DNA from: Spirochaetaceae bacterium
Lineage (GTDB): Bacteria > Spirochaetota > Spirochaetia > B11-G9
Length of the DNA: 38,975 bases
Direction of reading: 5' to 3'
NCBI GenBank assembly: GCA_015493635.1
Contig: WGCU01000002.1
Span: 1 to 38,975 of the forward strand
The notes beneath the pieces were generated by a model. That model worked only from the letters and a program-made list of their open reading frames with translations, made no database searches and was not told where the DNA came from. Below are positions 1-38,975 of this stretch, piece after piece; the first letter of the stretch is position 1, and each line of letters starts with the position of its first letter. The translations under genes were made by a program, and so were the position numbers.

Positions 1-154
1 AGGGCACCTTTTTTTGTGGGGTAAATATTACAAATTTTTGGCTTTTAGATGCTCTAAAGCCTCTTCAGGGCATTCTCTCGGGGTAAAATATTTTTGACCC
101 CTCTGCTATTTCCTCTCAGTATAGTAAGTTGGGGTACTTCGCAAAAAGCTCAAT
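1..154. other. Left-edge intergenic region with two imperfect hairpins
   Basis: No convincing gene is seen here. Two inverted repeats lie downstream of hemW. One, at 40-61, has a 9-bp stem with a single bulged T and a TGC loop. The other, at 80-101, has GGGGT/ACCCC arms around an AT-rich palindromic core. The motif GGGGTAAATATT (19-30) recurs almost exactly at 80-92. Neither hairpin is followed by a clean T-run on either strand, so they are not standard terminators. They could be 3' stability or pausing structures for the minus-strand lepB-hemW transcript. Short open stretches that run off the left edge cannot be judged. Confidence 0.4.
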
Positions 155-1333
155 TTACGGCCAGGTGCAGGTTTTTATATTTGAAGGATCAAACTCGTTT
201 AAAAGATCAGACAGGAAAGAGTCAAGCAGGTTCAGACCGTTTCGTGTGAGAGCTAAAAACCTTCCGTTCTGTTGTAAAAACGGCTTCCATCTATGCAGGG
301 TGCGGGGGAATATGGTTTGCAGATCAACAGAAAAAACCTGTTTTATCCTCTGTACATCAATCCCCCGGACAAGACGGAAACCCATCATCAGATGTTCAAC
401 AAAAAAGGAGGGAGAGTCTATTTTTTCGTATACCCATCCCCACTTTTCCTCTTCTCCCCCGAGAAACAAGTCAATGTTTTTAGGATTCTCCACACGTACC
501 GGTCCGGATGTTCCCGGAATCGTTGAGACTCCCGCCGGTCCTGAGCCGAAGTACGGTTTCATCTCCCAGTACCCCATGTTGTGAATCGATTCAAAGCCCG
601 CTCTGGAAAAATTGGAAACCTCATACCGGTTATAACCGATGGATTCCAGAAGATTAAGTGAAGCTTCATACATGGTAATTTCAACATCTTCAGAAAGCTT
701 CTGTATGTTCCCGCTGTTTAATTTTAGAAAAAGCGGTGTTCCTTCTTCAAATGTCAAGGAGTACAGAGAGATATGATCAGGATCAAAAGCTGCTATACTT
801 TTAATATCAGTAAGTGCTTCTTTCATATTCTGACCGGGAATACCTGTTATAATATCAAAATTTTTCTGTCCCGGCCAATGCCGGTTAATACAGGCAAGGG
901 CGGACAGGGTCCGTTCACTGTCTGTGTTTCTGCCGAGCATTTTAAGAACGTTGTTATTGAGACTCTGAACTCCCATGCTGAGCCGTGTAACACCCCTTTG
1001 TTCAAGAATCTGCAGGAGTCCCTCCGTCACGTTTTCCGGATTAACCTCAACCGTGAATTCACTGTGTATCCTGGGTATGAGATTTCTCACATCGGAAAGA
1101 AACCGGTTGAGTATATCTGACGGGAGTGAAGCGGGCGTGCCTCCTCCTATATACAGTGTTTCTATTCTTGGGAAATCGTAGGATACAAGAAAATATTTTA
1201 TCTGATGTAAAATCTCTGATAAAACAGTACGGTACCGGTCCTCTCCATTGGTAACAGAGAAAAAATCACAGTAGCTGCACTTTTTACGGCAGAAAGGAAT
1301 ATGTACGTAGAGAGAAGCGGAAGGAAGCGGCAT
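155..1333 (-). CDS. hemW: HemW-like radical SAM protein (coproporphyrinogen III oxidase-like)
   Basis: A 392-residue radical SAM protein. The CxxxCxxC cluster-binding motif is Cys15, Cys19 and Cys22 within HIPFCRKKCSYCDF, and a GGGTP motif lies at about residues 63-67. Both are typical of the HemN/HemW family. The length and the short segment before the cysteines fit HemW, a haem-binding protein proposed to insert haem into targets, better than true HemN, which has a longer N-terminal region. The ATG overlaps the upstream LepB-paralogue stop by one base (TGATG), so the two are probably translationally coupled. It is the last gene of a lepB, lepB-like, hemW operon. The precise function (HemW versus oxidase) is inferred from architecture. 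Confidence 0.85.
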   Translation of the reverse strand: MPLPSASLYVHIPFCRKKCSYCDFFSVTNGEDRYRTVLSEILHQIKYFLVSYDFPRIETLYIGGGTPASLPSDILNRFLSDVRNLIPRIHSEFTVEVNPENVTEGLLQILEQRGVTRLSMGVQSLNNNVLKMLGRNTDSERTLSALACINRHWPGQKNFDIITGIPGQNMKEALTDIKSIAAFDPDHISLYSLTFEEGTPLFLKLNSGNIQKLSEDVEITMYEASLNLLESIGYNRYEVSNFSRAGFESIHNMGYWEMKPYFGSGPAGVSTIPGTSGPVRVENPKNIDLFLGGEEEKWGWVYEKIDSPSFFVEHLMMGFRLVRGIDVQRIKQVFSVDLQTIFPRTLHRWKPFLQQNGRFLALTRNGLNLLDSFLSDLLNEFDPSNIKTCTWP

Positions 1334-2079
1334 CAGGGAAGGGATAGCCCCGGTAAATATTTTAAAACAACAAGGGCGTGGATATTTGCACGTTGGAGTA
1401 ATCCAAAGAAACGGGAATCATTCCGGTCTTCCCTGTTATCATTCAGTACGAAGTATTGTCCATTTGTAAGAAGTACCGGCGGATAATAGCCTGCGTAGGG
1501 TTCATCCTTTTTCCAACCGGCAGGAAGGATTCCTGTTTTATGTATCATCTTTTTGGAAATAAGAGCGTCCTCTTTAATGTAGTCAGAAGAACCGTGAGGT
1601 TTTATGTATGCGGTGAAGTTTTCCATTTTTACCGTATCTCCCGGAATACCGATTATCCGTTTAACAGCTATCTCATTTGTTGATTCCGTTTCAGCCTTCG
1701 GCAGGATACTTCTTTTCTGCAGGGTAAAGAAGCGTACAACAGTATCCCCGAATGTCAGATACCAGGGAAAATGAAGGTGGTTCGGAGGGGTTATAATGAC
1801 AATATCTCCTCTTTCCGGATTACGGATACCGGGAAGGCTTAGACGGGCAGCAGGAACATTCAGCCCGAAGATAAAAGGTACTGCAAGGATCTTCTGATTT
1901 TTAACGATTCCCGGTTCCATAGCTTCGGTACGGACAGTGTACGAGGAGAGAAAGATCAGTGATATCACTTCGTACAAAATAAAAAAAATAACAACAAATC
2001 GGAGTAGTGAGAAGAAAGGACCTCTTCTACGCTTTTTATATCTATTATATGTCCGGGCACTTCGGGAATACTTATACAT
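1333..2079 (-). CDS. Signal peptidase I paralogue lacking the catalytic serine
   Basis: A 248-residue S26-family protein with a basic N-terminus, one membrane anchor (about residues 22-46) and the LepB boxes. The general-base lysine is present (Lys140 in AVKRIIGIPGD), as is the C-terminal NDNREDRNDSRFFG box. Where LepB has PSGSM, this protein reads RTEAM: the nucleophilic serine position is Ala53, codon GCT at 1921-1923. It should therefore be inactive as a peptidase unless an unusual residue substitutes. It lies 11 nt after lepB and overlaps hemW by one base. It could modulate LepB, bind preproteins, or be decaying. The reading frame is intact and the remaining boxes are well kept, which argues against recent decay. 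Confidence 0.8.
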   Translation of the reverse strand: MYKYSRSARTYNRYKKRRRGPFFSLLRFVVIFFILYEVISLIFLSSYTVRTEAMEPGIVKNQKILAVPFIFGLNVPAARLSLPGIRNPERGDIVIITPPNHLHFPWYLTFGDTVVRFFTLQKRSILPKAETESTNEIAVKRIIGIPGDTVKMENFTAYIKPHGSSDYIKEDALISKKMIHKTGILPAGWKKDEPYAGYYPPVLLTNGQYFVLNDNREDRNDSRFFGLLQRANIHALVVLKYLPGLSLP

Positions 2080-2090
2080 ACCTGTTTTCG

Positions 2091-3065
2091 TTACCTGATG
2101 GGACCAATACGGTTAACCGGCCAGTACTTGAACATGGCTTTTCCAAGAACATTTCTCAGGGAGACGGGTCCAAAATATCTTCCGTCTTTTGAATTGTCCC
2201 TGTTATCTCCCAGGGGCATTATCCACCCTTTCGGAATGTACCACCCCGTATTAAATTTCCGCCATAAAATGCCGTAGCGTCTGTCCTGAGGGTTTATCTG
2301 GTAGTACGCTTCATTTCTGTACTTCATCCAGGCAAACATATCTCCCGTAACATTTTCAGAAGAACCGGATTCCGAAACAAGGCGGGAGAGGGGCGGTATT
2401 CCAGCACTTTTATAAGCATCGAGAAAGGCTGAAGCTCTGATAGCCGGATAGTCTGAGAGAGAAATAAGCCGGTGAGTTGTATCGGGAATTGCGGATATTT
2501 TCTTGAAATCAGTTTCAGCCATCCAGTTTTCAAAGCCGGGGGGTTTTATCTGAAGGAATCCCTTTCGGAACCGTACCTCATCTCCGGAAACAGCTGCCGC
2601 CCGTTTTATAAGGAAATGGGGTTTTGGATTACCGTTTTTATCCTTGTCAATATCTACAAGAGAGAGGGTAAGCATGTAGAGTACCCGCTGAAGAATATCA
2701 AATACCGGTCCCCGGGAGATATAGGTGGGACTTTCGAAAATAATAACATTTTCCCGTTTCGGGGTTGTGAATCCGGGGAGCTTAAACTTGCCGGGAATTA
2801 ACTCCGGGCCATAGATAAGCTTGTTAACAAAGATATGGTCCTTGATAAGAAGGGTATTTTTCATGGACCCGGAAGGTATCTGGTATGCCTGAAAAAGATA
2901 CTGGTTGATAAGAAGAACCACTCCGGCAGCCCAGAGGAAAGCCTCCAGCCAGTCTATTATAGGGTTTTTAGCCTGCTGTTTCTTTTTTAAACGGATCTTT
3001 TTTCTTTTTCTATACGTTAAATACCTTTCGGTAATACTCTGTACATTGTTAAACCATCTTTCCAT
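2091..3065 (-). CDS. lepB: Signal peptidase I
   Basis: Removes signal peptides from exported proteins at the outer face of the inner membrane. With the start at 3065 the protein has 324 residues. It has a very basic cytoplasmic segment (about 19-33), a membrane anchor (about 39-58), the catalytic serine in QIPSGSM (Ser67), the lysine in FLIKRAAAVSGD (Lys154) and the box LGDNRDNSKDGRYFG. It is longer than a minimal LepB because of an insert of roughly 100 residues between the lysine box and the C-terminal box. A TTG at 3152 would add 29 residues, but that extension runs through the divergent promoter region. The ATG at 3065 lies 7 nt from a good -10 and lacks a Shine-Dalgarno, suggesting a leaderless mRNA. 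Confidence 0.9.
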   Translation of the reverse strand: MERWFNNVQSITERYLTYRKRKKIRLKKKQQAKNPIIDWLEAFLWAAGVVLLINQYLFQAYQIPSGSMKNTLLIKDHIFVNKLIYGPELIPGKFKLPGFTTPKRENVIIFESPTYISRGPVFDILQRVLYMLTLSLVDIDKDKNGNPKPHFLIKRAAAVSGDEVRFRKGFLQIKPPGFENWMAETDFKKISAIPDTTHRLISLSDYPAIRASAFLDAYKSAGIPPLSRLVSESGSSENVTGDMFAWMKYRNEAYYQINPQDRRYGILWRKFNTGWYIPKGWIMPLGDNRDNSKDGRYFGPVSLRNVLGKAMFKYWPVNRIGPIR

Positions 3066-3130
3066 GCCATTGACAGTATCATAGAACAGTGACGTTGACA
3101 AGATAAGGTAGATAAGGATAATCTCTCTGT
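3066..3130. promoter_or_regulatory. Back-to-back divergent promoters sharing one -35 sequence
   Basis: On the minus strand, TTGTCA (3096-3101), a 17-bp spacer and TACTGT (3073-3078, preceded by TGA like an extended -10) precede the lepB ATG by 7 nt. On the plus strand, TTGACA (3095-3100), a 16-bp spacer and GATAAT (3117-3122) precede the ATG at 3131 by 8 nt. Both -35 elements lie in the same heptamer TTGACAA read on opposite strands, so two polymerases could not occupy the site together. Both start codons fall about where transcription should begin. Confidence 0.55.
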
Positions 3131-4729
3131 ATGAAACATGAAAAAAATGCAAAAAATGCAGAAGATATACAGGTACGTCTAAAACCTGTTCTGGGGATGA
3201 AACCCGGTATTTATCTAACGGTTCTGTACAGTTTTATTATCCTTCTCATCCTGTTTTTTATATTCGTTATTCCGGGTATAAAAAATAACGGAACAAAGTT
3301 TAACATTACCACAACACCGGAAGCTTCGGTGATTTTTGTTGATAACGTATATAAAGGAACATCTCCCGGATCAATTTTTGTTCCGAAAGGGCAACATACC
3401 ATTACTTTAAAAAAAGATTTCTTTAAAACTGCTGTGTTCAGAGAAAATGTAAAGGGAAGGATTTTCTTTACTCTCATTTTCCCCCGTACAAAGAAAATAA
3501 TCCAGAACATGCCGCTCATTGATCCTGAAGGTTTTTTGAAAAAACGGTATAAAGAGATCAGCGGCTATGCTCTTATCAACGATTATTACGAGGGATATCA
3601 GTATCCTCATCTTATTACACGGACTGTCAGGGAGTTTAACGAAGGAGCAGCACCCGGTAAGCTCCAGGAACTGTATAAATTTTTATACGCCATGAGATAT
3701 AATCTGGGAAGTAAAGATCTTTTTGATGATTATAGTGAAGCCATAAACTATCTGCAGCCGAAAAGTACTTCTGACGTTTCTGACCTGGAAAATGTTCGGT
3801 CCTTTTACCGGAAGCACGGTTTTTCAGATAAGGGACTGCTTCTGGCGTATGCTGCTTCTTTTCCAAAAAAAGCAGACGTATATTCAAAAGAACTCGATTC
3901 CCTTTTTAATGGTGTTATTGATTTAGAGCAAAAAGGCGCTGCGGCAGATCAGCAGCTGTCAGAAACCGCTCCGCTCACCTTTGGAGATTTTAAATTTCTC
4001 AAAGTTCCGGGAGGTACGTATACTGCCGGATTAACTTCCCTGGATAAGATTTCCTTTTTATCCGGCGGTGCCGGGGGCAATTTCCCCCACAGGGAAAGCG
4101 TCCAGGCTTTTTATATGCTGGAGTCAGAAGTAACCCGGGGACAGTACGCTTTGTTTCTTAATAATAATCCCCGATGGCGGAAGGATGCCCTTAAAGCACG
4201 GGTGAAAGATAATACCGTTACTGATGATTATCTGAAAGATTATACATCGGTACCCGGTGATGAACCGGTATCCGGGGTATCGTGGTACGCAGCCTCTGCT
4301 TTTGCCTCATGGCTCACTACACAGCTTCCTGCCCGGTTAAGCACTTTTGAAGTACGTCTACCGAGCGAGGCGGAATGGGAGTGGGCTGCCCGTTTGAACA
4401 GCAGAACAAATCCTGCAACTGTCTTTCTGCAAAACTCTGGTGACGGTCCCCTTCCCTCTAATTTCCAGCGGCAGGGTGCTCTCGGACTGGCGGATATGCT
4501 CGGGAATCTCTGGGAATGGTGTGATAATTACTATTTACCGGCAGATACCCTCTTCGACCGCTATGGAATGCAGAATACGGTGTATCAGGGTGCTGAAAAA
4601 GCGGTCCGGGGCGGAAGCTGGGCCAACGAAGCCCGGTCGGTTTCGGCCGTTACTCGGGGTTCCCAGGAACCTTCCTGGTGTACTCCTTTTCTCGGCTTCC
4701 GTGTGGTTCTCGTTAAAAAGGCTCAGTAA
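3131..4729 (+). CDS. Membrane-anchored PEGA and SUMF1/FGE-fold protein
   Basis: A 532-residue protein with a short basic cytoplasmic tail, a transmembrane segment (about 26-50), a PEGA-like beta domain (about 57-105), a helical middle (about 120-275) and a C-terminal formylglycine-generating-enzyme-like (SUMF1) domain (about 283-530). The SUMF1 domain is recognised by PVSGVSWYAASAFASWL, RLPSEAEWEWAAR, MLGNLWEWC and RGGSW...LGFR. The paired active-site cysteines expected after RGGSW in true FGE are absent (RGGSWANEARSVSAVTRG), so it is probably a binding or structural module rather than a sulfatase activator. Its stop overlaps the smpB start by one base (TAATG). The ATG at 3131 has only a distant AAGGA, and a promoter ends 8 nt upstream. 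Its function is unknown. Confidence 0.8.
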   Translation: MKHEKNAKNAEDIQVRLKPVLGMKPGIYLTVLYSFIILLILFFIFVIPGIKNNGTKFNITTTPEASVIFVDNVYKGTSPGSIFVPKGQHTITLKKDFFKTAVFRENVKGRIFFTLIFPRTKKIIQNMPLIDPEGFLKKRYKEISGYALINDYYEGYQYPHLITRTVREFNEGAAPGKLQELYKFLYAMRYNLGSKDLFDDYSEAINYLQPKSTSDVSDLENVRSFYRKHGFSDKGLLLAYAASFPKKADVYSKELDSLFNGVIDLEQKGAAADQQLSETAPLTFGDFKFLKVPGGTYTAGLTSLDKISFLSGGAGGNFPHRESVQAFYMLESEVTRGQYALFLNNNPRWRKDALKARVKDNTVTDDYLKDYTSVPGDEPVSGVSWYAASAFASWLTTQLPARLSTFEVRLPSEAEWEWAARLNSRTNPATVFLQNSGDGPLPSNFQRQGALGLADMLGNLWEWCDNYYLPADTLFDRYGMQNTVYQGAEKAVRGGSWANEARSVSAVTRGSQEPSWCTPFLGFRVVLVKKAQ

Positions 4730-5193
4730 TGGCACAGGAAGACGGCTTTAAAATTCTCGCGGACAACAGACGTGCCCGGTATCAATATTCTGTGGAGGAT
4801 ACCCTTGAATGCGGCATTGCTCTCCAGGGTACGGAAGTTAAATCCATGCGTCATGGAAAATTTTCTTTTTCCGATTCCTATGCCAGAATTATAAATAATG
4901 AGCTGATCCTTGTCGGTTTTCACATTTCACCCTACGCTTTCGGGAATCTCTTTAATCATGAACCTGACCGTAACAGAACACTTCTTGTCCACAGGCAGGA
5001 AATCAAAAGACTGAAGCGGAAGGTTGATGAAAAGGGTTTTACCCTTATTCCCCTTAAGTTCTATCTGAAAAAAGGGAAAGTGAAGCTTTTGCTTGGGATC
5101 TGCAAGGGTAAGCAGGTGCAGGACAAACGGCAGGCGATTAAAAAACGGGATCAGCAGCGGGAAGCAGCCCGGGAGCTCAAAGTCAGGTTTTAA
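4729..5193 (+). CDS. smpB: SsrA-binding protein SmpB
   Basis: A 154-residue SmpB, the RNA-binding partner of tmRNA in trans-translation. Family landmarks are GIALQGTEVKSMRHGKFSFSD near residues 27-47, the NHEPDRNRTLLVHRQEI region, and the basic C-terminal tail (KKRDQQREAARELKVRF) that enters the decoding centre. The start overlaps the upstream stop by one base, so it is probably co-transcribed with the PEGA/SUMF1 gene. Its RNA partner ssrA lies immediately downstream, convergent, with 13 bp between the ends. Confidence 0.96.
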   Translation: MAQEDGFKILADNRRARYQYSVEDTLECGIALQGTEVKSMRHGKFSFSDSYARIINNELILVGFHISPYAFGNLFNHEPDRNRTLLVHRQEIKRLKRKVDEKGFTLIPLKFYLKKGKVKLLLGICKGKQVQDKRQAIKKRDQQREAARELKVRF

Positions 5194-5206
5194 GGCCTGA
5201 ACGCAA

Positions 5207-5564
5207 TGGAGGTGCCGGGAGTCGAACCCGGGTCCTGATGGGCCAGCGCGAAATATCTACAGGCTTAGCTCTTATTTAAATTTCAAAGCAAACACGGTAT
5301 AAAAGCAAACCGGCTTCCTTTAAAGTCTGCTTAAAGTGTCCCGCGGGAATAACAGACCATTCCCGAAGCAAGCCCTGGTTTGTTACAGGCCCCCTGCCAT
5401 TTCAGAGCGTGAATGACAGGACCCGTCAGCCGAACTATGCGGCTAAAGCGAAATCTGCGTTATTATCTTCAGCAGTTAATTGTTTTGCCCAGTTTAAGGA
5501 GTTAGAACAGCTCCGCCTGCAACCCCGAACTGTACAATCCAACAGTCGAAACCCTTACACCCCC
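5207..5564 (-). ncRNA. ssrA: tmRNA (SsrA)
   Basis: About 358 nt on the minus strand. The 5' GGGGGTG (5564-5558) pairs with the 3' CACCTCC (5214-5208, one G-U pair) to form the alanyl acceptor stem. The T-arm reads GGGTTCGACTCCC, and the 5' part contains the typical TAAGGGTTTCGACTG. The discriminator A is followed by TTG, so CCA is not encoded. The tag frame occupies 5488-5435: starting at GCA it reads AKQLTAEDNNADFALAA then TAG, ending in the ALAA degron typical of SsrA tags. The exact resume codon is inferred. It is convergent with smpB, so a shared transcript is excluded despite the adjacency. Confidence 0.95.
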
Positions 5565-5583
5565 GGGTATTCGTTGCGGATAG

Positions 5584-5612
5584 AAGATACTACTAAATTG
5601 TGGATAAATCAA
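5584..5612 (-). promoter_or_regulatory. Putative ssrA promoter
   Basis: On the minus strand, TTGATT (5607-5612), a 17-bp spacer and TATCTT (5584-5589). The predicted start is 10-20 nt upstream of the mature tmRNA 5' end at 5564, consistent with a precursor trimmed by RNase P. Confidence 0.55.
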
Positions 5613-5719
5613 GAGCGAGAATTGCTCTTTACATATACCAGTCTGATATTCTCAAAAACTGCTTCAAACATTCCCGTCTTTTATGGTACAGTAGTTTGAT
5701 ATAAGGAGGAAAACCGACA

Positions 5720-5896
5720 ATGGAAGTAACAGAGAAGATTATTGAGGCCATGAAAAAATCGGCTCAGCCCATGAGTGCGGGTCAGGTTGCTGACGCGACA
5801 GGAATAGACCGGAAAGAGATCGATAAAGCCATGAAAGTTCTCAAGAAAGAGGAAAAAATAGTTTCACCTAAAAGATGTTACTGGGAACCTAAATGA
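5720..5896 (+). CDS. Small winged-helix DNA-binding-like protein (58 residues)
   Basis: An ATG at 5720 preceded by a strong AAGGAGG (5703-5709) opens a 58-codon frame. It encodes three predicted helices followed by a beta hairpin: [20 protein letters not shown], then [20 protein letters not shown], then [18 protein letters not shown]. The layout is that of a minimal MarR/ArsR-type winged helix, with a wing ending in the conserved-looking SPKRCYW. I believe similar short stand-alone proteins occur widely in bacteria and archaea, but I cannot verify that here. A single Cys in the wing could be redox- or metal-sensitive. It is monocistronic, with the convergent gltS-like gene 19 bp downstream. 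Its target is unknown. Confidence 0.75.
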
Positions 5897-5915
5897 ACAA
5901 AGTGGAGCCCGTTTC

Positions 5916-7328
5916 TTATTCAGGATACCAGAGGGTTCCCATGTGTTTGAATATCCTTCCTTTTGCCCGCCGGGAGAACATAAACACAACAAACAGAAAA
6001 TAAACAACATTTATACCGACAGCAGCCCAGAACCAGAGAGGATTACCGGTGGCATAGGTTCGTAACGGAAGATTTATCGTTAATACATAGGGTATCGCGA
6101 AGGCAAAGGTCAATCCGGAAGCGTATGTATAGTCAGTTGCAACGGGGGTTTCAAACTCGGGATCAACAACCCGGAGAAGAGCAAGCCCCGTTGATAACGT
6201 TCCTGTCGATACGCCGAAGATCAGTAACGTTCTGAAAAAACGGTTGTCCCTGAAAATTCTTGAACCGAACCAGATAACAGAGTACGTGGTAACAACCGCT
6301 CCCACGCCGGTAACAACAAGAATGGGAAGCCAGTATTTTGATACGACAACAAGCGAAATAGCTGCAATGGCACTTGTTACCATGAGATCTACCGAGAACC
6401 CTGATATTCTGTTCAGTGTTAAATTATCCATTATATGCTGGGTATCGGTAACTTTCAGGATTTGCTTCATAAGCAGTCCCACAAGAGCGGCAAAGATAAA
6501 ACTCAATCCCCAGAAGGTAGCAGCCAGCTGTTCACCGGGTTTTCCTGCAAAGGAAAGCACGAAGGAAAGTCCTTTGAGAACGAGAAATGTAATAAAGTAA
6601 CCGAGAAAAACAAGAGCAAGGTTGAGAGTCATACTGTCAATGGCTTCGGTATGTGTTGTCTGGTACGAACCAACTGGTAAGGTTGATCCCTTTTTATGGA
6701 TCCCGCTGCTGATTTCTTTTTTCCCAAGAAACTGAATTTTATCTTTGCATATCCAGTTATGCCGAATGCCGTAGTTTATCAGGAAAATACCACCAAAACT
6801 ACAGATTAAAAATCCTATTGCTGCAAAGGTTAACCCAATATTCCCCGCATTGGTAACACCGAATGCCTTCCAGCTTTCACCAATGGAAAACGCTTGTCCG
6901 GGTCCCTGGGCGAAGCCGAGAGGAAGAAGATATCCGAATGAATGAAAAAGATCGGGACGTATGGTTTTTATAAGCAGAAATGTTAAAAGGAGCCCGGTAA
7001 GTCCCTGAATAGAGTATTCAAGCAGAACGGACAACGTTGTATTGAAAATTCTCCCTTTTGAAGTCTTTTGACGGGGCGGAGCTTTCAGGGTAAGCGCTAC
7101 AAAGGAAATGCTCAGGAGGTGGTATGCCAGAATCCCGAGACCTGCTGATGAAATACCTGCATAGGGTAAAACGTAGTTGTACAGCGGCAGCAGAATAAAA
7201 CCTGCAACAAGAGCATTCGGAATGAGGAATTTCTGAAGAAATTTCACTTTTGAACGTAGCCAGGTAGCAAGAACGAGCGCTGCGGAAATAATTCCAAGAT
7301 CAATAAAAAATCTCCAGTCAAAATTCAT
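5916..7328 (-). CDS. GltS-like sodium/glutamate symporter family protein
   Basis: A polytopic inner-membrane protein of 470 residues. It opens with the DLGIISAALVLATWLRSKV and LIPNALVAGFILL helices typical of the ESS (GltS) family of Na+-coupled glutamate carriers, and has two hydrophobic halves around a hydrophilic loop (about residues 195-235). Glutamate is the family substrate; the actual substrate here is not shown. An in-frame start at 7370 would add 14 residues. The ATG at 7328 is preferred because AGAGGGG precedes it by about 9 nt and the protein then begins right at the first helix. It is single-gene and divergent from the acyltransferase. Confidence 0.8.
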   Translation of the reverse strand: MNFDWRFFIDLGIISAALVLATWLRSKVKFLQKFLIPNALVAGFILLPLYNYVLPYAGISSAGLGILAYHLLSISFVALTLKAPPRQKTSKGRIFNTTLSVLLEYSIQGLTGLLLTFLLIKTIRPDLFHSFGYLLPLGFAQGPGQAFSIGESWKAFGVTNAGNIGLTFAAIGFLICSFGGIFLINYGIRHNWICKDKIQFLGKKEISSGIHKKGSTLPVGSYQTTHTEAIDSMTLNLALVFLGYFITFLVLKGLSFVLSFAGKPGEQLAATFWGLSFIFAALVGLLMKQILKVTDTQHIMDNLTLNRISGFSVDLMVTSAIAAISLVVVSKYWLPILVVTGVGAVVTTYSVIWFGSRIFRDNRFFRTLLIFGVSTGTLSTGLALLRVVDPEFETPVATDYTYASGLTFAFAIPYVLTINLPLRTYATGNPLWFWAAVGINVVYFLFVVFMFSRRAKGRIFKHMGTLWYPE

Positions 7329-7432
7329 AAAAATGTACCCCTCTGGTGTGGATAAATTATTATTGACCATTATTGTAAATAAAACAATAATAATTTAGAA
7401 TAATTGATAGTAGATTTTTTGGAGTTTTTTAA

Positions 7433-8650
7433 GTGCATAAAAGAATATCCCGTAACGTTTCCATTAGCAGAAAATTTTATAATTTTCTCAGACCTCTTAT
7501 GAAACTGTGGTTCCATTTTCAGTTTCATTTTATCGTTTCCATTCCCCCGGACGTAGCAGCTCTGAAACCGCCTTTTCTGCTGCTGCCGAATCATCAGGGT
7601 TTTTGGGATCCTTTTATGGCTGGTGCATATATTAAAAGTCCTGTTTTTTATATAGCTTCTGATGCTATTTTCCGCTATCCTCTTTTTAAGTTTTTTATGG
7701 GACTTTTGGGAGCCATACCAAAGCAGAAAGCCCAGTCTGACATGGAATCGATTAAGAATATTTTGAAGATAAAGAACGCGGGAGGTAATATCGGGGTTTT
7801 TCCCGAAGGTCGTCGAACCTGGAACGGATTAACCCTGCCTCTTATTTTTTCCACAACAAAACTGGTAAAACTGCTTAAAATTCCGGTGGTTACCGCTCTC
7901 TTTAAAGGGGGGTATTATTCACATCCCCGTTGGGGAATACATCTGCAGAAAGGTGAAGTTGAGTTAGCCTACAGCCTTGTCCTCACCCCCGCTGATATAA
8001 AAAAATACACACCGGAAGAAATCCACACCATTCTTACCAATGCTCTTACTTTTGATGAGATAGAATATCAGGAACACAAGAGACAGATTTTTACCGGGAA
8101 AAAACCTGCAGAGCATCTTGAGCAGGTACTCTTTATGTGTCCTTCATGTCATAAAATAAACAGCATGTATTCCTCAGGGAACACCCTTACCTGTAAAGAG
8201 TGCGGTTATTCGGTTGGTTTTTCTCCGTACCGGTCATTTACAAGTTCCACTCATAACGTTGTCTTTTCAAATATTCGGGACTGGGATAGATGGCAGCAAA
8301 AAGAAATGGAGAAATATATTTCTGGTTTCAGGAACAAAGATACTGTAATGTTAACCCATTCTCATCTTTCAGTTCAAACCGGACACAGGGAAAGAACAAT
8401 GAAACATCTTTTTACTGGTTCCATTGCGCTTACCTTTCACTATCTGGTTATAAAAGATAGCCATGAAAATATCTACAAAAAATTCATGGTTAAGGATATA
8501 ACAGGTATCAATGTACAGAATAAGGAGAAACTGGATTTTTATGCGGAGGGAGTTCTCTACAATATCTTTGATAAAAAGAGGAGATTTAGTGCGTACAACT
8601 GGCTCACGACCATTCAGTATCTTCAAAACGCTCAGGAAACTGGTGGTTGA
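7433..8650 (+). CDS. PlsC-like acyltransferase with C-terminal zinc ribbon
   Basis: A 405-residue protein. The N-terminal half has the acyl-glycerophosphate acyltransferase signatures NHQGFWD (His54, Asp59) and VFPEGRR (about 122-128), so it probably transfers an acyl group to lysophosphatidate or a related acceptor at the membrane. It is followed by a CPSC...CKEC zinc-ribbon-like module (about 235-260) and a C-terminal domain of about 140 residues that I do not recognise. The ribbon is unusual for a PlsC. The start is GTG at 7433 with GGAG 9 nt upstream; a later ATG at 7500 would remove 22 residues but spare the motifs. The last 19 bases overlap a small convergent gene. Confidence 0.78.
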   Translation: MHKRISRNVSISRKFYNFLRPLMKLWFHFQFHFIVSIPPDVAALKPPFLLLPNHQGFWDPFMAGAYIKSPVFYIASDAIFRYPLFKFFMGLLGAIPKQKAQSDMESIKNILKIKNAGGNIGVFPEGRRTWNGLTLPLIFSTTKLVKLLKIPVVTALFKGGYYSHPRWGIHLQKGEVELAYSLVLTPADIKKYTPEEIHTILTNALTFDEIEYQEHKRQIFTGKKPAEHLEQVLFMCPSCHKINSMYSSGNTLTCKECGYSVGFSPYRSFTSSTHNVVFSNIRDWDRWQQKEMEKYISGFRNKDTVMLTHSHLSVQTGHRERTMKHLFTGSIALTFHYLVIKDSHENIYKKFMVKDITGINVQNKEKLDFYAEGVLYNIFDKKRRFSAYNWLTTIQYLQNAQETGG

Positions 8651-8805
8651 ATAACTTCTTCCTCCCACTCAAGAAATCCGAGTTCAACAGCGATCTCTTC
8701 AATCTCTTTATTTTTATGCCGTCTCTTAATTTTATAGACCTCTTCAGCCTGCTCAAAAGAGAGAAGATTAAGTCTTACAATTTTGTTACTACTGTTGCTT
8801 TTCAT
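8632..8805 (-). CDS. Small hypothetical protein (57 residues)
   Basis: A short open frame beginning MKSNSSNKIVRLNLLSFEQA and rich in Glu and Lys, with a predicted amphipathic helix. Nothing in it points to a family. It overlaps the 3' end of the acyltransferase gene by 19 nt on the opposite strand. There is no Shine-Dalgarno, but TTGACA (8838-8843), an 18-bp spacer and TATTAT (8814-8819) end 8 nt before the ATG, so a leaderless transcript is possible. An upstream in-frame start at 8832 would run into the Hsp20 terminator and is less likely. The evidence that it is expressed is only the promoter and the plausible composition. Confidence 0.45.
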   Translation of the reverse strand: MKSNSSNKIVRLNLLSFEQAEEVYKIKRRHKNKEIEEIAVELGFLEWEEEVIQPPVS

Positions 8806-8808
8806 TGA

Positions 8809-8850
8809 AGTATATAATAAAAGGGCAGGCAATGCATTGTCAACCTGCCC
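8809..8850 (-). terminator. Rho-independent-type terminator of the Hsp20 operon, overlapping a promoter
   Basis: Read on the minus strand, GGGCAGG (8850-8844) and CCTGCCC (8829-8823) form a perfect 7-bp GC-rich stem. The 14-nt loop contains the palindrome CAATGCATTG, and TTTTATTAT follows directly. It lies 14 bp after the Hsp20 stop. The loop also carries TTGACA and the tail carries TATTAT, so the same DNA looks like a promoter for the small gene downstream. Confidence 0.7.
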
Positions 8851-8864
8851 CTCTCTATTATCAT

Positions 8865-9200
8865 TTAACCGGTGATCATGACTTTTCGCGGTTTTGCTTT
8901 TTCTTTTATATCCACCGTCAAGGTAAGTATTCCATTTTCCATGGATGCCTTAATGGAATTATCATCAACTTCTTCTTCCAGATAATACTCTTTTCTGTAA
9001 CTCCCTTCTCTTCTCTCTCTGTGGAGCCATCCGTTTTTATGGTCGGGAATATTTTTCTTTCCTGCTATTTTTAATAGCTTGTTTTCGAGAGTGATATCCA
9101 GATCATTTTTTTCCACTCCGGGCATCTCAAGCTGAAGTGTAATTTTATCTTTTGTACTGCTTATTTTTCCCGCGGGAACAATTATATTTTCTTTTTTCAT
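8865..9200 (-). CDS. Hsp20/alpha-crystallin small heat-shock protein (short)
   Basis: A 111-residue small heat-shock protein consisting almost entirely of an alpha-crystallin domain: the LQLEMPGVEKNDLDITLENKLLKIAGKK strands (about 22-49; residues not contiguous motifs only) and the closing ASMENGILTLTV signature near residues 84-95. It holds unfolding proteins in a refoldable state. The N-terminal arm is very short (about 16 residues) and there is no clear C-terminal I-x-I anchor, so it may assemble with the longer Hsp20 encoded just upstream. GGAGG precedes the ATG. The 12-nt gap to the upstream gene indicates one operon. Confidence 0.92.
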   Translation of the reverse strand: MKKENIIVPAGKISSTKDKITLQLEMPGVEKNDLDITLENKLLKIAGKKNIPDHKNGWLHRERREGSYRKEYYLEEEVDDNSIKASMENGILTLTVDIKEKAKPRKVMITG

Positions 9201-9212
9201 GATAAGCCTCCT

Positions 9213-9668
9213 CTATTTTTGAGTTTTGATAGTGATCTGCCGGGGTTTAACAGAATCTTTTTTTGCAATCGTTACAACAAGTACTCCGTTTTTCAGTTCA
9301 GCAGTAATTTTACTATCGTCCGCTGTGTCAGGAAGGGAAATGCTTCTTTCAAAATTTCCGTACCATATTTCGTTGTGATAGACTTTCTCTTCTTCAACAT
9401 CCTTAAGGGCTTTCTTTTCCCCTTTTATAATAAGAACATTTCTGCTGATTGTTATATCGATATCTTTTTTGTTCACACCGGGTAGATCCATATAAAGGTA
9501 ATAGGTATCCTGATCTTCTGCAAAATCTACTAATGGAGCTGCTCCGACACCAGGCCGTCTACTTTCAAACAGATCGTTATCAAAAAGCCTGTTAATTTCA
9601 TTTTGAAGTAAATCCAGTTCGTTGAATGGACTGTCAAATCCCGCTCTATTCCACTGAATCAAATTCAT
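9213..9668 (-). CDS. Hsp20/alpha-crystallin small heat-shock protein
   Basis: A 151-residue small heat-shock protein. It has an N-terminal arm with LLQNEINRLFDN (about 20-31), an alpha-crystallin domain from about residue 45 to 145 with YLYMDLPGVNKKDIDI and the diagnostic AELKNGVLVVTIAK, and a C-terminal I-T-I-K tail resembling the I-x-I anchor motif. It is an ATP-independent holdase in the cytoplasm. TAGGAGG lies 6-8 nt before the ATG. It is first in a two-gene operon with the shorter Hsp20. No CIRCE element (the HrcA operator) is visible upstream. Confidence 0.94.
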   Translation of the reverse strand: MNLIQWNRAGFDSPFNELDLLQNEINRLFDNDLFESRRPGVGAAPLVDFAEDQDTYYLYMDLPGVNKKDIDITISRNVLIIKGEKKALKDVEEEKVYHNEIWYGNFERSISLPDTADDSKITAELKNGVLVVTIAKKDSVKPRQITIKTQK

Positions 9669-9696
9669 AATACACCTCCTAAAAATATTCTTTTAC

Positions 9697-9725
9697 TATA
9701 AATAAACATGCATAAATTATGCCAA
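9697..9725 (-). promoter_or_regulatory. Putative Hsp20 promoter with an embedded palindrome
   Basis: On the minus strand, TTGGCA (9720-9725), a 17-bp spacer and TTTATA (9697-9702). A perfect 13-bp palindrome, GCATAAATTATGC (9710-9722), covers the spacer and the edge of the -35, a position where a bound regulator would block polymerase. It does not match CIRCE, and no other known heat-shock operator was recognised. Confidence 0.4.
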
Positions 9726-9881
9726 TTTGCTAATTACTTTTATTAAAAGAAATTAAAAAATTTAGTATCTTCTTTTTTTTCCAAACAATTGTTTCAACAC
9801 GGCTCATTTTGGGATATCCGTGGATAAAATTGTGTCAAATCGATCCAAAAAATATGGGATGAATAAAAATCCGGGAAATTC

Positions 9882-9910
9882 TTGCTAATCAAGATTTTCG
9901 GTACTATAAT
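9882..9910 (+). promoter_or_regulatory. Strong promoter of the antiporter operon
   Basis: TTGCTA (9882-9887), a 17-bp spacer and a perfect TATAAT (9905-9910). Only GTCGT separates the -10 from the ATG at 9916, so the expected first transcribed base coincides with the start codon, and no Shine-Dalgarno exists. Confidence 0.7.
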
Positions 9911-9915
9911 GTCGT

Positions 9916-11070
9916 ATGGTACATCCGCATTTTTTACTGCATCTTGCTATTATTCTCATCTTTTCAAAGTATATTGCTGCAGTCTCCCTTAAGTTTAAAA
10001 TGCCGCCGGTGCTTGGTATGATCATAGTCGGTGTCATTCTCGGTCCTTCTGCCCTTGATATTGTTAAAACAGACATCGTTATTCAGTGGCTTGCGAAATT
10101 GGGTGTTATTATGCTGCTCTTTAGTGCGGGGATTGATACTGATCTCGATCAAATGAAGTCTCAGGGAAAGGTGTCCCTTCTTACCGCTACCGGCGGGGTA
10201 GTTACTCCCTTTATCCTCGGATTTTTTACCTCACGTTTTTTTGGATTTGATAATTTTTCAGCGGTACTCATCGGTACCGTCCTCATGGCGACAAGTGTCA
10301 GTGTCACGGTAATGACGTTGATTGAGATGAAGAGGCTCCACTCTCCAGAGGGAACAACCGTTCTTGGAGCAGCTATTATCGATGATGTCATGGGCATACT
10401 GATGCTTACCTTCGTTTTTGGTCTGCATGGGGGAAACGGGCAGATACTGGTTTCAATTGCCAGAATTGTTGGATTCTTTATTCTTGCCTTTTTAGTCGGC
10501 TTTTTCCTTTTCAAACCGATCATGCATTTTACAAAAAAAATACATGTAGAAGAGGGGGTCCTGACCACTGCTCTTGCGCTCTGTTTTCTATATGCCTGGG
10601 CTGCGGAAAAAGCAGGAATTGCAGAAATTACAGGGGCATACATAGCAGGGCTTTTTATTGGACAGACACGGTTTAAGAGAACAGTAAGTGAAGGAATTGA
10701 AACCCTCGGGCAGTCATTCTTTGTGGCCATCTTTTTTATCAACATAGGGCTTGAAACTCATCTTGAAAATATTTCCGGAGATCCATTATTTTTTATATTA
10801 ATAATTGTTTTTGCTATAGCAGGAAAGATCCTGGGGGCTGGTGCCGGTGCAAAATTAGGCGGGTTTACCCTTAAACAATCAACCCGTATTGGAGTAGGGA
10901 TGATTCCCCGCGGTGAAGTAGCTCTTATCATTTCTTCCATGGCTTTAGCCCAGAACATTTTTACCCAGACAGAATACTCTACGGTTGTCCTTGTTGTTAT
11001 TTTTTCCGCACTTGCGGCACCCCCGCTTTTAAAACTGGTATTTAAGGAGAAGAATATTGAAAAACACTAA
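9916..11070 (+). CDS. Cation/proton antiporter (CPA2/KefB-type)
   Basis: A 384-residue membrane protein with about 12 hydrophobic helices and CPA2 family features: KMPPVLGMIIVGVILGPSAL near residues 27-47, AAIIDDVMGILML with the paired aspartates expected to bind the cation (about 152-164), and GMIPRGEVALIISSM (about 330-345). It lacks the C-terminal TrkA-N domain found in full-length KefB, and here the regulatory function may be supplied by separate proteins encoded downstream. Na+ or K+ exchange for H+ is the family activity; the ion is not determined. The ATG at 9916 sits 5 nt after a TATAAT. The gene overlaps the CBS gene by 14 nt. Confidence 0.88.
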   Translation: MVHPHFLLHLAIILIFSKYIAAVSLKFKMPPVLGMIIVGVILGPSALDIVKTDIVIQWLAKLGVIMLLFSAGIDTDLDQMKSQGKVSLLTATGGVVTPFILGFFTSRFFGFDNFSAVLIGTVLMATSVSVTVMTLIEMKRLHSPEGTTVLGAAIIDDVMGILMLTFVFGLHGGNGQILVSIARIVGFFILAFLVGFFLFKPIMHFTKKIHVEEGVLTTALALCFLYAWAAEKAGIAEITGAYIAGLFIGQTRFKRTVSEGIETLGQSFFVAIFFINIGLETHLENISGDPLFFILIIVFAIAGKILGAGAGAKLGGFTLKQSTRIGVGMIPRGEVALIISSMALAQNIFTQTEYSTVVLVVIFSALAAPPLLKLVFKEKNIEKH

Positions 11071-11530
11071 AGTAAAAGAAATAAGACAGTTTATTACAGT
11101 GGAAGCTGCCATCGTTCTTGAAGATGCTTCCATAGAGGAGATTATTCAAATATTTATTGGTAACCCCATAACCCGGGCTGTATATGTCGTAGACAAAAAA
11201 GATTTACTTGTTGGTATTATTTCGGTTCATGATATTTTAAAAAAAATCAGTGTTGATTTTTTATCACTCTCATCTTTTTTCAGTGATTCTTCTTTTTCCG
11301 GTTACAAAATCGCTTCTGTCATGCAGGATTCAACAGCCAGGGATTTGATGAATCCCGAGGTGTATTTTGTACATGATGATGATCCGATAGAAAAAGCATT
11401 TAATCTTCTTTTTAAGTATACTGCCGGAGAAATCCCTGTTGTAGATAAAGACGAAAAAGTTATCGGTGACTTAAATATCATTGAACTTCTCGTATTTTGG
11501 AACCAAAATAAAGGAGAACAGGGAGGATAA
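11057..11530 (+). CDS. CBS-domain pair protein
   Basis: A 157-residue soluble protein made of two CBS motifs (about 8-65 and 91-150): FIGNPITRAVYVVDKKDLLV and YTAGEIPVVDKDEKVIG show the characteristic alpha-beta pattern. Such pairs bind adenosine nucleotides or related ligands and gate partner transporters or enzymes. The start is a TTG at 11057 with AAGGAGA 6 nt upstream, inside the antiporter gene. The 14-nt overlap implies translational coupling. The neighbouring genes suggest it senses energy or nucleotide state for the antiporter; that is inference. Confidence 0.85.
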   Translation: MKNTKVKEIRQFITVEAAIVLEDASIEEIIQIFIGNPITRAVYVVDKKDLLVGIISVHDILKKISVDFLSLSSFFSDSSFSGYKIASVMQDSTARDLMNPEVYFVHDDDPIEKAFNLLFKYTAGEIPVVDKDEKVIGDLNIIELLVFWNQNKGEQGG

Positions 11531-11533
11531 TGA

Positions 11534-12364
11534 ATGTATATTATAGATTATTTACAGTCTGATGCAATCTATTTAAACGGAGACGGGAAAAAGAAAAATG
11601 ATGTCATCCATAACCTTATTAAAAAAGCAGCTGCCAGGAATATTATTCCTGTTGAACAAGGCGATGCAATTTTTGCAGCTGTTATGGAAAGAGAACAGCA
11701 AAGTTCAACAGGTATTGGAAATGGTATAGCAATTCCCCATTGCCGGACGGATTTAGTTTCTCACGGTACTATTATTGCTGGAACCTTTCCTGCCGGAATA
11801 AAGTATAACTCACTTGATAAAAAACCGGTTACCATTCTTTTCCTCTTTATCTTTCCAGGAAGTGAAAATAAAGAGTATCTGCAGGTACTTGCAAAAACGG
11901 CCCGCCTCTTAAGTGATGAAACAATAAGGAATAAACTCATCCTTTCTCAATCCAATGAGGATTTTCGTGCCATCATTGCTAAAAATGATATTATCCCCAT
12001 CCAGCAGGGAAGTAATGGGAAGTATTTTTTTGTACTGGCATTGAGTGATCAGAAAAAAATGCAGACGGTTATTTCCAATTTGGTTGAAATTGGCGCTCAG
12101 ACATCACTCATTGTTGACAGTGAGACCCTTGAAAAAAAGCTTTCATACGATATCCCCATCTTTGCCGGTCTTTCATATTTTAAAGGGAAATCACCCTACT
12201 CCAAAACCTTTATGGGGATTCTTGACAATTCAAACCAGATAGACTATCTCAACGATCTTTTAAAACGGGAAGGAATAGATCTCAGTACTCCTGGTGCCGG
12301 CTTCCTTTTGTCTATCAAAGCAGAACAAATTATCGGCGGTATACCGGAAGAAGTTGAAATCTAG
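11534..12364 (+). CDS. PTS EIIA (Ntr/fructose-type) domain fused to a possible PII-like domain
   Basis: A 276-residue protein. Residues 1-150 form an EIIA type-2 domain with the phospho-acceptor histidine in GIAIPHCR (His69) and the family's STGIGNGIAIPH lead-in. Residues about 162-276 form a second alpha/beta domain: FFVLALS strand, long helix, SLIVDS strand, KTFMGILD strand, helix, GAGFLLSI strand. This order resembles the ferredoxin-like PII fold, though no PII signature is certain. EIIA-Ntr is known to control potassium transport in enterobacteria, so a role in regulating the upstream antiporter is plausible. GGAGG precedes the ATG by 7 nt. The stop shares the CTAG tetramer with the stop of the convergent dehydrogenase gene. 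Confidence 0.82.
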   Translation: MYIIDYLQSDAIYLNGDGKKKNDVIHNLIKKAAARNIIPVEQGDAIFAAVMEREQQSSTGIGNGIAIPHCRTDLVSHGTIIAGTFPAGIKYNSLDKKPVTILFLFIFPGSENKEYLQVLAKTARLLSDETIRNKLILSQSNEDFRAIIAKNDIIPIQQGSNGKYFFVLALSDQKKMQTVISNLVEIGAQTSLIVDSETLEKKLSYDIPIFAGLSYFKGKSPYSKTFMGILDNSNQIDYLNDLLKREGIDLSTPGAGFLLSIKAEQIIGGIPEEVEI

Positions 12365-13626
12365 CAGAAGTACTCACCGTGTTTCAGGAGATATCTCTCT
12401 GCCTCAGGCGACCAGAGATTGTTGGTCTTTGCAATAATATCAGCAAGATCAGAAAAGAGAGGGTTTTCTTTTCCCTTTTCCCTGAACGTATCAAGAGCTG
12501 TGAGAGGGAGTTTAAGGTGCGTATAGATTAATTTTTTACCTCCGGGTATCGATGGAAGGTTTTTCGTAGTATCAATAACAGCATCAATCCCGCCTACATG
12601 AGTTATAAGAGCTACCGGATTGATTATTCCCTCAGACATGAGCTGTAAAGACTCTTTCATATCATCCGTATTCCCTCCGCTTGTTCCGACAAGATGATGA
12701 GATTCGTAATGGACATTGTAAAAGTTAAGCTGGGCTTTAAAATCCGGGGTATTGGGTCCGGCAAAGAAATTAAGACATCCGTCCCTGCCGAGCAGTGCGT
12801 CTCCCTGCTCAATAACACTCTGAACAGGAGCCATGACATAAACATCGTCAAATCCCTTTCCGCCATTTATATCTTTAATCGCACTGACAGGATCATTTAC
12901 TGCTCCCGTATTAACGTAATGGAGTTCAACCTGCCGGGCTGCTGCTTCTTCAACGGTGTAGATGGATGCTGCCCGTTTTAAACGGCTGTCATCAATGTCA
13001 GTTACAACAAGTCGAGAAGGTCTCCGTGCACAGTGAAGGACATAGTCTATCATTCCGAGACCCATAGGTCCGACGCCTGCAAGAAGCGCCATGGAGCCAT
13101 TTATCCTGATGCCCATTTCGTGATGATACGTTCCCTGCTTTACATGGTAGTTTGCGTGCATTGCTCCCACAATACATGACATGGGCTCTGCCAGGGATCC
13201 AAGAAAAAATGCTTCTCCGGTATACGGCAGAAGGCACCCCTGTTCCATTACAATCTCCGGTATTACAATGTAGGTCGCATCCCCTCCGATATATTTGAAA
13301 GAATATCCCGGAGCTTCAAGACTTCCCTTGTAATTAAGAGCAGGCTGGATGGAGAATCTGTCTCCCGGTTTAAACTGTTTTTTCCATTTAGAACCGACCT
13401 CGATAATTTCTCCGCTGAACTCATGTCCAATGATAACAGGATTGTCAGCAACATCATCGGGTACACGTTTATGGGAAGCTCCCTGTTTTAATGCTTTGTG
13501 AGATGACATACATATACTGTCGGATACAATTTTTGCAAGAATTTCTCCTTCATGTATGTCAGGCAGTTCGAATTCCTCTAATCGTAAATCATATTTTCCA
13601 TAAAGTCTTACTGCGTTTGTTTTCAT
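12361..13626 (-). CDS. Zinc-type alcohol/polyol dehydrogenase (SorE-like)
   Basis: A 421-residue medium-chain dehydrogenase. NPVIIGHEFSGEIIEVG (about 62-78) carries the GHE zinc ligands, and ALLAGVGPMGLGMIDYVLH (about 181-199) is the Rossmann nucleotide-binding turn, followed by VVTDIDDSRLKRA. The length and the inserted regions recall L-sorbose-1-phosphate reductase-like polyol dehydrogenases more than short-chain alcohol dehydrogenases; the substrate is not determined. AGGAGAG precedes the ATG. It is the last of six genes in an operon with a 2-oxoacid dehydrogenase complex, a PHP-domain protein and an SDR, so it probably oxidises or reduces an intermediate of the same pathway. Confidence 0.8.
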   Translation of the reverse strand: MKTNAVRLYGKYDLRLEEFELPDIHEGEILAKIVSDSICMSSHKALKQGASHKRVPDDVADNPVIIGHEFSGEIIEVGSKWKKQFKPGDRFSIQPALNYKGSLEAPGYSFKYIGGDATYIVIPEIVMEQGCLLPYTGEAFFLGSLAEPMSCIVGAMHANYHVKQGTYHHEMGIRINGSMALLAGVGPMGLGMIDYVLHCARRPSRLVVTDIDDSRLKRAASIYTVEEAAARQVELHYVNTGAVNDPVSAIKDINGGKGFDDVYVMAPVQSVIEQGDALLGRDGCLNFFAGPNTPDFKAQLNFYNVHYESHHLVGTSGGNTDDMKESLQLMSEGIINPVALITHVGGIDAVIDTTKNLPSIPGGKKLIYTHLKLPLTALDTFREKGKENPLFSDLADIIAKTNNLWSPEAERYLLKHGEYFC

Positions 13627-13634
13627 GATCTCTC

Positions 13635-14657
13635 CTAATGAAGCATAATTTGACCGCCGGTAACCGGTACGGCCTGACCAGTTTCATATTTCTGGTCAAT
13701 GATATAAAAAACTGCTTTTGCAACATCTTCAGGTGTACATCCCCTCCCCATGGGGACTTTACTCTCATAGAAAGCGCGTACATCCTCAATTGTTTGTGCT
13801 CCCGGTACCTTTCCTGTTCTCAGGTATTGAATAAACAGCCCTTTTTCAGGATCGGACCAGAGGGGTCCGTCAAGAAAGTTGCCCGGGCATACCGCATTAA
13901 CCTTAATTTTATCAGCAACAAGTTCAAGAGCAAAACTTTGTACCAGGCCGATACCTCCGAATTTAGCGCCTGCATAGGCACCGTTTTTGTTAGATCCGCT
14001 CAATCCTGATTTTGAATTGATCTGGATAATGTCTGAAAATTGATGTCCGGTATATTTGTTCTGTATTGACATAGCTTCCGCTGCATACTTGGTACAGAGA
14101 AAGAATCCTGTATAATCGATGGAAGTGACAAAATTAAAATCATCAAGAGATATCGATTTTACACTTCCTGCTTTTAAGACACCGGCATTACTGATGAACA
14201 GGTCTAGTCCCCCGCACTCATCGACGATGGATTCAATCATGATTCTTACTGAATCCTCATCTGCAATGTTTACTGCAAGAGGTAAAGCTGTCCTGTATCC
14301 ATACTGTTTGTTCAATTCATCAGCTAAAGCTGAAGCACCCTTTACATTCAGGTCTGCAATAAATACAAAAAATGATGATGCAGCAAGTTCTCTGACAAGA
14401 CCGGCGCCAAGTCCCTGTGCTCCGCCGGTAACAGTTGCAATCTTCGAAGCCGGAGGGCGGGAGAAAATTGCGGTGCCGCCTCCGGAAAGTTTGAGTTTAT
14501 CGGGAAGCCTGAAATTGTCTTTTCTAAACGATTCAAAAAGTGCAGCAGCTTTTGAAATGTCTTCTTTTTCTCCATTAATGATTTTGACAAAACATGGACT
14601 GCCTGCTTTTATCGCGAGTCCTCTCAGCATCAAGGCGAGTGTACGGCTGTTATTCAT
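13635..14657 (-). CDS. Short-chain dehydrogenase/reductase with N-terminal extension (sorbitol-6-P dehydrogenase-like)
   Basis: A 340-residue SDR. The classical parts start at about residue 70: ATVTGGAQGLGAGL (NAD-binding glycine motif), FIADLNVKG (acidic residue favouring NAD), FISNAGVLKAG, a catalytic serine in INSKSGLSG, and the YxxxK dyad in AYAGAKFGG. The roughly 65-residue N-terminal extension is not part of the standard SDR fold and I do not recognise it. The sequence feels closest to sorbitol-6-phosphate 2-dehydrogenases; that is an impression. The start overlaps the PHP gene stop by 8 nt, with AGAGGAA as ribosome-binding site. It lies 8 nt upstream of the zinc dehydrogenase, pointing to two coupled redox steps in one pathway. 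Confidence 0.8.
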   Translation of the reverse strand: MNNSRTLALMLRGLAIKAGSPCFVKIINGEKEDISKAAALFESFRKDNFRLPDKLKLSGGGTAIFSRPPASKIATVTGGAQGLGAGLVRELAASSFFVFIADLNVKGASALADELNKQYGYRTALPLAVNIADEDSVRIMIESIVDECGGLDLFISNAGVLKAGSVKSISLDDFNFVTSIDYTGFFLCTKYAAEAMSIQNKYTGHQFSDIIQINSKSGLSGSNKNGAYAGAKFGGIGLVQSFALELVADKIKVNAVCPGNFLDGPLWSDPEKGLFIQYLRTGKVPGAQTIEDVRAFYESKVPMGRGCTPEDVAKAVFYIIDQKYETGQAVPVTGGQIMLH

Positions 14658-15993
14658 ATAATTCCTCTTTAACTGAACTATTTACATATGGTGCAGTGCT
14701 GTCAAGCATTTTTCCCAAACGTCCGAAAAGCTGAATCCGCTCATCGAGAGAAAGTCCTTTCAATATTTTTGCATTTCCAAAAAGGGAAAGATGTTCATCG
14801 TAATTTGTCAGTTTTTCGTGGGCAATAAGCGCCCAGGTTGATGTGTTAAGATGAGAAAATAACGGAGTTTCAATCTCCGGGCAGTTAAAAGACTGACGTG
14901 ATGAATTGATGTCTACACCGCTGATCTGCATAAAATCAAATTTCCTGCACAGATCCATAACCCGTTGAAGTTGTTTAACGGTGTTTCTCGGTGGCATAAA
15001 CGTAACAGCTCTAAATCCAATTCCCTTTAGAATGGGGAAAAGTTTATCCAGATAAGAATCTTCAAAGGTCTGGGGAATCTTATCTCCTGTTTTATTTGTT
15101 TTCACATCTCCTAGATATGAGTAGGATGGAATTGCATCGATTGAAAGCGCAAATCTGACAACTGTTTCAACCGGAAGGCACTCAGTTTCCTTTGGCTGAA
15201 TAAAAAATGAAGGAAGTATTCCTCTTTTAAGTATTCCAAGAAGATCATAGAGGTAGTGAGTATTATTAACGTTTAACAGATACATCCTTGTTTTTTCTTG
15301 AAGAGATACATGCAGATTGTGTTCCAGGAAATCAACAACACCGGAACCGGTTCCATAGGCTTTCATGATTTTTCGTGCAAGAGCTGCAAGAATGTGGCGT
15401 TCAGTAATGGTCCCTCCCCTGTCAGCTTGGGAAAAAGCGTATACATCATTAGCAAAATCTATCTTTCCTATAGTACTTCCGGGTATTCCTGCAAGGACAG
15501 CGTTCAATGCTTCGACTTCTTTTTTACTCCGTTTCTCTCTTTCCTGCTGTACCGGTTTTAAAAACTCCGTAACCGTGCTGAAATGCCGTGCAGGAATTCC
15601 CTGTATTGTTATATAGGCAATACCTTTGGAATCAGGATTATTAAGACGTGAAGTCCGGAATGGTGTGTTAAAAAAATTAACTCTGGTCTCAAATCCTGAT
15701 GTAGAAGCTATATTGCATGCCGCACAGGCCCGGATGAATTCCCCGGCACCTGCAATGGTATCATGATCTATAATTCCAGCTGCTTTAAGCCCCGCTTTCC
15801 AGGAAGCAAAAGCTGCCCCGGAAGGGGAATAAGGGCTGAATGAATAGATAGTATGCACATGGTTATTTACCTCGTTATTGGGTCCTCTCGTTAATTTTCC
15901 GGTGGAAATGAGGCGGGAGAGTTCCCCAAGGGCTGATTCTCTTGCTGCACTATCACTGCTGTTCAGAGCAGCAGTAAGTGAGTCATACACCAA
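14650..15993 (-). CDS. PHP-domain putative metallohydrolase
   Basis: A 447-residue protein with the PHP metal-binding pattern: [15 protein letters not shown] (about 43-57, first motif), [14 protein letters not shown] (about 74-87, the D-H motif), SGFETRVNF (glutamate motif) and histidines in the C-terminal half ([21 protein letters not shown]). PHP proteins are trinuclear-metal phosphoesterases or hydrolases acting on substrates from histidinol phosphate to nucleotides; the substrate here is unknown. The start is TTG at 15993 (or GTG at 15990) after AAGGAGA, overlapping the E1 gene by 11 nt. Its place between E1 and two polyol-type dehydrogenases suggests it acts on a small phosphorylated or lactone-type intermediate. 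Confidence 0.75.
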
Positions 15994-18442
15994 GGCTGCT
16001 TCTCCTTAAAAACTCGCCGTTGGTCTGGATAGTAGAAGGAACATGCCCTTTCAGGGGCAGAAGCTGTTCATGTACCGCATCAACAATCCATTCCTTTTGG
16101 GGAAAAAAGAGATCTTCCAGTTCAGCAGGAGGGGTAATCCAGTTTCGTGATCCAACAATAACAGGAGGCCCGTCAAGATAGTCAAATCCAAGTCTTCCAA
16201 GGTTTGATGCAACGGTATGCAGAAATGAACCCCGTTCAGATGCATCAGAAGCAAGAACCACTCTTCCTGTTTTTTTAAGTGATTCAAGAAGAATATCATA
16301 GTTCAAAGGGTTGAGAAATCTGAGATCTATTACTTCAGTTTCCAGTCCATACATTGATTTAAGAACTTCCGCTGCCTCAAGTGCAGTGTAGAGGGTTGCT
16401 CCCGCTGTAATCAGGGTAAGATCCTTTCCTGTTCTTTTTACCGAAGGTTCTCCTTCCGGAACGGTGTAGAATCCTTCAGGAACTCCTTCTTTGTGAAATC
16501 TTTCTCCTATTCCGTACAGGCGTTGACTCTCAAAGAAAATAACCGGGTCAGTTGAGGTCAGTGCAAGATTAAGCATTCCCTTCGCATCATACGGCGTTGC
16601 CGGAAACATGACTTTTAAACCCGGGATGTGTGCTACAAGGGCTGTCCAGTCCTGGGAGTGCTGAGCGCCGTATTTACTGCCGACTGAAACCCGTACAACG
16701 AGAGGCATCTTTAAAACACCTGCACTCATGGCCTGCCATTTAGGCATCTGGTTGAAAATTTCATCACCTGCCCTGCCCATGAAATCACAGTACATCAATT
16801 CAACGACAGCCCGTCCGCCGCACATGGCATATCCGACACCGCTTCCGATAATCGCGCCTTCAGAAATTGAAGTATTAAAGAGCCTGTGGTATGGGAGCGC
16901 TTCCGTAAGCCCCCGGTATACACCGAACGCTCCGCCCCAGTCCCTGTTTTCTTCTCCGTAAGCCACCATCGTCGGGTCCCGGTAAAATCCGTCAAGCATT
17001 GACTCAAAAAGAGCATCTCTCATGGCAAACGTTTTGGCTGGAGAATATTCTTTTCCTGTTTCATCGTAGGCAAACCGTTTCCTCCGGGACAGACTTTTTA
17101 AACGGGAATTCTCTTCTTTGGTAATACGTACTTCAGGAGTACCCTCTGCGAGTGCTTCAGCAACAATATTTGAATACATGACTGATTCGATAAATGCTCC
17201 GTTTACTCTGGGCGAGACAGTATCGTCTATAGCCAGGGAAAGGGTAGTCTTTATTTTTTCCTGTATCCTTTTCTCGTAATCACGGGCTTCGTCGATAGAT
17301 AAAATATTGTTTTTGACAAGGTAATCACGGTAGCCTCCAAGACTATCATGCTTTTTAAAGTTTTCTATTTCTTCTTTTGTTCTGTAGGAAGAAGCATCAG
17401 AAGGTGAATGACCGGTTAAACGGTACGTAATGGTTTCAGTAAAAACAGGACCTTTCCCTTCCATGAGTATTTTCTTCTTTCGTGCAACTGCATCAGCAAC
17501 GGCCAGGGGATTAAACCCGTCAATACGTTCAGAATGCATGTTGTCCGGGTTGACCCCGGCCCCAACCCTGGCGGCAATACCGTATCCCATGGTTTCACCG
17601 CTCGTCTGGCCGCCCATACCGTAAAAATTATTAAAAATATTAAGCATGAACGGAGGGGCCCCGCCCATTTCCTTATCCCACAGGGTCCGGTACTGGTCCA
17701 TGGCACCGAGAGACAGGGCTTCCCATACTGGTCCGCACCCTAAAGCAGCATCGCCGATATTACCGATGACAATACCAGGTTTCCTGTTTATTCGTTTATA
17801 CAAAGCGGCTCCTGCAGAAATGTCTGCACTGCCGCCGACAATGGCATTATTGGGCATGCTTCCGAAAGGGGCAAAAAACGTATGCATCGAACCGCCGAGC
17901 CCCCTGTTAAATCCGGTTGAGCGGGCGAAGATTTCTGCAAGGGCTCCATAGAGAACAAAATCTTCCGCAAGATCATGAACCTCAGCATGTTTGGAAGCAT
18001 TCTCTACAACCTTCAGGCATCGTCCACTATCAAAGGTCTCCATAATTTGACGGAGCTGCTCATCAGGAAGTTTGTCAATGGCAGAAAAACACTTGGCAAG
18101 AATTTCCCCGTGGCTTCTGTGGGACCCGAATATAAAATCAGTCACATCGAGATTTACAGACTGCCCAACCGCGGCAGATTCCTGTCCTGCTGAAAGATGA
18201 GCGGGACCTCTGTGATTATAACGAATACCAGCGTAACTATTCTCCTGTTTTATGGAATTGAGCATCATTTCAAATTCCCGGATAATCAGCATGTCCCAAT
18301 ATATCTTTTTGAGACCATCCTCCCCGTAGAGATTTATTTCCTTTTTAATATCCGGTTCGTACGAATTCAGCGGAATATTTTTGATTTTGAGTGTTCCTTT
18401 TTCACGAATTTTCTCAGGATCAACAACGATACTTTTAGGCAT
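15983..18442 (-). CDS. Fused alpha/beta E1 component of a 2-oxoacid dehydrogenase-type complex
   Basis: An 819-residue fusion. Residues about 40-400 are the E1-alpha (TPP-binding) half: [27 protein letters not shown], then [19 protein letters not shown] and NIFNNFYGM as the two ends of the TPP/Mg motif. Residues about 480-810 are the E1-beta (transketolase-pyrimidine plus C-terminal) half: [51 protein letters not shown] is replaced by GDA, and the spacer to the NN is about 12 residues longer than usual. The oxidised substrate could be pyruvate, a branched oxoacid, acetoin or something else. AGGAGG precedes the ATG. It follows E3 by 10 nt and overlaps the PHP gene. Confidence 0.88.
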
Positions 18443-18452
18443 ATTTTCCTCC

Positions 18453-19781
18453 TTATGTTAGAGACCATACTGCATCCCTGATTACCTCCGAGAGGCTGGG
18501 ATGCGGGTAAACAATTTGTTTTACTTCTTCTATACGCAGTTCGGCTTCTATAATTCCTGCAGCTCCGGCGATAAGTTCGGAACTTACCCCTCCTACAAGG
18601 TGAATCCCCACTATGATTCCTGTTTCTGCATCGGTAACGATTTTACACATTCCTCTGCCCTTTCCATGCTCTGCGAAGTACCGGCTGTTATTTTTCATCT
18701 GAAACATGCCGCTGTGGACATTTAAACCGCTTTCATGGGCTTCTTTTTCCGTAAAACCGCATCCTGCTGCTTCAGGTATCGTATACACTGCCCAGGGAAT
18801 TGCGTTATACCGCATTCTGTCCCTCTTGTCGCAGATAGTATTTACCGCTACTTCTCCCATACGGGAGGCTGAATGGGCAAGCATTGATTTCCCTGTTACA
18901 TCGCCGATAGCATAGATTCCGGGTATGTTCGTTTCCATTTTTTCATTGACAGAAAGAAACCCTTTGCGGTAGGCAAGATTTAACTTCTGCAAAGAACCGG
19001 TATTTGCCTTCCTTCCTGCAGCAATAAGGATGAGATCCGAAGCAACAGATGCTTCGGATTCTTCCCGGGAATAGAAGACAGTATTATTCTCAATACGGTC
19101 GACTTTTGCATTCAGATAAAAATCAACATCTTTCATCTCTGTACGGACAATTCTTGCCATACGGTCTTCCATCATGGGTAATACTTCCGGCAGCATCTCA
19201 ATTACTGATACCTTTACCCCTACTGTTGAAAAGAGAGAAGCAAACTCCATCCCGATAACACCGCCTCCGATTATTGTAAGAGAGGAGGGAAGTTTTTGTA
19301 TCTGCAGCAATTCACGGCTTGTTATAACAGATGAACTGTCTATTCCCGGTATAGGCGGCACTGAAGGAGATGATCCGGTGGCAATGATTATGGAACCGGC
19401 TTTATATATCTTTTCTCCTGCCTGAACACTATTATCAGGGAGAAGCGTTCCCTCTTCGTAGAGGACATCAACATTATGTTCCTTCATAAGAAAATCAACG
19501 CCGTGAACCATCGTGGAAACAACAGTGTTCTTCCAGTGCATTGCCTGCTGAAAATTAAATGAAACGTTATCTGCTTCAACTCCGTACTGCCCGGAAAACT
19601 GTGCATTTTTAAATAGTTTTGCTGAATGGAGGAGGCTTTTGGTCGGTACACAGCCGTGATTCAAACATACTCCACCAAGGGTTTCCTTTTCTATAAGTAA
19701 AACCTTTTTACCCTTCTGCCCTGCTCTTTCGGCAGCCACATAGCCTCCAGGGCCTCCGCCCAGTATTATAATATCATACAT
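18453..19781 (-). CDS. lpdA: Dihydrolipoyl dehydrogenase (E3)
   Basis: A 442-residue FAD/NAD disulphide oxidoreductase. It has the [18 protein letters not shown] motif at residues 8-22, the redox-active CLNHGC (Cys39 and Cys44), a second glycine motif [15 protein letters not shown] for NAD, and [16 protein letters not shown]. The C-terminal HPHPSLSEV-type active-site histidine is seen as [10 protein letters not shown]. It reoxidises the lipoyl groups of E2. It is second in the operon, 8 nt after E2 and 10 nt before E1, and so dedicated to this complex; a housekeeping E3 may exist elsewhere. Confidence 0.93.
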
Positions 19782-19789
19782 ATTTATTC

Positions 19790-21058
19790 CTATACTGCCG
19801 TAATAATATCAATTTCTTTTATCATTTTGCAAAGTTTCTGGAGAAATGCCGCAGCTGGTGCACCGTCAACTGCCTGATGATTAACGGTAAGAGAAAGTCC
19901 AATAAAGGGGATGTGTTTTATCTCTCCCGCTTCCAGCACAGGTTTCTGTTCTATTGAACATACACCGAGGATGGCAACCTCTGGAATATTTAGAACCGGA
20001 GTAAACCATTCTACCCCGAGGGTTCCAAGATTGGTTACCGTAAAAGTGCTCCCTGTCAGATCATCAGGGGACACCGTGTTCTCATCAACTCTGCGGTACA
20101 TATCCCGTGTTTTCTTTGAAAGTTGTTTTAAGCTCAGGGTTTCAACGCTTCGCAAAACAGGTACCAGGAGCCCGCGGGGAGTATCAACCGCTACTCCCAG
20201 ATCAACAGTGCTGAAAGTCTTAATGGTATCACCCAGAAAATGTGCATTTATATCCGGAAAAGAGAGAAGTGTCCGCGACAATGCAAAAAGAATACTATCA
20301 TTGATGGTAATACCGCGCAAACCCAATTCAGGATCACTTTCTTTAAATTTTTGTCTTAAAGCGAGAAGAGCACGGGCATCTGCCGAAGAATGGATTGTGT
20401 ACTGTGCCGTTGTTGAAAGGGATCGGTGCATAGTTTCCGCTATAACTTTCCGTATCCCCTTTACTGAAATATCCGAAGAAAGAATTCTCCCTCCGATTCC
20501 GCTTCCCTGTACCGGTATTCTGCTGTCCTGTTTTTTAGCGCTATCATAGGCAGCAGGTGATATCGATGGTCCTGATGTTATTGCAGCTGTCACATCCTGT
20601 TCTATTATGCGTCCATGGGGGCCTGATCCTGTGAGTGTATGTATGTCAACGTTTTTCTTATCTGCTTTTTTTTTCGCCCGGGGAGAAATTCCCTTTTTAA
20701 CATCCTGTTCGATCCGGGCAGGAAAATCTACACTATTTTCTAATTGTTCAATTTTATGCACATCTTTTTGAATTTTGTTCTGTACAACTTCTTGAGTATC
20801 TTTCTGTGTAATTTTTTCGCCCGGTTCTCCAATAACAGCTATTGGAGTAAAGACGGGAACTTCATCTCCTTCCTTGTACAGGATATCAAGAATAGTGCCG
20901 CTCTTTGTTGATTCAACATCAACTGTTGCTTTATCTGTTTCAACAACACACAGGAGATCACCTTCGGAAACAATATCGTTTTCTTTGACATTCCATTCGA
21001 CAATTATACAGGATTCTACCGAATTTCCCAGTTTTGGCATTAATATTTCTTCTGACAT
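19790..21058 (-). CDS. Dihydrolipoamide acyltransferase (E2)
   Basis: A 422-residue E2 core protein. An N-terminal lipoyl domain has ETDKATVDVES with lipoyl-lysine Lys43. A peripheral subunit-binding domain follows (ISPRAKKKADKKNVDIHTL, GSGPHGRIIEQDV, about 128-165), then a probable second short PSBD-like stretch (IPVQGSGIGGRILSSDI) and the catalytic domain ending in NHQAVDGAPAAAFL, which carries the His and Asp of the HxxxDG motif. It transfers an acyl group from E1 to CoA. The chosen ATG at 21058 follows GGAGG by 4 nt; an in-frame upstream start at 21076 would add six residues. It is the first gene of the six-gene operon, divergent from a DeoR regulator. Confidence 0.92.
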   Translation of the reverse strand: MSEEILMPKLGNSVESCIIVEWNVKENDIVSEGDLLCVVETDKATVDVESTKSGTILDILYKEGDEVPVFTPIAVIGEPGEKITQKDTQEVVQNKIQKDVHKIEQLENSVDFPARIEQDVKKGISPRAKKKADKKNVDIHTLTGSGPHGRIIEQDVTAAITSGPSISPAAYDSAKKQDSRIPVQGSGIGGRILSSDISVKGIRKVIAETMHRSLSTTAQYTIHSSADARALLALRQKFKESDPELGLRGITINDSILFALSRTLLSFPDINAHFLGDTIKTFSTVDLGVAVDTPRGLLVPVLRSVETLSLKQLSKKTRDMYRRVDENTVSPDDLTGSTFTVTNLGTLGVEWFTPVLNIPEVAILGVCSIEQKPVLEAGEIKHIPFIGLSLTVNHQAVDGAPAAAFLQKLCKMIKEIDIITAV

Positions 21059-21179
21059 AGATCCTCCACTATTCATAAATTTACGTAACCCTTTACAATA
21101 TATTATATATCGCTTAACATTGCAAGTAGGTCTATCATTTTTCTTTAAAATACGGTAAAATTCATATTAAAGAGGTTAT
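21059..21179. promoter_or_regulatory. Overlapping divergent promoters between the E2 operon and deoR-type regulator
   Basis: Towards the operon (minus): TTGCAA (21120-21125), 17 bp, TATATT (21097-21102), then GGAGG before the ATG at 21058. Towards the regulator (plus): TTTACA (21092-21097), 17 bp, TAACAT (21115-21120). The two promoters lie on top of each other head-on, with the near-palindrome ATATATTATATAT (21098-21110) in the middle. A repressor binding here would control both directions. No DeoR-family operator consensus was recognised. Confidence 0.5.
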
Positions 21180-21935
21180 ATGAATACAAGTATTACAGAC
21201 AGAGAAAAGAAAATTCTGGAATTATTGACTGAAGAAAACAATTTAACGGTTAATGAAATCAGCAGCCGTTTGAACGTCTCAAGGGTGACCATCCGCAGCG
21301 ATTTCAATTCTCTGGAAGAAAAAGGTTTGATCGTACGAATAAGAGGAGGAGCTTTCCCCGCTTTCCACCCTGAAATTCTGGAATCCCAGAAAACCATGGT
21401 TCATGAGAAAATAAGAATTGCCAAAGCTGCTGCTGCTCTCATATCAGATGGAGATACTATCATGATAAATGACGGGACAACATCTTCTCTTATTCCAAAG
21501 TTTCTTCTGGGGAAACGTGATATCAGAATCGTTACAAATTCAACACTGATTTTTACCTATGCGCGTATCAATCCCTCTTTGCATCTTACCCTGGTTGGAG
21601 GAGAGTTCCGACCGTCTTCAGAAGCTATTGTTGGACCTATCGCGTTGAAGGATCTTGAAAACTACCATGTTAAGTATGCTTTTCTCGGGACAGGAGGGTT
21701 TTCCCGGGAAACAGGTCTTACCTCTCAGCTTGTTGACGGAGCTGAAATTTTCCGGAAGATGTGCACACAGGCGGAAAAGGTAGTCGTCGTCGCTGATTCT
21801 TCAAAATACGGTAAAAACGGATTCGTAAAGATATTTCCTCTTGACCGTATGGACATTTTGATAACAGATAACGGTCTTGATTCCCAAACAGTGGAGAATT
21901 TAGAGGATGAGGAGTTCATGATAAAGCTGGTCTGA
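21180..21935 (+). CDS. DeoR/GlpR-family transcriptional regulator
   Basis: A 251-residue regulator. The N-terminal helix-turn-helix (about 6-60) includes LTVNEISSRLNVSRVTIRSD and the family-typical RIRGGAF. The C-terminal DeoRC sugar-phosphate-sensing domain (about 75-235) includes DGDTIMINDGTTS, TNSTLI and VVVVADSSKYGKNGF, where the ligand phosphate is normally bound. Family members usually repress sugar catabolic genes and release on binding a phosphorylated intermediate. The divergent arrangement over a shared promoter region makes the E2-E3-E1-PHP-SDR-ADH operon the probable target. Its stop TGA directly abuts the stop of the convergent LuxR-type gene in the hexamer TGATCA. Confidence 0.9.
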   Translation: MNTSITDREKKILELLTEENNLTVNEISSRLNVSRVTIRSDFNSLEEKGLIVRIRGGAFPAFHPEILESQKTMVHEKIRIAKAAAALISDGDTIMINDGTTSSLIPKFLLGKRDIRIVTNSTLIFTYARINPSLHLTLVGGEFRPSSEAIVGPIALKDLENYHVKYAFLGTGGFSRETGLTSQLVDGAEIFRKMCTQAEKVVVVADSSKYGKNGFVKIFPLDRMDILITDNGLDSQTVENLEDEEFMIKLV

Positions 21936-22742
21936 TCATCCTTGGAAATTATACTGGCAGAGATCTATTACCGTAAACCTGTTGTCAGCTCCCAGCTTGT
22001 TAAAAATATTGTAAAGATGGAGTTTGACTGTCGATTCCGAGATATTCAGCCTCTCAGCTATCTCTTTGTTACTTGCTTTATACTTTACAAGTACGCGGAG
22101 CACCCGTCCCTCAGCTGGCGTTATCTTTGCGCCTTTCAAATCATAGGGTATTTTTTCTTTTTCTATGGTATCTATTTTTGCCTGTATTGTTTTATAGTTT
22201 GATTTAAGATACCTATTTTCTCTAAAAAGTTGTTCATCCCGGTCAAAAATATCTTTCCAGATTGCCAGGATGAAAAGTATCATAAAAATTGAAAATTCAA
22301 GAAGCCCGTTTTTTAGGATAAAAACATGTGCGTTGTTAACATAAGCGGAGACCTGAGCCATAACAACAAAAAAAACGATAAGAAGAATATATTTAACCTT
22401 TTTATGAATATCAAAGTATCCATATTGCCGCGCAAGGAGCCAGCCCATGAAGAAAAGGCTTGGTCCGTACACTTCATTGAACGAAGTGAGTATATTGGCA
22501 ACACCGGTTAAGCTGATTGCCAGTACCTGCAGTAATTTCATTACTTTATTTTCAAAAAACATGCTCAAGTAGCCAGGAATAAAAAGGAGAAAATCAAGCC
22601 ACACATTCATTGCAAGAAGAGCCTCTCCGAAACTTGAACCATTATACATGTTTCCCAACAGATTCATGATAATGACGAACGTGCCGACCGTAGAGATAAG
22701 GAATCCCACCCTTTTCTGTATTGTGTCGATTCTGAATTTCAT
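21936..22742 (-). CDS. Membrane-embedded LuxR-type regulator
   Basis: A 268-residue protein. About six hydrophobic helices fill residues 10-160 (for example FLISTVGTFVIIMNLLGN, WLDFLLFIPGYLSMFF, ILLIVFFVVMAQVSAYV, SIFMILFILAIW). A charged, probably coiled-coil linker follows (about 162-195), then a LuxR-type helix-turn-helix (about 200-265: ITPAEGRVLRVLVKY, NKEIAERLNISESTVKLHLY). A membrane sensor fused directly to a DNA-binding domain would need to bind DNA at the membrane. The start is the ATG at 22742, which overlaps the upstream stop as ATGA with GGAGAGG upstream; a TTG at 22748 is the alternative. The partner gene upstream encodes an unknown soluble protein, probably part of the same pathway. 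Confidence 0.8.
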   Translation of the reverse strand: MKFRIDTIQKRVGFLISTVGTFVIIMNLLGNMYNGSSFGEALLAMNVWLDFLLFIPGYLSMFFENKVMKLLQVLAISLTGVANILTSFNEVYGPSLFFMGWLLARQYGYFDIHKKVKYILLIVFFVVMAQVSAYVNNAHVFILKNGLLEFSIFMILFILAIWKDIFDRDEQLFRENRYLKSNYKTIQAKIDTIEKEKIPYDLKGAKITPAEGRVLRVLVKYKASNKEIAERLNISESTVKLHLYNIFNKLGADNRFTVIDLCQYNFQG

Positions 22743-23263
22743 TGCCAAATACCTCTCCGAGCTTCTTCTATAGAGTAAATCTCAAACAGTTCATTATTCT
22801 GACATTTTGAAATTGTTGTTACCAGATTTTCTGACATCTCATTATAATCCCAGATGCCAAGTGCTACAGGGTTGTACTTACCTCTTTCAAGATCATGAGC
22901 ACGGTCTTTATTATAATTTGAGAGCATACACAACGCAAGGAGGCTGTTACTTGCATCGATAACATCTCTTTTCCCTGATGTGTAGTGTGTTACAGGGTGC
23001 AGCCTGCTGAAAACATTGTCATTATCAATCTCTCTATGAACAAATATTGTTTTTCCGATCTCTGTAAGAGAAAGAAGATAAAGTGACAGATGGCTGAATG
23101 AAACAATCTCCGCTTTGCGGGATTCTGCTATATAAGGTGTTGCTGCAATGAGTTTTGCAAGTTTGTTAGTAGACAGCCATTCTTTTTCAGCTATACCGTA
23201 ATTAAAAACGACAGAAATTTTGTTTACAAAATCGTCCCACTTTTTATCATCGAATTGAGTCAA
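22739..23263 (-). CDS. Unknown protein upstream of the membrane LuxR regulator
   Basis: A 174-residue soluble protein with no signal peptide, no membrane segment and no motif I recognise. Visible features are a mixed helical N-terminal half (KLAKLIAATPYIAESRKAEI), a central IFVHREIDNDNVFSRLHPVT segment, and a helical C-terminus. The start is TTG at 23263 with GAGGGGAG 8 nt upstream. It is translationally coupled to the LuxR-type gene through an ATGA overlap, so it probably modulates that regulator or shares its function. Its promoter carries four tandem 14-bp repeats, suggesting tight regulation. Confidence 0.7.
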   Translation of the reverse strand: MTQFDDKKWDDFVNKISVVFNYGIAEKEWLSTNKLAKLIAATPYIAESRKAEIVSFSHLSLYLLSLTEIGKTIFVHREIDNDNVFSRLHPVTHYTSGKRDVIDASNSLLALCMLSNYNKDRAHDLERGKYNPVALGIWDYNEMSENLVTTISKCQNNELFEIYSIEEARRGIWQ

Positions 23264-23302
23264 AATGGATACTCCCCTCTTGAAATATTAAATCTGTGTA
23301 TT

Positions 23303-23331
23303 ATTATAAACCGGATATGAACTTTTTGAAA
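23303..23331 (-). promoter_or_regulatory. Putative promoter of the unknown/LuxR-type operon
   Basis: On the minus strand, a perfect TATAAT (23303-23308) with a weak TTTCAA (23326-23331) 17 bp upstream. The weak -35 and the tandem repeats that cover it (23321-23376) are what one expects of an activator-dependent promoter. Confidence 0.45.
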
Positions 23332-23376
23332 TATACTTTTTTAAATAAACTTTTTTAATTTTACTCTTTATAATTG
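23321..23376. repeat. Four tandem 14-bp direct repeats in a promoter
   Basis: Units ACTTTTTGAAATAT (23321-23334), ACTTTTTTAAATAA (23335-23348), ACTTTTTTAATTTT (23349-23362) and ACTCTTTATAATTG (23363-23376) follow each other with no spacer. The ACTnTTT core is kept in all four. They cover the -35 and the upstream region of the unknown/LuxR operon promoter, and lie about 80 bp upstream of the Nudix promoter on the other strand. They are candidate binding sites for the LuxR-type protein or an unknown activator. Confidence 0.6.
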
Positions 23377-23453
23377 TTTTCATTGTAAGGTATTCTTGCA
23401 TAAAGTACATACAACCGTAGTATTAATTTTACTTAACTTTGCATAAATTTGGA

Positions 23454-23459
23454 TATAAT
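23454..23459 (+). promoter_or_regulatory. Putative -10 element of the Nudix gene
   Basis: A TATAAT at 23454-23459 lies 54 nt before the start codon. No good -35 is seen at 16-18 bp (ACTTAA is the best), so the promoter assignment is tentative. Confidence 0.35.
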
Positions 23460-23513
23460 GGAGATAAAAAAATAAACCTATAGTTAATATATTGGAAAAT
23501 TTGGAGAAATTAT

Positions 23514-24023
23514 ATGTTTAATGATGAAATGCTTCCTATTGTAACAGATAGCGGCACCGTTACAGGTAAAGCATCACGTACAGAGTGTCACAATGGATCT
23601 ATGATCCTTCATCCAGTTGTTCATATTCATCTGCTGAGAAATAGGATGCTATATCTTCAGAAACGAGCTTACACAAAAGACATTCAACCGGGGAAATGGG
23701 ATACTGCAGTAGGAGGACATGTTCAGTATGGAGATGAGCCTGTAGAAAGTGCCCTTCGTGAGGCTTATGAGGAACTAGGTATTACAGATGGTCTTAAACT
23801 CGAACTTATCATGACCTATGTATGGAGATCAGAGAGGGAACAAGAGTTTATCTACTGCTATAAAAGTAGTTTTCGCGATGCAGTATCAATAGATAATGAT
23901 GAAGTGATTGACGGAAGATTCTGGACACAGGAAGAAATAGAAAAAAATATTGACAGCGATATATTTACACCTAATTTTCGTGATGAATACAAAAAAATAC
24001 GAAGAAAACTTTTCCCTGTTTGA
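23514..24023 (+). CDS. Nudix hydrolase (IDI/YfcD-like)
   Basis: A 169-residue Nudix protein. The Nudix box is complete in residues about 67-89: G, five residues, E, seven residues, then REAYEELGI, giving the metal-binding glutamates. Nudix enzymes cleave nucleoside diphosphates linked to another moiety; the N-terminal GTVTGKASRTECH and HIHLLRNRMLYLQKRA resemble the isopentenyl-diphosphate-isomerase-like/YfcD subgroup, but the substrate cannot be assigned. GGAGA lies 6-7 nt before the ATG. It is monocistronic; its stop overlaps the TTGACA of the tRNA-Gly promoter. Confidence 0.88.
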   Translation: MFNDEMLPIVTDSGTVTGKASRTECHNGSMILHPVVHIHLLRNRMLYLQKRAYTKDIQPGKWDTAVGGHVQYGDEPVESALREAYEELGITDGLKLELIMTYVWRSEREQEFIYCYKSSFRDAVSIDNDEVIDGRFWTQEEIEKNIDSDIFTPNFRDEYKKIRRKLFPV

Positions 24024-24046
24024 CAATTTTGTCGTTTTAGTATACA
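24020..24046 (+). promoter_or_regulatory. Putative tRNA-Gly promoter
   Basis: TTGACA (24020-24025) overlapping the Nudix stop codon, followed by TATACATAGT from 24041. Either TATACA (15-bp spacer) or TACATA (17-bp spacer) could be the -10. The tRNA begins 10-15 nt later. Confidence 0.5.
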
Positions 24047-24056
24047 TAGTAGCTAT

Positions 24057-24128
24057 GCGAGAGTAGCTCAGTGGTAGAGCTCCACCTTGCCAAGGTGGAT
24101 GTCGCGGGTTCAAATCCCGTCTCTCGCT
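24057..24128 (+). tRNA. tRNA-Gly (GCC)
   Basis: A cloverleaf is read directly: acceptor stem GCGAGAG/CTCTCGC, D-arm with AGCTCAGTGGTAGAGCT, anticodon stem CCACC/GGTGG with loop TTGCCAA (anticodon GCC), and T-arm CGGGTTCAAATCCCG. It has 72 bases including discriminator T. CCA is not encoded, as in the tmRNA gene. The last base coincides with the first base of the convergent suf gene's stop codon. Confidence 0.97.
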
Positions 24129-25066
24129 TATTTTTTACGAAGCATCCCTTGAATAATCATATCAACTGCATCTTCTTCATCCATTCCTCTCGACATTAAT
24201 GTTTCCAGTTGTTTAGAATCTACCGATCCGATGGCTGCTTCGTGGGTAATGTGGGCTTTCGGATTATTTACCTGTACAATGGGAACTGCACGGGCCACTC
24301 CCCGATCCTGAACAATTTCCTTGCAGTCAACATGACCCTGGGCATAATCGCCGTCAGCGGTGAGCTCATTGTAAATCTCGGCTTTGGCATTTCCTCTCAA
24401 TGCAATACTGGAAGCAAGTACGCCTCTGCTACGGTTACCTTTAAGCCAGCCAGCTTCCCGAATCTTTATAAAATCTGTTTCTTTTCCGCTTATTCGGGTA
24501 ATCATATCAAGAATACTGTCAGCTTCGCATACGGCATCATAATCAACATCCATAAGTCCGACTCTACCCTCAATAAGCTCAAATTCTGTTTTGAATTGGG
24601 CTCCTTCTTCAAGGTAGATTTTTGTTTTCGGTATAACCTGTATTCCTCCGGAGTTGCTGTGGATATGCCGTTCAAAGTATGTATAACGAGCTCCCGGCCC
24701 AACAGTAACAGATGAATTCATCCTATGTTCCAGATTTATTGCATTGGGAAACGTACAGTGTGTTAAAAACTGGGCTTCAGAATCTTCTTCCATTACTACA
24801 TTTAGATCAATAATCTGTATACCATTTTCCGGTATCATGCCAAAACAGATATGTACCGGCTTTGCTATTTTTATTCCAGCTTTTACTCTGATTTCCCCCT
24901 CAATGCCATCATCAGTTTCAACAAGATCCATGATTAAACCGGGAACTGTTGTCTGTGCAAGAATTTTATTGCCATCAACTTCCATGTGTGCATCTTCTGT
25001 GGAATAATGGCTGTGTGTTTTTATTGATGACAAGAGTTCATCAAGAAGTTCTTGTTTTGTGCTCAT
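24128..25066 (-). CDS. SufB/SufD-family Fe-S scaffold protein (minimal SUF system)
   Basis: A 312-residue SufB/D-type protein, shorter than classical SufB (about 470). The C-terminal half forms the right-handed beta-helix typical of the family, with RGNAKAEIYNELTADGDYAQ and the closing AHITHEAAIGSVDSKQLETLMSRGMDEEDA, the signature through which SufB/D proteins contact SufC. There is no SufS, SufU, SufE or SufA gene alongside, so the pair with the ATPase resembles the SUF-like minimal (SmsB/SmsC) systems thought to be ancestral. The ATG overlaps the sufC stop as ATGA. Whether it builds Fe-S clusters alone or with a separate desulfurase is unknown. Confidence 0.88.
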   Translation of the reverse strand: MSTKQELLDELLSSIKTHSHYSTEDAHMEVDGNKILAQTTVPGLIMDLVETDDGIEGEIRVKAGIKIAKPVHICFGMIPENGIQIIDLNVVMEEDSEAQFLTHCTFPNAINLEHRMNSSVTVGPGARYTYFERHIHSNSGGIQVIPKTKIYLEEGAQFKTEFELIEGRVGLMDVDYDAVCEADSILDMITRISGKETDFIKIREAGWLKGNRSRGVLASSIALRGNAKAEIYNELTADGDYAQGHVDCKEIVQDRGVARAVPIVQVNNPKAHITHEAAIGSVDSKQLETLMSRGMDEEDAVDMIIQGMLRKK

Positions 25067-25797
25067 TGTACTGCCTCTAATACCGGCTTATTTATATGAT
25101 TACACGTAATACAGTTACCGGAAAAATAGTCTACCATTCTTCCTATGTCACCTTCGTCCACGAGCATTCCGTTACAGAGAAGATATGCATAATCGGCCTT
25201 TTTTAGTACATCTATGCTGTGGGTTATCATAAATACGGTTATTTTTTTTGTTTTTAGATACTGTATTACATTAAAAATATACTGTATTGCTTCTATGTCT
25301 ACCCCTGAATCAGGTTCGTCCATCAGAATAACAGACGGCTCCATGGCAGCAATTGAAGCAAGTTCAATTCTTTTCCGTTCTCCACCGCTGAGTGTTTTAT
25401 CAACAAAACGGTGAGCATAGGCAGTATAAGACAACCCTACCAGTTCAAGAGAATCCTTAACGGTTGTTTTGCTTTTGTTTTTTGCACCGGCATTGATAAA
25501 ACTGCTGACATCTATACCGTTAAACCGGGCCGGTTCCTGCCATGCAAGGGTAATTCCCTGTTTTGCGCGTTCTTCCAATGATAAATTTTTCAACGAAATT
25601 CCGTTATAGAGTATGTCTCCTTCAAAATTTCTATAGTCAGGCAGTCCCATTATTGTCTGGGCAAGGGTGGATTTTCCCGCACCGTTTTGTCCGATAACAG
25701 CATTTATCTTTCCAGCCTGAAACTGGATTGAAAGATTATTTAAAATTTTTTTCCCATCGAGTTCGAGACTTAAATCTATTAGTTCAATAACACTCAC
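25063..25797 (-). CDS. sufC: SufC-type Fe-S assembly ABC ATPase
   Basis: An ABC ATPase of about 244 residues. It has a Walker A GQNGAGKST (about 36-44), a Q-loop region AWQEPARFNG, the signature LSGGERKRIELAS, a Walker B VILMDEPDSGVDIEA (the D-SGVD form characteristic of SufC) and the H-loop MITHS. It powers SufB/D conformational change in Fe-S assembly. A TTG at 25857 would give 264 residues, but the GTG at 25797, 8 nt after GGAG, gives the usual SufC length and leaves room for a promoter upstream. It is coupled to the SufB/D gene by a 4-nt overlap. Confidence 0.92.
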   Translation of the reverse strand: MSVIELIDLSLELDGKKILNNLSIQFQAGKINAVIGQNGAGKSTLAQTIMGLPDYRNFEGDILYNGISLKNLSLEERAKQGITLAWQEPARFNGIDVSSFINAGAKNKSKTTVKDSLELVGLSYTAYAHRFVDKTLSGGERKRIELASIAAMEPSVILMDEPDSGVDIEAIQYIFNVIQYLKTKKITVFMITHSIDVLKKADYAYLLCNGMLVDEGDIGRMVDYFSGNCITCNHINKPVLEAVQ

Positions 25798-25818
25798 TGT
25801 ATGCACTCCATTGCATAT

Positions 25819-25847
25819 ATAATACAAATTATTCTTTCTTGTGCCAA
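25819..25847 (-). promoter_or_regulatory. Internal promoter of the suf pair
   Basis: On the minus strand, TTGGCA (25842-25847), 17 bp, TATTAT (25819-25824), then a leader of about 15-20 nt containing GGAG before the GTG at 25797. It lies just after the stop of the upstream 188-residue gene, so the suf genes can be expressed apart from the cupin pair. It also supports the shorter SufC start. Confidence 0.6.
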
Positions 25848-25857
25848 GGAAAATCAA

Positions 25858-26424
25858 TCAAAAGTGGGGTAAAAAATTTTCTAGGTGTTTACTGTTGTCG
25901 AAGAATGCATCAAGAACCTCTGTGGAAAATCTGGCAACAGAATACATGGAAGGAAGGGTTTTTAGATATTCAAGAATTTCTATGATAGTACTTTGAACCG
26001 TTTTGTTATGTAATGTCAGGTATTTGGCGATATGCTGAACAGCCGGAATGGATAGCGGATACAGTTTTATCCCTGTTTCAGCATGTTTATATGTTTTGAG
26101 GAGTACTCCCAGATAAGCAAGAAGTGTTTTTATATATATAGTTTCCGGTGTATGGCTGGTAATGGTTTCCATTATTTTTGAAAGACCTTCTCTGTGGAAA
26201 GTAACGGAAGAAAAGAAAAGGAGAGGATCTTTATTGCCGAAAAGCTTTTCAGCTGCTGGTTTTACATCTGATGATAGCAGTTTTAAAATCAACGGTGCGG
26301 TTTTCTCAGTAATTCTTACCGTTGAAAAGTATTGAGCATACGAAATAAGTACATTTTTTGCTTCAGGATGCGGGTCTGAAAGCAAAATATCAATATCAAT
26401 AAATCCTGACGGAAGATCCTGCAT
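25858..26424 (-). CDS. Unknown helical protein between cupin and sufC
   Basis: A 188-residue soluble protein, predicted mostly alpha-helical with repeated hydrophobic helices (KTAPLILKLLSSD, IKTLLAYLGVLLKTYK, IPAVQHIAKYLTLHN, VQSTIIEILEYLKTL), which may form a HEAT-like stack; no family is recognised. There is no signal peptide or metal-binding motif. It starts 2 nt after the cupin stop with no separate Shine-Dalgarno, so it is translationally coupled to the cupin. It is followed by the suf promoter. A link to Fe-S assembly is possible from position only. Confidence 0.65.
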   Translation of the reverse strand: MQDLPSGFIDIDILLSDPHPEAKNVLISYAQYFSTVRITEKTAPLILKLLSSDVKPAAEKLFGNKDPLLFFSSVTFHREGLSKIMETITSHTPETIYIKTLLAYLGVLLKTYKHAETGIKLYPLSIPAVQHIAKYLTLHNKTVQSTIIEILEYLKTLPSMYSVARFSTEVLDAFFDNSKHLENFLPHF

Positions 26425-26426
26425 TA

Positions 26427-26762
26427 TCAGCGTAGATTTTCAGGGAGATAATCTTCTCTTACCGGAGAAAATACCTCAACAACAACAGAATTTTCCAGTA
26501 CCTGAACACTGTGATGAATGTTTGATTCAATACACCAGCTGTCTCCCGGTTTTACATCGTACTGTTCCCCGTCAATGGTAAGCATAATTGCTCCGGAGAC
26601 CAGATAACCTGTTTGTTCATTGGGATGAAAATGTTCGGGTATAACGGTCCCCAGGGTAAGTTTGAACTCTGTAAGAAGAGTTTTTTCACCATGGGCCAGG
26701 GTTTTGATAGAAATTCCGGGCAGAACTTCTGTATATCCTACGGTAATTTTTTTATAAAACAT
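26427..26762 (-). CDS. Single-domain cupin protein
   Basis: A 111-residue conserved beta-barrel. Cupin motif 1 is seen as PEHFHPNEQTGYLVSGAIMLTI (two histidines and a glutamine/glutamate position, about 42-63), and motif 2 as PGDSWCIESNIHHSVQVL (about 72-89). It is probably metal-binding; it could be a sensor, an isomerase or a dioxygenase-like protein. GGAG precedes the ATG. An upstream TTGAAA, 17 bp, TACACT provides a likely promoter in the gap to the relA-like gene. Its role beside the unknown helical protein and the suf genes is not clear. Confidence 0.85.
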   Translation of the reverse strand: MFYKKITVGYTEVLPGISIKTLAHGEKTLLTEFKLTLGTVIPEHFHPNEQTGYLVSGAIMLTIDGEQYDVKPGDSWCIESNIHHSVQVLENSVVVEVFSPVREDYLPENLR

Positions 26763-26863
26763 ATTTTACTCCTTCAATTAGTGTATAAGGAATTCACCAT
26801 TTTTTCAATTTTTATCTTGCAAAAAATACCATTTAATGTTTTTCTACCAGAAGGAGCTCCTTT

Positions 26864-27964
26864 ATGGAAGAACATGATTTTTTTAAAACATATCATATAG
26901 ATCCTCTTTCTTTTGACCGCAGTGGTTTAAAATGGGGAATGCTTAAAAGTATCTCTGATGATTATGCTCTTATCCATTCAGAGCTGCTCTTTTCTGCCAA
27001 ACGGCTCGGTGAGCAAATACTGCAGTCGGAGCATGTCCATTCGATAAATTATAGAATAAAAAAAGCTGAACATTTAATTGAAAAAATAATAAGAAAAAAA
27101 CTGCAGGATCCCGCTCGGATTATTGATTTAAGTAACTACAAAAGGGAAGTAACCGATCTCATAGGGGTCCGGGCTCTTCATCTTTTCAAGGAAGACTGGA
27201 TTCACGTTAATAACTATATCAAAGATAACTGGGAGTTTACGGAACAGCCGGTTGCGTATGTACGAAATGGCGATTCTGAACGTATTTTAAATTATTATAA
27301 AGAGAATAACTGTAGAATTGAAGAACATCCTTACGGTTACCGCTCTGTTCATTACATTGTAAAATCTCGTCAAAACGGTGTGGAGCATAATATAGAAATT
27401 CAGGTTAGGACAATTTTTGAAGAAGCCTGGGGGGAAATTGATCATGTTATCCGCTATCCATATCATAAGGATAATCAACTTCTTTTCAGATTATCTTCAA
27501 TTTTGAACAGAATAGCAGGAAGCGCTGATGAACTTGGAACCTATATTCGATATCTTAAGAATCAGACTGAGAGTACAGCTGAACGCTACAGCAGGGAATT
27601 GAAGGGGAAAAATAAAATAATAGATGATTTGAAACTGCAGATTGACTCACTGGCAATTGCGAATGAAGAAAAATCAAGAATAGCTGAAACTCTGAACCAG
27701 CTTGAAAAAGAGGAGAAAGAAGAATTCTACCCTTCTGAAGATTTTTTGTGGCTTGATACTTTTATACAAACACCACTCTTTAAAAATATTTCTTCAAAAA
27801 TAGAAAATCTTACAACAATTGACCCATCGAAAGAGGATCTTGAGATTATGGGGAAAGCTCAGAACGAATTGAGAAAAATGCTGAACGATCCGGAAAAACT
27901 AAGGGAGCTTCTTTCTGACAAGCATGTTTCAAAACTTATCGAACAGTTTAACGATCCTCAATAA
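26864..27964 (+). CDS. RelA/SpoT-domain protein (putative small alarmone synthetase) with C-terminal coiled coil
   Basis: A 366-residue protein. Residues about 50-210 form a RelA/SpoT nucleotidyltransferase domain: DLIGVRALHLFKED, YGYRSVHYIV and EIQVRTIFEEAWGEIDH, which hold the catalytic and GDP/GTP-binding positions of (p)ppGpp synthetases. There is no HD hydrolase domain and no TGS/ACT region, so it is a single-function synthetase or a related toxin-like enzyme. From about residue 225 there is a strongly charged coiled coil and a helical tail (to 366) not seen in minimal SAS proteins. AAGGAG precedes the ATG. The final 17 bases overlap the convergent mnmA gene. Confidence 0.85.
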   Translation: MEEHDFFKTYHIDPLSFDRSGLKWGMLKSISDDYALIHSELLFSAKRLGEQILQSEHVHSINYRIKKAEHLIEKIIRKKLQDPARIIDLSNYKREVTDLIGVRALHLFKEDWIHVNNYIKDNWEFTEQPVAYVRNGDSERILNYYKENNCRIEEHPYGYRSVHYIVKSRQNGVEHNIEIQVRTIFEEAWGEIDHVIRYPYHKDNQLLFRLSSILNRIAGSADELGTYIRYLKNQTESTAERYSRELKGKNKIIDDLKLQIDSLAIANEEKSRIAETLNQLEKEEKEEFYPSEDFLWLDTFIQTPLFKNISSKIENLTTIDPSKEDLEIMGKAQNELRKMLNDPEKLRELLSDKHVSKLIEQFNDPQ

Positions 27965-28979
27965 TACCTGCTCCCAGTACCTCTGTACTGCTGTAGAAAG
28001 CAGCTATCTGTCCTGGTGTAACAGCTCTCCGGGGAGAGTCAAATCGTACAATAAACGTCCCGTCAGTTTCTCCTTCCGAAATAACTGCAGGAGCTCCATT
28101 ATCCCGGTATCGTATTTTGCAAATAGCTTTCAACGGTAGTTCCGGATATTCATAGGGTATCCAGTTTACAGAAGATACCGTAAATTCCCGGCTTTTTAAA
28201 TCATCATCGAATCCGAGAAAGACAGTGTTATGATCTGGATCTATACCAACAACATAATACGGTGAACCAGATGAACTGATGCCTAGGCCTCTTCTCTGGC
28301 CAATTGTATAGTGTTCAATACCTTTATGCTGTCCCAGGACGGTACCTTCTTTTGTGATAAAATTCCCTTTTGGGGAGAGACGGTCAATAAAATTACGGTA
28401 ATCGCCTGTGCATAGATCCTGGCTTTCCTTTTTCAACGCGGTAAATAATCCTATATTGGAAGCCACCTTTTTTACATGACTTTTTTCCATACCACTCAGG
28501 GGGAAAATAAGATGTGCAAGCTGATGCTGTTTTAGCATTGAAAGGAAATATGCCTGGTCTTTATCTGTGGAAGCGCTTTTGTATAAATGAAATCTTCCTG
28601 TTTGTTGATTTTCTTTAATAAGCGCATAATGTCCGGTAGCAAATAAATCAAATTTGATTCCGGAGGAATGAGCCTTTTCCAATAAGGCTCCGAATTTAAT
28701 CTTTCTGTTACACATCACACAGGGATTTGGTGTTCTACCAAGAGAATAAACCTCCTGAATGTAGGATAGTACGGAATCCCTGTATTCATTGTGCACGTCA
28801 ATGATATGCAAGGGTATTGAGAGAAAGTCTGCGACTCTTTGTGCATCTTCAGCATTTTCAGGATTTCCCAGAATATCCATCCACAAACCTATAACATCAT
28901 ATCCTTGTCTTTGGAGAAGGTAAGCGGCTACAGATGAATCTACTCCTCCGCTGATCCCAATCGCAACTGTTGTTTTCAC
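27948..28979 (-). CDS. mnmA: tRNA-specific 2-thiouridylase MnmA
   Basis: Thiolates U34 of Lys, Glu and Gln tRNAs. The 343-residue protein has the PP-loop GISGGVDSSVAAYLL at residues 8-22, the catalytic cysteine pair in NPCVMCNRKIKF and ESQDLCTGDYRNF, the ATGHYA motif and the GIEHYTIGQRRGLG segment. The GTG at 28979, placed 6-7 nt after AGAGGGGA, is preferred; the ATG at 29000 would place that site inside the coding region. The gene has an extended -10 (TGATACAAT) upstream. No cysteine desulfurase gene lies beside it. Confidence 0.95.
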   Translation of the reverse strand: MKTTVAIGISGGVDSSVAAYLLQRQGYDVIGLWMDILGNPENAEDAQRVADFLSIPLHIIDVHNEYRDSVLSYIQEVYSLGRTPNPCVMCNRKIKFGALLEKAHSSGIKFDLFATGHYALIKENQQTGRFHLYKSASTDKDQAYFLSMLKQHQLAHLIFPLSGMEKSHVKKVASNIGLFTALKKESQDLCTGDYRNFIDRLSPKGNFITKEGTVLGQHKGIEHYTIGQRRGLGISSSGSPYYVVGIDPDHNTVFLGFDDDLKSREFTVSSVNWIPYEYPELPLKAICKIRYRDNGAPAVISEGETDGTFIVRFDSPRRAVTPGQIAAFYSSTEVLGAGIIEDR

Positions 28980-29056
28980 ATGCACTCCCCTCTGTACCAT
29001 TTATTTCTATTGTATCATAATAAATATATGAATGAAATAATAATCAAGGGGCGAGT

Positions 29057-29078
29057 ACCCTTTGAGGTTTTAAAGGGT
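29057..29078. other. Inverted repeat upstream of the molybdenum hydroxylase gene
   Basis: ACCCTTT (29057-29063) and AAAGGGT (29072-29078) form a perfect 7-bp inverted repeat with an 8-nt loop in the divergent mnmA/xdh-like gap. It is not followed by a T-run, so it is more like an operator or RNA hairpin than a terminator. The rest of the 216-bp gap is AT-rich, with a possible -10 TATACT about 25 nt before the downstream start. Confidence 0.35.
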
Positions 29079-29195
29079 AATTGCGTTAAATTAGATGATA
29101 TATATCAACAAATGCCTGAAATATTTATATTTTCGTAAATTTTAATATTTTATTTCTCTAAAAAATAAGCTATACTGGTTCGAAAGGAGTACTGT

Positions 29196-31448
29196 ATGGA
29201 ACAGAAAGCGTATCGGAATGATTCTTTTGTGAAAGCAACGGGGAGAGCTCTCTTTGCAGATGATATAAATTTCTCTCATGAGGCATTTTGTGTTCCTGTT
29301 TATTCTGGTTATGTTTATGCAAGAATTCGTACCATAGAAACAGAAAAAGCGGAAAATATGCCGGGAGTTATCCGGGTAATTACCTGGAAGGATGTTCCGG
29401 GTGTCCTCGCTTACGGGCAGATCTTTCATGACTACTACATTCTTGCAAAAGATTATATCCGGTATGAAGGTGATGTTGTCGCTCTCATTGTAGCGGAAAC
29501 CCGCAAACAGGCACTTGATGCTGTTCCAATGGTTGTTACTGATGCGGAAGAACTTGACCCTCTGCTTTCTCCTCAGGTTGCTATGAAAGATGGTGCCCCG
29601 CTCTTACATAAAGGTCTTTACAATAATATTATCTGTCATCATAAAGTACGGAGAGGAGATATAGACAGTGCTCTGAAAAATGCTGATTTAATTATTGAGA
29701 AAGAATTTTCAATGCCTTTTGTTGAACATGCGTATCTTGAGCCAGAAGGATCAGTATGTGTTCCCCAGTATGGAGGACGGATTGAAGTGTACGGAAGTAT
29801 TCAGCATCCCTTTAGTACAAGAAGATTTGTTGCCGCTCACCTCGGTGTTCCGGAAGCTGAAGTTGAAGTTTTTTCTCATCCTACAGGAGGAAGTTTCGGA
29901 GGGAAAGATGATACTGCTGCAATGATCAGTGCCAGAACAGCTCTTGCTGCCGTTCTTATAAACCGTCCTGTTAAAATGATATATGACCGCGAATGGTCCA
30001 TGATGGAAAGTTATAAAAGACCTGCTTATTACGTAAAATATACCTATGGTTTTAACAATGATGGAACAATTAAGGGAGTACGGTGTCATATTCTTGCAGA
30101 TTCCGGCGCTTATACCTCAACGACTCCCTGGTCTACATGGAGATCTACCGCCCAGAGCTGCGGACCGTACGTTGTTCCCAACGTTCATACCGATGTCTAC
30201 GGTGTCGCGACGAACAATGTACCTGCCGGAGCATTCAGGGGATTTGGGTCCCCCCAGGTAAATTTTTCGGTAGAGCAGATCATGGATATCGCAGCGGAAA
30301 AGCTTGGGATGGATCCTGTTGCAATACGGAAAAAGAATGCTGTTGTAGATGGTTCTACAACCATTACCGGTCAGATACTGAATACTCATACGGTCAGCAC
30401 CCATGAAGTTCTTGATGCGGTTGTAAATGAATCCCATTTTATACAGAATCTTCAAAAATGCAGCCATGGGACAGCTGAAGGTGATACGCTGTACGGTATC
30501 GGCCTTGCCCTGTCATACAGAGGTTCGAGTATCGGAGCCGAAGGAATGGACTTTGCGGCGGCTACCATCAACTGCCAGTTTGACGGTTCAATTGTTCTGG
30601 AGACGGGTATATACGAAAACGGTCAGGGTGCTGAGAGTGCTATGAACATCATGCTATCAAAGCTCCTTGGAGTTAACCTGGAAAGAGTTTTTTACCGGCC
30701 GCCCAGTACTTCAAATATCCCTGACAGCGGAACAACCGTTGCTTCCCGGGGCACCTTGATGGGCGGCGGTGCCATAGCTGACGCGGTAAAAAAGATTAAA
30801 CAGATAATGGCGGATAATCTTGCAGATAAACTTCATTGTCTGCCCCGGGAGGTTGAGTTTAAAGACGATTCACTTTGGGGTAAAGACGGTGCAAAACTCA
30901 CCTGGGATGAAGCAATGAAGATACTCTATGTCCGGAGAACCTTTCCCTATGCATTCGGTTACTTTCAGGCTCCGTCTGTAACCTGGGATGAAGAGAACGG
31001 TCAAGGTGACGCCTACTTTACCTACGTGTACAGCTGTCAGGCTGCAGAAGTTGAAGTGAATAAAAAGACAGGAAAAATACGGGTTCTTTCAGTAACGGCA
31101 GCTCATGATATTGGTAAAGCGATTAACAAAGACATGCTTAAAGGACAGATATACGGAGGTATTGTCCAGGGAATGGGGATGGCGCTCATGGAGGATTTCA
31201 AGATTGAAAATGGTCATGTCAAGTCTTTGAATTTTAACACCTATAAAATACCGAAAGCAACTGATATGCCCCGTATGAAGGCCATTATTATTGAAAATTT
31301 CGATCCGAATTCTCCCACAGGAGCAAAAGGAATTGGTGAACCTGCCCTTGAAATAACTGCTCCAGCCATAGCAAACGCAGTTTATAATGCTACAGGATAC
31401 CGAAGTTATTCATATCCCATTCACATACCTGAGAATTTTTTTGATTGA
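29196..31448 (+). CDS. Xanthine dehydrogenase-family molybdopterin-binding subunit (orphan)
   Basis: A 750-residue large subunit of the molybdenum hydroxylase family. It has the N-terminal ATGRALFADDI, HPTGGSFGGKDD (about 228-239), the cofactor-binding PAGAFRGFGSPQ (about 344-355), and GAKGIGEPALEITAPA (about 710-725) with the catalytic glutamate. These enzymes hydroxylate purines, aldehydes or aromatic N-heterocycles. They normally need a 2Fe-2S subunit and often a FAD subunit; neither is encoded next to it. Which substrate it uses cannot be told. AAGGAG precedes the ATG. It stands alone, with nadE convergent 4 bp downstream. Confidence 0.92.
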   Translation: MEQKAYRNDSFVKATGRALFADDINFSHEAFCVPVYSGYVYARIRTIETEKAENMPGVIRVITWKDVPGVLAYGQIFHDYYILAKDYIRYEGDVVALIVAETRKQALDAVPMVVTDAEELDPLLSPQVAMKDGAPLLHKGLYNNIICHHKVRRGDIDSALKNADLIIEKEFSMPFVEHAYLEPEGSVCVPQYGGRIEVYGSIQHPFSTRRFVAAHLGVPEAEVEVFSHPTGGSFGGKDDTAAMISARTALAAVLINRPVKMIYDREWSMMESYKRPAYYVKYTYGFNNDGTIKGVRCHILADSGAYTSTTPWSTWRSTAQSCGPYVVPNVHTDVYGVATNNVPAGAFRGFGSPQVNFSVEQIMDIAAEKLGMDPVAIRKKNAVVDGSTTITGQILNTHTVSTHEVLDAVVNESHFIQNLQKCSHGTAEGDTLYGIGLALSYRGSSIGAEGMDFAAATINCQFDGSIVLETGIYENGQGAESAMNIMLSKLLGVNLERVFYRPPSTSNIPDSGTTVASRGTLMGGGAIADAVKKIKQIMADNLADKLHCLPREVEFKDDSLWGKDGAKLTWDEAMKILYVRRTFPYAFGYFQAPSVTWDEENGQGDAYFTYVYSCQAAEVEVNKKTGKIRVLSVTAAHDIGKAINKDMLKGQIYGGIVQGMGMALMEDFKIENGHVKSLNFNTYKIPKATDMPRMKAIIIENFDPNSPTGAKGIGEPALEITAPAIANAVYNATGYRSYSYPIHIPENFFD

Positions 31449-31452
31449 GGAT

Positions 31453-33396
31453 TTAAAGATCTTTTAACCATGCAGAAGGAGAGGCGTCACTGGGCATTCT
31501 CCAGTCTGCCCGTGGGGACAGTGCTATCGTTCCTACTTTAGGCCCGTCAGGTACTGCTGAACGTTTGAATTGCTGAGAGAAAAATCTTTGGTAAAATACT
31601 CTTAGCCACTTAATAATACTTTTATTCGTGTATTTACCTTTAAACGCTTTTTCTGCAAGAAAAATTATTTTTTGGGGTGGTAATCCGAATCTTACCGCAT
31701 AATACAGGAAAAAGTCATGAAGTTCATAAGGACCTATTGTATCTTCTGTAATCTGAGAAATATTTCCTTCACTGTCAGGAGGAAGAAGTTCAGGTGAAAT
31801 AGGAGTATCAAGAATATCTTTTAAGATTTTAGAAACTGCATTTTCAGCTCTCGATTCAGCGTAGTAGGTTATAAGATATGAAACGAGTGTTTTCGGTACA
31901 CCGGAGTTAACAGCATACATGGACATCTGGTCTCCGTTGTAGGTACACCAGCCAAGAGCAAATTCAGAAAGATCTCCTGTTCCGATAACAAGAGCATTTT
32001 TCATGTTAGCGGTATCCATAAGAATTTGCGTTCGTTCTCGTGCCTGTGAGTTCTCATATACGATATCTGTTGTCTGTCCGTCATGGCCGATATCTTTAAA
32101 GTGCTGCCGTACAGAAGAAATAATATCTACTGTCTGTATTGCAATGCCAAGTTCCCTGCAGAGAGCTGTTGCATTGTTCTTTGTGCGGTTTGATGTTCCA
32201 AGGCCGGGCATGGTAATGCAGTATATACCATCGTAATTCAGTGAAAGCTTTTTATATGCTTCCACGGTAACAAGGAGAGCAAGTGTTGAATCAAGACCTC
32301 CTGATAACCCGAGCAGCGTATTCTTTATGCCGGTATGTTTTAAGCGTGTTGCCAGTCCTGAGCTTTGTATTGAAAGTATCTCTTCACATCGAAGCTTTCG
32401 GTTCTGAAGTGTTCCTGGTACGAATGGATGCGGATCTATGTGTCTGTAAAGTTCCTTAGTAACGTCCTGTGTTATGAATTTAGCCGAAATGTGTGAATAT
32501 GTTTCTCTTTTATTATCAAGCGGCCTTTGCCCTTTGCTAAAGGCGGAGTTATTTATTCTATCATGACGAATTTGATCAAGATCGATATCATGGAAAATAA
32601 TTTGACTGTTTTGCAGAAAGCGTTTACTTTCGGCTAAAAGTTTTCCGTTTTCCGCAACAAGAGCATGTCCACCGTAAACAGTATCGGTTGAAGATTCACC
32701 CGTACCGGATGATGCGTACACGTATGCGCCTAAACATATTCCTGATTGATTTATAATTAAACGTTTTCTGTATGAAGCCTTACCTGCCAATTCATTGCTT
32801 GCAGAAGGGTTAAAAATAATTTCTGCACCTTGGAGACTGTGACGGGAACTTGGGGGAATAACAGACCAGAGATCTTCACATATTTCAATAGCAAATGAAA
32901 AGTTCCTTCTATCGCTGCTTGTAAAAATAAGTTCACTTTTAAAGGGCACTGTTTCACCGAAAAGTTCTATGTCTGTTTTCCGAATCTCATTTGCGGAAGC
33001 AAACCACCGCATTTCATAGTATTCATTGTTATTGGGTATGAACGTTTTAGGAACAACCCCGAGTACAGATCCCCTATGTAGGCACACTGCAGTATTAAAA
33101 AGCATCGTATCTTTCATAAGAGGAATTCCGACAATACAGATTGCAGTAATATCTTTTGTTGCATCTTTTATATGCTCCAGTCCTGTAAGAGCACTGTCAA
33201 GAAGTGCTTTTTGACGAAACAAATCCCCGCATGTATATGAAGTTACAGAAAGCTCAGGGAATAAAACAATATCAGCTCCCTTCTCCGAACTTTCAACAAG
33301 CAGTTTTATTATATGATGAACATTTTTCTCAACATCACCCGGCTGAGTTTCAGGAATCGCTGCCGCAACACGTACAAAGTTAAATTTTCTAAACAT
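31453..33396 (-). CDS. nadE: Glutamine-dependent NAD+ synthetase
   Basis: A 647-residue two-domain enzyme that makes NAD+ from deamido-NAD+ using ammonia from glutamine. The N-terminal nitrilase-like glutaminase (about 1-290) has the Glu-Lys-Cys triad: Glu48 in LFPELS, Lys in VPKTFIPN and Cys in EICEDLW. The C-terminal PP-loop synthetase has LLGLSGGLDSTLALLV (about 363-378) and VIGTGDLSEFALGWCTYNGD. GGGAG precedes the ATG. It lies 9 nt after guaA, as the last gene of a purA-guaA-nadE operon of nucleotide and cofactor synthesis. Confidence 0.95.
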   Translation of the reverse strand: MFRKFNFVRVAAAIPETQPGDVEKNVHHIIKLLVESSEKGADIVLFPELSVTSYTCGDLFRQKALLDSALTGLEHIKDATKDITAICIVGIPLMKDTMLFNTAVCLHRGSVLGVVPKTFIPNNNEYYEMRWFASANEIRKTDIELFGETVPFKSELIFTSSDRRNFSFAIEICEDLWSVIPPSSRHSLQGAEIIFNPSASNELAGKASYRKRLIINQSGICLGAYVYASSGTGESSTDTVYGGHALVAENGKLLAESKRFLQNSQIIFHDIDLDQIRHDRINNSAFSKGQRPLDNKRETYSHISAKFITQDVTKELYRHIDPHPFVPGTLQNRKLRCEEILSIQSSGLATRLKHTGIKNTLLGLSGGLDSTLALLVTVEAYKKLSLNYDGIYCITMPGLGTSNRTKNNATALCRELGIAIQTVDIISSVRQHFKDIGHDGQTTDIVYENSQARERTQILMDTANMKNALVIGTGDLSEFALGWCTYNGDQMSMYAVNSGVPKTLVSYLITYYAESRAENAVSKILKDILDTPISPELLPPDSEGNISQITEDTIGPYELHDFFLYYAVRFGLPPQKIIFLAEKAFKGKYTNKSIIKWLRVFYQRFFSQQFKRSAVPDGPKVGTIALSPRADWRMPSDASPSAWLKDL

Positions 33397-33405
33397 ACTA
33401 TCTAT

Positions 33406-34953
33406 TTACTCCCATTCAATAGTAGCAGGAGGCTTACTTGAAATATCATAAACAATCCGGCCTATCTCCGGTACACTGTTTGTAATTCTGGAAGATATTT
33501 CAAGAATATCATTTATTTTAAAAGGATAAACATCCGCACTCATACCATCGACACTGTTTACTGCTCTTAAAGTAAGAACGTATCCGTATTTGCGTGAATC
33601 TCCGGTAACACCTACCGATTTTACCGGTAAAAGGACACAGAATGCCTGCCAAATATCGTCATATAATTTTCGTTTCTTTAATTCTTCGATAAATATATAA
33701 TCTGCTTCTCTGAGAATTTCACACTTTGTACTTGTTACTTCCCCCACTATCCTTACTCCCAAACCGGGGCCGGGGAATGGATGACGATTTATTATCTGAG
33801 GCGGAACATGAAGAAGCAAACCGAGAGACCGTACTTCATCTTTAAAAAGAAAAGAAAGAGGTTCCAGAATTTTCCCTTCTTTTCGTTTTTTATCTACAAG
33901 AGGTGAGCGCACATTATGGTGTGATTTAATAACCTTTGCGGAGGTTCCGACACCCTTCCCTGACTCAATCATATCGGTATACAGTGTACCCTGAGCAAGA
34001 AAATAATTATCTGGAATTTTACCGGAAATTTCTTCCTCCTGCACCTGTATAAAAAGATCTCCTATAATTCTCCGTTTCTCTTCAGGATCAGAAACGCCTT
34101 TAAGTTTCTTCAAAAATCTTTCGGTTGCATCGATAATCTGTATATTACGCCCACCAAGGGAGTAAATAGTACGTTTAACTTCTTCTGTCTCCCCTTTCCG
34201 CATGAGACCTGTGTCGATATACATAAGATGCACTCTTTCTGGAGGGAGTGCCTGAAGGAGAAGTGCTGCAACAACCGTTGAATCTACACCGCCAGAGATA
34301 AGGAGGAGAACAGAATTATTACCTGCTATGTTTCTTATTTCGTTTATTGATGTTTCAAGATAATGTGACATAGTCCACGATGGAGAAACTCCGCAAATTT
34401 CAACGGCAAAATTCTTTAAAATTTCAGTACCATAATCACAATGGCTGATTTCAGGATGAAATTGAATACCGAAAAATTGTAATTTTTCATTGCTTACTGC
34501 AGCAGGATGGTTTTCCGATTGCGCGAGAAGTTCAAAATCTTTGCCAAGTTCCAGAATACTGTCTCCATGACTCATCCAGGAAAAGAAACCGTCCGGCACA
34601 TTCTTAAAAAGAGGAGACCGTTTTGTAAAAAATACTTTTGCTCTTCCAAATTCCTGATGGTCTGATCTTTTGACGGTACCGTTGTACCGGTCTGTCAGTA
34701 TCTGCAGCCCATAGCAAATACCCAAAATCGGAACACCTGATTTAAAAATAGAATTTGATGGTTTCGGAGAATTACTTTCATATACAGAATACGGTGAACC
34801 GGAAAGGATAATACCTTTTACCTCAGTTTTTTGAATTAGAAAGGTATCATCATTCCCCTGAACAATTTCACAATAGATACCCTCTTCTCTCAGACGGCGG
34901 GCTATGAGTTGTGTTGTCTGCCCGCCGAAATCAAGAATGACTATTTTTTCCAT
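33406..34953 (-). CDS. guaA: GMP synthase (glutamine-hydrolysing)
   Basis: A 515-residue enzyme converting XMP to GMP. The class-I amidotransferase domain has ILGICYGLQ (Cys80) and FHPEISHC (His/Glu). The ATP-pyrophosphatase domain has LLISGGVDSTVVAALL, and the C-terminal dimerisation domain ends in PPATIEWE, the canonical end of GuaA. The start overlaps the end of purA by 13 nt, so the IMP-to-AMP and XMP-to-GMP branches are co-transcribed. Confidence 0.97.
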   Translation of the reverse strand: MEKIVILDFGGQTTQLIARRLREEGIYCEIVQGNDDTFLIQKTEVKGIILSGSPYSVYESNSPKPSNSIFKSGVPILGICYGLQILTDRYNGTVKRSDHQEFGRAKVFFTKRSPLFKNVPDGFFSWMSHGDSILELGKDFELLAQSENHPAAVSNEKLQFFGIQFHPEISHCDYGTEILKNFAVEICGVSPSWTMSHYLETSINEIRNIAGNNSVLLLISGGVDSTVVAALLLQALPPERVHLMYIDTGLMRKGETEEVKRTIYSLGGRNIQIIDATERFLKKLKGVSDPEEKRRIIGDLFIQVQEEEISGKIPDNYFLAQGTLYTDMIESGKGVGTSAKVIKSHHNVRSPLVDKKRKEGKILEPLSFLFKDEVRSLGLLLHVPPQIINRHPFPGPGLGVRIVGEVTSTKCEILREADYIFIEELKKRKLYDDIWQAFCVLLPVKSVGVTGDSRKYGYVLTLRAVNSVDGMSADVYPFKINDILEISSRITNSVPEIGRIVYDISSKPPATIEWE

Positions 34954-36167
34954 AGGGGTATCCGCATCATGGTTTCTTTCCGCTCGTATCCCACTGAAAC
35001 AATACCTACCGGCGTTCCTGTGTAGTCTTCAATAAACTCAATGTAATTTTTTGCTGGTTCAGGCAGAGCATCATAATCTTTTATCGAAGATAACACTGTT
35101 TTCCATCCTTTAAAACGTTTAAGAACAGGCTTAGCACGATCAAGTTCATAAGTAGTAGAGGGGAATTCAATCGTTTCTTTCCCATTAATATCGTATGCAA
35201 CACATACACTTATTTCATCCATTTCATCATAAACATCAATGTGAGTCATAACAAGTGATGTTATTGAGTTTGTTAAGCATGCATATTTTAATGCAACAAG
35301 ATCAAGATAACCACACCGTCTTGGCCTCCCTGTTGTTACACCGTATTCTCGTCCGATTTCACGTATAATATCTTCAAGATTTCCATCCCTTTCTGTTTTA
35401 AATTCACTGGGAAAGGGTCCATTTCCCACCCGTGTGGAGTATGCCTTAAAAACTCCAAACACTTTGTCAATATCTGTAGGTCCAATACCTCCACCAAGAG
35501 CAGCCCCCGCCGATGCTGAATATCCTGAAGAAACAAAGGGGTATGTTCCTACATCAAGATCAAGTAGAATCCCTTGAGCTCCCTCAAAAAGCACCTTTTT
35601 TTCTTTATATAATTCCATCAGATATGTGATATTAACAGACATTGCACGTAACTTTTCAATATACGGTGCAAGGAATTGCTTTTCATCTTGGCGAAGTGTA
35701 TCAAGAAATGCTTCATTTGAAATATCACCTATTCGAATACCGTCTCTGTTTGCTTTCATGGAATAGGTAACACCAATTCCTCTGCCCGTTGTACCAATAG
35801 GGTTTCTTCTTTTTTTGTCCATTTCTTTATCAATTTTTTTATATTCGGGCATAACAATGTGTGCTCTGTCAGATATCAGAACTCTCTGCTGCCATGCAAT
35901 CCCCTGATCTTCAATAATCTGCAATTCCTTGAAAAGAGCTTCTGGATCTATTACCATCCCGCTTCCGAGGACTACTTTCTTGTCAGGGTAGACAATTCCT
36001 GATGGAATAAGATGTAGTTTATAGGTAACCCCTTCATTTACGATTGTATGGCCAGCATTTGCTCCTCCTGAGAATCTGACAACAAGATCAGCATCTTCTG
36101 CCAAAAAATCAACAATTTTACCTTTCCCTTCATCTCCCCACTGAGCACCGATTACAACGATATTCAT
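34941..36167 (-). CDS. purA: Adenylosuccinate synthetase
   Basis: A 408-residue enzyme joining IMP and aspartate with GTP, the first committed step to AMP. Landmarks are GAQWGDEGKGKIVDFLA (residues 7-23) with catalytic Asp and Lys, SGGANAGHTIV, IGTTGRGIGVTYS, LFEGAQGILLD, YGVTTGRPRRCGYLD and GWK near the C-terminus. It is slightly shorter than the common 425-430 residues but has no missing motif. GGAG precedes the ATG. It is the first gene of the purA-guaA-nadE operon. Confidence 0.97.
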   Translation of the reverse strand: MNIVVIGAQWGDEGKGKIVDFLAEDADLVVRFSGGANAGHTIVNEGVTYKLHLIPSGIVYPDKKVVLGSGMVIDPEALFKELQIIEDQGIAWQQRVLISDRAHIVMPEYKKIDKEMDKKRRNPIGTTGRGIGVTYSMKANRDGIRIGDISNEAFLDTLRQDEKQFLAPYIEKLRAMSVNITYLMELYKEKKVLFEGAQGILLDLDVGTYPFVSSGYSASAGAALGGGIGPTDIDKVFGVFKAYSTRVGNGPFPSEFKTERDGNLEDIIREIGREYGVTTGRPRRCGYLDLVALKYACLTNSITSLVMTHIDVYDEMDEISVCVAYDINGKETIEFPSTTYELDRAKPVLKRFKGWKTVLSSIKDYDALPEPAKNYIEFIEDYTGTPVGIVSVGYERKETMMRIPLWKK

Positions 36168-36285
36168 AGTTTTCTCCGTTCAAAAAAAATATTTATCAGC
36201 TTCTATCATTGCAAATAAGGGAAATTTTGTCAAAGCACAAACATGCAGGTTGCTGAAATAACGCGTAATCTATAGAATTATAACA
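36168..36285. promoter_or_regulatory. Divergent promoters for purA operon and TPR gene
   Basis: On the minus strand, TTGACA (36228-36233) with a poor -10 (AATGAT at 36205-36210, 17 bp; other registers are possible) leads into purA. On the plus strand, TTGCTG (36250-36255), 17 bp, TAGAAT (36273-36278) ends 7 nt before the ATG at 36286. No purine riboswitch-like three-way junction or PurR-like palindrome was recognised. Confidence 0.5.
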
Positions 36286-38172
36286 ATGGAAAAAAATGAT
36301 ACTATTTTAAAAAAAGCAATTTCAGCAGGAAAAAACCGTAATTATAAGGAAGCAGTTTCTCTGCTTCTTGAAATAATACGTTCGGGCGATGATCAACCGG
36401 ATGCATTTCTCTATTTGGGGAGAAGTTACTATGCTCTGGGGAAATATGCTCTCTCAATACAGTATTTACGCATATTTCTTGAGTATTTTCCACAGTCACC
36501 TACCGGCCATTTTTTTATAGGAAGATCCTGCCTTGCTTCAGGTCTTGTGAAGAAATCAATTGGTCATTTCAAGTTTTCTCTACGCGAACATCCTGAATCT
36601 ATACATGCACGAAGCTTTCTCAGTATTGCTTTAATGAAAATGGGTAGATTTGAGAACGCATTAACCTATCTGGGGGAGGCGGTAGAGCTTTCTCCTGAAA
36701 AGAATAAGGTATTTGAGATATATCTGCATTGTCTTCTCGTTGTTGCAATTAGAAAGTTTAATGCTGGAGAAAGTCAGATGGCACATCAGATGTTTACTTT
36801 CTATCTTGGATACATTCAGGATAAAGTACTCCCTTATATCTACTTGGGTATGATTGAGAGACAGAATGAGAATAATGAAAAAGCATTGGAATATTATGAA
36901 GAAGCAATAAAGCTTTCTCCTCATGATGAATTACTTCTTTTCCGACGTGCAGTACTTCTCTATAAAACAGGACAGAGAAATGATGCCCTTGAACAATTAA
37001 ACCGTTTGCAGCCGGGAGAGGATTCAATTGAATCAATTGAAAACATTAATGAAAACAGATTTCTAGCGATTAAATACTATCAACAAAAAAAATTTAAAGA
37101 AGCTCTTTACTTTGGAAGAGAAGCGTTAAAAGAAAATTATAATGACAGTGATATGCACCTGGTCATGGGAGAAGTCTTTAGATCGCTTAAAAAGAATGAA
37201 TATGCCCGAAATCATTATAAGAAAGCTATAGCAATTGATGAATCACGGATTGAGTTTAGATATGGGTATGCTCTTCTCCTTTGGGGAATGGAAGAATATG
37301 AAAAGATGCTTGAAGAATTAAAAAAGATAAGTGAAATAGATCCTGAAAACCAGATCAGCGGTTATTATACAGCCCTGGTAATTTGTAAACTTGGATTTGA
37401 TACGGAAATAACAATACCTGCCCTACAAGAACAAATTCATCTCAATCCTACTGATGCATTTCTGTTTCAATATCTTGGAAATGAATATCTGAAAGGTGGT
37501 TTAGAAAACCTGGCGGAACGCTGGCTTCTGAAAGCCCAATCATTGACAGGAGGAACAGCAGAGCTCTATTTGAGCCTTATTGCAACATACCGGAAAACAA
37601 ATGAAAATGAAAAGTTTTTAAATACTGTAAAAGAATATTTTGAATCAGGTTTTTTTGATTATGATTTAGCACTTGAGTATCTTTATCTCCTCTATTCATT
37701 AAAACGATATAAAGAAGTAATTAAAGAAGCCGAATTTATTCTTGGATTTCAAAAAAATAATAAAGTTACCCGTATTCTGGCTAACAGCTTGCGTTTAACA
37801 AGGCAGTATGACAAAGCGATTATTTATTATCGATATCTTTTAAAAGGTGAGCCGCATAATCCTGTTTATTTAAAGGCTCTTCTTTTTTGTATGGATAAAG
37901 AAGGCAGAACTGATGAAAGTATTTCTTTGCTTGAAAATGCATTGCATTTCATGAAAAACCCACAAAATACTTTGTATCTTATTTTGGGCGTTTTATACTA
38001 CAAAACAGGGAAATCTGAAGAAGCTCAGAAGGTTTTCCGTGATTCAATAAGCAAATTTCCTGATGACTGGAGAGCTTATGAAAATCTAGGAACTGTGTTT
38101 AAAAACATGGGTATGAAAGATTTTGCAGATCGTTTTCTGTCAGAAGCTGCATCGAGGAAAAGAAAAAAATAA
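36286..38172 (+). CDS. TPR-repeat protein
   Basis: A 628-residue protein built almost wholly of tetratricopeptide-type helix pairs, for example PDAFLYLGRSYYALGKYALS, LPYIYLGMIERQNENNEKAL, SDMHLVMGEVFRSLKKNEYA and DWRAYENLGTVFKNMGMKDF. There is no signal peptide or membrane segment, so it is probably a cytoplasmic scaffold. The last 6 residues are Arg/Lys-rich. The ATG has no Shine-Dalgarno and a promoter ends 7 nt upstream. Its partner is unknown; the next gene has its own promoter. Confidence 0.88.
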   Translation: MEKNDTILKKAISAGKNRNYKEAVSLLLEIIRSGDDQPDAFLYLGRSYYALGKYALSIQYLRIFLEYFPQSPTGHFFIGRSCLASGLVKKSIGHFKFSLREHPESIHARSFLSIALMKMGRFENALTYLGEAVELSPEKNKVFEIYLHCLLVVAIRKFNAGESQMAHQMFTFYLGYIQDKVLPYIYLGMIERQNENNEKALEYYEEAIKLSPHDELLLFRRAVLLYKTGQRNDALEQLNRLQPGEDSIESIENINENRFLAIKYYQQKKFKEALYFGREALKENYNDSDMHLVMGEVFRSLKKNEYARNHYKKAIAIDESRIEFRYGYALLLWGMEEYEKMLEELKKISEIDPENQISGYYTALVICKLGFDTEITIPALQEQIHLNPTDAFLFQYLGNEYLKGGLENLAERWLLKAQSLTGGTAELYLSLIATYRKTNENEKFLNTVKEYFESGFFDYDLALEYLYLLYSLKRYKEVIKEAEFILGFQKNNKVTRILANSLRLTRQYDKAIIYYRYLLKGEPHNPVYLKALLFCMDKEGRTDESISLLENALHFMKNPQNTLYLILGVLYYKTGKSEEAQKVFRDSISKFPDDWRAYENLGTVFKNMGMKDFADRFLSEAASRKRKK

Positions 38173-38177
38173 TTTTC

Positions 38178-38205
38178 TTGCTATTAGTTTGATATTTTAT
38201 ATAAT
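38178..38205 (+). promoter_or_regulatory. Promoter of the 182-residue unknown gene
   Basis: TTGCTA (38178-38183), a 16-bp spacer and a perfect TATAAT (38200-38205), 21 nt before the ATG at 38227. The leader carries a good GGAGG Shine-Dalgarno. Confidence 0.6.
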
Positions 38206-38226
38206 AAAGGCTGATGGAGGTGTGAT

Positions 38227-38775
38227 ATGAATAATGTAAAGGCTCTTGACTTGTTTCAAGCGTACAATGAAGATAAACTTCCAAGAGAGGGAGGATATAT
38301 TGTTTCATCTTTTTTTAATCCCCGGAGTAAATATTCGAAATATGAAATTGTTGCATATAATGGAGTAAAAACCATCTATCTTACTAAAGACGGTCTAACG
38401 TTCCAAACTGACGGGAATAAGGTTTTTGTTCTTTCTGAGCCAGCTATATATTCCAAAAAATTTATTGAACCCTTCAGAAGGGATACAGAACATCAGATAC
38501 CGCACCGTTTTTCGGAGCTTGAGATTATTAAGGCAAAGAACCAGACAAGAGTTATGGTAAGTAAAGCTCCCATTATCACATACTCTTCTTTTACTATCCT
38601 TAGACCTACCGGTGTTAATTTCTCTCTGGTATTCTATAAACGAGATGATATTTTTGCAAACCTTGATTATTTTTTTACAGAAACGCTTAGTAAGGAGGCC
38701 GGTGTACCGAAATCTGATGCACGAACTGCTTCCGGTAAAATAATCGAAGTAATTAAAAGTTTTTCGATATTCTAG
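38227..38775 (+). CDS. Unknown conserved-looking protein (182 residues)
   Basis: A 182-residue soluble protein with no motif I recognise, no signal peptide and no membrane helix. It appears beta-rich in the middle (YEIVAYNGVKTIYLTKDG, KVFVLSEPAIYSKK, RVMVSKAPIITYSSFTILRP), with a helical C-terminus. Ribosome-binding site GGAGG and a strong promoter suggest real and possibly high expression. A 16-bp-stem terminator follows directly, so it forms a one-gene transcription unit. Confidence 0.75.
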   Translation: MNNVKALDLFQAYNEDKLPREGGYIVSSFFNPRSKYSKYEIVAYNGVKTIYLTKDGLTFQTDGNKVFVLSEPAIYSKKFIEPFRRDTEHQIPHRFSELEIIKAKNQTRVMVSKAPIITYSSFTILRPTGVNFSLVFYKRDDIFANLDYFFTETLSKEAGVPKSDARTASGKIIEVIKSFSIF

Positions 38776-38790
38776 TTCAACGTTAGAAAA

Positions 38791-38826
38791 ACAAAAAAGG
38801 AGAAACGTTGGTTTCTCCTTTTTTGT
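38791..38826. terminator. Bidirectional intrinsic terminator
   Basis: ACAAAAAAGGAGAAAC (38791-38806) and its exact complement GTTTCTCCTTTTTTGT (38811-38826) flank a GTTG loop. This gives a perfect 16-bp stem with a U-tract in the plus direction and, by symmetry, in the minus direction. It ends the unknown 182-residue gene. Confidence 0.9.
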
Positions 38827-38828
38827 TT

Positions 38829-38975
38829 GTAAGCGTCAATTTAACCGCACCTTTTGCCAAAGAATAAGTTGAAGTAAGATCTCCCATTGAAGGAGATAAA
38901 AATGCAAAAATACAGCAAAGAAGAAAAAGAGAAACACTTAAAGCAGTGGCGAAGTAGCGGCCTTAGCGGTCAAGA
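38829..38975 (+). mobile_element. Left end of an IS66-type insertion sequence (truncated by window)
   Basis: The sequence switches at 38829 to GTAAGCGTCAATTTAACCGC, which has the GTAA start and GTAAGCG form I know from IS66-family terminal inverted repeats, followed by the first IS66 reading frame. The 8 bp before it (TTTTGTTT, 38821-38828) would be the expected target duplication and belong to the terminator tail. The right end lies outside the window, so the duplication cannot be checked. Confidence 0.65.
38902..38975 (+). CDS. IS66-type TnpA-like protein, N-terminal fragment
   Basis: An ATG at 38902 with AAGGAG 6-7 nt upstream starts MQKYSKEEKEKHLKQWRSSG then LSGQ, running off the right edge. 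The W-x-x-SG-x-S pattern after a charged helix is typical of the small accessory protein (TnpA) encoded first in IS66-family elements, a helix-turn-helix protein whose exact role is not settled. Only 24 codons are visible. Confidence 0.7.
   Translation, partial: MQKYSKEEKEKHLKQWRSSGLSGQ

Follow-up and report, generated by a model that had tools for sequence, protein, structure and literature searches.

A 14-bp tandem array ahead of a LuxR-type operon in a Spirochaetaceae bacterium: candidate 5′ part of an RNA driven by a conserved upstream promoter

The window analysed here, the whole 38,975-nt stretch of a Spirochaetaceae bacterium contig, contains a 14-bp tandem array that we read, with moderate confidence, as the 5′ portion of an RNA carrying AAAAAGU repeats, which would be driven from an upstream promoter (P1) by a LuxR-type membrane regulator and serve as a binding platform. 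The sequence-level part of this reading comprises the conservation and geometry of P1, the terminators downstream of it, and the enrichment, spacing and strand bias of the motif; binding of P1 by the regulator, the start site and the function of the RNA form its inferred part. The membrane-anchored regulator from the operon would bind a dyad at 23408-23426 and recruit RNA polymerase to P1, and the transcript, starting at about 23375, would open with three to four AAAAAGU motifs at 14-nt spacing. In relatives, the P1 transcript would usually stop at an intrinsic terminator and yield a free small RNA, ~110-195 nt long, that carries one or more AAAAGU motifs. Since the window has no such terminator, its motif array would form the operon mRNA's leader and contain a second promoter (P2). 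The repeated single-strand motif would most likely act as a multivalent platform that is bound by an RNA-binding protein, probably not Hfq, or pairs with targets.

The array consists of four contiguous 14-bp units (23317-23372) between a NUDIX gene (23514-24023, plus strand), which forms the far flank of the intergenic region, and the ORF of a 174-aa protein. In the minus-strand register, towards the operon, the units read AAAGAGTAAAATTA, AAAAAGTTTATTTA, AAAAAGTATATTTC and AAAAAGTTCATATC. Three of the units are good, the outermost being weak (75%): unit 1 (23359-23372) contains AAAGAGT, units 2 (23345-23358) and 3 (23331-23344) contain AAAAAGT, and unit 4 (TTCAAAAAGTTCAT, 23317-23330) carries the -35 of P2. 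With a TRF score of 64 this is the top tandem array of the window, and Markov shuffles of the intergenic region gave an equal array of any period from 8 to 30 in at most 0.03% of trials, a figure to be read against the 78% AT content of the region, as AT-rich sequence yields A-tract motifs more easily than shuffles fully model. Between units, the core is 93% identical and the spacers 55%, and a double site at 0 mismatches occurs in the 3.27-Mb genome at the array locus only. The four tandem units described in the initial annotation are thus real and unique in the genome. Their ACTnTTT core is indeed shared and is better written as AAAAAGT, as read towards the operon on the minus strand, and “perfectly phased” applies to their spacing but not to the helix: 14 bp are ~1.33 turns, so the units do not lie on the same DNA face. 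The search for a regulon by the repeat, which had been suggested along with this description, revealed no other promoters marked by array-like sites, with 32 loose matches across the whole genome versus 35 for a reversed control. No 14-bp array was found upstream of distant homologs of the 174-aa protein (23-34% identity), and in a wider search of 395 genomes most one-mismatch matches fell within coding sequence. Intergenic AAAAGT arrays with 14-nt spacing and intrinsic terminators directly after them, but without P1, were seen in two other genomes (G068, locus L176, and G060, locus L182) and may belong to the RNA family as well, under a promoter other than P1.

Orthologs do not have the array as such in their upstream regions; common to these regions is instead the 19-mer TTAATACTANNGTTRTATG with a TANAAT hexamer after it. 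In the window, a genome scan, an alignment and a class-wide model converge on the 19-bp imperfect dyad TTAATACTACGGTTGTATG (23408-23426, minus strand) with the half-sites ATACTAC and GTTGTAT, which overlaps the -35 region of P1 and is followed at a near-fixed offset by the -10 hexamer TACAAT (23382-23387, minus strand). This dyad lies ~36 bp upstream of the array and is the best conserved feature of the region, though absent from the initial annotation. Searching 84,980 species genomes for exact occurrences of the 19-mer together with the -10 yielded 17 matches, 11 of them in Spirochaetes, and a 51-position sequence model recovered 12 strong P1 copies in nine of 395 class genomes (E ≤ 1.8e-7, the next match at E = 1e-4). 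G082 and G342 each have a further, diverged copy ahead of the same operon. Thirteen copies have readable downstream sequence, the G004 copy being excluded for its position at a contig end, and the distance from the dyad start to the -10 is 39 in ten of these, 40 in G001 and G082, and 41 in G342. We treat the dyad with its own -10, separate from the array, as the candidate conserved operator, and the dyad itself as a candidate LuxR-type binding site.

Not every P1 copy stands ahead of the operon. The operon of G066 has no P1 of its own, two copies being located away from it, while in G003 the sequence after P1 leads into the 3′ end of glnS, a convergent gene, with no operon downstream. P1 precedes other genes in two cases. 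At locus L083 (G001) an M20-type hydrolase gene follows at a distance of ~209 bp, with one AAAAAAGT in the leader, and at L104 (~4103-4590) it is found directly ahead of a small cysteine-bearing protein with an ICSCCKKIRD motif, both genes being named from their sequences; P1 may thus control a second gene in the L104 genome. Short 11-bp tandem repeats (AGGAAAAGGAC) are located immediately upstream of one G049 copy (L090). Ahead of the 174-aa gene pair in G012 and G037 (L006 and L008) there is a conserved, dyad-like stretch of different sequence, about GTCTACTTTTGTATACA, which a diverged regulator may use as its operator.

With an estimated transcript start at about 23375, the predicted P1 leader RNA of the window would span ~112 nt to the first codon (23264-23375, minus strand), and the interval to which the repeats had originally been assigned (23321-23376) would represent the first ~55 nt of this transcript; the array occupies about +1 to +60. 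Strong intrinsic terminators were detected on the sense strand in seven of the 13 P1 copies (scan from +1 to +220), namely twice in G049, twice in G066, and in G080, G082 and G342, and on the antisense strand within 220 nt of P1 in none of the 13. Given a background of 5.3% in random stretches of the loci, seven of 13 corresponds to P = 1.6e-6, and these terminators, placed at ~+107 to +187 and implying RNAs of ~110-195 nt, lead us to predict that P1 drives a small RNA. In the window, G003, G005, G007 and G001, no terminator was detectable over the same range, and the window leader is predicted to correspond to the terminated small RNA of the relatives, but without its terminator. An Rfam search returned no credible family match besides tRNA. 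Elsewhere, the window holds a tmRNA gene (5207-5564, minus strand) with the tag AEDNNADFALAA.

The motif of the array recurs in these RNAs. Downstream of P1, AAAAGT was observed 22 times versus 4.6 expected, with 0 antisense occurrences, which is the strongest excess, or among the strongest, of all hexamers; the other top-excess hexamers are mostly terminator stems and short shared stretches. Within the terminated RNA bodies it was found nine times (1.9 expected) and in six of the seven RNAs. AAAAG pairs at 14, 28 or 42 nt accounted for 13 of 24 (0.37 expected), for 10 of 21 when the window was left out (0.36 expected), and for six, all from G007 and G005, when G003 was removed as well (0.20 expected), and clear regularity at 14 nt is confined to the window's own genome (G000), G003 and the related pair G005/G007. 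The six AAAAGT units of G003 form two groups of three, spaced 14 or 13 nt (mostly 14), with cores that are 95% identical and spacers that are 34% identical. The A-rich motif region of G342 survives despite GC-rich flanks, and one of the two G049 copies (G049b) has no AAAAGT, only AAAAAGC.

P2 (TTCAAA at 23325-23330, a 16-bp spacer and TATAAT at 23303-23308; 23303-23330, minus strand) sits inside the predicted P1 leader, and G005/G007 likewise have an internal P2. The promoter scan by itself is no better than chance for P2, which is conserved in two relatives. As it matches the consensus at 10 of 12 positions, its -35 is not especially poor, contrary to the first description; the array does abut this -35, but its last unit contains the hexamer instead of merely extending upstream from it. 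TATAATAATA and TTTCAA are invariant across G000, G005 and G007, and G005 and G007 have kept P2, its -35 and one adjoining AAAAAGT unit (unit 3 in the window). At the orthologous promoter, conservation of the repeat is limited to this single unit. The invariance, in three species, of the unit next to the P2 -35 leaves real weight on the array as a DNA operator of P2, where the LuxR-type regulator or another protein would bind the AAAAAGT repeats and activate or repress the operon, even if we regard this as rather unlikely overall. The direct contact of array and -35 agrees with such an operator, as does TTAAAAAAGT in G082, which is also present just upstream of the likely operon promoter. However, conservation at P2 covers one array unit only, reading of the sequence directly preceding the operon in G049, G080, G342 and G066 found no sense-strand AAAAGT, the six units of G003 have no operon after them, the 14-bp spacing is off helical phase, and the genome has no second array.

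The same evidence bears on the proposal that the array is an activator site in front of an operon with a LuxR-type DNA-binding protein. Such a protein is encoded by the second gene of the operon (GerE, E = 1e-13), but conservation points to the dyad, apart from the array, as the candidate operator, the predicted P1 start is located upstream of the array, and the relatives keep AAAAGT inside terminated small RNAs without P2 directly after. Judged from sequence, the activator interpretation is partly supported, with the role probably misplaced from the dyad to the array, and autoregulation via the dyad rather than the array is plausible. DNA-operator and RNA roles of the array could also exist side by side.

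The P1 RNA might instead be a cis leader or attenuator, in which read-through of the terminator sets operon expression and the AAAAAGU motifs are sensing sites. In G049 (two copies), G080, G082 and G342, P1 is indeed separated from the 174-aa gene by a terminator. On the other hand, two of the seven terminated copies (both in G066) are located away from the operon, no operon follows in G003, and the window and G005/G007 possess an internal P2, and we consider attenuation improbable. Slippage expansion of AT-rich sequence, or an UP-like element without motif-specific role, would suit a region of 78% AT and the ability of A-tracts upstream of a -35 to raise transcription, but is very improbable given that cores are kept while spacers diverge in two genomes and that sense-strand bias and spacing are strong.

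For the favoured reading of the array as part of a P1-driven RNA, the candidate activator is the 270-aa membrane protein of the operon (21936-22748, minus strand), with a C-terminal LuxR/GerE HTH domain (PF00196, E = 9.9e-14) and hydrophobic segments between residues 13 and 169. A close ortholog (at least ~43% identity) mostly coincides with P1 (G000, G001, G049, G066, G080, G082 and G342); in G005 it is known alongside P1 from a fragment, and in G004 and G007 contigs break at the regulator locus. There are two exceptions, G091 with a close ortholog and no P1 found, and G003 with P1 and no ortholog found. The recognition helix TVKLHLYN occurs in all seven aligned P1 genomes (G082 was outside the alignment) and in none of 15 homologs from genomes lacking P1; G091 nevertheless has it. 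This co-occurrence fits binding of P1 by the LuxR-type protein, and the agreement in the helix could also stem from shared ancestry alone. The first operon gene encodes the all-helical 174-aa protein (22739-23263, minus strand), for which a search of 59 genomes found homologs in 17, counting that of the window. Searches of Pfam and NCBIfam gave no family above cut-off (sub-threshold Fip1 only), and its structure model (pLDDT 85) had no match in the PDB with E ≤ 0.001. A paralog in the window's genome (L020, G000:C68:10440-10934) is followed by a membrane histidine-kinase-like protein, not LuxR.

Several known systems are similar in parts. ToxIN-like type III toxin-antitoxin loci share the order of promoter, repeat RNA, terminator and then a ~170-codon gene, but their RNAs consist of pseudoknot repeats longer than the 14-nt units described here, P1 RNA copies also occur without a protein gene, and a Pfam search of the 174-aa protein gave no ToxN-family match (sub-threshold Fip1 only). 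The GacA-Rsm system of Pseudomonas, with the GacA UAS and the GGA decoys of RsmX, RsmY and RsmZ (PMC4950607), likewise combines a LuxR/FixJ-family HTH regulator, a dyad at small-RNA promoters, several RNA genes per genome and RNA with a repeated short motif. It differs in the sequence and position of the dyad and in its motif (GGA versus AAAAAGU), and the regulator here is membrane-embedded, lacks a receiver domain and can have its gene next to that of the RNA. Compared with an Rsm/Csr decoy, the conserved P1 dyad is TTAATACTANNGTTRTATG and not the GacA UAS TGTAAG-N6-CTTACA, the window array holds no unpaired GGA, and on reading none of the P1 RNAs has GGA as its repeated element; as for the free terminated small RNA typical of Rsm, terminators follow seven of 13 P1 copies, and none was detected in the window. 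CrcZ of P. aeruginosa, an A-rich decoy RNA sequestering Hfq (PMC4063720, PMC3480352), also carries A-rich repeated motifs in a regulator-induced RNA, but its promoter and regulator are unrelated, and Hfq (PF17209) was detected in none of the 11 P1 genomes searched, several of them incomplete drafts, while it was found in controls including E. coli. Hfq is therefore unlikely as the RNA partner, and as defining features of both GacA-Rsm and CrcZ were looked for and not found, we claim membership in neither. The 270-aa protein, with a GerE domain and hydrophobic segments in one protein, resembles the one-component transmembrane transcription regulators, which combine a DNA-binding domain with several membrane segments and are enriched in Spirochaetota according to a survey (PMC10269533) that mentions neither LuxR nor GerE in its main text; in contrast to these, the regulator here is linked to a small RNA by prediction. 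A literature search on small RNA and LuxR in spirochaetes gave nothing specific at title and abstract level.

Underneath the array there is likely an unlisted RNA family. As a tentative and, at present, doubtful extension, this may be a spirochaete small-RNA family under a membrane LuxR-type regulator whose AAAAAGU repeats titrate an RNA-binding protein, with the 174-aa protein as a possible partner. Little is known of regulatory RNAs in free-living spirochaetes, and the P1 genomes are without detected Hfq. If true, a membrane DNA-binding protein would be directly linked to a small RNA, and a countable repeated motif in a regulator-linked RNA would offer a direct route to its RNA-binding partner.
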